A DNA stretch of 64,000 nucleotides from Paraglaciecola sp. T6c. GTDB lineage: Bacteria > Pseudomonadota > Gammaproteobacteria > Enterobacterales > Alteromonadaceae. The translations under genes were made by a program, and so were the position numbers. Location: positions 1,426,001-1,490,000 of the forward strand of contig NC_008228.1 in the NCBI RefSeq assembly GCF_000014225.1. Direction: 5' to 3'. Each line of letters opens with the position of its first letter. Position 1 is the first letter of the stretch. Shown here one piece after another: positions 1 to 64,000 of this stretch. The notes under the pieces were generated by a model. The model was not told where the DNA came from, did not search any database, and saw only the letters and a program-made list of their open reading frames with translations.

Positions 1-571
1 AATTTGCATTTTTAAATATTGTGACATTTTGCGACTCTTTTAGAGGCATGCCATATTTGGAAAAAAAATGTACAGGAGGGATAGCTGCTTTAACTATATT
101 AGCGTTGATTTTTTGTGACGACTCGAAGATGTCTGTTTTGCCAAAGTGCTTTGACCAATGAGCTGTATTGTAACCGTCACTGCCCGTGCCACAGTAGAGT
201 GCTGCGCGGCTGTAGAACGGCTTAACGTCATCGAAGCTGATTGGCCATCCGCTGTGGGCAATCCAATCTTTTGTTTTAAAGTCGCTGGGGTGGAATTCAG
301 ATGTGCTATTCTCCCAATGGTTACTAGAGCCACCTAAAAATCGTAATCGGTCATAAGTGGGATCTTCATATTCGGTGGGTTGCACGGCGGGCGAATAAAG
401 ATTCTGTGAGTCCATTGTAAAGGTTTCATCGCCTCCTTCAACAATACAAACGCGTTTGCCTGAGGCTAATAATTCATTGGCAAGGGTGATGCCCGCAACG
501 CCACCTCCGAGAATGCAATAATGGTATACGTGCTTTGTGGATTCGGACAAAGTGTTTGCGTCGATAATCAT
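1..571 (-). CDS. FAD-dependent oxidoreductase (GMC-like), 3' part outside window
   Basis: Partial gene: the ATG is at 571 and the reading frame stays open to base 1, giving about 190 N-terminal residues. A Rossmann FAD-binding motif (ILGGGVAGITLANELL, about residues 20-35) is followed by IVEGGDE, the acidic end of the second beta strand. Next come RFLGGSSNHWEN and a GWPISFDDVKPFY segment, both usual in the GMC/choline-dehydrogenase superfamily. Its start overlaps the stop of the upstream ligase gene as ATGA, so it is the distal part of the same transcript. It probably oxidises a sugar or alcohol group of the exopolysaccharide or a precursor; the substrate cannot be told from the sequence. Family placement is good; the C-terminal active-site histidine lies outside the window. 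Confidence 0.8.
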   Translation of the reverse strand, partial: MIIDANTLSESTKHVYHYCILGGGVAGITLANELLASGKRVCIVEGGDETFTMDSQNLYSPAVQPTEYEDPTYDRLRFLGGSSNHWENSTSEFHPSDFKTKDWIAHSGWPISFDDVKPFYSRAALYCGTGSDGYNTAHWSKHFGKTDIFESSQKINANIVKAAIPPVHFFSKYGMPLKESQNVTIFKNAN

Positions 572-1923
572 GTTTTTACCTTCAGGTCCTTTTGAGACTG
601 GGATGAATATTGCTTAAATAAGGTGATTAAAACTGCAGTGAGTCCCCATAGCAACCAAATAATATCGTTATATGCCATAGCATAAAAAGAAGATCCAATC
701 AGAAAAACCGTAATGGCGGCAATAAGTAGGTTTGCAGCATTAACATAAAACTCGTCTTGTTCTTTATTAATAGGGGTTAGCTTTACCGATTTTCGAATGT
801 AGAATAATTTTTTAATGGAGATCACGTACAAAAGGAGCCAACTTAGTGCGCCCAAATAGCCTATTTCAGATATCACTTCAAAGTGAGCACTGTGAACGGT
901 TCTGTACATACCATATTTACCAAATGAACTGTCATAAATTGGGTAGTAGGTGTTATAGCAGCCAGGTCCCACACCTAATGGATTATCGGCAACCATTTCC
1001 ATAGCTATGCCCCAAAAGTGGGGCCGAGAAGCCGCTGAATCATCTAACTCCTCATCTTCGACGAATGCACTCGCAATGCGATCCTTATAGCCATCTGGTA
1101 ATCCGACGACACTCAAACCTAAAACACCAATGATGCTCATGATGATAATGTGTTTAAACTTCAATAAGCTCGATAAGCTAAACCAAAGAGCAAGGCCTAA
1201 GAACATGGCCAAGGCTGAACCCCTTGAAAATAGGGTTATCACGTTATAAATGATACCTATGCAAACGATTGGACCGAAGATTTTTATAAGTTTCAGTGTT
1301 CTTTGTGAGCGAACCATCTCTGGTAAGTAAAACAGCGCATTTTGGGCATAAGCCATCCTTACGATGAAAAGGTTAAAGAATAGTAATACTGCAGAACCAA
1401 ATGCAAAACCGTTACTGCCGGCAAACAATCCCTGCATGGTAGAGGCTCCGTAATAGGTGCCGCCCATGCCCAGCATTCCGAGCAAACCAGCTTTGCCAGA
1501 ATGAAACGCGAGTGATAAGCCTACAACTGCAATAATCCAGCAAAAACGTTGTTCGTTATCTGTCACTCTGATAGTGAGGAAAATCGCTAGTAGTAATACT
1601 GCGAACTGTTGAAAATAACTAATTCTAAAGCCAATAGGTATGCAAGAAGATGTAAATTGAGTCACTACGGTTAGGACTAAGTAAACAAGTAACAATTTAC
1701 TTATAGGGTCTTTAAACCTTGGCCATAACCCTTGCAAGAAACACGGGATCACGAATAAGGCTATCGCGATAAGTGGGAGCTTAAGGCTGTTTATATTCCC
1801 CCACACCCAATCCTGGGGTCTAAATATACCGAACCACCAATAGCCAACTGCTCCAGCAAAACGGCTAGTTATTGCCGTGATTATTAAAATCATCGAAATG
1901 AGTAAAACGATAATATCGCGCAT
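568..1923 (-). CDS. O-antigen ligase/polymerase-like protein, exosortase-A-associated type
   Basis: A 451-residue polytopic inner-membrane protein with about ten hydrophobic segments. The N-terminus (MRDIIVLLIS... then FGIFRPQDWVWG near residue 31) resembles the exosortase-A-associated O-glycosylation ligase family. The Wzy_C signature is visible: FSRGSALA at about 232-239, a periplasmic loop with SRPHFWGIAMEMVADNPLGVG at 299-319, and a conserved VHSAHFEVISEIGYLG at about 343-358. It would ligate or polymerise lipid-linked oligosaccharides at the periplasmic face. The stop overlaps the downstream oxidoreductase start by four bases. Ligase versus polymerase cannot be decided from sequence. Confidence 0.8.
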   Translation of the reverse strand: MRDIIVLLISMILIITAITSRFAGAVGYWWFGIFRPQDWVWGNINSLKLPLIAIALFVIPCFLQGLWPRFKDPISKLLLVYLVLTVVTQFTSSCIPIGFRISYFQQFAVLLLAIFLTIRVTDNEQRFCWIIAVVGLSLAFHSGKAGLLGMLGMGGTYYGASTMQGLFAGSNGFAFGSAVLLFFNLFIVRMAYAQNALFYLPEMVRSQRTLKLIKIFGPIVCIGIIYNVITLFSRGSALAMFLGLALWFSLSSLLKFKHIIIMSIIGVLGLSVVGLPDGYKDRIASAFVEDEELDDSAASRPHFWGIAMEMVADNPLGVGPGCYNTYYPIYDSSFGKYGMYRTVHSAHFEVISEIGYLGALSWLLLYVISIKKLFYIRKSVKLTPINKEQDEFYVNAANLLIAAITVFLIGSSFYAMAYNDIIWLLWGLTAVLITLFKQYSSQSQKDLKVKT

Positions 1924-1973
1924 TACAATTTGATCTTCTTTTCCGTCATATTAATTATCAGTGCTCTACGCGA

Positions 1974-3035
1974 TTACTTGTTACTGAGAGTGCAGGGTCG
2001 ACTTTTCTTTTTTTTAATCTTTTGGCGCATGTGTTCTATGGGTCTTTCAAGTACAAATATTAACACCCAAGAAAACAAAAATAAAAACGGAAGGCTTACT
2101 AGCATGAGAGTAAAGTTTGGTCGAGTATATTGCTTACCCATAAACTCCATAATAATGAGTACGACAAATGCAACTTGATAATGGATAAGATAAATGGGAT
2201 AGCTAAAATTACCTAACCAGTTATCCACTTTCTTACTTATAAATGGCAGTGATTTTTTTTCTTTTAAAACGACGATCATTATGACACAAAGTCCAAAATT
2301 GACGTAAAAAAATAAGCTGTCTAAGTCAAACAATTCTTGTTTCACTTGTCTGCCTAAATACCAGTTGAACAAGATAGCCGTTCCTAAAAAATAGGGAAAA
2401 TAGGAATGCTTGGTCAGCCGGTTGCTATTCATGCTCGTTTGCAGCGACTCTCTGTAATGAAATATGAGTGCTCCCACTGAAAAAGGAAGTGACGCGGCCG
2501 GTATGGTGTAGTAGCGATGTTCAAAGCCGAATTGAAAAACTCCTACGGCAACATGATAAATAACACTTAATACGAACCAGAAAATCACTACCTTTTTATA
2601 TTTCGAAATTCCTACACCTATTAAAATATAATAAAAAACCTCTACCGTAAGGGCCCACGCTGGAGGAGTTAGCCTAGGTGTTTCTCTGAATGGAAAAAAT
2701 AGAAATAAGTTTTTTAAGGAGTCGATTAGATTATCTGGTAGAAACAGTGCCTTATGGTATTCGAATGAATTTTGTTCGCCAACTAACATAATCAATATTA
2801 TGGAGAATATAATGGAAGCCCAATACATAGGGTAGATACGTAAAAACCGATTGAATGTATACTTTTTCAACCCAGTTGCCGTGTAACCATAGGTCTCCTG
2901 AATCACAAATGTCATCAAGTAACCGCTAAGTGCATAAAACCCGAATACAGCGTACGAGCCAATATGAGGAATGCCGCCAATATGATAAAAAACGACCATC
3001 AATGCTAATACTGTCCTGTATGCCCCAAACATCAA
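1974..3035 (-). CDS. acyltransferase family 3 (OafA-like) membrane protein
   Basis: A 353-residue integral membrane protein with about ten membrane segments. The N-terminal signature of acyltransferase 3 is clear: R at residue 7 followed by LALMVVFYHIGG, with the conserved His in the first helix, then FFALSGY-type FYALSGYLMTF at about 33-43. Such proteins O-acetylate or O-succinylate cell-surface polysaccharides using a cytoplasmic acyl donor. It lies between a ligase and a GT2 gene and most likely decorates the EPS repeat. The C-terminus is basic (QKIKKKKSR). A 140-base gap separates it from the upstream GT2, so a separate promoter is possible, though I see no convincing one. Confidence 0.82.
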   Translation of the reverse strand: MMFGAYRTVLALMVVFYHIGGIPHIGSYAVFGFYALSGYLMTFVIQETYGYTATGLKKYTFNRFLRIYPMYWASIIFSIILIMLVGEQNSFEYHKALFLPDNLIDSLKNLFLFFPFRETPRLTPPAWALTVEVFYYILIGVGISKYKKVVIFWFVLSVIYHVAVGVFQFGFEHRYYTIPAASLPFSVGALIFHYRESLQTSMNSNRLTKHSYFPYFLGTAILFNWYLGRQVKQELFDLDSLFFYVNFGLCVIMIVVLKEKKSLPFISKKVDNWLGNFSYPIYLIHYQVAFVVLIIMEFMGKQYTRPNFTLMLVSLPFLFLFSWVLIFVLERPIEHMRQKIKKKKSRPCTLSNK

Positions 3036-3175
3036 CTATTCCTTATGGCGTTTATAGTATTCAATCAAGGAGCATCAAAAGCGTCCTTAAATGTCGAGTA
3101 TACAGTTGAATTAAGATAGAAATAGTGAAAATTCTTCATTATTGTTTCTATACAAAAATAAATTTTCTAGTGGTG

Positions 3176-4093
3176 TTATGAGGATATTGCCCACCATACG
3201 GTTCTAGGGATTTGCTTTAAGCGGGAGTATCGCAGCATGTTTTTGCATACCGCGAATAAAAGTCCAAATTTACGGCTCTTGAGTAACGGCTTTAAAACAT
3301 GTGATGACCCGTTCTCAATACGGTTTTGTACCGATAGAGCAAATTGAGGGGGCTTGCCTAACGCACTATAGTTATCAGCTAAAGATATTAATGCGTATGC
3401 CGCTTGCGTATGAATCCCTTGAACTGTTGTTATGCCTTGCCCCACAAAATATTCGTTGGTTATCTTTGATACACAGACTATTGCACCCTTAGTCGCGACC
3501 TTAAATTGAAAATGGAAATCATTGGCAGCGCGGTAATATTCAGACTCTTTCGATGCAAAATAAGCTACGTCTCTTTTTACAGCGATGTTCATTGCTGCTG
3601 CGATGGGGTAATAATTATTGAAAAAGTGATCTAAGGGAGCATTATTTACTAGATAACTTCCATCCATTTCGTTAACCCACAGAGGTGGAGACCAATCTAC
3701 CTTCGAAGGGTTTTTGACAACCGCGATAGCCGCAACACAATGGGGATTTGCTTGTAGTGCATCAAAGAGTACCTGCAGTTTATCTGGGTAAGCAATATCG
3801 TCTGAATCGTTAAAAACAACAATATCTCCCTTGGCGTGAGCAACACCTGTATGTCTCGCTGCAGCTGCGCCTTGATTTTCTTGTCTTATGACACGAGTTT
3901 TTCCATCATGGTCGTGTAAATCCTTGCCCGTCCCGTCCGTTGAACCGTCATCTACAATTATTATTTCATAGTTGCCAGTGAAATTTTGCGCCATGAGAGA
4001 ATTAACAACAATTTGCAAGCGTTCACGACGATTGAAGACTGGTACTACGATAGATACATCGAACTTTTCTTGATCAATACACTTTGGATTCAT
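3176..4093 (-). CDS. glycosyltransferase family 2
   Basis: A 305-residue GT-A fold enzyme without membrane segments. It begins with DVSIVVPVFNRRERL (about residues 12-26), the nucleotide-sugar binding strand. IIIVDDGSTDGT (about 44-55) and VFNDSDD (about 92-98, the DXD-like metal-binding motif) follow. It would transfer a sugar from an NDP-sugar to a lipid-linked acceptor at the cytoplasmic face. The gene starts two bases after the stop of the upstream flippase gene, supporting one transcription unit. Donor and linkage are not predictable. Confidence 0.85.
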   Translation of the reverse strand: MNPKCIDQEKFDVSIVVPVFNRRERLQIVVNSLMAQNFTGNYEIIIVDDGSTDGTGKDLHDHDGKTRVIRQENQGAAAARHTGVAHAKGDIVVFNDSDDIAYPDKLQVLFDALQANPHCVAAIAVVKNPSKVDWSPPLWVNEMDGSYLVNNAPLDHFFNNYYPIAAAMNIAVKRDVAYFASKESEYYRAANDFHFQFKVATKGAIVCVSKITNEYFVGQGITTVQGIHTQAAYALISLADNYSALGKPPQFALSVQNRIENGSSHVLKPLLKSRKFGLLFAVCKNMLRYSRLKQIPRTVWWAISS

Positions 4094-4095
4094 TT

Positions 4096-5562
4096 TTACT
4101 TTTTAGCTTTATTAAATAATTTGCTTCTGACTTCCTTGATCACGATCGCAGAGTCTTCCTGTTTCGACAATAACATTAACCACAAAATTGCGGAAAAAAT
4201 GATTGCCGGAATTAAATATATATAACTTTGCCACCAGTTTGGACCTAAATATAGTTTTGTTAAACATAATGGAGCAGCACTGGCGATGAGTAGTATGGCT
4301 GGTGGCTTCAACCAAGATAGGTAGGTATGCCAGTCAACTAAGTTTTTACGATGTAGTACGAAGACAAACAGCGATATTCTTAGTAATGGCAAGGTGAGTG
4401 AAGTGCATATAATCATCACCATTAGTCCATATTGCAGGAGCAATATACTGATAAATATTCGCAGAACGTTGAGAATCAACACTATCTTCATTAGTGCCTT
4501 TGCCATTCCCAGGCCCATCAGGATCGGCTCTAGAGTTTGCACGCTCGAGGATAAAATACGCGCAGTGCAAAATATTTGCAAAAAGTAACTAGAGGTCATC
4601 CACTTTTCGCCAAACAAAATCAATACGACTGGCTCCGCGCATAGCCCTAGTACAGCATAAAAAGGCCAAGCGCAGCTTAACGTCAAAACGATGATGACTC
4701 TCATGCGTTGCATAAGCCCTTCTCCGTTTCGTTTTAACTTTGAAGCATAGGGGGAGATAACTGGGTTCAGGGCTTCTGTAAAAAGCTTATTAAATAGTGA
4801 GGCCGTTGACGAAGCTCGATTAAATTGTCCTGTAAGCTCTAAGGTGAAGAATTTACCAGAAAGAAGTTCCACTATATACGTACCAAAATGGCCAACGATC
4901 CCGTATACACCAACAAATTTTGAATAGCTGAGTATCTTACGACTTTGACTTAACTTGGGCATTAAAGGCATATTTTGAGGACGGTAAAATTGCAGTAATA
5001 AAGCTTGAACTACGGTTTGAATTAATGAGCCGTATACTAACGTATACACACCGAAGTCACTGTAAGCCATACATATCATAGCCAGTACACTGATAAATTG
5101 ACTCGAAGTACCTGTGATTAACGCTGGCTTAAAGTTCAACTCGCGTTTTAATAGGCAATCAATGATGGAACCAAAGGGAGCAAGGAATATATTCAATGAA
5201 AGTAATTGCAGTATATTGATTAGCTCAGGCTGTTGATAGAAATCAGCTATAGGCGAAGCGCTAAAAAATAGCACGGCTCCTGAAATAAACGAGATTATAA
5301 GTAGGGTGCCATAGGCACTTTGAATAATCTCTTGGGTTAACTTTTCCTCTTTAATCAGATAATTGTTTACACCGAACTCTTTTATGATTGAAGCCGTAAC
5401 CATAAATATAAAGGCTATAGTATAAAGGCCATATTCCTCAGGGGTGATCAACCTTACTAAAACAATAGTGCTGATAAGTTGCAAACCGATGTTTAGATAC
5501 TTCGTTATAAATGAGTAAGCCAGAGCTGATCTAAAAGAGCCCTCATATTTTAATTTACTCAC
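4096..5562 (-). CDS. polysaccharide flippase (Wzx/PST family), first copy
   Basis: A 488-residue, highly hydrophobic protein with about 12-14 predicted membrane helices. The N-terminus has the PST/Wzx pattern: ALAYSFITKYLNIGLQLIST then VRLITPEEYGLYTIAFIF, and IDCLLKRELNFKP in the central loop. It is expected to flip undecaprenyl-linked oligosaccharide across the inner membrane. The start overlaps the stop of the upstream GT4 gene by four bases (ATGA). A second flippase of the same superfamily sits 3 kb upstream at 8660-10132. The last residues (RSKLFNKAKK) are cytoplasmic and basic. Confidence 0.87.
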   Translation of the reverse strand: MSKLKYEGSFRSALAYSFITKYLNIGLQLISTIVLVRLITPEEYGLYTIAFIFMVTASIIKEFGVNNYLIKEEKLTQEIIQSAYGTLLIISFISGAVLFFSASPIADFYQQPELINILQLLSLNIFLAPFGSIIDCLLKRELNFKPALITGTSSQFISVLAMICMAYSDFGVYTLVYGSLIQTVVQALLLQFYRPQNMPLMPKLSQSRKILSYSKFVGVYGIVGHFGTYIVELLSGKFFTLELTGQFNRASSTASLFNKLFTEALNPVISPYASKLKRNGEGLMQRMRVIIVLTLSCAWPFYAVLGLCAEPVVLILFGEKWMTSSYFLQIFCTARILSSSVQTLEPILMGLGMAKALMKIVLILNVLRIFISILLLQYGLMVMIICTSLTLPLLRISLFVFVLHRKNLVDWHTYLSWLKPPAILLIASAAPLCLTKLYLGPNWWQSYIYLIPAIIFSAILWLMLLSKQEDSAIVIKEVRSKLFNKAKK

Positions 5563-6665
5563 AGATAAGCCACCGCGGTCAGTTTACCAACCGTTTCCCA
5601 AGACATTTTCTTAGCTTGTAACAAATTAGCCTCTCCCATTTCGTGTAGTTTTGAATCGGTGAGGCTAGAGACTTTATTTAAGACATCAGCAAGGCTTTCT
5701 TTTTCACCAAAATAGAACGCCCCATTTGTTGGAACACAGCCAAACACCTTTGCCGTTTCTGGCAAAATTAGGGGCTTAGCGTAAGACATGGCTAAAATTG
5801 TCGAGCCTGAGGTAAGGGTATCGCTGAAGGGCAAACAAATAACGTCTGACATTGCTAAATAATCGACCATTTTCTGATCTGGTAGAAACTGAAAGTCAGT
5901 GCTTATCCTGCTATTGTCTATGGCCATTTGTGCTAATTGCGCTTTGTATTGTGTCGAATTTGGGTTGCCAGAGATAAGCAAACGCATACTTTTGCTCTGC
6001 ACTTTACTGAAGGCCTCTATCAAGGTTTCTATGCCCTTGTATGGCCTCAGCACGCCAACATAACTGATTAATCTCCCTGAACTAGGCAGACCGTAGCGTT
6101 CTCGCAGGTCCAATTTGCTATTGCTTGGCGCTGGGTAACTGCCTAAATAGTTACCATGAAATATGATTTTTGACTTAGAGCGGATATCAATATTAAGCAT
6201 ATTTGATACTAATTCTTGTGCTTCTATGCTGTGAAAAATGACGCGATTTACAGATTTCGCAAGCCATTTTCGTACAAGTAACTCTCGTTTAGTATTTAAC
6301 TGCTGATGTGCCAACTTGTTGTGCACGGTCCATACGACTTTCTTGCCTCTTAATCTGACCAAAAAAACATCGATTATTAAGAGTGAAAATTTGATATAAA
6401 AAACTAAGTTTGACTTGGTCCACATCAGTGGCTGCAGTATATCTGTAATCCAGTGTACGTGAACTACATCTACACTTTTCATTCCTTTGATGCTTTTGGT
6501 TAAGGGCAAAAGTGAGAGTGAAAAAGGGATGAATGCCGTTTCTACGTGCTCCTTACTTAGTGCACTAGCCAGAAGGGACTGATATGGATTCGCGTTACGG
6601 TAGTCCGGTAAATGGACAGCATAAGTTTTATTGTTTTTCATTTTGCCATTTTCTTCATATTTCAA
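5559..6665 (-). CDS. glycosyltransferase family 4
   Basis: A 368-residue GT-B enzyme. The C-terminal half has the GT4 donor-site pattern: ISYVGVLRPYKGIETLIEAF, then LLISGNP, FLPDQKMVDYLAMSDVICLPF and GSTILAMSYAKPLILPE, with a Ser in place of the usual acidic EX7E start. Two start codons are possible; the second Met (MKNNKTYAVHLPDYR, base 6641) looks closer to family members because the first eight residues are hydrophilic and unmatched. It overlaps the downstream flippase gene by four bases. The role is sugar addition to the EPS repeat unit; donor unknown. Confidence 0.82.
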   Translation of the reverse strand: MKYEENGKMKNNKTYAVHLPDYRNANPYQSLLASALSKEHVETAFIPFSLSLLPLTKSIKGMKSVDVVHVHWITDILQPLMWTKSNLVFYIKFSLLIIDVFLVRLRGKKVVWTVHNKLAHQQLNTKRELLVRKWLAKSVNRVIFHSIEAQELVSNMLNIDIRSKSKIIFHGNYLGSYPAPSNSKLDLRERYGLPSSGRLISYVGVLRPYKGIETLIEAFSKVQSKSMRLLISGNPNSTQYKAQLAQMAIDNSRISTDFQFLPDQKMVDYLAMSDVICLPFSDTLTSGSTILAMSYAKPLILPETAKVFGCVPTNGAFYFGEKESLADVLNKVSSLTDSKLHEMGEANLLQAKKMSWETVGKLTAVAYL

Positions 6666-6684
6666 TACACATCATTTAGAGCCA

Positions 6685-8565
6685 TTAGCGTTTTTGTTTT
6701 AATAATAATTTTGCATCTGGGAAGTATTTCAAAAATTGTTTAGTACTCTTTTTATTTAAGCAAGATACTTTGTGGCATCCGAAGCTGTCTGCTAGGTATT
6801 TATACTGGGTACTAAATTTCGCGCATTCCGTGCCTCTTGCGACGCGCCCGCCCAGTAAATCCATATGAAAAGCAAAAAATCCATCCTCTCCACCAGGCCA
6901 ATCTAGTGGCGGAAATCTTGTTAAGCACTCAGAGCTTAAGTGCCAATCTCGTATGCTAAGACCGCCATTCCCTCCATCTATTGTTAAACCGATAGGTCTT
7001 TTGCGCTCCCACCATGAGCCTATGTAGTCAAAGTGGAGAAAATCTTTTAACACAAATTTAGATTTAGGACAGAGTAAGGAATCCGTTTGAAATACAACAA
7101 TTTTACTACGCGATGCAATGCAGTTCCAAAATATAGGAGATAAGAAAATTGCATTGTAACTTTTCGCACTTAAATCGTGAATATTTAGTTTGGTTAATAA
7201 AACTTTACCGCTTGCAACCAGATCCGCTATTTCGGTTGATTGGATAAAAGCGAGATTTTGCTGACTATGAAATAGTTGAACTCGACAATCGGTTATTTTA
7301 ATAAAATCAAAGACCACCTTTTCTAATAGCGGGTGCTCTCTTGTTTCAATGATAACGCCTATATTTGCTTTTTCGATCGGTGCGGTTTGTTCGGTGCATT
7401 CTTTTAACACAAACGGAATGTTACTAAAATCAGGATGGTCATCTGTCTTGGGAAGAGAATGATAGAGAGGAGATAAATCCGAAGAATGAATGTCAGACGG
7501 TTTTACCGCATTTTTTGTGTGATTCACTGTTAGTTTTTGTGCCGAAGAAGGCAATAATGCACGTGTATCAAGCCAATCCATCATGTTGCATAAAAAGCTT
7601 ACCTTCAAAGTTTGCTTGCTACCTTTGATATTGCCTAGCTTGAGTAGCAATGACTCAACTGAGCTAATGTTTGGAGAGGGTGTGACAGTGTTCACATAAC
7701 TTAAACCGCTGCCGATCTTTTTTTCAATAATACTTTGATCGATTTTGACCTTGCAATACTCCTCAATGTTACGGAGCACTTCAGGCTGTGATACAAGGTC
7801 TCTATAATCAATGATCAAACCACCGGTTAATTTCTGTGCATATGACAACTCTCGAATTAGTCGAGCTCGATGTTTGGCGAAGGAGAAGGGAGTGAAAACC
7901 GGTTTCGTAGGCCATTTTGCATACCAGTTCATATGCTGGCTAAAGCTTTTGTAAGACAAGTACGCGTCGTTCAAATCCCTTTTCAAATAAAGGAATTTCG
8001 CCCTTGGAAAAAGTGCTTTTAAAAATATGGCCTCTTCAAGACCGAAACGGACTTCTTTAATCCCCCATCGCTTTTCACCGCTAAGTGGAGTGAAAAGCGT
8101 TCTTAAGAAGTTCCTGTGCGCGGCTAATAGATGAGCTTCATCTGGGTAGAGATTTGCTATCCATTTGTCTGCATTTTGCTCATTCGAGACATTGTCAACT
8201 ATGTATCTTCTAGGCGGCCATTTCAGTGTGAAGGGCCTAATCGTAGCGGCTAAAGATTGTATAATATTGCATTTATCATGAGGCTCACCCCATAAAAACA
8301 GATCATGAGATGATGACAACAGCCTCTGTAATAAAGTTGAGCCTGATCGCCAGCCCGCTGAAAATATGAATACGGGCTCATCGAGTGCATTGTTTTCTTG
8401 CGCTGCCGCGTAGTGTAAAAACTGCCTCATTCTAGCTGGGTAATCTAGGGTGTCCGTTAATTGCTTTATATGAGCTATATGAGCGTCCGGAGACCCAACG
8501 AAAACAAATAAATTGCTTATCAAATTAGCAATACGTCGCGTTTTTTTTATTTTTATGTCGGCCAT
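6685..8565 (-). CDS. two-domain protein: N-terminal sulfotransferase, C-terminal DUF5672 glycosyltransferase-like
   Basis: A 626-residue soluble protein. Residues about 64-290 form a sulfotransferase domain: the PAPS 5'-phosphosulfate loop is FSAGWRSGSTLLQRLL (68-83), followed by WGEPHDK (92-98) and FLYLKRDLNDAYLS (191-204), the 3'-phosphate site. After a low-complexity linker (about 340-395), residues 400-600 match DUF5672: FQTDSLL (492-498), DYIGSWW (513-519), GGNGGLSIRD (531-540) and GGEDGFFAF (558-566), which resembles the GT-A catalytic pattern with a late Glu-Asp. One polypeptide may therefore both add a sugar and sulfate it. The domain calls come from motifs only. It sits 19 bases upstream of the GT4 gene. 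Confidence 0.78.
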   Translation of the reverse strand: MADIKIKKTRRIANLISNLFVFVGSPDAHIAHIKQLTDTLDYPARMRQFLHYAAAQENNALDEPVFIFSAGWRSGSTLLQRLLSSSHDLFLWGEPHDKCNIIQSLAATIRPFTLKWPPRRYIVDNVSNEQNADKWIANLYPDEAHLLAAHRNFLRTLFTPLSGEKRWGIKEVRFGLEEAIFLKALFPRAKFLYLKRDLNDAYLSYKSFSQHMNWYAKWPTKPVFTPFSFAKHRARLIRELSYAQKLTGGLIIDYRDLVSQPEVLRNIEEYCKVKIDQSIIEKKIGSGLSYVNTVTPSPNISSVESLLLKLGNIKGSKQTLKVSFLCNMMDWLDTRALLPSSAQKLTVNHTKNAVKPSDIHSSDLSPLYHSLPKTDDHPDFSNIPFVLKECTEQTAPIEKANIGVIIETREHPLLEKVVFDFIKITDCRVQLFHSQQNLAFIQSTEIADLVASGKVLLTKLNIHDLSAKSYNAIFLSPIFWNCIASRSKIVVFQTDSLLCPKSKFVLKDFLHFDYIGSWWERKRPIGLTIDGGNGGLSIRDWHLSSECLTRFPPLDWPGGEDGFFAFHMDLLGGRVARGTECAKFSTQYKYLADSFGCHKVSCLNKKSTKQFLKYFPDAKLLLKQKR

Positions 8566-8659
8566 AATTCCATTGCACTTAACAAATGCACTCCTGCATT
8601 TTTACTATCAGTTTCGCCATAAAGCAGCTTAGGCACGAATAGTAAGTCGGATCACGCTT

Positions 8660-10132
8660 TCATCCTAATTTTTCTCTTATTTGGGCGATATATTTGTGCA
8701 TTAAACGTTTAAAAAAGAGACATCTTTCACTCCGTGGCGCCAAAGTTTGCACAATCAATACCATGGCGGACATATATAACAATGCAAAAACTCCCCCAGA
8801 TAAAAGAAGCATCGCAAGGCCTGATGAGTCGATGATGCGACTGACGTACTGCGCCCCTATAACGCTTAAAAGTGCCACGGATACACATATTAAACACCAT
8901 ATTCCCCAAGCTAACAGGGAGAAGTTAACTTGCAATCGAACAAATAAAATCAACACACAAGTTGCACCTATACCTAATAGCCCTCTAAGTTTTGCAAATT
9001 CGGGCAAATCTGTGTCGCCGAAAGTAAATAAGCCAAAAAATATTAAAAGTAGGCTAGCGATGTCAAACATCAGTAATTTGGATATCCACCCTTTTGCAAT
9101 CATGATTTGTTCGAACAATACAATGAAGGGGATATAAAGCACTAATAGAGATAACCGGCTAAGCAATAAGTAGCTATCGCTCCATTGTTCGCCCAAAACT
9201 GTATCGATAAGTGGAGCAGGGAAATGCCAAATATAAAAAACGATGGGTAAAGTGAGCACGGTTGTGGCCATGAGCGACAATTCTATCTGCCCGTTCAAGG
9301 TTTTTCCACTGTGGTGCTTGGCACTGAAGGTGGCAAGTAAAGGTTGAATTGCAGGGGTCAGAAAGTTTTGACTTGGTAACATTACAATATCACGAGAAAG
9401 GTAATATCTGCCAAGATCACGAGCGTTAAAAAGACTCGATACAATAAATGTATCAATTTGAGAGCGGGTATATCCAATGATATTTTTGGCCAGTAGCCAT
9501 CTTGAAAATAACCATTGCTGCTTTATATTTTTCAGGGAAAAAGAAGGCCGAAAAGTATGCACAAGGTAAGAGCCGAAAGTGAAAATTAACGCCGATGTAA
9601 TATCACCGATGATGAGCGCCCAAAAACTGGGATAAATCCAAATCATTAGCATCACAGCACAAAATGAACCGAGACGCTGAAATATCGTTAAGAAGAACAA
9701 TTGCTTGTACGCTAATTCACGTTGAAAAAGTAGTATTCCAGAGTTGCGCAACGCGCGTATCGGCAAAACGCACGTCGCAGCCAAAAGTGCGCCAGTGAGT
9801 TGCATTTCAGAGTAGAAACTATTGATGAATGGTATGCATAGAACGAGGAGGAGCGTAAGGCAACCTTTTATCAGTATATTGATGGTCCAGGCTGCGTCTA
9901 AATCCCCATCAAATACCTCTTTTTTCTGAATAATATACTGTTCATTGCCTAAGTCAGAGAGGACATCAAAGAAATAAATCACCATAGATATGATTGCGGC
10001 GATAGCGAAATCTTGTGGTGTGAGCACGCGCGCTAAAATCACAATGCTGATTAGACCAACAGAGCGTTGAAAGAATTTACCGGCTATTAACAGAGATGCA
10101 CTATTAATAAGTTTGCTGGATGCATTGTTCAT
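8660..10132 (-). CDS. polysaccharide flippase (Wzx/PST family), second copy
   Basis: A 490-residue protein with about 12-14 hydrophobic helices. The N-terminal pattern is typical: SASLLIAGKFFQRSVGLISIVILARVLTP followed by DFAIAAIISMVIYFFDVLSDLG. ALRNSGILLFQRELAYKQLF is the conserved central loop. The sequence differs strongly from the first flippase at 4096-5562, so the two are not a recent duplication. Two flippases in one locus may serve two lipid-linked intermediates, or one may act in polymer export. A 94-base gap with no recognisable promoter separates it from the downstream sulfotransferase gene. Confidence 0.86.
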   Translation of the reverse strand: MNNASSKLINSASLLIAGKFFQRSVGLISIVILARVLTPQDFAIAAIISMVIYFFDVLSDLGNEQYIIQKKEVFDGDLDAAWTINILIKGCLTLLLVLCIPFINSFYSEMQLTGALLAATCVLPIRALRNSGILLFQRELAYKQLFFLTIFQRLGSFCAVMLMIWIYPSFWALIIGDITSALIFTFGSYLVHTFRPSFSLKNIKQQWLFSRWLLAKNIIGYTRSQIDTFIVSSLFNARDLGRYYLSRDIVMLPSQNFLTPAIQPLLATFSAKHHSGKTLNGQIELSLMATTVLTLPIVFYIWHFPAPLIDTVLGEQWSDSYLLLSRLSLLVLYIPFIVLFEQIMIAKGWISKLLMFDIASLLLIFFGLFTFGDTDLPEFAKLRGLLGIGATCVLILFVRLQVNFSLLAWGIWCLICVSVALLSVIGAQYVSRIIDSSGLAMLLLSGGVFALLYMSAMVLIVQTLAPRSERCLFFKRLMHKYIAQIREKLG

Positions 10133-10157
10133 AACATGACGTTATCCGCCGGATTTT

Positions 10158-11312
10158 TCACAATTTATTGAACTCTGTCACTATCTTTTCACTCAGCACT
10201 GGCCAGTCCAAGGTCTGTTGAACGTGCTTTCTACCTGTTTTGCCCATTCTTTCTCTGAGGATATCGTTTTCGAGTAAGTCGCATATCTTGTCAGCTAACA
10301 CTTGGGGCTGGGTGCAATCAACGATAAAACCCGTTTCACCTAGTAACATGGTTTCAGATGTGCCTCCTGAATCCCCAGCAATGACAGGGCGTTCACATGC
10401 TTGCGCCTCTACTAGCACCATACCGAAGCCTTCGATATCGCTTCCTACGGTGCGATTTGGCAGAACAAATACATCACATTGCTGGTAGCACTGGATCATT
10501 TGTTCATCATTCAGCTCAGACATGAATAAGACGTGCTCTTCAAGGTTCAGGTCTTTTACAAGGGCATGTAAGGCGCTCTTGCGTTCGCCATCGCCTATTA
10601 TCGCGTACAAGGCAGTAGGAAAGCGTTTTATGATGATGGGCAATGCTTCAATGAGTTTGTCGTGCCCTTTACGTTCTTGTAGGCGCCCAACTGTGAGAAC
10701 CACTTTTTTATCTTCCCAGCCAAATTGTGATTTTACCTCTTGTGAGGGGAGGGCGGGGATGAACAAACTAGCGTCTACACCGGGATTGAATACCATGGTT
10801 TTTGCAGGGTCGGTATGCCACTTATTGAGTAATATGTCAGCCGTGTTCTGGCTATTGGCGATAAGTCGAGTCGCGCCACCGAGCGCTTTATTAACGATCC
10901 AACTTAGTTCTCGGCTGGTCGCTGCTGTTTCCACATCCTCACCGTGAACATAGCAAATATACGGAATACCCTTTATTTTACTGATGAGAAAACCAATAAA
11001 GCCCTCGGGTAAACAACGTCCGCAGTGAATGACCTCAATGTCATTTTGCTTGACGACTTTTAATACGGCACGTAATGCGCGAAAGTAGTATTTTAGCCCC
11101 GTTAGGCTCTTTAAGCCCCAGCTCCATGAGCTAAGTGGTAAACGATACGTTTCAAGTGGGCTTATGCTATCAACTTCATCACTTTTATCATCTTGTCCAG
11201 CGGCTACAACGACATTACCTGTTGTTATGCGCGTATAGACCTCCCAAAACCAACGGCCACTTCCACCTTTAACGGGGGGAAATATTTCACTCAATAGCAA
11301 GGTTTTTTTCAT
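10158..11312 (-). CDS. glycosyltransferase family 4
   Basis: A 384-residue GT-B enzyme. The N-terminus TLLLSEIFPPVKGGSGRWFWEV carries the glycine-rich acceptor loop, and VLTVGRLQERKGHDKLIEALP marks the start of the donor domain. ECDVFVLPN-like QQCDVFVLPN and EGFGMVLVEAQACERPVIAGDSGG provide the EX7E motif (Glu of EGFG and Glu of VEAQ). No membrane segment or signal is seen, so the enzyme is cytoplasmic or peripheral. Its start overlaps the sulfotransferase stop as ATGA, so the two are probably translated in step. The sugar donor is unknown. Confidence 0.88.
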   Translation of the reverse strand: MKKTLLLSEIFPPVKGGSGRWFWEVYTRITTGNVVVAAGQDDKSDEVDSISPLETYRLPLSSWSWGLKSLTGLKYYFRALRAVLKVVKQNDIEVIHCGRCLPEGFIGFLISKIKGIPYICYVHGEDVETAATSRELSWIVNKALGGATRLIANSQNTADILLNKWHTDPAKTMVFNPGVDASLFIPALPSQEVKSQFGWEDKKVVLTVGRLQERKGHDKLIEALPIIIKRFPTALYAIIGDGERKSALHALVKDLNLEEHVLFMSELNDEQMIQCYQQCDVFVLPNRTVGSDIEGFGMVLVEAQACERPVIAGDSGGTSETMLLGETGFIVDCTQPQVLADKICDLLENDILRERMGKTGRKHVQQTLDWPVLSEKIVTEFNKL

Positions 11313-12358
11313 CGTTCTGGGTCCGTGATAGAGCGCTCTTCGAGCATCAGTGACAGGTTCTGTTCACAAATATATTCATGCTGCGCAAACCAATCTTCGT
11401 CGGCATATTTACGCCAACGCTCAGTCGGCGGCGCTTGAATGACATCAACTAAGGGGGCAACCTTGTTTGTGTCCAAATTCAGTGCAGTAAACATATCTGA
11501 AATGACGGCTTTAGGAGCACTCGTGAGGTTCTCAAAACTTAAACTCATGTCCGAAAACGTTAGACCATGTAGGTAGGATAGTTTCCATAAATAATAAAAG
11601 CGTTGATAGGGATGGGGCGTATTTTTTATATCAAGTACAGGGTAATGTTTAGCGAGATCGCGACACCACACGTCTAAGTAAAAAGCATCCTGATACGTGC
11701 TATGTACATCATCTTTATTCATTAGCTGTTGATCAGTGAGAAACGAACACCATTGATCTCGTGGATGACGGTACAGATGCAAAATCTTTGCGTTGGGGAA
11801 ATGCTGCCTTATCCAAGGCAAACGAAAATCAATACGATTGAACTGCAGTACCGGGCGCCTTGGTGCTGCTTCTATCATCTGCTCAATAAATCGTTTCATC
11901 TGCGGATCCCATGATTGGGCAGACATATATAGGCTCTTGCGGATCCAATCCTCGTTATAGGTGTCACACAACTGGCTAAGGCCGTTGTATTCAGCCCAAT
12001 AGTCATCTACGCCGCGATGTGTGTTATCCACATTGTCGCCGCGCATTTGCTCGTTGAACCATTGGCGCTCATTAAATGGCTCGTAATAGGCACTGCATTC
12101 GGGGGTTTGCCTGAATAAATTCCACAGCAGGGTTGAACCGCTTCTAAACCGACTGGTGATAAAGACAATGTCGTCCCGTTCAGATGTGACAGGGGACAAT
12201 GGAGCTTGGTTTGATGCATAAGGCGAGACTAGGTTACTCAAGGCTGGTAGAGATTGCGCGCAGTGCAGTGCTTTGTCGTCTAGTTGTTGCTCAATAGAAG
12301 GCTGTTGCAATAATTTAGCGGTCACATTGACCATCATCTTTTTCAGTGCTTTTTTCAT
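11309..12358 (-). CDS. sulfotransferase family protein
   Basis: A 349-residue protein. The PAPS-binding loop FITSRFRSGSTLLWNLF (66-82) is clear. It is followed by YYEPFNERQWF, and ILHLYRHPRDQWCSFL supplies the Arg/Ser pair of the 3'-phosphate site. The last third (SLSFENLTSAPKAVISDMF) matches the general sulfotransferase-3 pattern. The role is inferred to be O-sulfation of the EPS or of a lipid-linked precursor. It is the second sulfotransferase in this locus and sits between two GT4 genes, overlapping the downstream one by four bases. Confidence 0.85.
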   Translation of the reverse strand: MKKALKKMMVNVTAKLLQQPSIEQQLDDKALHCAQSLPALSNLVSPYASNQAPLSPVTSERDDIVFITSRFRSGSTLLWNLFRQTPECSAYYEPFNERQWFNEQMRGDNVDNTHRGVDDYWAEYNGLSQLCDTYNEDWIRKSLYMSAQSWDPQMKRFIEQMIEAAPRRPVLQFNRIDFRLPWIRQHFPNAKILHLYRHPRDQWCSFLTDQQLMNKDDVHSTYQDAFYLDVWCRDLAKHYPVLDIKNTPHPYQRFYYLWKLSYLHGLTFSDMSLSFENLTSAPKAVISDMFTALNLDTNKVAPLVDVIQAPPTERWRKYADEDWFAQHEYICEQNLSLMLEERSITDPER

Positions 12359-12361
12359 TGT

Positions 12362-13477
12362 CTATGCCTGCACGCTTGAGAATAATCGCAAATAAAGCGC
12401 TTCATATGCTTGTGTCATATTTTTAATATCAAACGTATTTTCAAACCGTATTTTGGACGCTTTACCGAAGGTATCTTGTAGTTGCTTATTTTGTGCCAGC
12501 GCTATCATTGCATCTGCGTAAGCTTGCTCGTCGTCATTTGGTGTGACAAGACCTGTGACGTCGTGTAAAACGATTTCGGGGTTGCCTCCTGCGTGGGTCA
12601 CAATGCAAGGCTTACTCAATGACATCGCTTCTAACAGCGTCATGGATGTGCCTTCGCTGAGTGAGGGCAGTAGATAAATATCCATCAATGCTAAATGGGC
12701 ATGAGGTTTTGGCTCATAGCCGGTCATGATTACGCTTTGTGACAAATCTAGGGTACTTATTAATGCCTCTGTGTTTTCTCGCTCTTCACCATCGCCAACA
12801 ATCATCAACTTTGCGTTTACGCCAGCATCAATAACCCGTTTAAATGCCCTTAGCATCATACTGTGGTTTTTTATCGGGTCGAGCCTAGCAATAGTGCCAA
12901 ACAAAATACACTCTTGAGTCAGAGGGAATTGTCGTTGCACATCTTCTAATTTCGCCGGCACGGGTTCAACACCCTTAATCCCGTTATAAACTACGTCAAT
13001 ATCGTTACTGGGGATATACTCGAATTCCACAAGAGCATCACGTGTTGCTGCTGAAATAGCTGTGGTCGCATGCGTGAAACGGTGCAGAATAGGATTGATT
13101 ATTTTGCGCTTCCAGGTGGTTGAATCTGGGTAAAACCGACCGTGTTCAGTGAAAACGATTTTTGCTGACGTTGCTAATGCACCTAACACACCGTAAACGT
13201 AGGGGGTATATTGATGACAGTGAATAATATCGATTTTATGCGTTGTAATATGTTGGCGTATTTTGGATATCAAGCTCATGTCGAAGCCAGGTTTGCGGCT
13301 TAGAGCTTCTATGTGAATGCCATTATTGATCAAGTCTTCAGCAAACGGCCCAAGAGGTGATTCAATGCACAGCACTGACATAGTAAAGCGTGAAGCGTCG
13401 GCTCCTAAAATTAGGTTTTTAATTACCTGCTCCGTACCGCCGATACGCATATCAAATGTAAGATGAAGTATATTCAT
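12362..13477 (-). CDS. glycosyltransferase family 4 (possibly PEP-CTERM-associated type)
   Basis: A 371-residue GT-B enzyme. Visible motifs are MNILHLTFDMRIGGTEQVIKNL (acceptor domain), IDIIHCHQYTPYVYGVLGAL, VFTEHGRFYPD, IARLDPIKNHSMMLRAF (start of donor domain), IVGDGEER and LLPSLSEGTSMTLLEAMSLSKP (EX7E). The N-terminus and HGRFYPD resemble glycosyltransferases recorded next to exosortase A, but I cannot separate that subfamily from general GT4 by eye. It lies four bases from the sulfotransferase gene and 13 bases after the amidotransferase gene. It adds a sugar to the growing repeat unit on the cytoplasmic face. Confidence 0.87.
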   Translation of the reverse strand: MNILHLTFDMRIGGTEQVIKNLILGADASRFTMSVLCIESPLGPFAEDLINNGIHIEALSRKPGFDMSLISKIRQHITTHKIDIIHCHQYTPYVYGVLGALATSAKIVFTEHGRFYPDSTTWKRKIINPILHRFTHATTAISAATRDALVEFEYIPSNDIDVVYNGIKGVEPVPAKLEDVQRQFPLTQECILFGTIARLDPIKNHSMMLRAFKRVIDAGVNAKLMIVGDGEERENTEALISTLDLSQSVIMTGYEPKPHAHLALMDIYLLPSLSEGTSMTLLEAMSLSKPCIVTHAGGNPEIVLHDVTGLVTPNDDEQAYADAMIALAQNKQLQDTFGKASKIRFENTFDIKNMTQAYEALYLRLFSSVQA

Positions 13478-13490
13478 TAAAATCGACTCA

Positions 13491-15395
13491 TCATTGCGAT
13501 TTTGTCATTTCAGTCGATTGAATATAACGAAACCACCACATTTGAAACATCAACATGCTCCATAACACCGTGCTGTGATCGGCTTTTTCTGCTTGATGTT
13601 GCTGCCAAAGCTGCTTGACCACATTCATATCAAAATATTGTTGGATGCCCTGAGCTTTATTAAACAAGTAATCTTCGGTTAGTTCTTTAATTTCACATCG
13701 TAACCATGTCGCTAAGGGCACCGAGAAGCCCATTTTTTTGCGATATAAAATATCATCAGGCAAAACTGGTTTAAAGGCTTCTTTGAGGATGAATTTTTTC
13801 TCGCCGTCACGATATTTTAAATCCGATGGCAGGGTAGCAGAGAATTCAATGACGTCTTTATCTAGTAGGGGCGCACGCACTTCTAAGGAGTGCGCCATAC
13901 TCATACGATCGACTTTTACTAAAATGCCGCCGGGCAAGTAGGTCTTCATGTCGGTATACAAAATCTTCGACAAGTGGTCTTTCCCATCGGCCTTGTGGTA
14001 GTTTTCGAGTGTTACTTCACTTGGATGGTAAGCGCCTAACTTAGCCTTGGTATCTGATGAGGCTAAACGTTCCCAAAGGCGATCATCTATCATCGAGTTA
14101 GTCACATAAAACCCCATGGCGGGGTCTAAACTCAAACTTGTTAACAGAGATTTAGCCTTTCTAAATAGTGGATGCTCACTTTTAGCGAATACGTTGGCGA
14201 GTTTAGGGAATACCTTCTTGCGCAGCGCTTCGGGAAAGCGTTCACGTAGTTTGTTTTCCAGTGCATCTGTGGTGTATTTTTCATAGCCTGCAAATACTTC
14301 ATCGCCGCCATCACCGGCAATCGCTACCGTTACCTGAGAGCGTGCCAACTGAGAAACAAAATACGTTGGTACTAAAGATGGGTCGGCAAAAGGCTCGTCA
14401 AAATAACCGACTATCTCTTCTAAGTTGTCTTTTACATTTTGGTGAACGGTAAATTCGTGGTGCTCGGTTTTATATTGATCAGCGACAATTTGGGCAAATT
14501 CGGTTTCGTTAAAACGCTTTTCATCGAATCCTATTGAGCAGGTTTTGACTGGCTTATCGCTATTCAGCGCCATCATAGCGACCACACCACTGGAGTCTAT
14601 TCCACCACTCAAAAATGCGCCTAAGGGCACGTCACTGACCATACGAGAACAGGTTTTTTCTGTGGCTAAATCGTAAAGTGCTTTGGTCAGTTCGGTCTGA
14701 GATTGATTGCTGGTTTGCTTAAAGGAAACATCCCAGTATTGTTCTATCTGTATCCCATCTTGCGAGACCCACATAAAGTGTGCCGGAGGCAGTTTGTGAA
14801 TATCGGTGAAAATAGTTTTTGGGTCTGGTACATATTGATAAGCAAAGAAGTCATGTACTGCGTCTAGCCTGACCTCCCGCGACACATTGGGGAGTGTAAG
14901 TAATGCTTTAATTTCAGAGGCAAACGCAAACTGAGTGTCAGTTTTAAGGTAATAAAGGGGCTTTTTGCCTACGCGATCTCGAGCAATGAGTAAACGCTTG
15001 CTGGTAGTGTCCCAAAGGGCGAATGCGAACATGCCATTTAACATGCTAAGCATCTTTTCACCGTGCGCTGCATAGAGCGCAAGGATCACTTCTGTGTCCG
15101 TGTGGGTTTTAAATGGATAGCCTTCGCTGACAAGGTCATCACGAAGTGCCTGAAAGTTATATATCTCACCGTTAAAGGCAATGATGTATCTTTCGTCATG
15201 TGAGTACATAGGCTGTGTGCCGGCTTCTGACAAGTCGATAATGGCCAACCGACGATGGGCTAGACCTACGTATTCATCGATATATTCGCGACCAGCGTCT
15301 GGACCACGATGATAAATACTGTCACCCATTTTTTTAAGGGTTTGCTGGTTACCCATGTTCCCGCTAAATTGTGTAAACCCTGCAATACCACACAT
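13491..15395 (-). CDS. asparagine synthase-like amidotransferase (glutamine-hydrolysing), XrtA-associated type
   Basis: A 634-residue enzyme. I place the start at 15395 because the mature form must begin Met-Cys: MCGIAGFTQFSG gives the Ntn nucleophile Cys2, and a longer frame starting at 15503 would bury it. The class II glutaminase domain spans about 1-200 (HRGPDAG, AHRRLAIIDLS, FNGEIYNF, DTEVILALY). The synthetase domain follows with LSGGIDSSGVVAM (PPi loop SGGxDS), YFDEPFADPS and IAGDGGDEVFAGY. Exosortase-A loci usually carry such an amidotransferase, thought to amidate a sugar carboxylate or a related group. It acts in the cytoplasm. Confidence 0.88.
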   Translation of the reverse strand: MCGIAGFTQFSGNMGNQQTLKKMGDSIYHRGPDAGREYIDEYVGLAHRRLAIIDLSEAGTQPMYSHDERYIIAFNGEIYNFQALRDDLVSEGYPFKTHTDTEVILALYAAHGEKMLSMLNGMFAFALWDTTSKRLLIARDRVGKKPLYYLKTDTQFAFASEIKALLTLPNVSREVRLDAVHDFFAYQYVPDPKTIFTDIHKLPPAHFMWVSQDGIQIEQYWDVSFKQTSNQSQTELTKALYDLATEKTCSRMVSDVPLGAFLSGGIDSSGVVAMMALNSDKPVKTCSIGFDEKRFNETEFAQIVADQYKTEHHEFTVHQNVKDNLEEIVGYFDEPFADPSLVPTYFVSQLARSQVTVAIAGDGGDEVFAGYEKYTTDALENKLRERFPEALRKKVFPKLANVFAKSEHPLFRKAKSLLTSLSLDPAMGFYVTNSMIDDRLWERLASSDTKAKLGAYHPSEVTLENYHKADGKDHLSKILYTDMKTYLPGGILVKVDRMSMAHSLEVRAPLLDKDVIEFSATLPSDLKYRDGEKKFILKEAFKPVLPDDILYRKKMGFSVPLATWLRCEIKELTEDYLFNKAQGIQQYFDMNVVKQLWQQHQAEKADHSTVLWSMLMFQMWWFRYIQSTEMTKSQ

Positions 15396-15468
15396 AGATA
15401 TTTCGGCCCTGTAGTTGGTGTTCTTTATTGAACAAACCATTTGATGCATACCAAATGGCTGGTCATCT

Positions 15469-16536
15469 TTACAAACTGATATGTTTACGAATTTTAGGAC
15501 CAAGCGCGGTCGTTACATGCAAAGGCAATTTTGCCCAAACTTTCTCAATTACGGGTCTGATTTTACCCTGTGGTACGTTTTCACGTTCATCGTTATCCTG
15601 AGCGCTAAAATCTTGTTGAATTTGTGTTGTGGCATCATACCAATTCAGTAATTGGGGCGTGGCTCCCCACTGAGCTTTAAATCGATAAGTCCCCTCATTA
15701 AAAGTGGAGCGCCCAAAATCAAATGTTTGCATGTTATTGTCACACGCTTCTTTTAGTAAAGACCAATACAACAGCATGTTAGGAGCTAAACGATTGTACT
15801 CGGCGACTGTCGATGCCCATGGTATTGAAGTCACTCCCCCTGTAGACAGCGTTATCCCAGCACCAACGGGTACGTTTTCACTGTAAACGACGGATAATAT
15901 ACTGTTTTCTTTATAGTTTTCAATGATATGTTGAAACCATGCTTTGCTATGTACAGGGGAGCCCAATTTACGCATATTGATCGCGAATATGTGGTAAAAA
16001 TCGTCCAAGCCATTACCGTTTTTATGGATTTCATAGCGCAGGCCATTTTTTTCTGACTTTCGTATTTGGCTGCGTAGTTTTGATTTGAAGTTGCTCATTA
16101 ATTCTTCACTAGTGGCGGGCAACGACAAAAGCATGCGTACTTTTTGGCCTTCCATTTGTGACTCTGGTGGGGGTTCGTCTATGTAGTCTCTTAATTGAAA
16201 TGTTCGCCCAGTGACATTCAATAATTGCTGCTTCATGAATGCCATCAGTTTATCTGCAGTTGTGCTGTCATCAGCGAGCAAGAAACCCAAATCACAATAG
16301 GGCAGGGAGCAAAATGCAGGGCGCAACAAAGGTCGACGCATCAGGATACAAGGGAACACGCCAACAACGTCGTCGCCGCAAAGGGCAATGGCTGAGGTAT
16401 TTTCGTGTTGGTATGCCTGTTCTACACTTTCGACCCAACCATAATAGTGATATGGCGTTGCTCTAGGGTGGTTATTGATGTAAGCATTCCATATGGATTT
16501 GTCTGCTTGTGTGACTAAGCGTACTTGCACCGTCAT
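15469..16536 (-). CDS. FemAB-like (GNAT-fold) protein, XrtA/PEP-CTERM-associated
   Basis: A 355-residue protein. The N-terminal part (WNAYINNHPRATPYHYYGWVESVEQAYQHEN) and CILMRRPLLRPAFCSLPYCDLGFLLAD match the FemAB-related family found in exosortase loci. FKSKLRSQIRKSEKNGLRYEI (about 150-170) and FDFGRSTFNEGTYRFKAQWG (about 273-292) are the best-conserved segments of FemAB/BioF2-type acyltransferases. It probably transfers an aminoacyl or acyl group to the EPS precursor. The stop lies 73 bases before the amidotransferase start, and the start overlaps the deacetylase stop by four bases. Confidence 0.85.
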   Translation of the reverse strand: MTVQVRLVTQADKSIWNAYINNHPRATPYHYYGWVESVEQAYQHENTSAIALCGDDVVGVFPCILMRRPLLRPAFCSLPYCDLGFLLADDSTTADKLMAFMKQQLLNVTGRTFQLRDYIDEPPPESQMEGQKVRMLLSLPATSEELMSNFKSKLRSQIRKSEKNGLRYEIHKNGNGLDDFYHIFAINMRKLGSPVHSKAWFQHIIENYKENSILSVVYSENVPVGAGITLSTGGVTSIPWASTVAEYNRLAPNMLLYWSLLKEACDNNMQTFDFGRSTFNEGTYRFKAQWGATPQLLNWYDATTQIQQDFSAQDNDERENVPQGKIRPVIEKVWAKLPLHVTTALGPKIRKHISL

Positions 16537-17540
16537 TTTGTACTCTTCTGTGGATGTTGCTGAATTTTTTCAGCTGCTTCAGATAGCGTACAAAAATTCA
16601 GTTCGTATTTAGCGCGCAACGTTGTGATCACCTCAGTTATGGATTCGCTTAAAAACTCATAGGCGTTACGGTTTCCTAGTAAGCTGTTGTTGTTATCCAA
16701 TAAGCTTGAGCTGTGCATGTACATGTGAAGCACTGTGTATCCTTTGTTTATGACGGTTTCACACAGAGATAACATGTCTTTCGGTGCTGATAACTCGGGG
16801 CACAAATATTGTTTACGTAATAAATGTGTGTGCCAAGCGATACCATTAAACCTCGTCCAACTATACGGAGGAGAGGCAAATTTGGTGTGAATGTCATTCC
16901 ATCGTGAAAAGTTCGGACGATTAAAGCCAACAGTTACCGGCAACTCAAAAATATCCCGCTGTTGTGATGACACAAGGGGATTGTTTAAATCAGGCCAATA
17001 GGGGAGTGATGGTGCCCCAAGGCAACTGAAATAGTCGTTGCTGTAAAATGGATAAACGCTCGAGTCAACGGTTATTCCTACATTGGTCAACAGCTTTAAA
17101 ACATTGGAGTCAATTCCCCATCGCCCAGTGCGAAACGATTTGGCTTTAACTGAGAATTGCTCTTCGATGCGGCGCATTAACACGTCAAGCTTTTGCGATA
17201 CTTGCTCTTTAGGCAAATTAACTACGTGTGAGCTTTCATCTGTTGCAGGACCAAAATATGGAGGGTTGCACCAAGGGTGAAGATGAGCACCAATCTCGCA
17301 ATTTTGTTGAGCGGAAATTGTTCTAATGGTTGATGCAGCAGTAGGGCAATCCGCAACTGCATAGTCGACTAGGTATGTTGGTCGAACCCCTAAAGCACCA
17401 AGGTGCGCGTGAAAACTGGGCAACAATGCCACATTATTCACATCAGCATTTTGTTGTGGGAATGCACCTGACCAGTCCCATTCTTCCTCTGTATCAATGG
17501 AGAGAACAAAAATAATGGGTGGCGATTTGCTTCGTTGCAT
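16533..17540 (-). CDS. polysaccharide deacetylase family protein (NodB-like)
   Basis: A 335-residue protein without signal peptide. The NodB metal site is visible: FVLSIDTEEEWDW (Asp-Thr-Glu, about 12-24) and IGAHLHPWCNPPY (the two His, about 86-98). SFRTGRWGIDSNVLKLLTNVGITVDSSVYP is the later catalytic region. In EPS loci such enzymes remove N-acetyl groups from hexosamines. This member begins with DTEEEWD rather than the DVEDYF of the usual XrtA-associated deacetylase, so it is a different subfamily. It overlaps its neighbours by four bases and one base. Confidence 0.82.
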   Translation of the reverse strand: MQRSKSPPIIFVLSIDTEEEWDWSGAFPQQNADVNNVALLPSFHAHLGALGVRPTYLVDYAVADCPTAASTIRTISAQQNCEIGAHLHPWCNPPYFGPATDESSHVVNLPKEQVSQKLDVLMRRIEEQFSVKAKSFRTGRWGIDSNVLKLLTNVGITVDSSVYPFYSNDYFSCLGAPSLPYWPDLNNPLVSSQQRDIFELPVTVGFNRPNFSRWNDIHTKFASPPYSWTRFNGIAWHTHLLRKQYLCPELSAPKDMLSLCETVINKGYTVLHMYMHSSSLLDNNNSLLGNRNAYEFLSESITEVITTLRAKYELNFCTLSEAAEKIQQHPQKSTK

Positions 17541-18664
17541 TAACTATCCTTTGTCATCTCGTCAAACAAATCACTGTATTGCGCTGCCATACGTTGAGCA
17601 GAATAATTATCGTATACGAATTGCTTAGCATTTTCAGCCATTTCTGTTGCATACGTTTGGTTGTACAACAATTTTTCCCAATAGGTAAGTAGAGTTTCTT
17701 TATCACCTAACGTGGCGAGTAAGCCTGTTTTTTCATGGCTGATTAATTGGTCAATACCGGCTATGTCATAAGCCGCTACGGGGATACTGGCAGCAGTTGC
17801 CTCCATTAGGCATCTTGGGATCCCTTCCAACGTTGAGGTCATAACAAATAAATCAAACGACTTAAGCAGGCTTAATCTGTCATCCCTAAAACCTAAAAAC
17901 TGTATCGCGTCTTTACTGGCTAACGTTTGAGTATGCTGCTCTAATTCTTGTCGTGCATCCCCATCCCCGAGTAAAATTAATTCAGTATCAGGATGCTTTT
18001 TATGTAATTTCTCAAAAATGTCGAGAATATCGTGAATATTTTTTCGACTAATCATTTGGCCGACAAAGCCAATGCGTTTTTTGTTGGGCTCCACGCGCGC
18101 AGGTACGGGCTCTGCTTCCACCTCAGACAGATCTACACCGTTCTGAATATACAGTGTCTTTTCAGGCTTAACGCCAATGTTCAACACGTCTTGCATAAGC
18201 TGTTGTGAAAGAGGAACGACTTTATGAGCAAAGCGCATCGACTGACACCCAAGCCAGATAAACGTCTTTAATTTAAAGTCTTTCGCATTCTCAAAGCCGT
18301 GTGGAGTCACCACGCACTGGATTTTTGCTCGCCTCGCCGCCAGTACGCCTATAATGTCTGACTTGTATCCATGGGTGTGAATGATATCAATATTCTGTTC
18401 ACGAATAAGCGTGGCGAGTCTATCCACGGCCCCTAAATCAAACTTATTCTTCATGTCGATAATATGCGTTGCTAAATTTAACTTTTGGTACTCCTTGACC
18501 AACTCCAGTGGTTTTTGACCAGGCTCCATGGTGACTGCTAAGTCGCATATCGTTGTATCGGGATTTAAATGCTTCGCTAAGGCAAGCACCCAACGCTCTG
18601 CACCGTAAAAGCCTGTTGGGCAGATAAATTGAAGTACTTTACGTTTTCTTATCATAGGTAACAT
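17540..18664 (-). CDS. glycosyltransferase family 4
   Basis: A 374-residue GT-B enzyme. Motifs are LQFICPTGFYGAERWVLALAKHL (acceptor loop), IDIIHTHGYKSDIIGVLAAR, VTPHGFENA, IGFVGQMISRKNIHDILDIF (donor domain), LILLGDGDAR and FDLFVMTSTLEGIPRCLMEATAASIPVAA (EX7E). The start at 18664 has a crowded AAGG only a few bases upstream. The second ATG at 18655 has AAGG at better spacing and may be the true start. The stop overlaps the deacetylase start by one base (TAATG). The donor sugar is unknown. Confidence 0.87.
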   Translation of the reverse strand: MLPMIRKRKVLQFICPTGFYGAERWVLALAKHLNPDTTICDLAVTMEPGQKPLELVKEYQKLNLATHIIDMKNKFDLGAVDRLATLIREQNIDIIHTHGYKSDIIGVLAARRAKIQCVVTPHGFENAKDFKLKTFIWLGCQSMRFAHKVVPLSQQLMQDVLNIGVKPEKTLYIQNGVDLSEVEAEPVPARVEPNKKRIGFVGQMISRKNIHDILDIFEKLHKKHPDTELILLGDGDARQELEQHTQTLASKDAIQFLGFRDDRLSLLKSFDLFVMTSTLEGIPRCLMEATAASIPVAAYDIAGIDQLISHEKTGLLATLGDKETLLTYWEKLLYNQTYATEMAENAKQFVYDNYSAQRMAAQYSDLFDEMTKDS

Positions 18665-18667
18665 GCC

Positions 18668-19624
18668 TTAAGGGTTTTTATTGCTAATAGATTTAAATAT
18701 GCCGGCAAAGGTACCGATCGCCCGAGCTGGAAAGTACACCGCATAGAAGGTGAATGTGTTTACAAAAGAGACCTTCAATGTATCTAAGCGATATAAACGT
18801 ATGGTGTATGCAAGTAAAGGTATCAGGGCTAGTATCGAACTAAGCAAGGCTAGGGCCATTTGCCCGGCGCATATTAGAATAAGCGCACACAGAATGCATA
18901 AAAAAATCGCTGGGGGAACAATAAAGCTTGGCCATTCCCTAATAGGGATGTGTCTACCTTCAATAGACTTTAAATTTGACTGCCCGCGCCATATCTCCTT
19001 GTCAAACATACCTTTTAAGGTTTTATCTTCACCTAAATGAATGTAATTAGCTGCTGAGGTATAAAACAGGGCGCCTAATTGCGCTGCTTTGTCAGTAAAA
19101 TAGTAATCTTCGCAGGTCAGCAGGTGTTCTGGAAACCCCCCAATTTTGTGAAATGCGTTTCGGGTGAGAAATAAATTTCTACCGGGTAAAAACGCCACGT
19201 TGGTGTCCAATTCTGCGTTGCTCAAACTCGTGCGAATTTTCTCTAGCGGCGGAGCCTCTGGTAGACAAATTTGCATAGCACTGGCAATAATTCGAGTTGG
19301 ATCGCAATCTAAGGTGTTCAACATTTGCTCAAGCCAGTTTTCTGACAAGTAGATATCCGCATCAAGAAACGCTAAAAACTCTCCGTGTGCTTGAGTCTCG
19401 CCGTAATTTCTAAGGGCCGATATGGTGTCTGACTCAGAACGTAAAAATGTGTTGATACGCAATGAATGGTCGTTACAAAAGGTGTGGCTTAGCGCCTCTT
19501 TTGTTTGACTGACGACGATGACTTCTACTTGAGATAAGTCAAAGGTTTGTTTAGCAATAGATTCAATGGTTTGAATTAACATTTCAAACCTTCCTTTGTG
19601 AGGAATGATAAAAGAAATCTGCAT
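18668..19624 (-). CDS. membrane-anchored glycosyltransferase family 2
   Basis: A 318-residue enzyme. It starts with ISFIIPHKGRFEMLIQTIESI, has VEVIVVSQTKE, then ALRNYGETQAHGEFLAFLDADIYL with the DXD metal-binding motif (about 93-95). PGRNLFLTRNAFHKIGGFPEHLLTCEDYYF includes the ED catalytic base. Two hydrophobic segments near residues 238-275 and a third at about 288-305 would anchor it to the inner membrane. It is separated from its neighbours by 3 and 30 bases, so it belongs to the same operon. Confidence 0.86.
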   Translation of the reverse strand: MQISFIIPHKGRFEMLIQTIESIAKQTFDLSQVEVIVVSQTKEALSHTFCNDHSLRINTFLRSESDTISALRNYGETQAHGEFLAFLDADIYLSENWLEQMLNTLDCDPTRIIASAMQICLPEAPPLEKIRTSLSNAELDTNVAFLPGRNLFLTRNAFHKIGGFPEHLLTCEDYYFTDKAAQLGALFYTSAANYIHLGEDKTLKGMFDKEIWRGQSNLKSIEGRHIPIREWPSFIVPPAIFLCILCALILICAGQMALALLSSILALIPLLAYTIRLYRLDTLKVSFVNTFTFYAVYFPARAIGTFAGIFKSISNKNP

Positions 19625-19654
19625 CTAGTTAGGTGTTCCTGAGTGTGTCACTGG

Positions 19655-22267
19655 CTATCCTAGCCTTTTTTTGAGCCAGTTTACTTCATTGCGAATTGAA
19701 AGTGCTAGCATACGTTTCCCAAATGCTTTTACCATGCGCGTCACATTTGAACCATTAGCATAAGCTGGGGCCGGCCAATCTATCTTTCGCTCGTTAAACT
19801 CAATTGGTAGCACAGCGTGCTTGAAGTAAGACGTTGGGCCGTCGTTTTGCATCAGCAAAACCATAATACGGGTATAGGTTTTAGTGTCACTTTGCTGTAA
19901 TCGAGACGAAACTTCGTTTTCAAAATACTCAGCTTTTTGCAAAAGTGAGTGATCGTGCTTATTTCCATAGAAATACGCGGCGCTAAGCACATGGGCTTTG
20001 CGCAAGTCTTGAGCCGTCCACGTATCATTTGGATATTCTAAAATTTCGGGTTTATCGAGATACATATATTCATGTTCGAGCATCCACTGAGCAAAACGTA
20101 GCAGTCCATCTCGCGCATAATAAAAAGCGTCATCAAACTCCTTACTAATGCACTTAATGTCCAGATAACGCACTAAAGATTGCAGAAAAACTGTGTAAAA
20201 CCAGGTTTCTTCGACGTTGCTCAAATGACGTAATGTGATGTCTTCATTTGGGTGAATAGTATGTCGGATAACATGTTCAACGCTTTGCAGGGATGCACGT
20301 TCGCTTGTGACCACATAACTGTCGAGCAACGCGTTAATGTAATTCGCGGTACCACGATCAAGGGGATACTGGCCGGTAAAATGGTTCTTTAAGCCGAGCA
20401 CATGTCTGTTTTTAAGAGCAAGTAACAACTCTAGGCATGTATTGCCGCCCTCATACACATAGGTGATCCATTGGGTTAGTGTTTGCACGGCTTCTTTGGC
20501 GTTTGGGTTGCCAGTCAGTAAGTAATACAGCGCAAGGCCTGATGTGTAACAATGTTGGCCGCCTGGTCCGCCGCCGCCAGCGTGATCCTGATACGCACCT
20601 TTACCTTGAAGTTTTGAATATGAACGATGACTCGATGTAAAAGCCTGCAAATAATGATCAGTGTGCCAAAAAAGGCCGCCATTATATTCGTCTTTGTCCT
20701 GTTTAGTATGATAAATATCGATATCAATGACATGCTTGGCTAAGTCATCCGCAAGGGTAAACCATCGTGGATCGTTACTCAGTAAGAATTGGCGTAAGAA
20801 GCCAAATATAGGATCGTATTGATTATTGTAATGGGACACAAAAAGTGAACTGTCTTTGTGTTCAGCCGTTTCGTGATCAGCGTAAATATCACCGAAATTC
20901 CGCCATCCGTATTCATCGAGCTGTTCACGTTTTTCAAAAAAATTATTTTGTGACTGCAACCCGTTATTTATCAAGTTTTGTATTGTGCTATGTGTATTTT
21001 GACACTCTGTATACAGCGGTATTTCACTATGTATATATTCACCACAAAGACGGACACCTTTACTACTCCTAGTGATTTCGTCAAGTGCGTCAGGTTTATC
21101 GTTAGTTGAGAGCCATACTGAATGTGTGCTTTTTTCACCACCTTGAAGTTCGTGCAGGTGGTTTTTCTGGGCAGGAAAAAAGCTGAGTAGCATCTCCTTA
21201 GGTGTCATGGTTATCGAAGTAGGAAATTTCTGCCAAAAATTGTCAATCGTAAAACTTACCTTCTTATCCCAATATACTAACGGCGTCGCCCGTTGACCCG
21301 AAGAAATGACCTCGCCTTCTTTAGCGACTTGATAGCCATTAACACTAAAAGGGAGGGTGTTTCTATGATCAACGTGCACCGGGCTTAGCCAATTCTTACC
21401 ACCACTTGAAAATTGTTGAATACTCACGTCACTTGTATTTGTGGCCGCTTCTGTTAGATGAGTTTGCCACGGGCTGTCCTGTTCTGTTCGATATTGAAAA
21501 GTTGAGGCTCCATCGCCTTTCATAGAAAGGTTGAGGGCTGAAAAGTAAAACGAATTGGCATCCCCTAAATCCCAACTCCCGCCTGAGTGCACTGCCGCAT
21601 TCGCGTTGTGTAGGGTGACATCTAACTTTATCGCTTCGTGGGCGGCGGTTAATAGAAAAACGCTCGTTGATGAAATATTCGAAACGGTGTCGTCATCTAC
21701 GGGCGCATAAGTCATGTCGACCTGCACCGATAAACCGTAGATAGAGCCATCAAGTAGGGACAGGGTGTCGTCTATGGATACAAGACAGGATGAAATGGCA
21801 CATGGATGGCTATGGGCGTCATGTAAGTTCAGGCAACCTCGGATAACATTATTGGCGTGATCTGTTGTGCCTGACGCGATTGAAAAGCTGCCATCAGCAT
21901 GGGTTAACGTAAAGCGATAAAGAGAATGAGTGACTGTAGTGTGTGAGTCATTCGAAACATAAGTTAGGCACTTTGGTACACTTGCGGTCTCGCTTTGCTT
22001 GGCCTTAGTAACCTTAAATATTAGGTCTTCTCTTAACTGCTCGGGAACGGCAAAGGTTAAATGTAGCCATTTGATACTGCCATCAGGCCAATTGGCGAGT
22101 GCTTTTGCCCCACACGATATTGGCCCTCCATTTGCTAGTAGCTGACTCGCTGTAAGTTCATACAACACCCCTTGTGCTAGAGGCACGCTCACAGAAGTGA
22201 CAGCGCTGTCTTGCAATGAGTCTAATTTTATGGGAACAGAGTAGTCACCGGCATTTTCAGTTATCAT
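19655..22267 (-). CDS. PcRGLX/YetA-like (exo-polysaccharide lyase-like) protein, no signal peptide
   Basis: An 870-residue protein. The N-terminal third is beta-rich. PLAQGVLYELTASQL then ANWPDGSIKWLHLTF (59-73) closely fits the RIFT-barrel start of the exo-rhamnogalacturonan lyase (PL26, PcRGLX) family. The central and C-terminal region (about 420-830) is helical with AGGGGPGGQHCYTSGLALYYLLTG near residue 565, a pattern of alpha/alpha-toroid lyases. I see no secretion signal. Lyases in EPS loci trim or release polymer, usually in the periplasm, so the missing export signal is odd. Catalysis is unproven, and it could instead be a structural or synthesis factor. Gaps to neighbours are 30 and 7 bases. 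Confidence 0.68.
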   Translation of the reverse strand: MITENAGDYSVPIKLDSLQDSAVTSVSVPLAQGVLYELTASQLLANGGPISCGAKALANWPDGSIKWLHLTFAVPEQLREDLIFKVTKAKQSETASVPKCLTYVSNDSHTTVTHSLYRFTLTHADGSFSIASGTTDHANNVIRGCLNLHDAHSHPCAISSCLVSIDDTLSLLDGSIYGLSVQVDMTYAPVDDDTVSNISSTSVFLLTAAHEAIKLDVTLHNANAAVHSGGSWDLGDANSFYFSALNLSMKGDGASTFQYRTEQDSPWQTHLTEAATNTSDVSIQQFSSGGKNWLSPVHVDHRNTLPFSVNGYQVAKEGEVISSGQRATPLVYWDKKVSFTIDNFWQKFPTSITMTPKEMLLSFFPAQKNHLHELQGGEKSTHSVWLSTNDKPDALDEITRSSKGVRLCGEYIHSEIPLYTECQNTHSTIQNLINNGLQSQNNFFEKREQLDEYGWRNFGDIYADHETAEHKDSSLFVSHYNNQYDPIFGFLRQFLLSNDPRWFTLADDLAKHVIDIDIYHTKQDKDEYNGGLFWHTDHYLQAFTSSHRSYSKLQGKGAYQDHAGGGGPGGQHCYTSGLALYYLLTGNPNAKEAVQTLTQWITYVYEGGNTCLELLLALKNRHVLGLKNHFTGQYPLDRGTANYINALLDSYVVTSERASLQSVEHVIRHTIHPNEDITLRHLSNVEETWFYTVFLQSLVRYLDIKCISKEFDDAFYYARDGLLRFAQWMLEHEYMYLDKPEILEYPNDTWTAQDLRKAHVLSAAYFYGNKHDHSLLQKAEYFENEVSSRLQQSDTKTYTRIMVLLMQNDGPTSYFKHAVLPIEFNERKIDWPAPAYANGSNVTRMVKAFGKRMLALSIRNEVNWLKKRLG

Positions 22268-22274
22268 TTTTATT

Positions 22275-23411
22275 CTAATGTCTCAATATGTTTGGTAGTG
22301 CGTTTTTATATCGTCGTGCACATTCTCGTAGACGCATAAACACAGTGGGTTGATAAAAACAAACCAGTGTTTGGCTTGTTTCAGGGAGGTTTGATAACGA
22401 ACGCTTGTAGCGTGCTTCCCCTGCTAAAAAGCTATACTTACTGACTTTTTCAGCTATGGCTTGTTCGATTATATATGCATGTGCAAGTAATCCGACTTTG
22501 ACTCTGTTGTCGTCATGGCCGTTTATGGCAGACAGGTAAAAATACCAAGTGTCATCATCTATTAGTAGATATATGTAGGCGATTGGTTTTTTATCGAGAG
22601 TGAGGCAGTAAAGTCGGGTTTTATTCGTTACATCATCTTCAAAAATCAGATGTCTATGAAATTGCTCAAAAATCGGGTTATCAAATCCACTGCCAAATTC
22701 TGTATCTCTCCATTTATCTTTGTGTAGTCGAGATATATCTTCTAGGAACGTTTCTTTCTGGGCTGCGGTTTGAGCCACGGTAAGCGCTAATTCACCTGAT
22801 TGTGTTAATAGCTTTTCTGTACGCCTAATTTGCGAACGAGTGTTTTTCGATAAATCAGCCAAGTAATCATTTAAATTGGCTTTGTAGCGTAAGTCGACTT
22901 CGAAATCGGGAGAGCTAATGACTTCTCGACAAGAAGGCCAGTTTAGTTTAAGTGAATTAATCACTTTTGAATTCGTTAATCCAAAATACAATTCGTGCCA
23001 CAGTTTTTTTTGCGCAAACAGATATTCCAACATGGCTAAACGAATCTGCTCTTTGTTGTTCTGATGCAACAGAAAATCGTTATGCTCAATCCACATTTGA
23101 TCTGACGCCTGCTCACCTTTTCTATGCAGCCATAGTTGCTTGATATCTATTCTGCTCGAAGAACGGGCGTTTCGCTGTATTAAAAAAGCTAAACCTACAC
23201 AGCGGGTATTTTCATATGCAGCTAACACAACCGGCACAGAATTTATTGACGTTAACCATGCTTTTATCCATGACCAATTAAGAAAAACGCTAGCATCAGA
23301 CTGTTTATAAAGGTCGCTCCACAGCGCCTCATGTAGCGCAATATCTTCCAGTGGATAATGAGTGATGGTATAGATACGATTTACTCGGTTGAAATATACT
23401 AAACAGGCCAA
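22275..23411 (-). CDS. CelD/BcsL-like GNAT acetyltransferase
   Basis: A 378-residue protein of the CelD/BcsL/FemAB-like acetyltransferase group. It has FLNWSWIKAWLTSI (about 42-55), YLADLSKNTRSQIRRTEKLL (about 184-203), LHKDKWRDTEFGSGFDNPIF and LYCLTLDKKPIAYIYLLIDDDTWYFYLSAI, then a late EARYKRSL segment. It probably acylates a sugar or lipid precursor of the EPS. The only start in frame near the beginning is TTG at 23411; no ATG is available for many codons, so the N-terminus is uncertain. It starts 36 bases after the prsT stop and continues the operon. Confidence 0.75.
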   Translation of the reverse strand: MACLVYFNRVNRIYTITHYPLEDIALHEALWSDLYKQSDASVFLNWSWIKAWLTSINSVPVVLAAYENTRCVGLAFLIQRNARSSSRIDIKQLWLHRKGEQASDQMWIEHNDFLLHQNNKEQIRLAMLEYLFAQKKLWHELYFGLTNSKVINSLKLNWPSCREVISSPDFEVDLRYKANLNDYLADLSKNTRSQIRRTEKLLTQSGELALTVAQTAAQKETFLEDISRLHKDKWRDTEFGSGFDNPIFEQFHRHLIFEDDVTNKTRLYCLTLDKKPIAYIYLLIDDDTWYFYLSAINGHDDNRVKVGLLAHAYIIEQAIAEKVSKYSFLAGEARYKRSLSNLPETSQTLVCFYQPTVFMRLRECARRYKNALPNILRH

Positions 23412-23447
23412 GCAACAAACATTTGCTAGGCCTGCGACTGCCGTGAC

Positions 23448-26204
23448 TTAAATACTGGTGCTGAGGCGCGACAGTGTGTCTTTCTCAGTATCATTAGCAG
23501 GCTTAAATCGGTTGATAAGCCCTTTAGCTTTATCTTTACTGCCTGTAGCGATCAACAGCTCAATCAGATGGAGGGTAATTTCATTGTTTTTCGGTAATTC
23601 CGCATTTGCTTTTTTGATATAGGTTAGCGCGTCTGAAAATTGATTGTTTCTAAACAGTGCCCAACCCAAAGTATCCATAGCATAAGGGGAGTTTGGCTGT
23701 ATCTGAATAGCTTGTTGAGCTAGCTCGATAGCTAGAGGGATTTCCTCTTTTCTAATGGCAAGCGCTGAATAATTGTTTAATGTTACAAAGTCTTTAGGAT
23801 TCATATCCAGTAAGCCCTTATAATATATCTCCGCCGCGTCAAGAGCGCCGTTTCGAGTATAGTACTCAGCAATGTAATGGATGTTTTTATACTTAACTCG
23901 CCTTTTCGCCGTTTGCTGTACTAAATAATTTCCGCCAAGTTGAACCTTACCCACTTTCGCAAGGGCTTCCGCAAGAGGGATAGCCGTGTCCCATGATGGA
24001 TTTTCTGAATAGTAATGGCTGAGGAGCTCACTCGCTTTCTGATATTCTTTATTGTGAAGAGCAATTTCTCCATTAAATAGCTCAAACATAGGGGAACTGT
24101 GCCCTTCAGAATTCATCTTTTCGATTTTTTGTTTTGCTCTAGAGATTTCTCCCGCTCGAATAAGTGCTCGAATATTAAGTACTGTGAGGCGAGGATCATG
24201 CGGGATAGCAGTCTCAGCACGGCTAGCTAACTCTGCTGCTTCAACATGTAAACCATACTGATTAAGTAGGTTTATTTGCTTGTTCCAGCTAAGCGTATTT
24301 CTCGGGAAGATATTTACAAGCGTCTCAAAAGTTAATTTTGCGTTCCTAAAATCATCCATCTCTATATAAGTTTGACCTAATTCAGATAATACAAAGAAGT
24401 CTTTCTGATTTTTGATGTCTTTTAAGACCGTCAATGCTTTTTGATATTCACCTTGATAGTTAAAAATCGTTGCTAATCCCACTTTTAGCTCTAGAGGTTC
24501 TTCCTCAACATCAGTAGGTCTGTTATCCAATAAAGACTGAAGCAGCGTCTCGATAGACTTAAGGTCATCTTGCTGTATTGCTAGGTTAATAATGGTTAGG
24601 ACTAGCTGAAATTTACCCTCGGCATTATTAGACGACAGCAACAGCTTCTCAGCCAACGTTCGCGCTTCATCAAAACGCTTTTCGCGAGCATTCATCAACA
24701 TCAAGAAACGCATTGCTGGATAATTATCCGGCGCTAACTCAAGTACTTTTTGTAGAGTTGCTCTAGCCTCAACATTATTGTTTAACTGCTGCAGCAAGTA
24801 GGATTCAAGCACTAACCCATCTATTTGGTTTGTTTCTTGCCAGCGCTTGGCAATAGACAACGCTTGTTCTGAATCGTTCGCCTGCATATGGGCCTGAGCG
24901 AGCAAGCTCCATGCCTCGCTCAACGTAGCATCAATCGCAATTGCTGACTCTAGACTCTCTATGCCTGACTGATCCCCAGAAGATAGTTTTACCAATCCTT
25001 CTCGCAAGAGCGTTACCGCATTATTAGGATCGCCGTCTTTCGCTTGTTTGAACAAACTTTTAGATTCTTCGATGTCTCCTTCTCGGAATTTAATCATCGC
25101 AGCATTCTCAAGTAAGCTTGATTTCTGAATATCTTGGCCTGAGATACCTTCAAGCAGTTGAGCTAAATTATCAGTTTCACCTAATCTAATTTTAACATCA
25201 GCCAATAATCTATTGGCCATATGATCGCGAGGTATATTTCTAGAAGCTCTTGATAAATATTTGTAAGCACTTTCAGTTCGCTCAATTTTGTAAGCACTGA
25301 TACCAGCAAGGAGATTACTTTGCGTACTATTAATACCGTTTTGTATCGCAAACTCAGCTGCATCGAATGCTTCTTTATAATTATCTTCGCTAATGTAAAT
25401 TTGTGACATTAGTAAATTCGCATACGCGCTTCTGGCGTTTACCTTCAAAAGCCCATCGATAAGTACTCGAGCTTTCTCAAGTTTTTCAGCTTTTATCAAT
25501 ATTTCTGCCAATTGAAACTGAATAACATAGTATTCTGGAGATGAGTTAACGACTTTTTCTAAAGCACTGATAGCTGAATCGTAATCTTTTAATTGCGCCT
25601 TAATTAAACCTGTAACGATGAGTTTCTCAATTTTGTTCCGTTCTAAATCCACGAAGCTAGATAAATCGCTGTTAGCTTGCTCGTAGTTGCCTTGAGAGAA
25701 ATCAAAATAAACCTGCGCTAATGTTTTATCGTCACCGATTAATGTTGAAAAATCAGTATTAATAGCATCATTATCAGAGGTGTTTTTTAAGTTAGCTAAG
25801 AAAGTAAACAAAGAGATACTGCTAAGTACCTCAGTATCATTACTGGTAAAATCTTGTGTTAATCTTATGAGGCGGTCAAAGTCATTTTGATAATAAATGG
25901 CTTTGACTAGGGCTGGATAAACAGAATCTTTGGATTCGCCCAACTCTAAAGCTTTGCGTAGTTCTTTTTCTGATTCATCAAATAACCCCGCGACAAGGTA
26001 ATATTGGCCTAAGTTCGTGCGCGCGTCTTTATTTTTGGGCGCTAAAGCGATGGCATTTTTCAAATCAATGATAGCGGCTTGCGTGTCGTTTTTCTGATAT
26101 TGCTCTTTAGCGCTCGCGATGTATTCTTCTGCGGACTTGCTGTCGCAGCCTATCAGGGTAAGTGCTGAAACTACGACTAGAGATGATAAAATTTTGATGC
26201 GCAT
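23448..26204 (-). CDS. prsT: PEP-CTERM system TPR-repeat lipoprotein PrsT
   Basis: A 918-residue lipoprotein. The start is set at 26204 because a good ribosome site (GGAG) precedes it and the next residues form a lipoprotein signal: MRIKILSSLVVVSALTLIGC, with lipobox LIGC and Cys20. A longer frame from 26246 would put 14 hydrophilic residues before the signal. The rest is helical TPR repeats, for example AIIDLKNAIALAPKNKDARTN and AIELAQQAIQIQPNSPYA. The family marks exosortase-A EPS loci and is thought to act in the periplasm as a scaffold for polymer assembly or export. It is the first gene of the long minus-strand EPS run. Confidence 0.87.
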   Translation of the reverse strand: MRIKILSSLVVVSALTLIGCDSKSAEEYIASAKEQYQKNDTQAAIIDLKNAIALAPKNKDARTNLGQYYLVAGLFDESEKELRKALELGESKDSVYPALVKAIYYQNDFDRLIRLTQDFTSNDTEVLSSISLFTFLANLKNTSDNDAINTDFSTLIGDDKTLAQVYFDFSQGNYEQANSDLSSFVDLERNKIEKLIVTGLIKAQLKDYDSAISALEKVVNSSPEYYVIQFQLAEILIKAEKLEKARVLIDGLLKVNARSAYANLLMSQIYISEDNYKEAFDAAEFAIQNGINSTQSNLLAGISAYKIERTESAYKYLSRASRNIPRDHMANRLLADVKIRLGETDNLAQLLEGISGQDIQKSSLLENAAMIKFREGDIEESKSLFKQAKDGDPNNAVTLLREGLVKLSSGDQSGIESLESAIAIDATLSEAWSLLAQAHMQANDSEQALSIAKRWQETNQIDGLVLESYLLQQLNNNVEARATLQKVLELAPDNYPAMRFLMLMNAREKRFDEARTLAEKLLLSSNNAEGKFQLVLTIINLAIQQDDLKSIETLLQSLLDNRPTDVEEEPLELKVGLATIFNYQGEYQKALTVLKDIKNQKDFFVLSELGQTYIEMDDFRNAKLTFETLVNIFPRNTLSWNKQINLLNQYGLHVEAAELASRAETAIPHDPRLTVLNIRALIRAGEISRAKQKIEKMNSEGHSSPMFELFNGEIALHNKEYQKASELLSHYYSENPSWDTAIPLAEALAKVGKVQLGGNYLVQQTAKRRVKYKNIHYIAEYYTRNGALDAAEIYYKGLLDMNPKDFVTLNNYSALAIRKEEIPLAIELAQQAIQIQPNSPYAMDTLGWALFRNNQFSDALTYIKKANAELPKNNEITLHLIELLIATGSKDKAKGLINRFKPANDTEKDTLSRLSTSI

Positions 26205-26355
26205 ACTAACTCCATTAGTTAATTCTTCTTGCTGCTCTAGGTTCACTCACCGGCGAGGCAGTGGCACAGCGAAAGAGTATCACCACTGTATTGTATTATC
26301 ATATTAGGAACAATATGAGATGTTAAAACATAAACTAGCAAAATACTGGTGTTTG

Positions 26356-27984
26356 TTAAGGGTTATACCTGTCGGGTGCTAAAATTCCATTTGGGTCAAT
26401 GGCTTGCTTTAAAAGAGTCGTTGTCTGCCAGAAAATACCATCAGCAGGTAAAGCGGCTTGCTGTGTTATGTTCATGCGATAAGGTACAAATCCTTTCTTA
26501 CATCCCTCGATGAAAAGTTCTTTCAAACATAGGTGTGCTGCGGACACCGCTTCAGGACTCTCCAAATTAAAAACAAGCGGTACAGTAGAGTCAATACAGT
26601 CATGTTTCAGATTTGTAAATGTGATCAAAGGCTCTATTCCGTACTTAGGTGTGGTTTCTCTGATAAATGAGACGAATTCAGTTAGCACCTCTGGAGCCAT
26701 TTTAATAAGCGGTGCGTACCACAGCAAGCCACATTTGTCCCTGTCTGGTAGAAGGTCATTACTTTTATCAACCTCAACCCTAGGGTTGCGCCAGTATGCA
26801 AGGGGCAGGGCAACCTGATTGGGTTTGCCCAACATAATTTCGATTCCTTCATCCAGGGTGCTTAATTGGGATTTTATTTTGTCAATGGCGGCGTTCGATG
26901 GCAAAGGTAAGTTGAGGATAAATTTGGCGACGTTAATCAGCCAGCTATTTGAAAAATTAAGTTGACCTAAGTGTTTTGCCCGTCGCTTAAACTGCTTTTG
27001 GGTGGCTGAAACCACTTTTTTGGAGCCGTAAATAGTACCGACTATCATCCATTGGGGTAAGCGCTGCTCTTTGGCTATCGTTTCAACTTGCTTATCACTC
27101 ATGACATTGTGCTGACCTTGACCGTTTGGGTTTTGGGCAACCATTGATACTAGACGACGGCGATCCATTAAGTTGATAGAGCCAATAATACCTTCTGAAT
27201 CTAGCAAGTTCTGCTCTATAAGGGCGACTGCATCGGAGAATTTTTCTGAATCAAAGACTTGTAAGTAGAAGGCACTAAAATGCTGGGGCTTAGGGGCGAG
27301 ACGAATCGTCATTTCGGTGACAATGCCAAAGTTACTTTGAGTGAATAAACCATCTATATACGGACCCAAACCCCATTTAAAGGTTTTATCAATATAGTCA
27401 TAGGAAGAACCATCTAAGGCTGAAACCGCCGATTCAAATTTCGTATGACACAAATTAGGGTGAGGAAGATATGCTTTTAACGCGTTGACCGCAGCAAAAT
27501 GATCCGTTCTGGGGGTGATACCATAACCTCGTTCTAATGCATTTCCTAAAATACTGCAGTGGGGCCCCGCACCGGTAACAGGCACCATAAATGGCCAGTC
27601 GTTTTCTTGTAAAAAATTAAATAAATCCTGCTGAGTCACACCTGGTTGAACCGTCACTAACCCCGCTTTTTTATTATTGGGGATAATAGACTTAAGTGCG
27701 CTTAAATCTACAACCACTCTTGGGCCATTAATGGGAGTATTTTGAATTGAACCATAACCCCAGTTATTTCCGGTGCTAATGGGGTATAAGTAGAACTGAT
27801 ATTTATTCGCTAACTGCAGTAGTTTGGGTATGGCAGACTCGTTTGTTATTTGAACAGCGAAGTCAATAACAACATCGTCAGAGAAAGTCGTTTTACCAAA
27901 ACGCTTAGTCGCACTCTCTTTAGTAAAAAGTACAGCTTCAGTATCAGGTATTACCTCGCGTATCAGTTTCATTAAATCCATCAT
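26356..27984 (-). CDS. FAD-binding oxidase, vanillyl-alcohol-oxidase/p-cresol methylhydroxylase type
   Basis: A 542-residue flavoprotein. The PP-loop FAD domain shows VQITNESAIPKLLQLANKY, YPISTGNNWGYGS (about 73-85), VVVDLSALKSI and VTVQPGVTQQDLFNFL. VPVTGAGPHCSILGNALERGYG follows, and FTQSNFGIVTEMTIRL ends the domain. The C-terminal half fits the VAO cap with a final GILAPDRY. No signal peptide is seen. Substrates of this class are usually phenols or secondary alcohols; here it is unknown. It lies between prsT and the PEP-CTERM gene with gaps of about 150 and 226 bases, so its link to the EPS is by position only. Confidence 0.8.
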   Translation of the reverse strand: MMDLMKLIREVIPDTEAVLFTKESATKRFGKTTFSDDVVIDFAVQITNESAIPKLLQLANKYQFYLYPISTGNNWGYGSIQNTPINGPRVVVDLSALKSIIPNNKKAGLVTVQPGVTQQDLFNFLQENDWPFMVPVTGAGPHCSILGNALERGYGITPRTDHFAAVNALKAYLPHPNLCHTKFESAVSALDGSSYDYIDKTFKWGLGPYIDGLFTQSNFGIVTEMTIRLAPKPQHFSAFYLQVFDSEKFSDAVALIEQNLLDSEGIIGSINLMDRRRLVSMVAQNPNGQGQHNVMSDKQVETIAKEQRLPQWMIVGTIYGSKKVVSATQKQFKRRAKHLGQLNFSNSWLINVAKFILNLPLPSNAAIDKIKSQLSTLDEGIEIMLGKPNQVALPLAYWRNPRVEVDKSNDLLPDRDKCGLLWYAPLIKMAPEVLTEFVSFIRETTPKYGIEPLITFTNLKHDCIDSTVPLVFNLESPEAVSAAHLCLKELFIEGCKKGFVPYRMNITQQAALPADGIFWQTTTLLKQAIDPNGILAPDRYNP

Positions 27985-28166
27985 AAATCCAAAATAACTT
28001 ATCCAATAGGAGCAGTCTACTACACAACATCAGACCTGCGAATGTAAATGGAATATTTGTTTTTCAACTAGACGATATGTTATTCGATTATTAATCATGG
28101 TGATGTTTAAGCACGGAAAAGAAGAGAAATAAAAATTACGAAAATGATACGTTGAATTTGAGTTAT

Positions 28167-28193
28167 AAAAAAAGCCGGCAAGCCGGCTTTTTG
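28167..28193 (-). terminator. intrinsic terminator of the PEP-CTERM gene
   Basis: Symmetric hairpin AAAAAGCCGGC-AA-GCCGGCTTTTT, 18 bases beyond the stop at 28211. Read on the minus strand it has a GC-rich stem and a run of seven T. It separates the PEP-CTERM gene from the FAD oxidase gene, so the PEP-CTERM gene is probably monocistronic. Confidence 0.85.
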
Positions 28194-28210
28194 TGAAGAG
28201 TAATTAACTC

Positions 28211-29047
28211 TTATTTTTTAAATCTTCTACCAAGACCAAGACCTAAAAGACCAAGACCTAAGAAAGCCAAGTTTGCAGGAGCTGGAACTTGTTTTAAACC
28301 AACAACAACGTTATCGAACTCTCCAGCGATACCAGAAGAAATTACTTTGAAGTTATCGAACGCTTCGGCATCCGAGAAGTCAATATTCACATAAGTGTTA
28401 GATGCAGGTGATGTTTGGTTACCAGGGCTACCGTTTAATTGTGCCAACAACTGTGGACCAGTGATTGATGCAACTAAAGTAGCGCCATCATAAAACTCAA
28501 AGCTGTTATAAGTATCTACTGAGCCCCAGTAGAAGCCCAAGTAGTTAATTTTTGAACCAGCAAGGCTAGCTTCAATACCACCAACGTTCGCTAAGAACGT
28601 TGTATAATTAATATCTACCGAGCTATCTGATCCAATATTTTCTGGTGTGGTGTATGCGTAACAAGTGTTGTCACCAGCTGGCGCTGCTGCTACGTTAGGT
28701 ACTGAATTATTACGAACATTCAATACACCAGCACCGCTTGGAGTTACTGCTAACGGCGAGTTGATTTGACAACCATCAGATGCGCCAGCAACATTATAAC
28801 TTGTGTCACCACCAGCACCAACCGGGAAAACAGTTGCACTATCGAAGGTTTCAACGAAATATCCGTTTGAAACAGTCGCTGCAGTAATTTGGTTGCTAGC
28901 ATCTATACGAGAGCTTGTTTGACCTGAGCCGTCAGTCGCTGTCTGGCCACCGAAACTGATAGTCGCAGCGCTTGCTTGACTTGCTGCACCAAACGCTAAA
29001 AGAGCGGCTAGTGTTACTAATTTTGTTTTCTTAACTAAGTTTGACAT
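28211..29047 (-). CDS. PEP-CTERM sorting-domain protein (exosortase substrate)
   Basis: A 278-residue secreted protein. It has a Sec signal (KKTKLVTLAALLAFGAASQASA, cleavage about after residue 28). A Ser/Thr/Asn/Gly-rich beta-type body follows, with two possible disulfide Cys pairs. The C-terminal sorting signal VPAPANLAFLGLGLLGLGLG (254-273) plus RRFKK forms the tripartite motif-helix-basic tail. The motif is PAP instead of PEP, a variant found in some Alteromonadales. Exosortase A would cut near this motif and transfer the protein to the outer surface or EPS matrix. It has its own sigma-54 promoter and a strong terminator. Confidence 0.9.
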   Translation of the reverse strand: MSNLVKKTKLVTLAALLAFGAASQASAATISFGGQTATDGSGQTSSRIDASNQITAATVSNGYFVETFDSATVFPVGAGGDTSYNVAGASDGCQINSPLAVTPSGAGVLNVRNNSVPNVAAAPAGDNTCYAYTTPENIGSDSSVDINYTTFLANVGGIEASLAGSKINYLGFYWGSVDTYNSFEFYDGATLVASITGPQLLAQLNGSPGNQTSPASNTYVNIDFSDAEAFDNFKVISSGIAGEFDNVVVGLKQVPAPANLAFLGLGLLGLGLGRRFKK

Positions 29048-29102
29048 GTGATATTCCTTTTAGACCAAAAGATGAGACCAAAGATACTGCTGTAGAAGGT
29101 AA

Positions 29103-29118
29103 AGCAGTACTTATGCCA
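29103..29118 (-). promoter_or_regulatory. sigma-54 (-24/-12) promoter of the PEP-CTERM gene
   Basis: On the minus strand the sequence is TGGCATAAGTACTGCT. It has GG and GC dinucleotides exactly 12 bases apart, as required for RpoN, and agrees with TGGCAC-N5-TTGCA at the important positions except for T at C6 and C at T12. Transcription would start near 29092, about 45 bases before the ATG. PEP-CTERM genes are known to be controlled by PrsK/PrsR and RpoN in floc-forming bacteria, which fits. Confidence 0.72.
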
Positions 29119-29253
29119 AGTTTGAAATATTCTTTATTTTCAGATGGTTAGGTTTTTTCCATTTTTTGTATGCGAGGAGATGTAAAATTTACTGACAAAA
29201 TAAAGTGCGGTTGTCGGTGAGTGGCGAAGGTATCAAACACATCTCGTTGTTCA

Positions 29254-29270
29254 TGCCTAATTTATAGGCA
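29254..29270. promoter_or_regulatory. inverted repeat, possible activator site upstream of the sigma-54 promoter
   Basis: TGCCTA-ATTTA-TAGGCA, perfect six-base arms with a five-base centre. It is about 140 bases upstream of the -24/-12 element, a usual distance for an enhancer-binding protein. No identical copy is seen upstream of the second sigma-54 promoter, so the role is a guess. Confidence 0.35.
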
Positions 29271-29423
29271 AAGTATTATCGTTGTAACGGGAAATTTAGT
29301 TTCCACCTCAATAGAGACAGAAGGATAGATAAAACACTTGTTATAAATAGATTGGGTTAATTGAACCGTGTAAAATTTTTTGACATCGAATAGGGCCCAG
29401 CCGGCAAGCCCAAGTTTTGAGCT

Positions 29424-30233
29424 TCAGTTGAATTGTGAATTAACTTTCTTTTCGATATTCTTCAGCATGCGCTTAAAGCCAGGTGTTAGGCCGCTCATTA
29501 ATAGGTGACGGCTGATATAGTATGGGGCTCTCTTCCCGTGATATTCTACAACGGGGCCAACTTGTTGAAAGGGGATGCCCACAAAGCGTAAGCTGCGCGC
29601 CAGTCTTGGCTCCATCATCACAAAACAATGTTTAATATCGTGTTTACGCGAGGTAGACGCGGCGCACAAATATAGCCCCACCGCAATAAAGGGGAAACAG
29701 CGTAGCTCGCGCTCAGAGTAAATATGCTCATTGATAGCACCTGTGGCTGAACCCTTAAATTTATCCGTGGCACGCTTTCGAAACTGAGCGGGGACTGCCA
29801 ATCGAGATATTTCACATATTTCACTTCGTGGAAAATCACTTGGATGTACTGCGTCATCAGCAATCGAACTAATACAGTATTTCTCTATTGGTAGGAGTTG
29901 CTCTTCACTCATAGAGCGCACGATGCGAACCGTACCGGCATATTCACCAGTAGGGAGGTGCTTAATTAAACAATGGGTAGAGTGACTATCAAATTGATCT
30001 GTTTCCATCTTGTCTGAACGTTCATCTTCAAACTTTAATTCTTCGCAATAGACTTTGTGCCTAATTTTATAAGATTCATTACGAAGATCGTCTGACAGGG
30101 CAACAACAGGGCTGAGGTATTCCGCGAAATGTCTAGAGATCTGATTAGCCTTCTGGCTTACCACCAAATTCATTACTTTTTTTACCACTGGCCCAATAAT
30201 AGGGAGATCAGCGTACTTTCGAAGTTGTTTCAT
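29424..30233 (-). CDS. PEP-CTERM/exosortase-associated N-acyltransferase (autoinducer-synthase-like fold)
   Basis: A 269-residue soluble protein. The segment SYKIRHKVYCEELKFEDER (about 54-72) followed by ETDQFDSHSTHCLI (77-90), YAGTVRIV (98-105) and ICEISRLAVPAQFRKR matches the exosortase-associated acyltransferase family. That family is related in fold to LuxI-type and N-acyl amino acid synthases. The expected activity is transfer of an acyl group from acyl-ACP or acyl-CoA to an amine; the acceptor is unknown. It lies 31 bases downstream of the patatin gene and probably shares its mRNA. Confidence 0.82.
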   Translation of the reverse strand: MKQLRKYADLPIIGPVVKKVMNLVVSQKANQISRHFAEYLSPVVALSDDLRNESYKIRHKVYCEELKFEDERSDKMETDQFDSHSTHCLIKHLPTGEYAGTVRIVRSMSEEQLLPIEKYCISSIADDAVHPSDFPRSEICEISRLAVPAQFRKRATDKFKGSATGAINEHIYSERELRCFPFIAVGLYLCAASTSRKHDIKHCFVMMEPRLARSLRFVGIPFQQVGPVVEYHGKRAPYYISRHLLMSGLTPGFKRMLKNIEKKVNSQFN

Positions 30234-30264
30234 AGATTCATTTCTTTAAAACGGTAGTCCACAT

Positions 30265-31104
30265 CTAGTTCCTTAGTTGTGTATCGGTATAAATCTGCAT
30301 TCGTTTAGGCACAAATTCAAATGCGGTGTTATAACCAATATTGTACAACTCCTCTTTTTGTATCGCTGTAATATTAAAATCGACGGGAGATAATTTACCC
30401 GTATTGATGATTATAGTATTACGCCAGTACTCTGCATGTACATACTCTCGCGACATTGCCGTCATGAAGGTCCTAATCAGCATCATCACATATTGCCGTA
30501 ATGGCAGCCAACTTTTTTTAAAGTTCGGATCTGTCACATGCTCGCTTTTTAATTTAAAACACATAACTGGTGAGCCATCACCTGCCCAATCTTGATACAA
30601 CGCATCTTCTGATAAAATAGCACCGTCTACAAGAACATGCTGTTTATAGGCTTGAAAGCTGAAAAAAAGTGGGATGGACATTGAAAAGCGCACCGCCTTC
30701 GATATCTTCAAATCGGGACTCGTTTTACGGCTAAATACCACCGGGCCTCCGCCGTTAACATCGGTCGCTAAAATGTGTAAGTCTTTATCTATGTCTGAGA
30801 ACGTTAGACCTTTAAGGTGTTTGTCCATCCACGCCTCAAATTGGTCCCCCGAACTTAAACCGCCTTGGCGTAATAATCTGAGTAATGAAAAGCCTTTGAA
30901 CTTTTTGAAGTCAGTTGTCATGGCTAAGTGTTTTATATCTGCTAAGGGCACACCACAGCAATAAAGAGCTGCTACGATGGAGCCGCCAGAAACCCCCACC
31001 ATGTGTTGAAACTGAATATCGAGCTTCTGTAAAGCATCGAACACGCCAATATGCACTGTTAAGCGGGTTCCGCCCCCCGAAAAAATCGGCACTATTGATT
31101 TCAT
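30265..31104 (-). CDS. patatin-like phospholipase
   Basis: A 279-residue hydrolase. The oxyanion loop is SGGGTR (9-14), the nucleophile elbow is GVSGG (37-41, Ser39), and the catalytic Asp lies in VDGAIL (Asp160, DGA motif). There is no signal peptide, so it acts in the cytoplasm or at the inner face of the membrane. It would release fatty acid from a lipid. Together with the adjacent acyltransferase it could form a lipid-remodelling pair. The neighbouring YdcF gene ends 91 bases upstream. Confidence 0.85.
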   Translation of the reverse strand: MKSIVPIFSGGGTRLTVHIGVFDALQKLDIQFQHMVGVSGGSIVAALYCCGVPLADIKHLAMTTDFKKFKGFSLLRLLRQGGLSSGDQFEAWMDKHLKGLTFSDIDKDLHILATDVNGGGPVVFSRKTSPDLKISKAVRFSMSIPLFFSFQAYKQHVLVDGAILSEDALYQDWAGDGSPVMCFKLKSEHVTDPNFKKSWLPLRQYVMMLIRTFMTAMSREYVHAEYWRNTIIINTGKLSPVDFNITAIQKEELYNIGYNTAFEFVPKRMQIYTDTQLRN

Positions 31105-31195
31105 GTTTAGTTCCTTGCTTATCCTTCGCCGGACCTATTAAGGCCTACAATCTGACTGGTGATTTATAGCGTCAATGCATTGTTTACTAGTTTTA

Positions 31196-31951
31196 TCACT
31201 TAATGTAGCGCTGGTATATTAGACCTAAGTACTCGTGAATTGCTCGCTCGCTGCGATAAAGACTATACGCGTTGGGCAAGCCTATGGTGAATGAAACGTG
31301 TTTCCGACTGAGGTGCTCTACAGGTATCGGTAATACTGAGAGTCCGTGTAGTCTGAAATATTCCACTGCGCGAGGCAGGTGACTCGCCGAGCTTACTAAT
31401 GCCATATGTTTGTTTTGCAAATATGGCGCCAATGCTTCTACTTCTGATTCTGTGTCATGCCCCATAGGAAAGGTATGAATGTCCTTTGGATTTACGCCTA
31501 AAGTGACCAAAAAGTCCTTGTTATATTGGGCTTGAGATTTTAAGTCCGTCTCATTTAGGATCCCAGCGGCTAAGTATATTGGCAGAGGTTTTTCGTTGTA
31601 CATTAACGCAGCGTGTAAATTGCGCTGCATCGTGCACTGGGGCCATTTACTCACAAAAGGTAAGCCGTCATCATCGAAATGATTGCAGGCTAACACTACG
31701 ATACCATCCGTCAGTTGCCATTCATTTGAAGAGAGTTTGATGGTCGGATATTGGTCTTCCAATGGCTTAATTAATAGAACACTGGGATAAACAAGACTAC
31801 AAAAAAGTACCCATAAGATTGGGACGCATGACGCCCATTGGTAAATACGCCGACCTTGAAGTGGCAGGCGAGATAAGAGCTGCAAGATAGCAAACAACAA
31901 AAGCCCATGAACTAACGGCGAGCTTAAACTGTTTGCTAATGACTGCAGCAT
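31196..31951 (-). CDS. YdcF/ElyC family (DUF218) membrane protein
   Basis: A 251-residue protein. Two hydrophobic segments (about 10-28 and 38-58) anchor it, and the remainder is the DUF218 domain: LTDGIVVLACNHFDD, LPIYLAAGILNETDLKSQAQYNKDFLVTLGVNPKDIH, DTESEVEALAPYL and MALVSSASHLPRAVEYFRLHGL. E. coli relatives (ElyC, SanA) affect envelope or lipid-carrier handling. It is the first gene of a set with the patatin and acyltransferase genes. Confidence 0.83.
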   Translation of the reverse strand: MLQSLANSLSSPLVHGLLLFAILQLLSRLPLQGRRIYQWASCVPILWVLFCSLVYPSVLLIKPLEDQYPTIKLSSNEWQLTDGIVVLACNHFDDDGLPFVSKWPQCTMQRNLHAALMYNEKPLPIYLAAGILNETDLKSQAQYNKDFLVTLGVNPKDIHTFPMGHDTESEVEALAPYLQNKHMALVSSASHLPRAVEYFRLHGLSVLPIPVEHLSRKHVSFTIGLPNAYSLYRSERAIHEYLGLIYQRYIK

Positions 31952-31983
31952 TTACATCACCTTATATCTTGTAGAAGCTTTTA

Positions 31984-32004
31984 TACCAATCCACAAAATT
32001 GGTA
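31984..32004. repeat. ATTGGTA inverted repeat, probable extragenic repeat element
   Basis: TACCAAT-CCACAAA-ATTGGTA with perfect seven-base arms. Elements built on ATACCAAT/ATTGGTAT are common between genes in Alteromonadales and Shewanella. This one sits exactly at the 3' side of the epimerase relic, which may mark a deletion or insertion scar. Confidence 0.5.
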
Positions 32005-32024
32005 ATCCCTTATTTAATTGGGTT

Positions 32025-32195
32025 TTAGGCTTGTTTGCTTAGTGTGCCTTCCAAGGCTGTAATAAAATCAAGTAGATTGACAGGAATTTGTGCGCCAATA
32101 TTGTCGATACCCACGACCTCGTCACCGCGTGATAACAACACCTGACAAACATGAAAACCGATGAATCCGGCAGCCCCTGTGACTAATACTTTCAT
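32025..32195 (-). pseudogene. relic of UDP-glucuronate 4-epimerase-type NAD-dependent epimerase (large internal deletion)
   Basis: A 56-codon open frame. Residues 1-33 ([20 protein letters not shown], then [10 protein letters not shown]) are the exact N-terminus of an NAD-dependent sugar epimerase with its GxxGxxG motif. From about residue 36 the sequence jumps to [20 protein letters not shown], which matches the region some 230-250 residues later (consensus SPVxLLxFIxALExALGKxA of UDP-glucuronate epimerases), and then stops. So roughly 600-700 bases are missing in frame and the C-terminus is lost. It cannot be a working enzyme. It suggests that the locus once made its own UDP-galacturonate. 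Confidence 0.82.
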
Positions 32196-32306
32196 TTCAT
32201 TAATCCTAATATTTTGTGTATAACCCTAAGATATTAATCACGTTACGCTATTGTTGTGACAAAGTTTCTGTTCACACTAGCCCTACGAAATAGTAAGTAG
32301 CTTATT

Positions 32307-33089
32307 ATGATAACGAAAAATTATATTTATAAAATCATTTGTGTGGTTTTTTCTTTGGTGTTTTTAACGACGTCAGTCAGCGCCTCGCAAAAAACAAACG
32401 TGGTTAAAAAAGTTAAACCCTCTGTGGTAGGGGTAGGATTGTATGATGCAATGTCTGCTGTTTCGCATCAGCTGCGGGGAAGTGGCTTTGTATTTGGTGA
32501 TGGAACGCTCATTGCGACTAACTTCCACGTTGTATCAGAACCGCTTGATCCACAGATTGTCCAATATCATATTGTTTTTTCGGGGACGGGGCGACAACCT
32601 AAAATCCATAAAGCTGAAATTATCGCTAAGGACCCGGTGCACGATTTAGCAATACTGAAAATTCGTGACACACTGCCAGCTTTGCAGCTTGGCCCAGATG
32701 AGTATGTTGATGATGGTCAAGACATACTAATGACAGGATTCCCGATTGGGTCAATATTAGGATTATACCCGGCAACCCATAAAGGAATGATTGCAGCACT
32801 CACCCCAGACGTGATCCCAAGTGCCAATGCGCGTAACTTAACCATGAAAATGCGCAATCGTTTAGAGAGTCCATTCATGATCTATCAACTGGATATGACT
32901 GCCTACCCTGGCAATAGTGGTAGCGCCATTTATGATGCCGAGACAGGCCGTGTGGTGGGGATAATTAACAAGGTATTTATTAAAGAAACCAAAGAAGCGG
33001 TTTTAGAAAAACCGAGCGGCATTAGCTATGCAATTCCTGTTAAATATTTAAGATTATTAAGCAAAAAGAAAGGGATTGCGGTAAACTGA
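32307..33089 (+). CDS. secreted trypsin-like (DegP-type S1C) serine protease
   Basis: A 260-residue protein with a Sec signal (ICVVFSLVFLTTSVSAS, cleavage near 26). The catalytic triad is visible: His74 in TNFHVV, Asp113 in DPVHDLAIL and Ser204 in YPGNSGSAI. No PDZ domain follows, so it is shorter than DegP. It is likely to be periplasmic. It lies next to the HPr-rel-A operon and PEP-CTERM genes and could process or quality-control their exported products, but this is inference. It ends 143 bases before the Tat protein gene. Confidence 0.83.
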   Translation: MITKNYIYKIICVVFSLVFLTTSVSASQKTNVVKKVKPSVVGVGLYDAMSAVSHQLRGSGFVFGDGTLIATNFHVVSEPLDPQIVQYHIVFSGTGRQPKIHKAEIIAKDPVHDLAILKIRDTLPALQLGPDEYVDDGQDILMTGFPIGSILGLYPATHKGMIAALTPDVIPSANARNLTMKMRNRLESPFMIYQLDMTAYPGNSGSAIYDAETGRVVGIINKVFIKETKEAVLEKPSGISYAIPVKYLRLLSKKKGIAVN

Positions 33090-33175
33090 ATAATAGTTGA
33101 TCGAATTGTGTCACGAAACTTTACAGTTTTTGATTTTAAGTTAAATATATCCAGTAAGATCAGTTGGTTGGGATT

Positions 33176-33191
33176 TGGCTTAAATTTTGCT
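33176..33191 (+). promoter_or_regulatory. sigma-54 (-24/-12) promoter of the HPr-rel-A operon
   Basis: TGGCTTAAATTTTGCT: TGGC at -24, TTGCT at -12, GG and GC 12 bases apart. The match is better than that of the PEP-CTERM promoter at 29103-29118. Transcription would start near 33202, about 30 bases before the ATG at 33233. It also overlaps a longer possible start at 33164, which makes 33233 the better start. Confidence 0.75.
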
Positions 33192-33232
33192 TTATCTGCC
33201 TGATATGCGTTACTAATGGAGTATTAAGAACA

Positions 33233-33775
33233 ATGAATGTCGTCGACAAAAAATCTGAGAATAGCCAAGGCGCTGTTTCTAACCGACGTAAGTTTCTGTT
33301 AAAAGGATCTGCGGCTGCACTCATAGTGAGCCTTCCATCGAAAGCAACGTGGGCTACAACGGCGAATGGTTGTACAGTATCGGGGAATTTGTCAGGAAAC
33401 TTATCACAAGCATGCTCCACCACAACGATTGCTGGAGTATCCCCTGCTACTTGGTTAAAAGATGCTAATAATGACCAAAATTTAAAAGACTCGCTTAAAG
33501 CGGTCAAATGGGACACTGTTTTCAGTATCTCTACTACGGGTACATATACAAAGGGCGGTGGTGGAGTTGTGAGTCGTCCACATTTGTATCGTGTTTTATG
33601 GCAAGGTTCTGACATCGACAAAAGTTTAGTCGCTGGATACTTGAATGCTTATTATGGAAATTATCCATTGTCGTCGGAAGTGACCCCTGAGATGTATGCT
33701 TCAATGCTTGAGGAAGAAGCGATGAATGACCAGGGTGCGCTTATGGATGCATTGAGTCAAACTTATACGCGATAA
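33233..33775 (+). CDS. small Tat-exported protein of unknown function, first gene of the HPr-rel-A operon
   Basis: A 180-residue protein. It has a twin-arginine signal SNRRKFLLKG (17-26) followed by a hydrophobic stretch and ATWA, cleavage near residue 41. The mature part has two Cys (47 and 61), a Ser/Thr/Gly-rich start, a GGGG turn at about 108-111, RPHLYRVLWQGSDIDKSLVAGYLNAYYG, and an acidic end. I recognise no enzyme domain. The start is fixed by the sigma-54 element and by GGAG 11 bases upstream of the ATG. It is immediately followed (TAATTG) by the PqqD-like gene. It may be the substrate or an exported partner of the kinase system. Confidence 0.75.
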   Translation: MNVVDKKSENSQGAVSNRRKFLLKGSAAALIVSLPSKATWATTANGCTVSGNLSGNLSQACSTTTIAGVSPATWLKDANNDQNLKDSLKAVKWDTVFSISTTGTYTKGGGGVVSRPHLYRVLWQGSDIDKSLVAGYLNAYYGNYPLSSEVTPEMYASMLEEEAMNDQGALMDALSQTYTR

Positions 33776-34060
33776 TTGAACCTGTTGCAGCTAAGTTTGT
33801 ACCAAGTAAACCCAAATATATTGATTTATAACGCCAGCGATTCGTCTGGCGTTTTTGTGTTTGTACCTATCACGGGTAATTCTCTGAGATTGAGTGGCCA
33901 ATTTCAGGCTTTTTTTACTCAGTATCATTTTGGTGTTCCCTTCAATGAAGAGCAAATGTTCGCTCTATTTCCCGATTCTTCGTTGATTGATATTCAACAA
34001 TCAATCAGGCACCTCGAATCCCAGTGCGTCATTCAGAAGGTTGAATCCGTTGAGACTTAA
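33776..34060 (+). CDS. PqqD-like protein of the HPr-rel-A system
   Basis: A 94-residue protein starting with TTG directly after the stop of the previous gene. The beta-rich N-terminal half (IYNASDSSGVFVFVPITGNSLRLSG) followed by helices (FNEEQMFALFP, IQQSIRHLESQCVIQKVE) has the winged-helix layout of PqqD-type peptide chaperones. Sequence likeness is weak; the call depends on its place just before the HprK-related kinase. Such proteins bind a leader peptide and present it to a modifying enzyme. Later TTG codons (33785, 33797) are possible starts. Confidence 0.6.
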   Translation: MNLLQLSLYQVNPNILIYNASDSSGVFVFVPITGNSLRLSGQFQAFFTQYHFGVPFNEEQMFALFPDSSLIDIQQSIRHLESQCVIQKVESVET

Positions 34061-34961
34061 GGATATTTCAGAAAATGAAGCCGCCGCGAGATTGATAAAG
34101 GGGGAAATCAATATCGATTTGGGCGTGGCAGCCTTCGGTGTTCAATCTTCATTGCCCGATGTGCAGCGCGTGTTTTATCAGCTATATGGTGACTATGAGT
34201 TACTTGATGACGTATCTCCTGCGGATTTTCGGGTTGCCGTGCAATCACCTAAATCCTTGAGGCGGTGGTATAAGCCGCAAATTCACTTTCTACTTGATGA
34301 GTTTGTGCCGTTTTTACCCTTGCCACGCTCGCAAGCGTATCCAGTGTTAGAGTGGGGTATGAACTGGTGTATGGCGTCTCATATGCACAGATATTTATTA
34401 CTCCACGGTGCAGTGCTTGAAAAAGACGGCAAAGCGATAATTTTTCCGGCTCCTCCGGGCTCAGGTAAGAGCACGTTAACAGCTTACTTGGCCCATACCG
34501 GGTGGCGTTTACTCTCAGACGAAATGACGGTTATTAATTTAGAAACAGGCCTAGTTCACCCCTTTGTTCGTCCAATTTGTGTAAAGAATAACTCAATAGA
34601 TTTGGTGAGATCTTGGTTCCCAGAGGTGACTATTTCAAATATTGCCAGAGATACCAATAAAGGTGATGTGGCTCATGTTAAACCCCCTATTGCAAGTATT
34701 GATAAAATCAAGCAAACAGCTCCGGTGATGGCTGTCGTACTACCCAAATACACATCTGATGTCACGTTAGATATCTACAGCTTAACCAAAGCTGACGCGT
34801 TTCAAGCGTTAACGGATAACGCGTTTAATGATTCAATATTAGGTGCTGATGGTTTTCTCGCACTGCAAAAGTTAGTTGAAAGTACGGACGCAGTGGAAAT
34901 TCATTATAACGATTTAGCCGAAGTCTCAGCATTTCTGGACGAGGGACAGTTTGCACCGTGA
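34050..34961 (+). CDS. HprK-related kinase A (HPr-rel-A system)
   Basis: A 303-residue protein. I choose the TTG at 34050 because AGAAGG lies at good spacing and the protein then begins MRLKDISENEAA like other family members; a frame from 33987 would overlap the PqqD-like gene by 74 bases. The kinase core has HGAVLEKDGKA (119-129), Walker A PAPPGSGKSTL (133-143) and LLSDEMTVI (154-162). It lacks the HPr-binding N-terminal domain of true HprK. It probably phosphorylates a Ser or a small molecule. It overlaps both neighbours (11 bases and GTGA), so the three are tightly coupled. Confidence 0.83.
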   Translation: MRLKDISENEAAARLIKGEINIDLGVAAFGVQSSLPDVQRVFYQLYGDYELLDDVSPADFRVAVQSPKSLRRWYKPQIHFLLDEFVPFLPLPRSQAYPVLEWGMNWCMASHMHRYLLLHGAVLEKDGKAIIFPAPPGSGKSTLTAYLAHTGWRLLSDEMTVINLETGLVHPFVRPICVKNNSIDLVRSWFPEVTISNIARDTNKGDVAHVKPPIASIDKIKQTAPVMAVVLPKYTSDVTLDIYSLTKADAFQALTDNAFNDSILGADGFLALQKLVESTDAVEIHYNDLAEVSAFLDEGQFAP

Positions 34962-36094
34962 ATGCTATATCCAAGTATACTGACCATTTAGTCACACTGC
35001 TATCAGGTAACGTGCCAAAGGCAATCACACACACGGAGTGGGAGTTTCTTATACGGATCGCTCGTGAAGCATCTGTCTTACCAAGAGTTGCTTATGCGCT
35101 TGATAGTGTCATCGAATTGGTTCCTGAGTACGCGCAGACACACCTTATCTCCGCTAAATATCATGCAAAATTACTCGCTCAGCAAGTGAAATTTGAGGCC
35201 AGCGAATTCAAGCGAATTTTACCTGTTGAGCTGCAAACTGAGCTTATTTATTTAAAAGGGGCGGCCTACACATTATCAGGATGTAGTGCAGGTAGAGGGC
35301 GTGTTTTTTCTGATATTGATATGTTGGTATCAAAAGCTAATTTGCGTGAAGTCGAAGCACGTTTAAGCGTATATGCGTGGTTTACTCAGCCAACAGATGA
35401 CTATGATGACATGTATTATCGTCAGTGGGCCCATGAAATTCCGCCTTTGAAGCATTCAGGGCGAGGCACAATATTAGATGTGCACCATAATTTAGTGCCG
35501 CTTATCAGTGGTAAAGCCCCAGATATAAATGATTTTACCGCTGGTGCTCGCACCTTATCTTGTGGCGCGCGCGTCTTATCGCCAGGCGCAATGATATTGC
35601 ACAGCGCTGTGCATTTGTTTTATCAAGAAGAATACCATCATGGCTTTCGCGACTTGTCAGATTTGCACTTGCTGTTTAGCGAGTTTGGAACTGAGCAAGC
35701 ATTTTGGGATGAACTATTTATTCTGGCGCAAAAAACGGGGTTTGGTTTAGAGCTCGCCCTCGCATTACGTTATGTAAATACGCTGTTCGATACCGATATT
35801 CCACAAGCTGAATTGCATAAAAGCCAGCTTTGGCTACCACCTAAAATTACGCTAAAGATATTCGATTGGATGTACTGCAGAGTACTGCAGCCACATCATA
35901 GATTATGTAATGTGAGAGGGTTGGGCTTGGCCAACACGATGGCGTTGCTGAGAGGGCATTGGATAAAAATGCCAGTGCATATTTTGCTGATGCATACGGC
36001 TGCCAAAGGTTACAGAAATATTTTGAAGTGGGTGGCTGGTAAAGGAGTGAATAAGCCAGGTAGCGCGAAGAACAACACGCCACCAGGCATTTAA
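34958..36094 (+). CDS. nucleotidyltransferase family protein (NTP_transf_5-like) of the HPr-rel-A operon
   Basis: A 378-residue soluble protein starting with GTG that overlaps the kinase stop (GTGA). The nucleotidyltransferase core is YLKGAAYTLSGC (98-109) and GRVFSDIDMLV (114-124), with the DxD metal-binding Asp residues. LDVHHNLVPLIS and MILHSAVHLFYQEEYHHGFRDLSDLHLL follow, giving conserved His residues. It would attach a nucleotide to a protein, peptide or sugar. It ends only 21 bases before the convergent malate synthase gene, with no terminator in between. Confidence 0.8.
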   Translation: MNAISKYTDHLVTLLSGNVPKAITHTEWEFLIRIAREASVLPRVAYALDSVIELVPEYAQTHLISAKYHAKLLAQQVKFEASEFKRILPVELQTELIYLKGAAYTLSGCSAGRGRVFSDIDMLVSKANLREVEARLSVYAWFTQPTDDYDDMYYRQWAHEIPPLKHSGRGTILDVHHNLVPLISGKAPDINDFTAGARTLSCGARVLSPGAMILHSAVHLFYQEEYHHGFRDLSDLHLLFSEFGTEQAFWDELFILAQKTGFGLELALALRYVNTLFDTDIPQAELHKSQLWLPPKITLKIFDWMYCRVLQPHHRLCNVRGLGLANTMALLRGHWIKMPVHILLMHTAAKGYRNILKWVAGKGVNKPGSAKNNTPPGI

Positions 36095-36115
36095 CGTCTG
36101 CGTTTGAAAGAGCCG

Positions 36116-38290
36116 CTACACAGTGGCCAGTTTATCTTTCATTTCCCTGCGCTTAGCGTGCAAAACAGGTTCGGTGTAACCATTTGGTTGCTGCGTTCCT
36201 TGCAGTATTAACTCTTGAGCGGCTTGAAACGCAATTGATTTGATTGGGTCAGGCATCATAGGGATGTATTCCTTATCAGAACTATTTTGTGCATCGACTA
36301 ATTGTGCCATGCGCAACATTGAGTCATTTATTTGTGCCTCGTTAATTAAGCCATGTAACAACCAGTTAGCGATATGCTGGCTGGATATGCGTAACGTTGC
36401 TCTGTCTTCCATTAGGCCCACGTTGTTGATGTCCGGTACTTTAGAGCAACCAATCCCTTGATGAACCCAGCGAACCACATAACCCAAAATCCCTTGAACG
36501 TTATTGTCTAGCTCATGCTGAATGTCTTGCTGGCTCAAACTGGAACAGTCAGCCAAGAGGGGCACGGTCAAGATATCATCTAACCCATCAAAATCATTGC
36601 TTGCAATCGGATTTCGCAAACTAAACACATCAATCTGGTGATAATGTAAGGCGTGCAAGGTCGCAGCGGTTGGGGAGGGAACCCAAGCAGTGTTGGCGCC
36701 CGATTGAGGGTGATTGGTTTTACTTTGCATCATGTCAGCCATGTTATCTGGAATTGGCCACATACCTTTCCCAATTTGCGCTTTACCTGACATACCTGCG
36801 TCTACACCAATTTTCACGTTGGCTAACTCGTAGGCAGTCAACCAAGGCTGTTGCTTGATGTCAGCTTTTAACGCAAATGGCCCTAGATGCATTGAGGTAT
36901 GGATTTCATCCCCAGTTCTATCTAAAAAGCCCGTATTAATGAATACTGCGCGCGCTTTTGCTGCATTGATACACGCTTTCAAATTCACACTTGTGCGACG
37001 TTCTTCGTCCATAATGCCCATTTTTAATGTGTTTTTAGGCAGTGCTAAAGCATCTTCTACTTGACTAAACAAAGTGTCAGCGAATGCCACTTCCTCTGAG
37101 CCATGCATTTTGGGTTTAACGATATATATACTGCCCGCTTTACTGTTGCGATATTGGCCATTGCCTAGCAAGTCATGTTTGGCGATTAGGCTGGTGATAA
37201 CCGCGTCCATTATCCCTTCGTAGATCGGCTTACCCTGAAACAAAATTGCGTCGTTCGTCATTAAATGGCCCACATTACGCACAAACATCATACTACGACC
37301 ATTTAGCGAAAATGATTTGCCTGTAAGCGTCGTGTAATTTCTATCGGCACTTAAACGTCTGACGGAGGAGCCGCCTGGTTTACTTAGGCTCACTTCAAGC
37401 GTCCCTTTGATCAGTCCTAGCCAGTTCTGATACACCAAGGTTTTATCTTCAGCATCCACTGCGGCAACTGAGTCCTCACAATCCATAATGGTTGTCAGTG
37501 CTGATTCAACTAATATGTCTTTCATGCCACAGGGGTCGCTTTGCCCTATTTGATGAGTGCGGTCAAATTGCAGCTCTACGTGCAGGCCGTTATGTTGTAA
37601 CAAAATGGCGCTAGGGTTGTTTTTATCGCCAACAAATCCAAGTAACTGGGTAGGGTGAGACAAGGTCGCTGTGCTCGCATCGGCTAGCGTTACCACTAGT
37701 TGACCTGAAGTAATATCATAACCTTGACTGGTGGTATGGGAGCCATTGGTCAATGGTGCGATTACATCGAGCCACTTTCTTGCATACTGTATAACCTGTT
37801 GCCCTCTTGCGGGATTGTATGCTTTTGTCCGCGTAGCGCCGTTATCTTCAGGGATAACATCTGTACCGTAGGCTGCATCGTATAAGCTCCCCCAACGGGC
37901 ATTAGCAGCGTTAAGAGCGAAGCGCGCGTTATTGATAGGCACTACAAGTTGAGGGCCGGCCATGGTAGCCACCTCGTCGTCAACGTTATCGGTGGTAATA
38001 GAAAAATCTGCTGGTGGCGTTTCTAGATAGCCAATTTCTTGAAGGAAAGTTTTGTAGCTCGCAGGCTCTAAGGTCGGATGAGACTGGCAATACGCATCGA
38101 TTTTTTGTTGTAGCAAGTCGCGCTTAGCCAGTAAGGCATCATTAACTGGCGTGAGCTGGGCTAGAATATTACTAAAACCAGCCCAAAATTCTGTGGGGGC
38201 GACTTCACTGCTAGGTAGAGCCTGCTCTTCGATAAAGGCAGCAAGCTGAGGCGCTACCTGTAATTGTTCACGTTGAATATATTGTTGCAT
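36116..38290 (-). CDS. glcB: malate synthase G
   Basis: A 724-residue enzyme, close to the usual length of about 723. It condenses glyoxylate with acetyl-CoA to malate in the glyoxylate shunt. Visible segments include NAANARWGSLYDAAYGTD, MDCEDSVAAVDAEDK, IYIVKPKMHGSEEVAF, MGIMDEERRTSVNLKA and VGLMEDRATLRISSQHIANWL, all strongly conserved in the G isoform. No A-isoform gene is seen. A LysR gene and the isocitrate lyase gene follow upstream on the same strand, so the shunt genes are grouped but not in one operon. Confidence 0.95.
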   Translation of the reverse strand: MQQYIQREQLQVAPQLAAFIEEQALPSSEVAPTEFWAGFSNILAQLTPVNDALLAKRDLLQQKIDAYCQSHPTLEPASYKTFLQEIGYLETPPADFSITTDNVDDEVATMAGPQLVVPINNARFALNAANARWGSLYDAAYGTDVIPEDNGATRTKAYNPARGQQVIQYARKWLDVIAPLTNGSHTTSQGYDITSGQLVVTLADASTATLSHPTQLLGFVGDKNNPSAILLQHNGLHVELQFDRTHQIGQSDPCGMKDILVESALTTIMDCEDSVAAVDAEDKTLVYQNWLGLIKGTLEVSLSKPGGSSVRRLSADRNYTTLTGKSFSLNGRSMMFVRNVGHLMTNDAILFQGKPIYEGIMDAVITSLIAKHDLLGNGQYRNSKAGSIYIVKPKMHGSEEVAFADTLFSQVEDALALPKNTLKMGIMDEERRTSVNLKACINAAKARAVFINTGFLDRTGDEIHTSMHLGPFALKADIKQQPWLTAYELANVKIGVDAGMSGKAQIGKGMWPIPDNMADMMQSKTNHPQSGANTAWVPSPTAATLHALHYHQIDVFSLRNPIASNDFDGLDDILTVPLLADCSSLSQQDIQHELDNNVQGILGYVVRWVHQGIGCSKVPDINNVGLMEDRATLRISSQHIANWLLHGLINEAQINDSMLRMAQLVDAQNSSDKEYIPMMPDPIKSIAFQAAQELILQGTQQPNGYTEPVLHAKRREMKDKLATV

Positions 38291-38388
38291 GATCTACTCC
38301 GTTGATAAGGCTATGAACCCAGTCTACGAACTAATGTTTAGTTTGTTTAATTTATGGTTTCTATCTCAGCTATTTATCTTATGAATGA

Positions 38389-39333
38389 CTATTGGGCAGA
38401 CAAGGTTTCACCGACATCTGTTATTAGGCGACGTAACCAAATATGTCCAGCATCGTGGTGCAACAAAGCGCTCCAAGCCATTTTTAGGCCAATCGGTGGT
38501 ATATCAAACGGTGGATCTAGGATCACAATATTTGGGTCGTTTTCATATAGCGCGGCTGCTTTACTAGGCAGTGTTGCCACTAAGTTCTGCACCTTGGCGA
38601 GTTGCAAAGCGACGTGATAATGGCGAGTAAACACTCTTATATCGCGCTTTTGGCCAATTTTAGTCAACTCGGCATCTACCCAACCTAATTTTTGCACTTC
38701 ATTCGGATCTATTCCGACTCCGACACCAAAGCCGGTTTTACTTACCCAAATATGCTTACTGTCGATGTAATTTTGCAATGTAAAGTTATCTACTATGGGA
38801 TTGTTACTGCTAACGACACAGGCAAAGCGATCGTACCAAACGACTTTTTGATGAAACGATAACGGTAACTCTTCAAAGCGGTTAATGGCCATATCCACTT
38901 TACCTTGCTCAACATCATGAAAGGTCACGTCGCTAGGGGTAATCATATCTAGCGTTATGTTTGGTGCGACTTTGGCCAACTGGCGTATGACCTCAAGAAG
39001 CAACGTGGATTCAGCGTAATCGCTGGCCATGATCCTAAATGTACGCTTACTGGTTTCAGGTACAAAGTCTGTCTCTGGTTGAATCGAGGCCTCAAGTTTT
39101 GATAACACATCGCGTATAACGGGTTGCAGCTCCAGGGCACGCTTAGTCGGCGTCATCCCGTCACTGGTGCGCACTAGTAAGGGATCTTTAAAAAGATCTC
39201 GAAGGCGCTTTAAACCGTTACTCATGGCGGGTTGGGTAATACTGAGTTGATTTGCTGCGCGGGTAACACTGCCTTCTCGTAGAAGGACGTCCAGATACAC
39301 CAATAAATTGAGGTCTACTTTTGAAATATTCAT
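38389..39333 (-). CDS. LysR family transcriptional regulator
   Basis: A 314-residue regulator. The N-terminal winged helix is clear: LNLLVYLDVLLREGSVTRAANQLSITQPAMSNGLKRLRDLF (7-48). The effector domain follows (RTFRIMASDYAESTLLLEVIRQL). It sits between isocitrate lyase and malate synthase G, all on the minus strand, so it may regulate the shunt. Effector unknown. It lies 98 bases upstream of glcB. The closest family type resembles NodD/NahR-like LysRs, judged from the first 50 residues only. Confidence 0.88.
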   Translation of the reverse strand: MNISKVDLNLLVYLDVLLREGSVTRAANQLSITQPAMSNGLKRLRDLFKDPLLVRTSDGMTPTKRALELQPVIRDVLSKLEASIQPETDFVPETSKRTFRIMASDYAESTLLLEVIRQLAKVAPNITLDMITPSDVTFHDVEQGKVDMAINRFEELPLSFHQKVVWYDRFACVVSSNNPIVDNFTLQNYIDSKHIWVSKTGFGVGVGIDPNEVQKLGWVDAELTKIGQKRDIRVFTRHYHVALQLAKVQNLVATLPSKAAALYENDPNIVILDPPFDIPPIGLKMAWSALLHHDAGHIWLRRLITDVGETLSAQ

Positions 39334-39549
39334 AATATTAATGCACTTATTGTTTTCTATTGTATAACCAGATTGTACTCAGATGAGAAAAAGATGCTAG
39401 TGGGTGAGTGAAAAAATTTAAGCTTATGTATTAAAAGGATTATTTTATTAATTAACTGTGTGTGCTAATTAATTCTATAGAAAAAACAATATAAAAAATT
39501 GATGTTAAAGAAATAATCATTTTACAAATGAATGCTGTTTTACGAACAA

Positions 39550-39577
39550 AAAAATAGCAGGTTACCCTGCTATTTTT
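39550..39577 (-). terminator. intrinsic terminator of aceA
   Basis: Arms AAAAATAGCAGG and CCTGCTATTTTT around a four-base loop, about 20 bases beyond the aceA stop. On the minus strand the stem runs into a T-rich tract. It separates aceA from the LysR gene. Confidence 0.85.
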
Positions 39578-39596
39578 ATACTTTGAAAGTTAGACG

Positions 39597-41198
39597 TTAC
39601 ACTGCAACGTCGAACTGATTCATGGTGTTGTCTTTGCCTGACGCTTTAAGCGCTTGGTCACCAGAGAAATACTCTTTATGATCATCCCCTAGGTTAGAGC
39701 CTGCCATTGCTTGGTGCTTAACGCATGCTAACCCTTCACGTAACTCTTTACGTTGAACGCCTTTCACATAAGCCAACATGCCTTCTTCACCAAAGTAACC
39801 TTTCGCTAGGTTGTCAGTTGACAGTGCTGCGGTATGGTAAGTCGGTAACGTAATCAAGTGATGGAAAATACCCGCTTCACGAGCCGCATCCGCTTGGAAT
39901 GTACGCACTTTTTCATCTGCTTCTTGCGCCAGCTCAGAGGCATCATAACGTGCTGACATTAACTCATCACGGCTGTAGCCAGACACATCTTTACCTGCTT
40001 CAGACCAAGCATCGAAAACTTGCTGGCGGAAGTTTAGCGTCCAGTTGAATGAAGGTGAATTGTTATAAACTAATTTCGCATCAGGTACTTCTTTACGAAT
40101 AGCACTTACCATTTCACCAATTTGCTGAACATGCGGTTTTTCAGTTTCAATCCACAATAAGTCAGCGCCATTTTGTAGCGATGTAACGCAGTCAAGTACT
40201 ACACGGTCGAAGCCAGTGTCTGCTTTGAACTTGTACAAACCATTAGGCAAACGAACTGGTTTTACTAGCTTGCCGTCAAGTTTCAATACTGAATCGCCAT
40301 CTTTCAAATCATCAACAGAATCAACTGCTGAGGTTTCTAAAAAGGCATTGTACTGGGCAGCTAAATCGTTAGGCGATTGAGACACTGGGATTTTTTGAGT
40401 CAGGCCAGCACCTAAAGAATCGGTACGCGCAACAATCACCCCATCATCTACTCCTAGCTCAAGAAACGCGTAACGTACGGCATTGATTTTACACAGGAAG
40501 TCTTCATGAGGCACGGTTACTTTACCGTCTTGGTGACCACATTGTTTGGCATCAGATACTTGGTTTTCAATCTGAATACAGCATGCACCTGCTTCAATCA
40601 TCTTCTTGGCAAGTAAGTACGTTGCTTCTTCATTACCAAAGCCTGCATCAATGTCAGCAATAATTGGAACGACATGAGTTTGGTAGTTATCGATTTTAGC
40701 TTGAATTTCTTTGGTATCTTGGCCAGCTTCTTCGGCACTATCAAGTGCGCTAAACAACTCACCAAGCTCTTTTGCATCGGCTTGACGTAAGAAGGTGTAA
40801 AGCTCTTCGATTAACGCAGGCACTGACGTTTTTTCGTGCATTGATTGGTCAGGCAAAGGACCAAACTCAGAGCGTAGAGCAGCTACCATCCAACCAGATA
40901 AGTACAAGTAGCGTTTATCTGTCGTGCCATGATGCTTTTTAATTGCCAACATTTTTTGTTGACCGATAAAGCCATGCCAGCAACCTAGAGACTGAGTATA
41001 AGAGCTTGAGTCCTTATCATAATCAGCCATATCTTTACGCATGATACCCGCAGTGTATTTCGCAATGTCTAAGCCCGTTTTGAAGCGATTTTGTGCTTTC
41101 ATACGTGCAACATACTCTGGGTTGATAGCACTCCACGTTTGGCTATTTTCGCCAGTTAGGGTTTGGGCAGCTTGAATGTCATTTGTGTAGTTAGACAT
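39597..41198 (-). CDS. aceA: isocitrate lyase (long form)
   Basis: A 533-residue enzyme of the longer isocitrate lyase type found in Pseudomonas and marine gammaproteobacteria, against about 430 in E. coli. The catalytic loop is KQCGHQDGKVTVP, with the essential Cys. VPIIADIDAGFGNEEATYLLAKKMIEAGACCIQIENQ and GVIVARTDSLGAGLT are also clear, as is LVYNNSPSFNWTLNFRQQV. It splits isocitrate to succinate and glyoxylate. Its product feeds GlcB at 36116-38290. A hairpin terminator follows; upstream it is divergent from the phosphatase gene. Confidence 0.95.
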   Translation of the reverse strand: MSNYTNDIQAAQTLTGENSQTWSAINPEYVARMKAQNRFKTGLDIAKYTAGIMRKDMADYDKDSSSYTQSLGCWHGFIGQQKMLAIKKHHGTTDKRYLYLSGWMVAALRSEFGPLPDQSMHEKTSVPALIEELYTFLRQADAKELGELFSALDSAEEAGQDTKEIQAKIDNYQTHVVPIIADIDAGFGNEEATYLLAKKMIEAGACCIQIENQVSDAKQCGHQDGKVTVPHEDFLCKINAVRYAFLELGVDDGVIVARTDSLGAGLTQKIPVSQSPNDLAAQYNAFLETSAVDSVDDLKDGDSVLKLDGKLVKPVRLPNGLYKFKADTGFDRVVLDCVTSLQNGADLLWIETEKPHVQQIGEMVSAIRKEVPDAKLVYNNSPSFNWTLNFRQQVFDAWSEAGKDVSGYSRDELMSARYDASELAQEADEKVRTFQADAAREAGIFHHLITLPTYHTAALSTDNLAKGYFGEEGMLAYVKGVQRKELREGLACVKHQAMAGSNLGDDHKEYFSGDQALKASGKDNTMNQFDVAV

Positions 41199-41462
41199 GA
41201 CGATGTTCCTTATGTTTGTAGGTAAAATTTGATTAGCAGGTTGTAAACTGAATGTTGCTGCTAACCGATGACCAAATCCTACTAACAGAATTCAAATAAC
41301 GAAAGGAAATGATATTGATTTTCAGTATTTATATTGTGAATAATTGTTGGCTTGCTTTAAATATCAAGGCGAAGAGAATAAATAAGCCCAGTGAAACAGA
41401 ATGCATTTGGCTTTTTAACGTCGTAATAAGAATGTAGATCCCAGCAACGTTTGTCTCGTTTT

Positions 41463-41474
41463 GTCCATATGGAC
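41463..41474. promoter_or_regulatory. 12-base palindrome, possible operator
   Basis: GTCCATATGGAC, a perfect palindrome midway between the divergent genes. A second short inverted repeat (ACGGT...ACCGT) follows directly at about 41473-41490. No known regulator can be assigned. Confidence 0.35.
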
Positions 41475-41518
41475 GGTTTTCCCACACCGTGATGTCCCTA
41501 AAAATTACAATTCAAATA

Positions 41519-41584
41519 TTTTGCGACAAAAAACGCTAATGTTTTTTTTAAATATCGAACCCAATACTACGCCTTGTCGCAAAA
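41519..41584. promoter_or_regulatory. spaced 11-base inverted repeats upstream of the phosphatase promoter
   Basis: TTTTGCGACAA at 41519-41529 and its exact reverse complement TTGTCGCAAAA at 41574-41584, 44 bases apart. The second copy lies just upstream of TATAAT (41592-41597). It does not resemble the PhoB box. It could be an operator pair that loops the DNA. Confidence 0.4.
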
Positions 41585-41591
41585 GGCTGCG

Positions 41592-41597
41592 TATAAT
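41592..41597 (+). promoter_or_regulatory. candidate -10 element of the alkaline phosphatase gene
   Basis: TATAAT, 35 bases before the ATG. The -35 position (ACGCCT, 17-base spacer) is poor, which suggests activator dependence. Confidence 0.4.
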
Positions 41598-41632
41598 CAA
41601 GGGTTTAAATATTAAGCAAATATAGGATTGAG

Positions 41633-42922
41633 ATGAAGTTTGTGAGTACCGTTTTGCTATCAGCCCTGTGTATGGGAGCTGTAGCGCAAGAGCCTAAGAA
41701 TGTAATTATGGTCGTTGGTGATGGAATGGGGCCAGCGTATACCACCGCATATCGTTACTTCGCAGATAACAAAAATACGTCAGTAGTCGAGCAAACCGTT
41801 TTTGATCGCATGCTGGTAGGCATGGCCAGTACGTACCCAGCGCAAGTCTCTGGTTATGTCACCGACTCGGCGGCAGGTGCAACGGCTTTGGCCACCGGCG
41901 TAAAATCTTATAATGGCGCGATTGCTGTGGATGTAGACAAAAAACCTGTTCTCACGGTACTTGAGTGGGCTAAAGAGCATGGATTGAAAACAGGTGTTGC
42001 TGTTACCTCACAAATTAACCACGCGACTCCTGCAGGATATTCAGCACATAACGAGAGTAGGAAGAATTACAACGAGATAGCTGACAGTTACTTTGATGAC
42101 AAAGTGGATAACCGTTTTGTACTTGATGTCATGCTCGGAGGTGGTTGGAATTACTTCATTCGTGATGATCGCAATTTAGTAGCAGAGTTCAAGGGGGCTG
42201 GTTATCAATACGTTGATAAGATAACCGACTTGAGTACGACGGATAAAAATAAACCATTGTTAGGTTTATTTGCAGAGCAAGGCTTAAATTGGGCGTTAGA
42301 TATGCCGGCGAAACAACGCTTGCAAACGCTCACTCAAACCGCTGTTAAACACCTTGAAAACGACAAAGGCTTCTTTTTGCTCGTTGAAGCCAGCCAAATT
42401 GATTGGGCCGGCCACTCCAATGATGTCGGCGCAGCGATGACAGAGATGCAAGACTTAGCGCAAACTATGACGTGGCTAGAGCAATACGTTAGTCAGCACC
42501 CTGATACATTAGTCGTGTTAACCGCAGACCACAGTACAGGTGGTTTCACCATTGGTGCTAACAAAATTTATCGTTGGGAGCCGCAATGGCTCGATAACCT
42601 TAAAGCATCGCCGTACGCTATTGCTAAACAATTGATGACAGCTAATAATAAAAGCGCGTTAGCGGCTAAGCTTCTTGGCTTTTCTCTTAACGATGAGGAA
42701 AAGTCCATGCTCGAGGCAATAGATACCCAAGATGACGAAATAGCGTATCAAACAGTGAAAACTTTATTAGATATACGTACCAATACGGGGTGGACAACGG
42801 GTGGGCACACTGGTGTTGACGTGCCGGTATATGCAATAGGGCCTGGCAGCGAAAAATTCCGTGGTTTGTTAAACAACACGCAGGTCGCAGATAATATTTT
42901 CACCTTGCTTGGCCGAGAATAA
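41633..42922 (+). CDS. alkaline phosphatase (PhoA superfamily), exported
   Basis: A 429-residue enzyme. A short Sec signal ends at AVA (about residue 18). The active-site regions are VIMVVGDGMGPAY (24-36, metal-binding Asp30), VTDSAAGATALATG (76-89, catalytic Ser79), DWAGHSNDV and LTADHSTGGF. It releases phosphate from monoesters in the periplasm. No pho box is seen upstream. It is divergent from aceA and ends in a strong bidirectional hairpin. The exact phosphatase class is not resolved beyond the family. Confidence 0.9.
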   Translation: MKFVSTVLLSALCMGAVAQEPKNVIMVVGDGMGPAYTTAYRYFADNKNTSVVEQTVFDRMLVGMASTYPAQVSGYVTDSAAGATALATGVKSYNGAIAVDVDKKPVLTVLEWAKEHGLKTGVAVTSQINHATPAGYSAHNESRKNYNEIADSYFDDKVDNRFVLDVMLGGGWNYFIRDDRNLVAEFKGAGYQYVDKITDLSTTDKNKPLLGLFAEQGLNWALDMPAKQRLQTLTQTAVKHLENDKGFFLLVEASQIDWAGHSNDVGAAMTEMQDLAQTMTWLEQYVSQHPDTLVVLTADHSTGGFTIGANKIYRWEPQWLDNLKASPYAIAKQLMTANNKSALAAKLLGFSLNDEEKSMLEAIDTQDDEIAYQTVKTLLDIRTNTGWTTGGHTGVDVPVYAIGPGSEKFRGLLNNTQVADNIFTLLGRE

Positions 42923-42993
42923 CCAAGCTAGTCGGCTAATTATTGAGTGAGCAGGTCGTCAATGTTCACGATTAAGTTTTTAAGCCGCCAATA

Positions 42994-43029
42994 AAAAAAC
43001 GCTGATAGATTGCTCTATCAGCGTTTTTT
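42994..43029. terminator. bidirectional intrinsic terminator
   Basis: A perfect 16-base stem, AAAAAACGCTGATAGA / TCTATCAGCGTTTTTT, with loop TTGC. T runs are present on both strands, so it can end both the phosphatase transcript and the convergent VC0807-type transcript. Confidence 0.9.
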
Positions 43030-43090
43030 GGTTTTCAATAGTTCTACGCTAACAGTATCGTTAGTTATTGCTGGTTATCACTGCTGGCTG

Positions 43091-43789
43091 TTACTGCTGG
43101 GCAAGGAAATTCTCTAAATCTTCACCCGTTAATTTCTTAATTTGAGCGAATAGGTACCACAAGGCGCCCATTAACATGATCATGCTCGGTATCACTATCA
43201 CTGGGTAGCTCAGTGCGGTCATGCGACCAAGCTCTTCTGTATATTCGGTCGTCCCTGGGGGGCTTACCAGAATCACTTTGGCCAAAACGTAATTTAAAAC
43301 TGAAGATAAAAAGAATGAACCAGCGACAATATAAGAGCTGATCGCCATCTTGCCTTCAAAGTCATTAGTGGTACCTTTTGCTTCTAATGCTCGGCTCAAA
43401 CTGTCCCAGTTGACAATTTGCTCGTTGAGCACAAGTACCTTTAGTAATGGCTTGGTAGTGCGCTGGGTAATTAACACGGCAATGCCAATTACAGCCGGAA
43501 TAGCCGCTTCTTTTATAGCAATATAATCAGCAGGAAGTTCCAACAGACTAATGCCACCGGTTAATATAACGCTGACAATCCCCAATATTGAAAAGGCATT
43601 TACCTTGCCGGACTCTTTAAGATCCCACAACCCATAACCGATAGGGAATATCAGTGCGGCAACAATACTCCATGCTGGGCCTAGGTATTCATCAGAGCTT
43701 AAATTGCTCATGATCACCACAGGGATAATGATATTAAATGCTAGATTTCCGAAAAATCCATTTTGTTTTTTGGGGACTTGATTACTCAT
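43091..43789 (-). CDS. VC0807 family membrane protein
   Basis: A 232-residue integral membrane protein with about six hydrophobic segments. It resembles the VC0807 family: LAFNIIIPVVIMSNL, GPAWSIVAALIFPIGYGLWDL, then a pair of helices around 156-200. The family has no established activity. It is followed by the phosphatase terminator and lies 116 bases upstream of the rhomboid gene's 3' end. The assignment rests on the N-terminal pattern only. Confidence 0.7.
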   Translation of the reverse strand: MSNQVPKKQNGFFGNLAFNIIIPVVIMSNLSSDEYLGPAWSIVAALIFPIGYGLWDLKESGKVNAFSILGIVSVILTGGISLLELPADYIAIKEAAIPAVIGIAVLITQRTTKPLLKVLVLNEQIVNWDSLSRALEAKGTTNDFEGKMAISSYIVAGSFFLSSVLNYVLAKVILVSPPGTTEYTEELGRMTALSYPVIVIPSMIMLMGALWYLFAQIKKLTGEDLENFLAQQ

Positions 43790-43904
43790 TTGGGCCTTGG
43801 TTTGTATTTAGATAACGACAGCATTATAGGGAAGTTGCACTTCACGCTCTAGCACTACCTTAGGTTAAATTGATGATAAAGCCTGATTGCGAGAATTAGG
43901 CTTA

Positions 43905-44483
43905 TTAGCGCACATTTTTGGCCCACAATCTCGCAGCAATCAAGCCAGAGATAAAGCCGAACAAATGGCCTTCCCAAGATACAAAGGTTCTTGCAGGCAA
44001 TACGCCGAATATTAAGCCGCCATAAAAAAAGGCCACTAACAAGGAAATAATAATGAGCTTAAACTTTCGGCTTAAAAACCCTGCTAATAAAAGAAAGCCA
44101 AAATAACTGTATATCACGCTGCTCGCACCGATATGACTGGCTGAGCGGCCAAATAACCACACCAACAACCCTGTTAGGACAATACAAAAGAACGTGACAC
44201 CAAAAAAACGCTTATTACCGTATTGCAGCATTAGAAAGCTCAACACACACAACGGAATAATATTCGACAGGTAATGGCTCACACTACCGTGTAAAAAAGG
44301 ACCGGTTAAGACGCCAACAAGCCCAGGAATGTAACGTGGAATATTGCCAAAGTGATTTAACATGCGCCCAGTGAGAAGATTAAAGATCTCTATGGCGGTG
44401 ATCACAATGAAGATAATGCCTACCGTTTTTAACTGCTGGCTTAAGCGAGAAGGATTGCGCGAAGTGAGTGTTTTGCTATTCAT
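43905..44483 (-). CDS. rhomboid family intramembrane serine protease
   Basis: A 192-residue protein with six hydrophobic segments. HGSVSHYLSN (65-74) is the conserved second-helix motif, GASSVIYSYFG (119-129) holds the nucleophile Ser121, and SWEGHLFGFISG (169-180) the partner His173. It would cut single-pass membrane proteins within the lipid bilayer. It is the last gene of the yjfIJKLMC-like cluster and starts 68 bases after the synthase-like gene. Confidence 0.88.
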   Translation of the reverse strand: MNSKTLTSRNPSRLSQQLKTVGIIFIVITAIEIFNLLTGRMLNHFGNIPRYIPGLVGVLTGPFLHGSVSHYLSNIIPLCVLSFLMLQYGNKRFFGVTFFCIVLTGLLVWLFGRSASHIGASSVIYSYFGFLLLAGFLSRKFKLIIISLLVAFFYGGLIFGVLPARTFVSWEGHLFGFISGLIAARLWAKNVR

Positions 44484-44550
44484 AAAACTGTGTTAGGTAA
44501 GTCATATCGATATTTTGACGTAAAAGGCTGGAGAATGAGATGTCAAATTG

Positions 44551-45714
44551 TCACAAAATAATATGCGGTAAATAACGTGACATATCTTGGGTGATAAGAG
44601 AGGTGTCTTCCCGTACCGAAATGCCTGCAGGCTGATCATCCACCAACCACGAGCCAATCAAGGTGTGATTTTCTCCGAACTTTGGTAATGGCGAATAGGC
44701 TTGATAAATAAACCCTTCTTCACCATAGGGGCCTTGTGCTTCGAGCACCGTCTTGCCGTTTTCAATTACACTGATGTTCGCGCCTTCACGGGAAAATATT
44801 GGCTTCTTAACCAATTTAGTCTCGTTAGCAAGTTGCAGTTCATCTTCAAAATAAGATGCCAGTAAGTTGGGATGACCGGGAAACATTTTCCATAACATGG
44901 GCATCAACGCTTTATTCGACAATATTGATTTCCATAGGGGCTCAATCCAATGGCTGCCAGAAGGCTGAATATGTTGAGCGAACGCTTCTCGCTGCATAAA
45001 TTCCCAAGGGTAGAGCTTAAACAAGGTTTCAATGATTTGATCGTCGTGATCGGTAAACGCACCGCTGTCACTCAAACCAATGTCTTCCATATAAACGAAG
45101 TAGTCAGCGATCCCTGCTTCGCGCGCACAATCTTGTAGATACTGCACCGTACCTCTGTCTTCGTCAGTATCTTTGCAGCAAGCGAAATGCATGAAGTCTA
45201 ATTGATAGTGGTTAGCGATGTAGCCTAATCGGGCAACAAGCTTCTCTTGTAGTGAGTTAAACTGGTCGGCTTTTTTATGCACTAGCCCTTTATTAACTTG
45301 TTCTTCAAGCCATAACCATTGCCAAAATCCACTTTCATACAGTGATGTTGGCGTGTCTGCGTTATTTTCGTAAAGCTTAGCAGGGCCGCTGCCATCATAG
45401 CTAAAATCCAAACGTGAATATAAACTCGGGTCTCGGTTTTTCCATGAATCGGCAACGGGCTGCCAAAACCCCTGTGGGATCTGAAAACGTTCAAGCAAAG
45501 CCTCGTCATTAACGACGCGCTCGACCACCGCCAGACACATCTGATGAATATCGGCAGTTGGCTGCTCTATATCATTTTCAATTTGGTTTAGGGTAAATTG
45601 ATAGTACGCTGACTCATCCCAATAGGGTTCGCCATGCATAGTATGAAACTTAAAACCAAAATCAGCGGCTTTACGCTGCCAATTTGCCCGTTGCTGAATA
45701 GGAATGCGAAACAT
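44551..45714 (-). CDS. glutathionylspermidine synthase-like ATP-grasp protein (YgiC/YjfC type)
   Basis: A 387-residue protein. I place the start at 45714 because it then begins MFRIPIQQRANWQRKAADFGFKFHT, in line with E. coli YgiC (386 residues). A frame from 45765 would overlap the upstream gene by 43 bases. Segments GEPYWDESAYYQFTL, DFSYDGSGPAKLYENNADTPTSL and KPIFSREGANISVIENG belong to the C-terminal synthetase fold. The amidase half of true GspS is absent. YgiC-type proteins ligate an amine to a peptide or similar carboxylate; the substrate is unknown. It follows the DUF1190 gene by eight bases. Confidence 0.87.
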   Translation of the reverse strand: MFRIPIQQRANWQRKAADFGFKFHTMHGEPYWDESAYYQFTLNQIENDIEQPTADIHQMCLAVVERVVNDEALLERFQIPQGFWQPVADSWKNRDPSLYSRLDFSYDGSGPAKLYENNADTPTSLYESGFWQWLWLEEQVNKGLVHKKADQFNSLQEKLVARLGYIANHYQLDFMHFACCKDTDEDRGTVQYLQDCAREAGIADYFVYMEDIGLSDSGAFTDHDDQIIETLFKLYPWEFMQREAFAQHIQPSGSHWIEPLWKSILSNKALMPMLWKMFPGHPNLLASYFEDELQLANETKLVKKPIFSREGANISVIENGKTVLEAQGPYGEEGFIYQAYSPLPKFGENHTLIGSWLVDDQPAGISVREDTSLITQDMSRYLPHIIL

Positions 45715-45722
45715 ACGAAAGG

Positions 45723-46337
45723 TTAGCCGCCCCAACCACTGGACTTTCTGCTCGAGCCACCCCAATTTGATTTTGCGCGCACGCTACTGCCAAACCCGCC
45801 TCGGCTCATGGTTTTGGTCACACTCGGTTTTGACTTAAACGCATCTTTGCTGACGTTCATATTACGGCGGCGATAATCACCATAGTCACTGCCATCTGCA
45901 CCCATCCAACGTTGGCGATACGAAGAGTAAGGGGAGTATGAGGTAAACATGGGCTGAGTATTATAGCCCCGCGGCGACAAAAGGTTGCTCAACATGTAAC
46001 CGGCCATAAAAGGCATAAAGAACGAGCCACTTTCGGTGCGGGTATAATTACACTGATTGGCCCCGAATTCCTCTTCACATATTTGCCGTGACGCATATTT
46101 AGGGCCTGTACGCTGAGCTTCATCTAGCGCATCTTGATAAGCCGTTTTACATAGCTCTTCTTGCCCAGGGTTTTGATTTGTGCAGTCGTCTACTGAGGTA
46201 TAAACCGTGGCTTTTTCCGTTTCTTCACCACAACCACTAAGCATGACTGCTGCAATACCCAAGGCTAAAGGCTTAACCGAAAAACCTTTACGCATGCTCT
46301 TTAGGTTGATATTTGATGAGCGTTTACGCTGAGTCAT
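45723..46337 (-). CDS. DUF1190 family lipoprotein (YgiB/YjfM type)
   Basis: A 204-residue protein from the ATG at 46337, which has AGGAGG immediately upstream; a start at 46361 would overlap the DUF350 gene. The signal ends with lipobox MLSGC. The next part (YTSVDDCTNQNPGQEELCKTAYQDAL) carries paired Cys, and SGSFFMPFMAGYMLSNLLSP is the typical hydrophobic patch of the family. The C-terminus is Ser/Gly/Arg-rich and ends in GWGG. The partner of YgiC in E. coli has the same order. Confidence 0.87.
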   Translation of the reverse strand: MTQRKRSSNINLKSMRKGFSVKPLALGIAAVMLSGCGEETEKATVYTSVDDCTNQNPGQEELCKTAYQDALDEAQRTGPKYASRQICEEEFGANQCNYTRTESGSFFMPFMAGYMLSNLLSPRGYNTQPMFTSYSPYSSYRQRWMGADGSDYGDYRRRNMNVSKDAFKSKPSVTKTMSRGGFGSSVRAKSNWGGSSRKSSGWGG

Positions 46338-46345
46338 ATGTCCTC

Positions 46346-46762
46346 CTAGTAGGTCATGCAAGCGGCATTGAGCAAACCAACCGCAACAGAAATAGCGCCA
46401 AGAATGGTACCTGCAGAAATTTCGTTATTAATAATGCGCTCGGCAATTTTCGGCATAAAAGTGAATCGCAAAAGTAAGAATGCGACGACTTGCGCAATGA
46501 TTGCCACAACACCCCACACGATAAAGTCGACCAATGACGCTGAGTTTGCAACCGCACTTGATAACGCTAGGGCAAAACCGATGATAGCGCCACCAAAGCC
46601 AATCGCTGCGGCCAGATTTTTCTCTTGTTTAACTAATTTCCATTCATCATGAGGGGTCACGAATGCATAGACAATTTTGAAGATAAATAGCAATACAATT
46701 GATACCGCAAAATAAGCGGCAAAATGACCAAGGCCGGCAATTGAGTTAAGTATTGTTTCCAT
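46346..46762 (-). CDS. DUF350 family membrane protein (YjfL type)
   Basis: A 138-residue protein with four hydrophobic segments. LAAAIGFGGAIIGFALALSSAV (50-71) is the DUF350 signature, and a second similar half follows (AGTILGAISVAVGLLNAA). The position between DUF2491 and DUF1190 is as in E. coli yjfKLM. No activity is known. It starts 26 bases after the DUF2491 stop. Confidence 0.87.
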   Translation of the reverse strand: METILNSIAGLGHFAAYFAVSIVLLFIFKIVYAFVTPHDEWKLVKQEKNLAAAIGFGGAIIGFALALSSAVANSASLVDFIVWGVVAIIAQVVAFLLLRFTFMPKIAERIINNEISAGTILGAISVAVGLLNAACMTY

Positions 46763-46788
46763 CGTTTTTCCTTTCGTTAAATGGGATG

Positions 46789-47436
46789 TTAGCCGTTTAT
46801 CGTGATGTCGGCTTGTTCAATATTAAAACCACTGCTGATAACCAAGCAGCGATCGAAGTTCTGACCAACTAGTTTCTCTTCACCGCTGACCAGCAAGGCC
46901 TCTATGTTGCTATCGTCTAATTCGCGCTCGTACAGCATCATGAATTGGTCGGTTTCACTCACGTCACCGTCTTCTTCATAGGTTTTTTCGGTCATAGCGA
47001 CAGCGGGTGACACATCACCGACAGCGTCCCATACGCGCTGATAGCTATTGCCTTCTAGTGAATATTGGGCTTGGGAGATGTCATTTTTAAGCAATTGCTG
47101 CCATTGAGTGTCGGTGCCGACGGTTTTGGTTTCATAGAAATACCATAACTTGACATCAGTAATGTGATTTTCTGTCACACCGCCGTCCAAAACAACTTGT
47201 AAAAATGCATCGTCATCGGTGTAAAAGCGCAGAATTTTGCCACCTGAATCTAAATCGACTTCACCAACCGCCTGAATGATATGTGAGCTGGCAGCAGACT
47301 CAATGATAAGGCTCGGCTCTATCAGTTTGAGTTTTAGTGGATCAATTTGAAATGAACCACCCAAGTAAAGGCCCATAACCTCAGGGGCTTTTGGGGTTTT
47401 CGACGTGTCTTTTTTACCAAATAATTTACTGAACAT
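46789..47436 (-). CDS. DUF2491 family protein (YjfK type)
   Basis: A 215-residue soluble protein. The start at 47436 follows the K+ channel stop (TAA-C-ATG) and begins MFSKLFGKKDTSK; a longer frame from 47526 would lie inside the channel gene. Features are GLYLGGSFQIDPLKLKL and ADITING at the C-terminus. Function unknown; the order in the cluster identifies it. Confidence 0.85.
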   Translation of the reverse strand: MFSKLFGKKDTSKTPKAPEVMGLYLGGSFQIDPLKLKLIEPSLIIESAASSHIIQAVGEVDLDSGGKILRFYTDDDAFLQVVLDGGVTENHITDVKLWYFYETKTVGTDTQWQQLLKNDISQAQYSLEGNSYQRVWDAVGDVSPAVAMTEKTYEEDGDVSETDQFMMLYERELDDSNIEALLVSGEEKLVGQNFDRCLVISSGFNIEQADITING

Positions 47437-47437
47437 G

Positions 47438-48487
47438 TTATTCCTCAGAAAAACGTTGCCATTCGATTTTTTTGATCCTGGCTTTCGCGATATAAAACAC
47501 CTTGTCACCCGGCGATAATTGCTCATCCAGATCAGGATTGACTTGTATGTTCAATCTATCATCGCGCTTAGCCGTGCCAATAAGCGTTGCATTATAACGA
47601 GATTTCAACTGATTGAATGCCAATCCAACCTGCACAGGAGACATTTCAAGGGGAAGGGTATCTGAATACTGCGCTTGGCCTTCGGCCACACTAAGTAAGT
47701 CGTGATGTAATACGCTTGAACCCGGATCGAATGCAGATTTTGCCAGCATCTCTATCGCAACACTCGGCGTGCACTCAACATTCGGGCAGTGGCGCTGGAG
47801 GAGGTTGGCTAACGTTTCATCAGTGAAGTAAGCGACCATTTGCGCATTAGGATTACGTTGGCTGCAATAAAGTGCAGTGGTCATGGTTAAATCATCTTCT
47901 GGGTTATCCATTAAAACGACTTTGGCGTCGGCAATACAAGCTCGGTCCATGTCTTTGTCGTTACTAAAACTATTAACCTTCACAAATTCGATTTTATCTG
48001 GCATCGGGTTAGTAATATCGGCGCGAACACACAATACAATCGTCGGGCGTTCGTCCACGGCTTCTCGCTCGCGTAGCAGTAAATCGAGTAATCTAAGCGT
48101 ACGTTGCTCGTTCCACCCGAGTACCAGAATATGATTAGATACTGATAAACTTTGCAAACCTTTTACTCCTTTTACCCACTGAAATGATACCCAAGACGCT
48201 ACCCGACCAATCACTAATGCAAAAAAACTCAAGCCAACAGGTATTACATATAAAGAGACTATGTATTTTCCTGCTGTGGTTGTCGGCGACAAATCCCCGT
48301 AGCCCACTGTTGAGCCTGTTACCACCAACCAATAAATGAAATCAGTGCTGTTTGTTAGTGCATCTTCATTTGCGAGCGCCATTAAGCACCAGCTCGAAAC
48401 AGTGTAAAAACTTAACGCAATCAGTAAGGTGTACCAACGCATCTCAGAAAAATACTGAGACAGCATTTTACGTATCTTTATAAACAT
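47438..48487 (-). CDS. potassium channel with RCK/TrkA-N domain
   Basis: A 349-residue protein. Two membrane helices flank the pore with selectivity filter TVGYGD (60-65). An RCK domain follows (HILVLGWNEQRTLRLLDLLL) and a TrkA-C-like end (LNIQVNPDLDEQLSPGDKVFYI). It would open or close with a cytoplasmic ligand. It has no counterpart at this position in the E. coli yjf operon. Its stop is one base from the DUF2491 start. Confidence 0.9.
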   Translation of the reverse strand: MFIKIRKMLSQYFSEMRWYTLLIALSFYTVSSWCLMALANEDALTNSTDFIYWLVVTGSTVGYGDLSPTTTAGKYIVSLYVIPVGLSFFALVIGRVASWVSFQWVKGVKGLQSLSVSNHILVLGWNEQRTLRLLDLLLREREAVDERPTIVLCVRADITNPMPDKIEFVKVNSFSNDKDMDRACIADAKVVLMDNPEDDLTMTTALYCSQRNPNAQMVAYFTDETLANLLQRHCPNVECTPSVAIEMLAKSAFDPGSSVLHHDLLSVAEGQAQYSDTLPLEMSPVQVGLAFNQLKSRYNATLIGTAKRDDRLNIQVNPDLDEQLSPGDKVFYIAKARIKKIEWQRFSEE

Positions 48488-48618
48488 GGCGTTAAATTCA
48501 GGTTATTGTTATTTCGAGATATTCTTTCACATCCCAGGACATTAGCCAACGTAAGTCATTCCGCAGTCAGCACTAACTGTGTAAACGTAATAGATACAAT
48601 AAACCCACAGATAAAAAA

Positions 48619-48648
48619 ATGGCCAGCCTGTAACTGCGGGCTGGCCAT
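48619..48648 (-). terminator. intrinsic terminator after the PspA-like gene
   Basis: Arms ATGGCCAGCC and GGCTGGCCAT with a ten-base loop, then seven T on the minus strand. It divides the cluster into a two-gene front part (DUF2170, PspA) and the part beginning with the K+ channel. Confidence 0.88.
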
Positions 48649-48664
48649 TCAAATAATACGCAAG

Positions 48665-49345
48665 CTATTTGCCTAAAATGCGGCTTAACTCATCATCAGC
48701 AGAGGTTTGTCCGCCTTTGATACCGGCTTGAGCCAAACGTTTCTCTAGGTCGTCGCTTGATTCTTCAGTCGCAAGTTCTTGCGCTGCTTGTAGCTCTGCA
48801 TCGCGCAATGTCTGCTTGTCTTGAATACGCTGCAACGACTCGGTGGCGGTTTTCATTTTGCTGTTCGCACCCAAGTGACGTGACGACACAGCGACCTGTG
48901 CTTTTTGCACAGACTCAGTGGCCTTTACCATGTCGACCTGCTGCTCTAAACGTCGTAGATTAGCTTTTGCTTGACTGATATTGCCCGCCAACTGCTTCTC
49001 AGATTGCTTAAACTGATCTAAGTATTTCTGTTCACCTTCTTGTTCGGCTTTCAAGTCACTGACTTTTTGAGCGCAGTCAAGGGCTAGTTGGCGATCTGAA
49101 TCTATCGCTTTGCGAGCATGGGCTTCGTATTGCTCAATAGAAGATTGCAAGCTGGCGACTTTCTGCTCAGACAATTTGCACTTAGCCAAAATTTGCGTGC
49201 GTGCATGATCTGACTTACGCAGCTCGTCTTTTGCTTCACGGATCTCTTGTTCAAGGATACGGATTGCTTGGCTGTCTACCACTGTTTGTGCTGCTTCTGT
49301 GGCACCACCTTTAACGGCAGTTACTAATTTTCTCCAAACTGACAT
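48665..49345 (-). CDS. PspA/IM30 family protein (YjfJ type)
   Basis: A 226-residue protein, almost entirely coiled-coil helix: ATEAAQTVVDSQAIRILEQEIREAKDELRKSDHARTQ at the start, then long heptad stretches. Such proteins bind stressed inner membrane and form large assemblies. It is 15 bases after the DUF2170 gene, and a terminator follows. Confidence 0.88.
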   Translation of the reverse strand: MSVWRKLVTAVKGGATEAAQTVVDSQAIRILEQEIREAKDELRKSDHARTQILAKCKLSEQKVASLQSSIEQYEAHARKAIDSDRQLALDCAQKVSDLKAEQEGEQKYLDQFKQSEKQLAGNISQAKANLRRLEQQVDMVKATESVQKAQVAVSSRHLGANSKMKTATESLQRIQDKQTLRDAELQAAQELATEESSDDLEKRLAQAGIKGGQTSADDELSRILGK

Positions 49346-49360
49346 AATGTCACTCCTCGA

Positions 49361-49750
49361 TTAAAGTAAATGTTCTGCATAAGCATCTAAAAATGCTTCT
49401 ACATTTTGAAATAAGGTTTGCACTTCGATCGTAATGCTCTGTGCTTTCGATTGAGAACTTAAAGAGCCAAACGCTGTGTAATACTCATCGCCAGCCACAT
49501 TCGAAATACCCACAGTGGTCAGCGGGAAAATCATATGGGTTTTTAAAATCTCTTCGTTCAATGCGATTTTGTCTTTCACCTCTTTGACAGAAAAGAGTAA
49601 AGACTCAACTAGAATTTGTTCTCCGCTTATCGCTAACCAAGCATCAACACCGTCGCTGTTGGCAATTAATAAACAATTTTCTTCGCGGGTAACAACGAGA
49701 TCTTGGTTGTCACTAAAAAGGGCCTCAAGTTGATTAAGATCCCATGTCAT
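49361..49750 (-). CDS. DUF2170 family protein (YjfI type)
   Basis: A 129-residue soluble protein. DWDLNQL-type start (MTWDLNQLEALFSDN), then PLTTVGISNVAGDEYYTAFGSLSSQSK, matches the family. First gene of the yjf-like cluster, divergent from the DUF6471 gene, with an inverted repeat between them. Function unknown. Confidence 0.85.
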   Translation of the reverse strand: MTWDLNQLEALFSDNQDLVVTREENCLLIANSDGVDAWLAISGEQILVESLLFSVKEVKDKIALNEEILKTHMIFPLTTVGISNVAGDEYYTAFGSLSSQSKAQSITIEVQTLFQNVEAFLDAYAEHLL

Positions 49751-49858
49751 GGCTACTCTCCTGTATGGCTAATGGCCGTTGTTCGAATATGTCTCAACAT
49801 TTCGTTGAGCTTGTTGGCAAAACTCGGGCTTAGTGTAGTCAGGTGAAAAACAATTAGT

Positions 49859-49880
49859 CAAATGTTATTTTCAACATTTG
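49859..49880. promoter_or_regulatory. inverted repeat between divergent genes, candidate operator
   Basis: CAAATGTT-ATTTTC-AACATTTG, perfect eight-base arms. Further down, GTCAC is repeated at 49891 and 49911. Placed 110 bases upstream of the yjf-like cluster and 57 bases upstream of the DUF6471 gene, so it could serve both. Confidence 0.45.
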
Positions 49881-49936
49881 ATATTTATTTGTCACTAATG
49901 TAAATTATACGTCACATTTGTATCGTTGGAATAGTT

Positions 49937-50245
49937 ATGCAAAATCATTCGGATGGTCTGACAGCAAAACAGACAAATAGTGCCTCCGCAGATTGGCGTC
50001 AAGTGGTTCAGCGCCTATTAAAAGCGGAAATGTCTAAGCGCGGTGTTAAGTATCAGGATCTCAGTGAACGCCTAGTATCAATTGGGGTGAACCAAAGCGC
50101 AGACAACCTGCGCAATAAAGTGAATAAAGGAATATTAGGTGCTGATTTGTTGTTACAAATCATGTATGTGCTTAATATGCGCCGTATCGAACGGGATGAT
50201 ATCGTGGATATGTTTAGCGACATGGGGCAAGATCTCTCGCGGTAG
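49937..50245 (+). CDS. DUF6471 protein, probable helix-turn-helix regulator
   Basis: A 102-residue protein. ADWRQVVQRLLKAEMSKRGVKYQDLSERL, then NQSADNLRNKVNKGILGADLLLQIMYVLNM is a Cro-like helix-turn-helix arrangement of the DUF6471 domain. It lies divergently to the yjf-like cluster and near an inverted repeat, so it may regulate itself or the cluster. DNA binding is inferred. Confidence 0.72.
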   Translation: MQNHSDGLTAKQTNSASADWRQVVQRLLKAEMSKRGVKYQDLSERLVSIGVNQSADNLRNKVNKGILGADLLLQIMYVLNMRRIERDDIVDMFSDMGQDLSR

Positions 50246-50294
50246 CGATGTAAAAATTTTCCGAGCTTGCAGAACACGACCAAAAAATACAGAC

Positions 50295-50367
50295 AAAAAA
50301 AAGCCCAACGCAAAAGTCGCTGGGCAAAATAACAGTCAGGAGAAACGTCAATAATAAATAAACTGTT
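50295..50367 (-). ncRNA. candidate small RNA (about 73 nt) with an orphan terminator
   Basis: On the minus strand a hairpin GCCCAGCG-ACTTTTG-CGTTGGGC (50303-50325, one G-U pair) is followed by eight T, a full intrinsic terminator, but no minus-strand gene precedes it. A promoter-like pair TTGTGA (50396-50401) and TAAAAT (50374-50379) with 16 bases between them lies at the right distance. The transcript would contain TTTCTCCTGAC, able to pair with a Shine-Dalgarno site. On the plus strand the hairpin has an A-C mismatch and no T run, so it does not serve the DUF6471 gene well. Confidence 0.35.
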
Positions 50368-50481
50368 GATGTTATTTTAGCCGCAATATGCAAAGTCACA
50401 AGTTGGTTAGCGTATACCAAGGTGATTGCAGGTATTAATTAATATACGTAAAATAACGGGCTACATTTCCCAGGATAATAT

Positions 50482-51522
50482 ATGAAAGTTTCTGAATTCC
50501 AGTTTGATTTACCTGAAGCCCTCATTGCGCGTTACCCCACTAAAGAGCGGACCGCGAGTCGATTAATGCACTTAGCCACAACAGGCTTGTCGCATTTGCA
50601 ATTCACTGACGTGGTGAACTTGATTAATCCAGGCGATTTACTGATCTTCAATAATACTCGCGTCATACCTGCACGGTTACTCGGGCAAAAAGCCTCTGGT
50701 GGTAAAGTAGAAGTGTTGATTGAGCGCATTATTGACGAACACCATGTTTTAGCCCATGTACGCGCCAGTAAATCTCCTAAAGAGGGCACGCAACTATTAC
50801 TTGAGGGCAAAGTGGAAATGGAAATGGTAGGGCGTCAAGATGCACTATTTACATTAAAGCTGCTTAACCCTGAGCCTATTCTTGAGATACTCGAACAATA
50901 TGGGCATATGCCGCTACCGCCCTATATTGATCGCCCTGATGAAGAGTCTGACAAAGAGCGTTATCAAACGGTATACAACGAGAAACCAGGAGCCGTCGCC
51001 GCGCCTACCGCAGGTTTACACTTTGACGACGTCATTTTGAAGCAATTACGCGATAAAGGCGTAAACACAGAATTTGTGACCTTGCATGTTGGGGCTGGAA
51101 CCTTTCAGCCAGTGCGGGTTGATAACATTCTAGAGCACCAGATGCACTCTGAGTATGCAGAGGTGCCGCAAAACGTTGTGGATGCTATTGCTAAAACCAA
51201 AACGGCGGGTAAACGCGTGATCGCTGTGGGCACTACGTCGGTAAGATCGTTAGAGTCAGCAGCGAAAGCAGCATTAGAAAATGGCACTGCGCTGGCGTCG
51301 TTTTTCAGTGACACAGACATTTTTATTTATCCTGGCTATAAATTTCAGGTGATTGATGCCATGTTGACCAACTTTCATCTATCAGAATCGACGCTCATCA
51401 TGTTAGTCAGCGCCTTTGCTGGAAAAGAAAATGTGATGAATGCGTACCAAGAAGCTATTGCCCAGCAATACCGCTTTTTCAGCTATGGCGATGCCATGTT
51501 CATTGAGAAAAACCAAGACTGA
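50482..51522 (+). CDS. queA: S-adenosylmethionine:tRNA ribosyltransferase-isomerase
   Basis: A 346-residue enzyme of queuosine synthesis; it transfers the ribosyl part of SAM to preQ1 in tRNA. Conserved segments are [52 protein letters not shown] and [13 protein letters not shown]. Length is as in E. coli (356). The tgt gene follows 180 bases later, the usual order. Confidence 0.96.
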
Positions 51523-51600
51523 TATCCGGATTGTTATCAATACCTACGTTAGGCGAATAAATAGTGCGTTATTAGTTTTTATTCGTAGACGCAATTCGTA

Positions 51601-51606
51601 TATAAT
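51601..51606 (+). promoter_or_regulatory. candidate -10 element for tgt-yajC-secDF
   Basis: TATAAT, 97 bases before the tgt ATG. The -35 position with 17-base spacing (TTTATT) is weak. It would give tgt and sec genes their own transcript. Confidence 0.38.
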
Positions 51607-51657
51607 CCGGCCACTTTTTGTCAGCAACTCGCTTGTTAGGCATTGAATATCACCTAA

Positions 51658-52815
<1,158 letters not shown>

Positions 52816-52845
52816 CAACAAAACTTAACAAACTATGGGGAATTT

Positions 52846-53184
52846 ATGAGCTTATTTATCTCTGATGCACATGCACAGGCAGCACCAGGTGGTGCAACAG
52901 GCGGCGGTTTTGAAATGCTGATCATGCTCGGCGTATTCGGTTTAATCTTTTACTTTATGTTATACCGCCCACAAGCAAAACGTGTAAAAGAGCATAAAAA
53001 CTTGGTTAGCTCGTTGAGCAAAGGCGATGAAGTTTTGACCCAAGGTGGCATGGTTGGTCGTATCGTGAAAGTATCAGAAGAAAAGGACTTTCTTGAGATT
53101 GCACTAAACGATACAACCAACATCGTTGTACAAAAATCTGCTATCTCAGCTGTGTTGCCAAAAGGCACAATGAAAGCGATTTAA
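52846..53184 (+). CDS. yajC: Sec translocon accessory protein YajC
   Basis: A 112-residue single-pass inner-membrane protein. The hydrophobic segment is MLIMLGVFGLIFYFMLY and is followed by RPQAKRVKEHKNLVSSLSKGDEVLTQGGMVGRI, the family hallmark. Part of the SecDF-YajC complex. A hairpin lies between it and secD. Confidence 0.96.
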   Translation: MSLFISDAHAQAAPGGATGGGFEMLIMLGVFGLIFYFMLYRPQAKRVKEHKNLVSSLSKGDEVLTQGGMVGRIVKVSEEKDFLEIALNDTTNIVVQKSAISAVLPKGTMKAI

Positions 53185-53197
53185 AATGAGTTACCTT

Positions 53198-53227
53198 AAA
53201 TAAAGCGGGCGATTGCCCGCTTTATTT
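53198..53227 (+). terminator. hairpin between yajC and secD, possible attenuator
   Basis: A perfect 13-base stem AAATAAAGCGGGC / GCCCGCTTTATTT around GATT. The downstream side is T-rich but interrupted by A, so termination should be partial. It could set the ratio of YajC to SecDF. Confidence 0.6.
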
Positions 53228-53261
53228 ATGTTTACGACATTCAAAATGGAAGGATTTTCAC

Positions 53262-55106
53262 GTGTTAAACCAAACTCCGTTATGGAAGTATCTCGTACTG
53301 ATTTTTATCGTCGGTATGTGTGCTCTATACGCTACTCCCAATTTGTACGGTGAAGACTATGCCGTTCAAATCTCTGCGGGCCGAAATGCCAGTGTCGATG
53401 AGTCACTGTTAAGCAAAGTCACAGAAACGTTATCTAGCGAGAATATAGAAACAAAAAATATCGCTTTAGATAATGAACAAATCTTGGTTCGCTTGACCAA
53501 TTCTGATAGTCAACTTATCGCGCGAGAAACCCTGCAACGAGCATTAGGTGATGACTACTACGTGGCCATGAACCTAGCCCCAGACACGCCAGCATGGCTT
53601 GAAGCCATTGGCGGTGCACCGATGAAGCTTGGGCTCGATTTGCGCGGTGGTGTGCACTTCCTAATGGAAGTGGACATGAACTCAGCAGTCAATAAGTCTT
53701 TTGAAGATATGGTATCCGATTTTAGAAGTGCACTTCGTGAAGAAGGTATTCGCTATCGCACAGTGCGCCAAGTTGAAGGTGGAGTGGAAATATTCTTCCG
53801 TGACCAAGATACCCTAGATAAGGCAGAGTTCTTTTTACGTAACCGTAATCGTGACTTGGTTTTCACTGAGAAAAATGACCTAAAAATCGTGGTCAGTATG
53901 TCAGAGCAGAAGCTTGCTGAAACCCGTGATTACGCGGTTAAGCAGAACATCACCATTATCCGTAACCGGGTAAACCAACTGGGTGTAGCTGAGCCAAGTG
54001 TACAAAAGCAAGGCGTTGACCGCATCGCTGTGCAATTACCTGGCATACAAGATACTGCCCGTGCTAAAGAAATTCTAAATGCAACGGCGACCTTGGAATT
54101 CCGCTCTGTAGATTTAGACCATGATGTACGTGATGCTGTTGCTGGGCGTGTACCTGCAGGCTCTGAACTGGTACTCGATCAGCAAGGTCAGCCGCAACTG
54201 CTGAAAAAGAAAATCATTCTGACCGGTAACCACATCATTGATGCTAACTCTAGCGCAGATGAGTACGGTATTCCTCAGGTGAATATTTCACTTGATTCTA
54301 AAGGTGGCAGTAAGATGTCACAGTTTACCAAAGACAGTATTGGTAAGCCGATGGCGACCGTCTTTATTGAATATAAATCAACGGGTGAGCGAGATGCTAA
54401 CGACAAGCTGATTTTTGAAGCGAAGCGTGAAGTGATCAGTATCGCTACCATTCAAGCGCGCTTGGGCAGTAGTTTCCGTATTACCGGGTTAGACTCGCCA
54501 CAAGAAGCGCATAACCTGTCGCTACTACTCAGAGCTGGTGCACTGATAGCACCGATTCAAATCGTCGAAGAGCGCACCGTTGGGCCAAGCTTAGGTAAAG
54601 AGAACATCGCACTGGGTACACAAGCCATCATTTGGGGCTTTGTCGCAGTACTAATCTTTATGCTGATTTACTACAAAGCATTTGGTTTGGTCGCGAACCT
54701 TGCTCTGACTCTAAACCTAGTGATGATCGTTGGCATTATGTCGATGATACCGGGCGCGACATTATCGCTACCTGGTATGGCCGGGATCGTGTTAACGGTC
54801 GGTATGGCGGTTGATGCAAACGTTCTGATATTCGAGCGTATCCGAGAAGAACTACGGGAAGGGCGCAGCCCCCAACAGGCAATTCATCACGGTTATGACA
54901 GTGCATTCTCGACCATTCTTGATGCCAACATTACAACTTTCATTGCGGGTCTGATTCTGTTTGCTGTGGGCACAGGCCCAATTAAAGGCTTCTCGATCAC
55001 GTTAATGATTGGTATTGCCACTTCCATGTTTACCGCTATTTTTGTTACCCGTGCTGTTGTAAATGCATGGTGTGGTGGTAAGCCTTTGAAAAAATTATCA
55101 ATATAG
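53262..55106 (+). CDS. secD: protein translocase subunit SecD
   Basis: A 614-residue inner-membrane protein starting with GTG, preceded by GGAAGG. It has one N-terminal membrane helix, a large periplasmic region with [15 protein letters not shown] (about 125-139) and [15 protein letters not shown], and a C-terminal five-helix bundle with [27 protein letters not shown]. Works with SecF and the proton gradient to complete export. secF follows ten bases later. Confidence 0.97.
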
Positions 55107-55116
55107 GAGCGCTGAC

Positions 55117-56058
55117 ATGCAATTGCTAAACATGAAAGAAACCGTTGGCTTTATGTCGTTGCGCGTTCCCGCAGCGATACTATCCGCGTTACTGGTTATC
55201 GGCTCTCTGGTATCCCTTGGTGTTAACCAGCTTAATTGGGGTTTGGACTTCACCGGTGGTACGCAGATTGAAATGCGATATGAAGGTGTGGCTAACTTAG
55301 ACGCGGTTCGCGCTGAGTTAACTCAAGCCGGCTTTGTTGAGCCTACAGTGCAAAACTACGGTAGCAGTCAAGACATACTAATACGCATTGCTCCAATGGA
55401 AGGCGTGAAGAACGTTGAAATTGGCGACAGGGTAGTTGCTGCGTTGCAAGCTGCCGATCCAAGCGTTGAAAAACGCGGTATCGCTTTTGTTGGGCCAAAT
55501 ATTGGTGATGAACTTGCAGAACAGGGCGGGTTAGCCATGCTGGTTTCTTTGCTTTGTATTCTGGTATACGTAGCAATGCGATTCGAATGGCGTTTTGCTT
55601 TGGGCTCAGTTGTGGCACTTGCCCACGACGTGATCATCACATTAGGTTTGTTCTCAATTCTACAACTGGAATTCGACTTAACGGTACTGGCCGCTGTATT
55701 GGCAGTAATCGGTTATTCTTTGAATGATACGATTGTGGTATCAGATAGGATCCGTGAAAACTTCCGTAAAATCCGCAATTCAGAAACCGAAGAGATCATT
55801 AATATTTCACTGACCCAGACTTTGAACCGTACCATTATTACCTCGTTAACGACGATATTGGTATTGATGTCATTGTTCTTCTTGGGCGGGGCAACCATTC
55901 ATGGTTTTGCGACTGCGTTACTGTTTGGTGTGATAATCGGTACGTATTCGTCTATCTACGTTGCCAGCTTAGTGGCGCTATGGTTAGGTGTAAGCCGCGA
56001 AGACTTGATGCCAACTGAGATAGAAAAAGAAGGCGCTGACCAAGAGTCAATGCTGTAG
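55117..56058 (+). CDS. secF: protein translocase subunit SecF
   Basis: A 313-residue inner-membrane protein with six helices. GLDFTGGTQIEMRY (about 43-56) is the D2-type motif, and AVIGYSLNDTIVVSDRIREN is the conserved C-terminal segment. Forms the SecDF unit. A terminator follows 43 bases after the stop. Confidence 0.97.
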   Translation: MQLLNMKETVGFMSLRVPAAILSALLVIGSLVSLGVNQLNWGLDFTGGTQIEMRYEGVANLDAVRAELTQAGFVEPTVQNYGSSQDILIRIAPMEGVKNVEIGDRVVAALQAADPSVEKRGIAFVGPNIGDELAEQGGLAMLVSLLCILVYVAMRFEWRFALGSVVALAHDVIITLGLFSILQLEFDLTVLAAVLAVIGYSLNDTIVVSDRIRENFRKIRNSETEEIINISLTQTLNRTIITSLTTILVLMSLFFLGGATIHGFATALLFGVIIGTYSSIYVASLVALWLGVSREDLMPTEIEKEGADQESML

Positions 56059-56101
56059 AAAATTAGATTATCCATAAGGGTAAACAGAGTTGCGCATCGA
56101 G

Positions 56102-56133
56102 AGCCGTTTGATTAACCATCAAGCGGCTTTTTT
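56102..56133 (+). terminator. intrinsic terminator after secF
   Basis: Arms AGCCGTTTGAT and ATCAAGCGGCT (one G-T pair) with loop TAACC, followed by TTTTTT. It ends the tgt-yajC-secDF transcript. Confidence 0.9.
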
Positions 56134-56160
56134 AGTGGTGTGTTTATGCTAACACTGTCT

Positions 56161-56209
56161 ACTCAGTACTCAGTACTCAGTATTCAGTACCAGGTACTTA
56201 GTACTCAGC
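56161..56209. repeat. heptamer tandem repeat, seven copies
   Basis: Seven successive 7-base units: ACTCAGT three times, then ATTCAGT, ACCAGGT, ACTTAGT and ACTCAGC. Lies between the secF and suhB terminators, so it is untranslated. Copy number may vary between strains. Confidence 0.85.
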
Positions 56210-56249
56210 TTTTGAATGCGAAGATTGGTCGTATTTTTGGGCCACAAAA

Positions 56250-56273
56250 AAAGCGAGCCATAGGGCTCGCTTT
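56250..56273 (-). terminator. intrinsic terminator of suhB
   Basis: Arms AAAGCGAGCC and GGCTCGCTTT with loop ATAG. On the minus strand it is followed by a run of T, about 50 bases beyond the suhB stop. Confidence 0.88.
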
Positions 56274-56322
56274 AAAAAGGTCATACGTTCTTAAGCCATT
56301 ACACTCTTAACCTATTACAACC

Positions 56323-57102
56323 TTAAGCTTTCAAATTCTTGACTAAGGTTTGCACGACTTTAGCGCTTCCAGCAACGATGTCACCGTTATGCATAGGGTC
56401 GTTATTACCTTTGAAATCTGTTACCAGGCCGCCAGCTTCACGAACGAGAAGTTCACCCGCTGCAATATCCCATGGCTTCAAGCCACTTTCCCAGTAACCG
56501 TCGTAACGACCAGCGGCAACGTAGGCTAAATCCAGAGCAGCTGAACCACTACGGCGCACATCACCCGCTTGGAAAAAGATGTTACGGAAGCTTTCAAGAT
56601 ATGTCGGTAATGCATCTTTGTTTTTGTATGGAAGTGCGGTGGCAAGGATCGTTTGGTTCAACTCTTTTGCTTTACTAGCACGAATACGGAAACCGTTAAG
56701 TTGAGCGCCAGCGCCTTTGCTTGCGGTAAATAGTTCGCCACGAATAGGATCGAACACAACCGCCTGGTCTAAACGACCTTTATGCATTAAAGCGATGGAT
56801 ACTGCGAAGTGGGGAATACCCTTGATAAAATTAGTGGTGCCATCTAGCGGGTCAATGATCCATTTGTAATCAGTGTTGCTACCTTCTACTACGCCGCCTT
56901 CTTCACCCACGAAACAATGGTCAGGGTAAGATTGTTGAATTTTGCGAATAATTGCTTGCTCGGCTTCTTTATCGACGCGAGTAACGAAGTCGTTACTGCC
57001 TTTGGCTTCAATCATTAATTCAGATTGATTTTCAAAACCACGGGCAATGACGTTGCCCGCAGAACGCGCCGCGCGCACTGCTATATTCAGCATAGGATGC
57101 AT
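56323..57102 (-). CDS. suhB: inositol-1-monophosphatase family protein SuhB
   Basis: A 259-residue enzyme. Metal-site motifs are GEEGG (66-70), WIIDPLDGTTNFIKGIPHFAVSIAL and GLKPWDIAAGELLVREAGG. It also acts in rRNA transcription antitermination in E. coli. It is divergent from the trmJ side, as in many gammaproteobacteria. An efficient terminator follows. Confidence 0.94.
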   Translation of the reverse strand: MHPMLNIAVRAARSAGNVIARGFENQSELMIEAKGSNDFVTRVDKEAEQAIIRKIQQSYPDHCFVGEEGGVVEGSNTDYKWIIDPLDGTTNFIKGIPHFAVSIALMHKGRLDQAVVFDPIRGELFTASKGAGAQLNGFRIRASKAKELNQTILATALPYKNKDALPTYLESFRNIFFQAGDVRRSGSAALDLAYVAAGRYDGYWESGLKPWDIAAGELLVREAGGLVTDFKGNNDPMHNGDIVAGSAKVVQTLVKNLKA

Positions 57103-57338
57103 AGTAAAACCACCAATTTTTAAAAGAACGTTAAGATAAAGAATTTGTCACTCGCCTTGCTTTTGCTAGCAGGTGAACAAAAAATCGCCGCGCAGTTTAC
57201 CAAACTACAGAATATTCGCAATCATAATCTGGATTTATAGCAAACTATGTTAGCGTAAGCACTCTTTGATATCTTCAAGTGTACTGGGTGAGGGCGCTTG
57301 ATAACTCGTACCTGATAATAGCCAATAGAGAGTACTCA

Positions 57339-57722
57339 ATGTTACAACGCATTCATCACGTCGCTGTCATTTGTTCAGACTATGCACGCTCAAAGCATTT
57401 TTATACCGAAACACTAGGGTTGAGCATTATTGCTGAAAACTACCGAGCGCATCGTGATTCTTATAAATTAGATTTAGCGCTGCCTGATGGCGGGCAGATT
57501 GAGCTTTTTTCATTCCCTGGGGCTCCAGAGCGCCCGAGTCGCCCAGAAGCACAAGGCTTACGGCACCTAGCGTTTGTGGTGGATGATGTTGAAACCACAG
57601 CGGCTTTCTTGACGGCGAAGGGCGTTGAGGTAGAGGAAATCAGGATTGATGAATATACCCTCAAAAAATTCACCTTTTTCGCCGACCCAGATGGTTTACC
57701 CTTGGAGCTTTATCAAGCATAA
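57339..57722 (+). CDS. VOC family protein (YaeR/GloA2-like)
   Basis: A 127-residue protein. I start it at 57339 (MLQRIHHVAVICSDYARSKHFY), because a frame from 57279 adds 20 unmatched residues. It follows E. coli YaeR closely: ELFSFPGAPERPSRPEAQGLRHLAFVVDDVE and FFADPDGLPLELYQ. Metal-site His and Glu are in place. The reaction is unknown (glyoxalase-like fold). Confidence 0.88.
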   Translation: MLQRIHHVAVICSDYARSKHFYTETLGLSIIAENYRAHRDSYKLDLALPDGGQIELFSFPGAPERPSRPEAQGLRHLAFVVDDVETTAAFLTAKGVEVEEIRIDEYTLKKFTFFADPDGLPLELYQA

Positions 57723-57750
57723 ATACAATGTTGCCCCTAAGGACAGTGTG

Positions 57751-58073
57751 ATGAAGTGCTTGTTGGCGTTAGCATTTGCACTAAAGCGTGTGACGCAGAT
57801 ACCCAGTTGCTGCTAAATTCAGATGATACCTACATGCTTGTTAACAGTCCTCAAGCAGGCGCTAACGAGGTCAAGCATATTAAAGCTCAACTTAACCGCC
57901 AGCAAACGTTGATTTTTGGCTTTTGGAAAGTAACCCAATATCCTTACGTGCAGTTAAGCGGGCCGGAAAATCACCCTTATAACATCTTCACATATTTTGT
58001 AGCATGTGGCTCACTCTGCGCACCGTGCCAACACTACTTTTGCACGCAAAATGTGCTATTATCCGCGCCCTAA
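57751..58073 (+). pseudogene. possible frameshifted small lipoprotein gene
   Basis: An ATG at 57751 with a very good ribosome site (TAAGGA, 7-base spacing) encodes MKCLLALAFALK, a signal-peptide start, but stops after 21 codons. In the next frame, open from 57756 to 58073, the sequence continues CDADTQLLLNSDDTYMLVN and looks like a mature lipoprotein. Joining the two frames at the AAAG near 57787 (one A missing) gives ALKAC, a lipobox-like site. The end of the second frame is Cys-rich and less convincing. Either a broken gene, an intact GTG-start gene in the second frame, or chance. Confidence 0.35.
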
Positions 58074-58104
58074 AATCTCCATAAATCACAGATAATCCTT
58101 TGCT

Positions 58105-58830
58105 ATGCTAGAAAATATTAAAATCGTACTGGTTAATACATCCCACACCGGCAATATTGGTTCAACAGCGCGCGCCATGAAAACCATGGGCTTGAGCCAA
58201 TTGGTTTTGGTTGATCCAGTATCACCGCCCGACGGTAAATCTAGCGCGTTAGCTGCTGGGGCTGGGGATGTTCTGGCCAACGCGAAAATTGTCTCTACCG
58301 TGGCAGAAGCAGTAGCGGATTGTGGTTTAGTGGTCGGCACAAGTGCCCGTTCGCGAACGTTATCTTGGCCTATGCTTGAACCTCGCGAATGCGGCGAAAA
58401 GTTAGTATCCGAAGTACCTAAATATCCTGTTGCCTTAGTATTTGGCCGTGAGAACAACGGCTTGAGTAACGAGGAGCTACAGCAATGTCATTTTCATGTA
58501 TGTATTCCCGCCAATCCTGAATATAGCTCGTTGAACTTGGCTGCTGCTGTACAAACACTATGTTACGAAATTCGCATGGCGCATCTTAATGAAACGCGAC
58601 GAGAGGCGAATGTGCAGGAAGAATACCCGCTGGCGGATGATCTTGAAGGCTTTTATAGCCATTTGGAACAAACCCTTCACAAAACGAATTTCATCATTCC
58701 GCAACATCCAGGTATGGTCATGACCAAATTACGTCGCTTGTTTAATCGTGCTCGTCCTGAAACCCAGGAGCTGAACATATTGCGCGGCATATTGGCATCT
58801 ATCGAAAAGTCCAGCAAAGACAATACATAA
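58105..58830 (+). CDS. trmJ: tRNA (cytidine/uridine-32-2'-O)-methyltransferase
   Basis: A 241-residue SPOUT methyltransferase. It begins with [26 protein letters not shown], has [38 protein letters not shown] (the trefoil-knot SAM site), and modifies tRNA position 32. Its end is three bases before cysE, giving the usual trmJ-cysE-iscR order. Confidence 0.95.
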
Positions 58831-58832
58831 CA

Positions 58833-59636
58833 ATGTTCGAACGTATTAAAGAAGATATCCAGAGTGTATTTCACCGCGACCCAGCAGCACGCAATACGTT
58901 CGAGGTTTTGACGAATTACCCAGGGCTGCATGCCATTTGGTTTCATCGTTTAAGTCATCGATTATGGAAGGCCAATTGGCGCTGGTTAGCTCGCAGCTTA
59001 TCAACGTTCTCCCGTTGGGCGACAGGAGTGGAAATACATCCTGGCGCTAAGCTTGGCAGACGCTTCTTCATAGATCACGGTATGGGTGTGGTGATAGGTG
59101 AAACCGCAGAGATTGGCGATAACGTTACCCTATACCATGGCGTCACCCTTGGCGGTACTTCTTGGAGCGCTGGTAAGCGTCACCCCACTTTAGAAGATAA
59201 TGTCGTGATTGGGGCTGGGGCCAAGATTCTTGGGCCTATCACTATGCACAAAGGCGTGAAGGTGGGCTCCAATTCTGTTGTGGTAAAGGATGCCCCTGAG
59301 AACGCCACTGTTGTGGGTATACCTGGTCGCATCGTGATGCCAAGCGCGAACAAAGAACAGAACGGCCACCGGGCTAAAATTGCCCGTAAGTATGGCTTCG
59401 ATGCCTATGCTATTTCAGATGAAAACCCTGATCCTGTCGCAAATGCTATTGGATTAATGCTTGATCATGTTCACCTTATTGATACCAAAGTGGAAGAAAT
59501 GTGTAAAGAGATCAATAACATGGGAGGGACTGTTTGCGGTAAATCACTGCCCACCCTTGAAATTGATAGCTTTGGCGATCATTTAACGACGGCGGAAAAA
59601 GAATCGGCAAAGGCGTCATTCGATCCACAAATTTAG
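58833..59636 (+). CDS. cysE: serine O-acetyltransferase
   Basis: A 267-residue enzyme of cysteine synthesis. It has a helical N-terminal domain and a left-handed beta-helix with hexapeptide repeats: [44 protein letters not shown]. The variable C-terminus is longer than the minimal enzyme. Supply of cysteine fits its place before the isc genes. Confidence 0.93.
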
Positions 59637-59674
59637 CGTTGTTGATGAATGACTCATTAAAAACCAGCACTCTA

Positions 59675-59698
59675 ATACTTGACTAAAACAGTAGGATA
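59675..59698 (+). promoter_or_regulatory. IscR type-1 binding site, distal copy
   Basis: ATACTTGACTAAAACAGTAG... fits the IscR type-1 pattern ATASYYGACTRWWWYAGT with a partial right arm. It lies 25 bases before the second copy, on the same face of the DNA to within half a turn. Confidence 0.75.
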
Positions 59699-59699
59699 A

Positions 59700-59723
59700 A
59701 TACTTGACTAAAATAGTCGGGTT
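59700..59723 (+). promoter_or_regulatory. IscR type-1 site overlapping the iscR promoter
   Basis: ATACTTGACTAAAATAGTCG... is a near-complete type-1 site. TTGACT (59704-59709) can be the -35 element and ACAATA (59728-59733) a weak -10. Holo-IscR binding here would repress the operon. Confidence 0.8.
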
Positions 59724-59761
59724 TGGGACAATAGCTGCAAGTTTTTAGCTAGGTGTTCAGA

Positions 59762-60247
59762 ATGAAATTAACTTCTAAAGGTCGTTACGCTGTTACAGCA
59801 ATGCTGGATGTAGCCTTACATTCACAGCGCGGTCCCGTGTCGTTAGCAGATATATCTGAGCGCCAAGAAATATCGTTATCTTATTTAGAGCAACTTTTTT
59901 CACGTTTACGCCGAGAAAAATTGGTAGACAGTGTGCGTGGGCCAGGCGGCGGTTACAAGTTGGGCCGCCAACCCAGCGACATTCCTATCGGTGAGGTCAT
60001 TCGTGCCGTAGACGAGTCAGTTGATGCAACGCGTTGTCAAGGTCAGTCAGATTGCCAAGGTGGTGAGCGCTGTTTAACCCACAGCTTGTGGCAAGATTTA
60101 AGTGAGCGGATCAGCCTTTTTCTCGATGGCATTACTCTTGGAGAACTCATGGCGCAGCACGACGTGAAATTAGTAGCAGACAGACAAGATAAAACGAAAC
60201 ACCTCAATTATATTGCCGGCAACGAAATCGAAGTGAGCCTGCAGTAA
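59762..60247 (+). CDS. iscR: Fe-S cluster assembly transcriptional regulator IscR
   Basis: A 161-residue Rrf2-type regulator. I start it at 59762 ([20 protein letters not shown]), as in E. coli; a start at 59753 adds three residues. The winged helix occupies 1-70 and the [2Fe-2S] ligands are Cys92, Cys98 and Cys104 with His107. Two IscR sites lie directly upstream, so it represses itself. Confidence 0.95.
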
Positions 60248-60263
60248 ATAAGCGGAGTAGACA

Positions 60264-61487
60264 ATGAGCGACATTAAGTTACCAATTTATTTAGATTATT
60301 CATCAACCACCCCGGTTGACCCTCGTGTTGCTGCCAAAATGGCAGAGTGTTTAACCAACGAAGGCAACTTTGGTAACCCTGCATCGCGTTCTCACCGTTT
60401 CGGTTGGGTAGCAGAAGAAGCAGTCGACGTTGCTCGTAATCAAATTGCTGATTTGATCAATGCAGATCCTCGTGAAATTGTTTTCACCTCTGGCGCAACA
60501 GAATCAAATAACCTTGCAATTAAAGGCGCTGCACATTTTTACGGCAAGAAAGGTAAGCACCTCATCACAGTGAAAACTGAGCATAAAGCCGTACTTGATA
60601 CGTGCCGCCAGTTAGAGCGTGAAGGGTTTGAAGTGACGTATTTAGATCCTGAGCCAAATGGTTTGGTTGATATCGAAAAATTCACAGCAGCCATCCGCCC
60701 AGACACGATTCTTGCTAGTGTGATGCACGTAAACAACGAGATTGGCGTGATCCAAGACATCGCTGCTATCGGAGAAGTGTGCCGCGAGCGTAAAGTGTTG
60801 TTCCATGTTGACGCTGCGCAAAGCACAGGCAAAGTGGCAATCGATTTACAAGCGCTGAAAGTAGACATGATGTCCTTCTCAGCACATAAATCTTACGGTC
60901 CCAAGGGGATTGGAGCACTTTACGTTAGTCGTAAGCCTCGCGTTCGTCTTGAAGCGCAAATGCACGGTGGCGGCCATGAGCGTGGTATGCGCTCTGGTAC
61001 CATGGCAACTCATCAAATTGTAGGTATGGGTGAAGCATTCCGTATCGCACAGGAAGAAATGGCCACCGAGAACGAACGTATTCTAATGCTACGTAATCGC
61101 TTATGGGATGGAATCAAAGATATTGAAGCGGTTTACATCAATGGTGACATTGAACAACGCGTTGCAGCGAACTTAAATGTGAGTTTTGCATTCGTTGAAG
61201 GTGAGTCTTTGATCATGGCCCTTAAAGATATGGCCGTATCATCTGGTTCAGCTTGTACATCAGCCAGCTTAGAGCCGTCTTATGTACTTCGCGCGCTTGG
61301 TTTGAATGATGAATTGGCCCATAGCTCAATTCGTTTCACAATCGGCCGTTTTACCACCGAAGCTGAAATCGACCATGTGATAAGCGTAGTACGTAACGCA
61401 ATCGACAAATTACGTGATATGTCTCCTTTGTGGGATATGTACAAAGAAGGCATTGATTTGAATACCGTTGAGTGGGCACACCACTAG
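60264..61487 (+). CDS. iscS: cysteine desulfurase IscS
   Basis: A 407-residue PLP enzyme that supplies sulfur for Fe-S clusters and tRNA thiolation. [12 protein letters not shown] carries the PLP lysine (Lys209). The mobile loop has [17 protein letters not shown] with the active-site Cys. It starts 16 bases after iscR. Confidence 0.97.
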
Positions 61488-61550
61488 TATTTGAATAATT
61501 TATAGAATTCACAGTAAGGCGAAATCGTCTTCACAAATGAGGTAACCATC

Positions 61551-61931
61551 ATGGCTTACAGCGAAAAAGTAATCGATCACTACGAAAATCCACGTAACGT
61601 AGGTGGTTTTGACAAGAATGACCCTAGCATTGCAACCGGTATGGTTGGCGCGCCAGCATGCGGTGACGTAATGAAATTGCAATTGAAGATTGGTGCTAAT
61701 GGCATTATCGAAGATGCAAAATTCAAAACTTATGGCTGTGGCTCGGCGATTGCGTCTAGCTCACTAGTTACTGAATGGGTTAAAGGCAAATCAATTGACG
61801 ATGCCGTGAAGATATCGAACATGGACATTGCTGAAGAACTTGCCTTACCACCAGTAAAAATTCACTGCTCTATTTTGGCAGAAGACGCTATTAAAGCAGC
61901 CGTTGAAGATTACAAAAAGAAACACCAGTAA
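61551..61931 (+). CDS. iscU: Fe-S cluster scaffold protein IscU
   Basis: A 126-residue scaffold. The three ligand Cys are in GAPACGDVM, TYGCGSAIA and VKIHCSI. The HscA recognition motif LPPVK is present. It starts 63 bases after iscS. Confidence 0.97.
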   Translation: MAYSEKVIDHYENPRNVGGFDKNDPSIATGMVGAPACGDVMKLQLKIGANGIIEDAKFKTYGCGSAIASSSLVTEWVKGKSIDDAVKISNMDIAEELALPPVKIHCSILAEDAIKAAVEDYKKKHQ

Positions 61932-61956
61932 ACGTTAAACGAAAGAGGAGACCATA

Positions 61957-62280
61957 GTGGGAATTAAAATTTCTGAGGCTGCGGCACAACGAGCATCTAG
62001 CTTTCTGCAAAACAGAGGCTCAGGGCTAGGCTTGCGCTTAGGAGTCAAAACCACGGGTTGTTCTGGTTTAGCGTATGTGTTGGAATTTGTCGACGAGTTA
62101 AACGAAGATGACCATGTTTTTGAAGATAATGGCGTTAAAATCATTATCGATGGTAAAAGCTTGGTGTACTTAGACGGTACCGAATTAGATTTTGCCAAAG
62201 AAGGCCTGAACGAAGGGTTCCAGTTTAATAACCCTAACGCAAACGGCGAATGTGGCTGCGGCGAAAGTTTTAACGTATAG
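61957..62280 (+). CDS. iscA: iron-sulfur assembly protein IscA
   Basis: A 107-residue A-type carrier starting with GTG, preceded by AAGAGGAG. The Cys ligands are in TTGCSGLAY and GECGCGESF. Starts 25 bases after iscU. Confidence 0.96.
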
Positions 62281-62304
62281 GTGTGCTATACGTGGCTATC
62301 AAAG

Positions 62305-62329
62305 AAGCAGGCTAACAGGCCTGCTTTTT
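62305..62329 (+). terminator. intrinsic terminator between iscA and hscB
   Basis: Arms AAGCAGGC and GCCTGCTT around TAACAG, followed by TTT. It would separate iscRSUA from hscBA at least partly. In E. coli no such terminator is known at this place. Confidence 0.75.
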
Positions 62330-62414
62330 ATTAACGACGATTAAGACGTATCACGATGTAGACGCTTCCATTGTCTACACCTTCATAGGCCAAACTCAAA
62401 AGACGCTAATTGAT

Positions 62415-62942
62415 ATGAATTATTTTGCGCTATTCAACCTGACGCCTTCATTCGATGTAGACAAAGCGGCGCTTGCAGCGACGTACCAACAACTACAAAA
62501 ACTCACGCATCCAGATAGGTTTGCTACCGCCAGCGAGCGCGACAAACTCATTGCTTTGCAAAAAAATGCGCAAGTTAATGACGGCTATCAAGTCTTAAAA
62601 ACACCTCTGAGTCGTGCTGAGCATATGTTGGAGCTACGCGGTGTAGAATTACAGCATGAGCAAAAAACCATGCAAGACGGTGCATTTTTAATGCAGCAAA
62701 TGGAATGGCGTGAACAATTAGACGATGCTCAACATGCTAGCGATCCTCTTACTGCCCTTGAGTCTTTAGACGACGAAGTAGCGGCGGATATTAAGCGGTT
62801 GTTGAGTGAGCTTGGGGGTTTTCTCGAGCAATCCGATGATGCAGCGAATGAAAATGCTGCAAATCTGGTACGTAAGCTGAAGTTTTTATTTAAGCTACGT
62901 CACGAAATTGAAATCAAAGAAGACGCGTTAAGCGACTTTTGA
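62415..62942 (+). CDS. hscB: Fe-S cluster co-chaperone HscB
   Basis: A 175-residue J-domain protein. The J domain begins NYFALFNLTPSFDVD and has the HPD motif in LTHPDRF. The C-terminal helical domain binds IscU. It starts 134 bases after iscA and 20 bases before hscA. Confidence 0.95.
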   Translation: MNYFALFNLTPSFDVDKAALAATYQQLQKLTHPDRFATASERDKLIALQKNAQVNDGYQVLKTPLSRAEHMLELRGVELQHEQKTMQDGAFLMQQMEWREQLDDAQHASDPLTALESLDDEVAADIKRLLSELGGFLEQSDDAANENAANLVRKLKFLFKLRHEIEIKEDALSDF

Positions 62943-62962
62943 ACAACTAAACGGTTTTTATA

Positions 62963-64000
62963 ATGGCATTACTCCAAATTGCAGAACCTGGCCTGAGCGC
63001 GGCACCTCACCAACGTAAACTTGCCGTGGGTATTGATTTAGGCACAACAAATTCTCTCGTGGCGACTGTTCGCAGTGGTCAGGCAGAGACGTTGGGTGAC
63101 AACAATAACCAACACCTTTTACCTTCAGTGGTAAGTTACACCGCTGAGCAAGTGGTGGTGGGTGAGCAGGCTAAGCATGATGCTAGCCTTGACCCTGCAA
63201 ATACCATTGTTTCAGTAAAACGTTTCTTGGGTCGTAGTCTCAATGATATTCGCCGCAGTTATCCAGACTTGCCTTATGATTTCGATGAGTCAAACCCGAA
63301 CTCGCCGTTGTTGAATGTTACCGGCCGTCAAGTGAATCCAGTTGAGGTGTCATCTGAAATACTCACCACCCTGCGTTTACGTGCAGAACAGAGCTTGGGT
63401 GAAGAGCTAAGCGGCGCTGTGGTAACGGTTCCTGCGTATTTCGATGATGCGCAGCGCCAAGGCACTAAAGATGCCGCGCAACTAGCGGGATTAAAAGTGT
63501 TGCGGCTATTAAACGAACCCACAGCGGCCGCCATCGCTTACGGCTTAGACACTGCCCAAGAGGGCGTGATTGCCGTTTATGACTTGGGTGGCGGCACATT
63601 TGATATATCTATTTTACGCTTGAGCAAAGGGGTATTCGAGGTATTAGCCACTGGCGGTGATTCGGCATTAGGCGGCGATGATTTTGATCACATGATTGTT
63701 AAGCATTTTCGCCAGCAGCTTGGCCTAGAGGGGGCGTTGTCAAAACGTTTGCATCGGGTCCTATTGGACAAAGCAAAGTTTGCTAAAGAGTCCTTGAGCG
63801 ACAATGACACTGTTACAGTGGATTTTGCCGATGACGAGCAAAAGCTTCTCAGCTTATCTATTAGTCGAGAAACCTTTCAAGGTTTGATTGCTGACTTAAC
63901 GAAAAGTACATTACGCGCGTGTCGCAGGGCGCTGAAAGACGCCGAGTTAGAAAAAGACGAAGTGCTAGAAGTCGTCATGGTTGGCGGTTCAACTCGCGTA
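62963..64000 (+). CDS. hscA: Fe-S assembly chaperone HscA (C-terminal part outside window)
   Basis: Partial gene, 346 codons to the window edge. The Hsp70 nucleotide domain shows [15 protein letters not shown] (23-37), [52 protein letters not shown] and [10 protein letters not shown]. It drives cluster release from IscU with HscB. Confidence 0.96.

Follow-up and report, generated by a model that had tools for sequence, protein, structure and literature searches.

Results

Four coupled open reading frames lie at positions 33233–36094 of the window, the 64,000-nt stretch of the genome of the marine bacterium Paraglaciecola sp. T6c analysed here, and encode a protein with a putative Tat signal, a PqqD-like protein, an HprK_rel_A kinase and an NTP_transf_5 protein (Table 1). 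The Tat and PqqD-like frames meet in the junction TAATTG, the kinase frame overlaps the PqqD-like frame by 11 bases, and the kinase and nucleotidyltransferase frames overlap in GTGA; the frames and all junctions are as described in a first-pass annotation of this DNA. An upstream TTG at position 33987 is likewise open for the kinase frame. We add to this annotation the gene upstream of the operon, which was absent from it and encodes an HtrA-like protease, a possible fifth member of the system in the class to which the window belongs. The other neighbours outside the operon between positions 28211 and 36094 encode a PEP-CTERM protein, an acyltransferase, a patatin and a DUF218 protein.

Table 1 Features of the operon and its surroundings (window positions)
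Feature	Position	Strand	Remarks
XrtA/PEP-CTERM-type amidotransferase, lasso-cyclase homologue	13491..15503	-	closest TIGR03108, 710 bits, under cut-off 817
FemAB-like XrtA-cluster protein (TIGR03019)	15469..16536	-	245 bits, under cut-off 260
PrsT TPR protein of PEP-CTERM system (TIGR02917)	23448..26246	-	447 bits, cut-off 312
PEP-CTERM-type surface protein	28211..29047	-	PEP-CTERM tail below curated cut-offs
Composite activator box and sigma-54 site of the 28211..29047 gene	29103..29197	-	
PEP-CTERM/exosortase system-associated acyltransferase (TIGR03694)	29424..30233	-	257 bits, cut-off 112
HtrA/Trypsin_2-like serine protease	32307..33089	+	directly upstream of Tat gene
PEP-CTERM-type activator box TGTCACGAAACTTTACA	33109..33125	+	17 nt, TTTACA at end
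Sigma-54-type promoter element TTGGCTTAAATTTTGCT	33175..33191	+	49 nt past box, 41 nt ahead of ATG
Tat-signal protein, candidate substrate	33233..33775	+	ATG..TAA, 180 aa
Twin arginine R18-R19 (RRKFL)	33284..33289	+	Tat-signal protein
SGNLS motif, candidate modification sites	33380..33394	+	Ser50 (33380-33382), Ser54 (33392-33394)
PqqD-like protein with predicted RRE fold	33776..34060	+	TTG..TAA, 94 aa
HprK-related kinase A (TIGR04352)	34050..34961	+	TTG..TGA, 303 aa
NTP_transf_5 nucleotidyltransferase-fold protein (PF14907)	34958..36094	+	378 aa

We collected wide regions around kinase matches over the cut-off from (i) all genus genomes (18/18, window included), (ii) 32 of the 34 order-sample kinase matches, with G057 and G077 left out, and (iii) 30 of 53 genomes from the phylum sample that do not belong to the order. 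A set of 82 loci was reduced to 79 by dropping L033 and L034, which share their contigs with L098 and L045, and L109, whose kinase lies at a contig edge and scores below the cut-off; L152 offers just 1364 bases upstream of the kinase. The Tat gene occupies the same slot in 74 of these 79 loci, one of 75 loci found by motif rule and profile (L171) having proved spurious on inspection. The motif rule, which matched 32/769 flanking ORFs, recognised 65 of the 74 Tat genes, and the profile alone the other nine; L097, whose Tat frame is broken by stops, is kept within the 74 and excluded from promoter and motif counts. No Tat gene was recognised beside the kinase in the remaining five loci, of which one lies close to a contig start. 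Nearly everywhere the Tat gene opens the gene run. Because the order of the genes is repeated in the loci examined, the four-gene arrangement is more than chance, and the conservation of the Tat gene beside the kinase, on which the first-pass reading depended, holds in the loci just counted. A search of the window's own genome found no second homologue of its Tat protein.

The kinase matches TIGR04352 with 332.6 bits (cut-off 200) and TIGR00679 at E 0.044, and its residues H140, K161, D178 and E179 are conserved in 83/83 sequences. A single-sequence search of the PDB returned nothing useful for the kinase; a profile of 24 kinase sequences reached HPr kinase structures at E 0.002, level with PEP carboxykinase at E 0.0018. 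The nucleotidyltransferase matches PF14907 with 118.2 bits (gathering cut-off 31.2), and its D119, D121 and D174, which we take from the fold family to be metal ligands, are conserved in 78, 78 and 79 of 80 sequences, respectively. The PqqD-like protein of the window gave no match at E ≤ 1 to any model of NCBIfam or Pfam, TIGR04353 included, and 31 of the 67 PqqD-slot proteins scanned (75 ORFs minus eight spurious-looking ones) match this HPr-rel-A PqqD family at E ≤ 0.01. Its structure model (pLDDT 88) predicts an RRE/PqqD fold with a beta sheet followed by three helices, whose best PDB neighbours are TbiB1 and TigE, other RREs and PqqD coming next. The kinship with PqqD claimed by the first-pass annotation is thus suggested by position, profile comparison and predicted fold, and no family model was matched.

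Assignment of the first protein to the Tat route is based on its RRKFL motif and a hydrophobic stretch, and the putative twin arginine is invariant in a hand-picked set of 24 Tat proteins (24/24). The structure model of the Tat protein (mean pLDDT 67.7) predicts a helical domain, and a fold search with this model found no convincing match (best E 0.76); disorder is predicted for the SGNLS arm that comes immediately after the signal peptide. The slot is filled by three sets of Tat proteins whose mature parts are not detectably homologous to one another (hhalign probabilities 0.1–0.6); in the homology and motif counts the start of the mature part followed a simple rule, which mis-cut some proteins.

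Each of these sets has a conserved serine motif of its own. Ser50 and Ser54 are invariant in the hand-picked 24 proteins; in a wider alignment of 52 Tat proteins the Ser54 column holds serine in 49 and the Ser50 column in 41. SGxxS behind the signal peptide occurs in 39/53 Tat proteins of the class versus 5.5 in shuffles, and is absent from the scanned stretch in the other 14/53. The Magnetococcales-type set ends in C-W-x-S-[FL] (C-W-x-S-F in 22/22), and the Tat proteins of family f63 carry C-[FY]-A-S-L-Q in 7/9 loci. A C-x-x-S micro-motif common to the sets (34/53 in the class versus 12.5 in shuffles) is suggestive only. Judged from this conservation, the serines probably mark modification sites. 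The [YW]xxP motif by which LPP and lasso RREs bind was not enriched in whole preproteins (21/53 versus 23.5 in shuffles), so that a docking site for the RRE on the Tat protein was not located by a known motif.

The sequence ahead of the window Tat gene matches the promoter pattern of the PEP-CTERM regulon in its putative box, spacer (49 nt, allowed 32–92 nt) and sigma-54 element. Within the window, an exact composite promoter occurs only once more, ahead of the PEP-CTERM-type surface protein gene, and PrsR is present in this genome over its cut-off. With at most one box mismatch, the two-part promoter precedes 41/54 Tat genes of the class versus 13/460 neighbouring genes, ten of these 13 looking like PEP-CTERM genes themselves. 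Outside the class it was found at none of the 15 Tat genes tested; the promoter scan covered two of the seven f63 Tat genes.

In the order sample, an exosortase is found in 33/33 kinase-bearing genomes versus 48/361 others, a co-occurrence that co-inheritance could explain in part because the genomes are not independent. In the phylum sample, 31/61 kinase genomes have no exosortase over the cut-off, and the Tat gene is kept in such genomes (for example at L143, L147, L148 and L149). The operon genes lie near exopolysaccharide clusters, a proximity compared with 49 genomes of unmatched lineage, taken in handle order from those that exceed neither of the two cut-offs. A TIGR03108-type lasso-cyclase homologue follows the nucleotidyltransferase gene in 12 loci, and the upstream gene encodes a glycosyltransferase in 6/6 scanned loci of the second, Magnetococcales-type Tat set. 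The HPr-rel-A operon belongs with PEP-CTERM/exosortase systems. It shares a promoter type and genomes with extracellular matrix machinery, which therefore gives a pointer to its job; the first-pass annotation had not linked the operon to promoters of PEP-CTERM type or to clusters for exopolysaccharide.

Discussion

The first-pass annotation called the system undescribed, which is too strong: the HPr-rel-A system is named in NCBIfam (TIGR04352, TIGR04353), with the window kinase a clear member, and the linear polyphosphorylated peptides (LPP) of Bacillota, a close mechanistic relative, were published in 2026 (PMC13381572). The NCBIfam entry lines consulted name neither a substrate nor any connection with Tat, sigma-54 or exosortase; the window differs from this system in that its PqqD-slot protein has no TIGR04353 match. 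According to the accessible sections of PMC13381572, LPP derive from the cluster lppA-K-B-S-D-N, in which LppK polyphosphorylates Ser3 of the core peptide; this operon also encodes an NTP transferase and an RRE, deletion of the former's gene in the heterologous host had no effect, and the clusters often lie inside capsular polysaccharide loci. Both operons combine a discrete RRE, an HprK-like kinase and an NTP transferase in one cluster, but the presumed precursor here, of 180 aa, carries a putative Tat signal and a predicted helical domain, YxxP is not enriched in Tat proteins and the promoter is of PEP-CTERM type. Neither a leader peptidase like SpI nor an exporter like MsbA, both part of the LPP core cluster, was found among the neighbours from 28211 to 36094. 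The main text of PMC13381572 does not contain the terms Tat, twin-arginine, Pseudomonadota, Proteobacteria or Gram-negative.

Lasso peptides of the paeninodin/pseudomycoidin type share the HprK-like kinase, the nucleotidyltransferase and an RRE (B1); in the accessible text of PMC9266682, their kinase acts on a conserved C-terminal serine, and PsmN, annotated as a nucleotidyltransferase, installs a hexose on phosphoserine or enables this step. A cyclase homologue is a further likeness at the 12 loci named above, but this homologue is of TIGR03108 type, in NCBIfam the XrtA/PEP-CTERM system amidotransferase. A B2 leader protease, a cyclase C and a short precursor of lasso type were not found in the operon or the scanned neighbours; the window offers only the TIGR03108-type homologue in its polysaccharide cluster. 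Membership in the LPP or lasso family was rejected, since peptidase and exporter were not found among the scanned neighbours and the YxxP motif was not enriched. The PEP-CTERM/EpsH regulon, defined in the accessible part of PMC1569441 by a 17-nt box ending in TTTACA, a spacer of 32–92 nt and a sigma-54 element, matches the operon in all three elements; the protein here differs by its putative Tat signal and by lacking a PEP-CTERM tail.

We consider it fairly probable that HPr-rel-A is an RRE-guided protein-modification pathway working with a PEP-CTERM/exosortase-type exopolysaccharide system. The computed evidence behind this reading comprises the conserved order of the genes, the predicted RRE fold, the catalytic residues, the serine motifs, the promoter type and the co-occurrence, and from it we infer the Tat protein as substrate, the serine concerned, the nature of the second group and the final location. 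The PqqD-like RRE would bind the Tat preprotein in the cytoplasm, where the HprK-like kinase would phosphorylate a conserved serine (for the window protein Ser54 is the likeliest, or else Ser50), and the NTP_transf_5 enzyme would attach a second group, nucleotidyl or glycosyl, probably at the phosphoserine. Once folded, the protein would leave via Tat, signal peptidase would free the N-terminus bearing the modified arm, the HtrA-like protease may trim this arm, and the end product would join the exopolysaccharide matrix. By analogy, RRE-guided phosphorylation with nucleotidyl or glycosyl transfer as in LPP, but on a Tat-exported protein, is the best reading. The first-pass proposal of the Tat protein as substrate fits the predicted RRE fold, the conserved catalytic residues of both enzymes and the near-invariant serines, and the first-pass reading as a whole is partly supported. 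A more specific version, in which the Tat protein serves the exopolysaccharide of the PEP-CTERM/exosortase-type cluster as its anchor or primer, appears rather unlikely to us: after cytoplasmic phosphorylation and nucleotidyl or glycosyl addition at its serine and after Tat export, the matrix polysaccharide would be joined to this ribosomal protein via a phosphodiester- or phospho-glycosyl-serine, and in the Magnetococcales-type set the neighbouring TIGR03108-type amidotransferase would add an amide link.

The nearby exopolysaccharide clusters, the glycosyltransferase upstream in the second Tat set and the capacity that an NTP_transf_5 enzyme could have to make an activated sugar would also suit a kinase and nucleotidyltransferase acting on an exopolysaccharide intermediate, be it sugar or lipid, with the Tat protein a separate exported factor for the same polymer. 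We consider this unlikely, as a ribosomal substrate leads one to expect the conserved RRE-fold protein that sits between Tat protein and kinase, and the serine is near-invariant though the Tat proteins are otherwise variable. Were another protein modified instead, for example the PEP-CTERM proteins, with the Tat protein as co-factor or co-exported chaperone, the promoter type common to PEP-CTERM genes and the exosortase co-occurrence would be accounted for; the Tat gene nevertheless heads the run in nearly every locus, with the RRE gene adjoining, and is kept where no exosortase passes the cut-off, which makes this quite improbable. Regulatory HprK-type signalling through a phosphorylated HPr-like carrier, to which the weak profile match to HPr kinase structures and the TIGR00679 score would point, was rejected as very improbable: no HPr-like gene lies at any conserved position of the loci, and the genes that do accompany the kinase encode an RRE fold, a nucleotidyltransferase and a Tat protein.

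The analysis gives a definite context to a gene system that had a name but no explanation, one in which RRE-guided kinase chemistry, known for peptides in the accessible text of the papers cited, is apparently applied to a Tat-exported protein with a PEP-CTERM promoter type, and it names Ser54 as candidate residue. If true, PEP-CTERM/exosortase biofilm and floc biology would gain a second protein component and an export route, and the system would be a Gram-negative counterpart of the LPP peptides.

Gene organisation and conserved residues of the enzymes

Re-reading of the sequence agrees with the four open reading frames (ORFs) and junctions described in the first-pass annotation. Its assignments of the two enzymes are borne out by curated families: the kinase is HprK-related (TIGR04352, HprK_rel_A, 332.6 bits; cut-off 200) and the last gene is of the nucleotidyltransferase type (NTP_transf_5, PF14907, 118 bits; cut-off 31). 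Neither the Tat protein nor the 94-aa PqqD-like protein matched a curated family above cut-off in the NCBIfam and Pfam scan. In the alignment of 83 kinase sequences, in which two contigs are entered twice, residues H140, G158, G160, K161, T163, D178, E179, K200, N201, T223, K225, G226 and N281 (numbered in a 324-codon frame) are invariant. This pattern is similar to the His-Lys-Asp-Asp motif that PMC9266682 gives for lasso kinases, with Glu replacing the last Asp if the positions are matched correctly. Each Asp of the nucleotidyltransferase motif D119-x-D121 is kept in 78/80 sequences, and D174 in 79/80. As judged from sequence, both enzymes look active.

Features in and around the HPr-rel-A operon, in positions of the window
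Feature	Position	Strand	Remark
Amidotransferase	13491-15503		TIGR03108-type
PEP-CTERM-type gene	28211-29047		
HtrA/Trypsin_2-like protease gene	32307-33089	+	relatives beside HPr-rel-A in 30/53 class loci
Box of Tat gene	33109-33125	+	PEP-CTERM-type composite promoter
Sigma-54 element of Tat gene	33175-33191	+	spacer 49 nt from box; 41 nt to ATG
Tat-signal protein	33233-33775	+	
PqqD-like protein	33776-34060	+	predicted RRE (RiPP-recognition) fold
Kinase	34050-34961	+	
Nucleotidyltransferase	34958-36094	+	

The Tat gene as part of the operon

Within the genus, 20 of 22 genomes gave a kinase match (18 over cut-off), as did 41 of 394 in the order sample (33 over cut-off) and 199 of 398 in the phylum sample (61 over cut-off). 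The 80 regions fetched by place comprise 78 kinase loci and two unused 1-kb stubs; together with L033, L034, L037 and the window they give 82 loci, of which 78 contain the same type of nucleotidyltransferase. The Tat protein, suggested in the first-pass annotation as substrate or partner of the modification system, does accompany the kinase in relatives with five exceptions: of 79 loci (L033, L034 and L109 left out), 74 have a Tat-type protein upstream of the small ORF and the kinase, recognised in 65 by the motif rule and in 9 by profile only, and L152, L153, L160, L163 and L171 are without a recognised Tat gene. As a background rate, the motif rule matched 32/769 flanking ORFs. A profile search of the Paraglaciecola sp. 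T6c genome (5.19 Mb, one contig, of which the window covers 1426001-1490000) found no second Tat-protein homologue. One locus (L093:10042-11660; G405 C78) holds two adjoining, oppositely oriented systems, both with a Tat protein of their own; in L036 and L097, from a Paraglaciecola arctica MAG, stop codons near the signal region break the Tat frame and the kinase frame is open.

Candidate modification sites

Residues R18, R19, S50, G51, S54, F97 and N138 are invariant among 24 aligned Tat proteins chosen by hand. Across 52 mature parts from the window's class of loci, the S54 column carries Ser in 49, the highest of all columns, and the S50 column in 41; SGxxS follows the signal in 39 of 53 Tat proteins vs 5.5 in shuffles. 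The AlphaFold2 model of the window's Tat protein, of moderate overall confidence, predicts residues 1-62 with low confidence almost throughout and the remainder as helical. A subgroup of Tat proteins (L107:8140-8862, L108:6050-6727, L140:8190-8957) has an SGLSGGSRS-type sequence in place of SGNLSGN.

For a second set of Tat proteins, the named database homologues are assigned to Magnetococcales or to Magnetococcus, one of them carrying a Nitrospirae label as well. These proteins contain C-W-x-S-F near the end (22/22 aligned), and the last 35 residues include C-[WFY]-x-S in 34/34. Those of a third set, family f63, end in C-[FY]-A-S-L-Q in seven of nine loci examined, the remaining two being without a recognised Tat gene. 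No homology was detectable among the three sets in their mature parts.

Promoter of the Tat gene

In the account of Haft and co-workers (PMC1569441), the PEP-CTERM promoter has a 17-nt motif that closes with TTTACA and stands 32-92 nt ahead of a sigma-54 element; it lies upstream of 99/167 proteobacterial PEP-CTERM genes, and has PrsR as its proposed activator. With our own pattern, the exact composite promoter occurs at two sites in the whole window, before the Tat gene and the PEP-CTERM-type gene. Allowing up to one box mismatch, it precedes 41 of 54 Tat genes vs 13 of 460 flanking genes in the 53 class loci (Fisher 1e-37), and in exact form 32 vs 8 of the same genes; by eye, ten of the 13 flanking genes encode PEP- or PAP-CTERM-like tails. 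Outside the class, 15 Tat genes were scanned and it was found before none of them. The window's genome encodes one PrsR over cut-off (701 bits). The product of the PEP-CTERM-type gene has a tail with VPAPA in place of VPEPA, which scores under the PEP-CTERM cut-offs.

PEP-CTERM/exosortase setting

An exopolysaccharide cluster with XrtA/PEP-CTERM-type members occupies ~10-26 kb of the window, PrsT scoring over cut-off and the amidotransferase and FemAB proteins below theirs; the exosortase gene lies 45 kb from the kinase, beyond the window. In the order sample, exosortase (TIGR02602) is over cut-off in 33/33 kinase genomes vs 48/361 others (Fisher 4e-26), within 60 kb of the kinase in 17/33; in the phylum sample the counts are 30/61 vs 37/337 (Fisher 7e-11). 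Of the 31 phylum kinase genomes lacking an over-cut-off exosortase, 29 have the XrtA-type glycosyltransferase TIGR03087 over cut-off (<5 kb from the kinase in 16) and two, G447 and G544, have neither, vs 0/49 comparison genomes of the phylum sample with TIGR03087, counts in which several genomes share families, so that events are not independent, and the comparison genomes are unmatched by lineage.

The second set, as we grouped it, comprises 16 loci (L143, L146-L157, L160-L162); the genomes of L150, L151 and L161 do have exosortase. Twelve of the 16 have a gene related to that for the window's amidotransferase, which is of the TIGR03108 type, a family homologous to lasso cyclases by NCBIfam models; in 11 of the 12 the ORF of this gene overlaps the end of the nucleotidyltransferase ORF (first start codons used). 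The window's amidotransferase scores 325 bits with lasso cyclase model NF033535, under the cut-off of 525. Three second-set loci have a TPR-sulfotransferase (Sulfotransfer_3) gene downstream of the kinase (L151:5289-7004, L155:7806-9593, L157:7873-9651).

A protease linked to the operon

Relatives of the HtrA/Trypsin_2-like protease occur in 30/53 class loci, and in 31/82 of all loci with one duplicate included. Among the 30, the gene ends 74-193 bases before the first Tat ORF start on the same strand in 21 loci, lies farther upstream in 4, and is downstream of the nucleotidyltransferase in L037, L140, L144, L145 and L158 (opposite strand in three of five). Because its position shifts yet linkage is kept, a functional tie to HPr-rel-A is suggested; the protease might trim the exported Tat protein.

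Relation to known systems

A literature search, with subscription papers largely outside its coverage, found no paper that mentions HPr-rel-A, TIGR04352, TIGR04353, 'HprK-related kinase' or PqqD_rel_X. When PEP-CTERM or exosortase was combined with any of Tat, HPr, PqqD, kinase and PrsR, none of the matches listed dealt with this operon, as judged by titles and abstract starts. Floc formation needs PEP-CTERM and exopolysaccharide genes, and the available passages of that paper (PMC9850573) do not mention the operon. The closest literature is that on LPP (linear polyphosphorylated) peptides of Bacillota (PMC13381572), where kinase LppK polyphosphorylates Ser3 and deletion of the NTP transferase LppN caused no change in a heterologous host. 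In pseudomycoidin, PMC9266682 ascribes hexose on phosphoserine to PsmN, directly or via a host enzyme.

Position, fold, residues, promoter and co-occurrence were computed here; the identity of the substrate, the chemistry and the final place of the product are inferred. These results are consistent with a pathway in which a kinase and a nucleotidyltransferase, guided by an RRE, would modify a conserved Ser in a protein that Tat exports and that is produced together with the PEP-CTERM/exosortase matrix programme.
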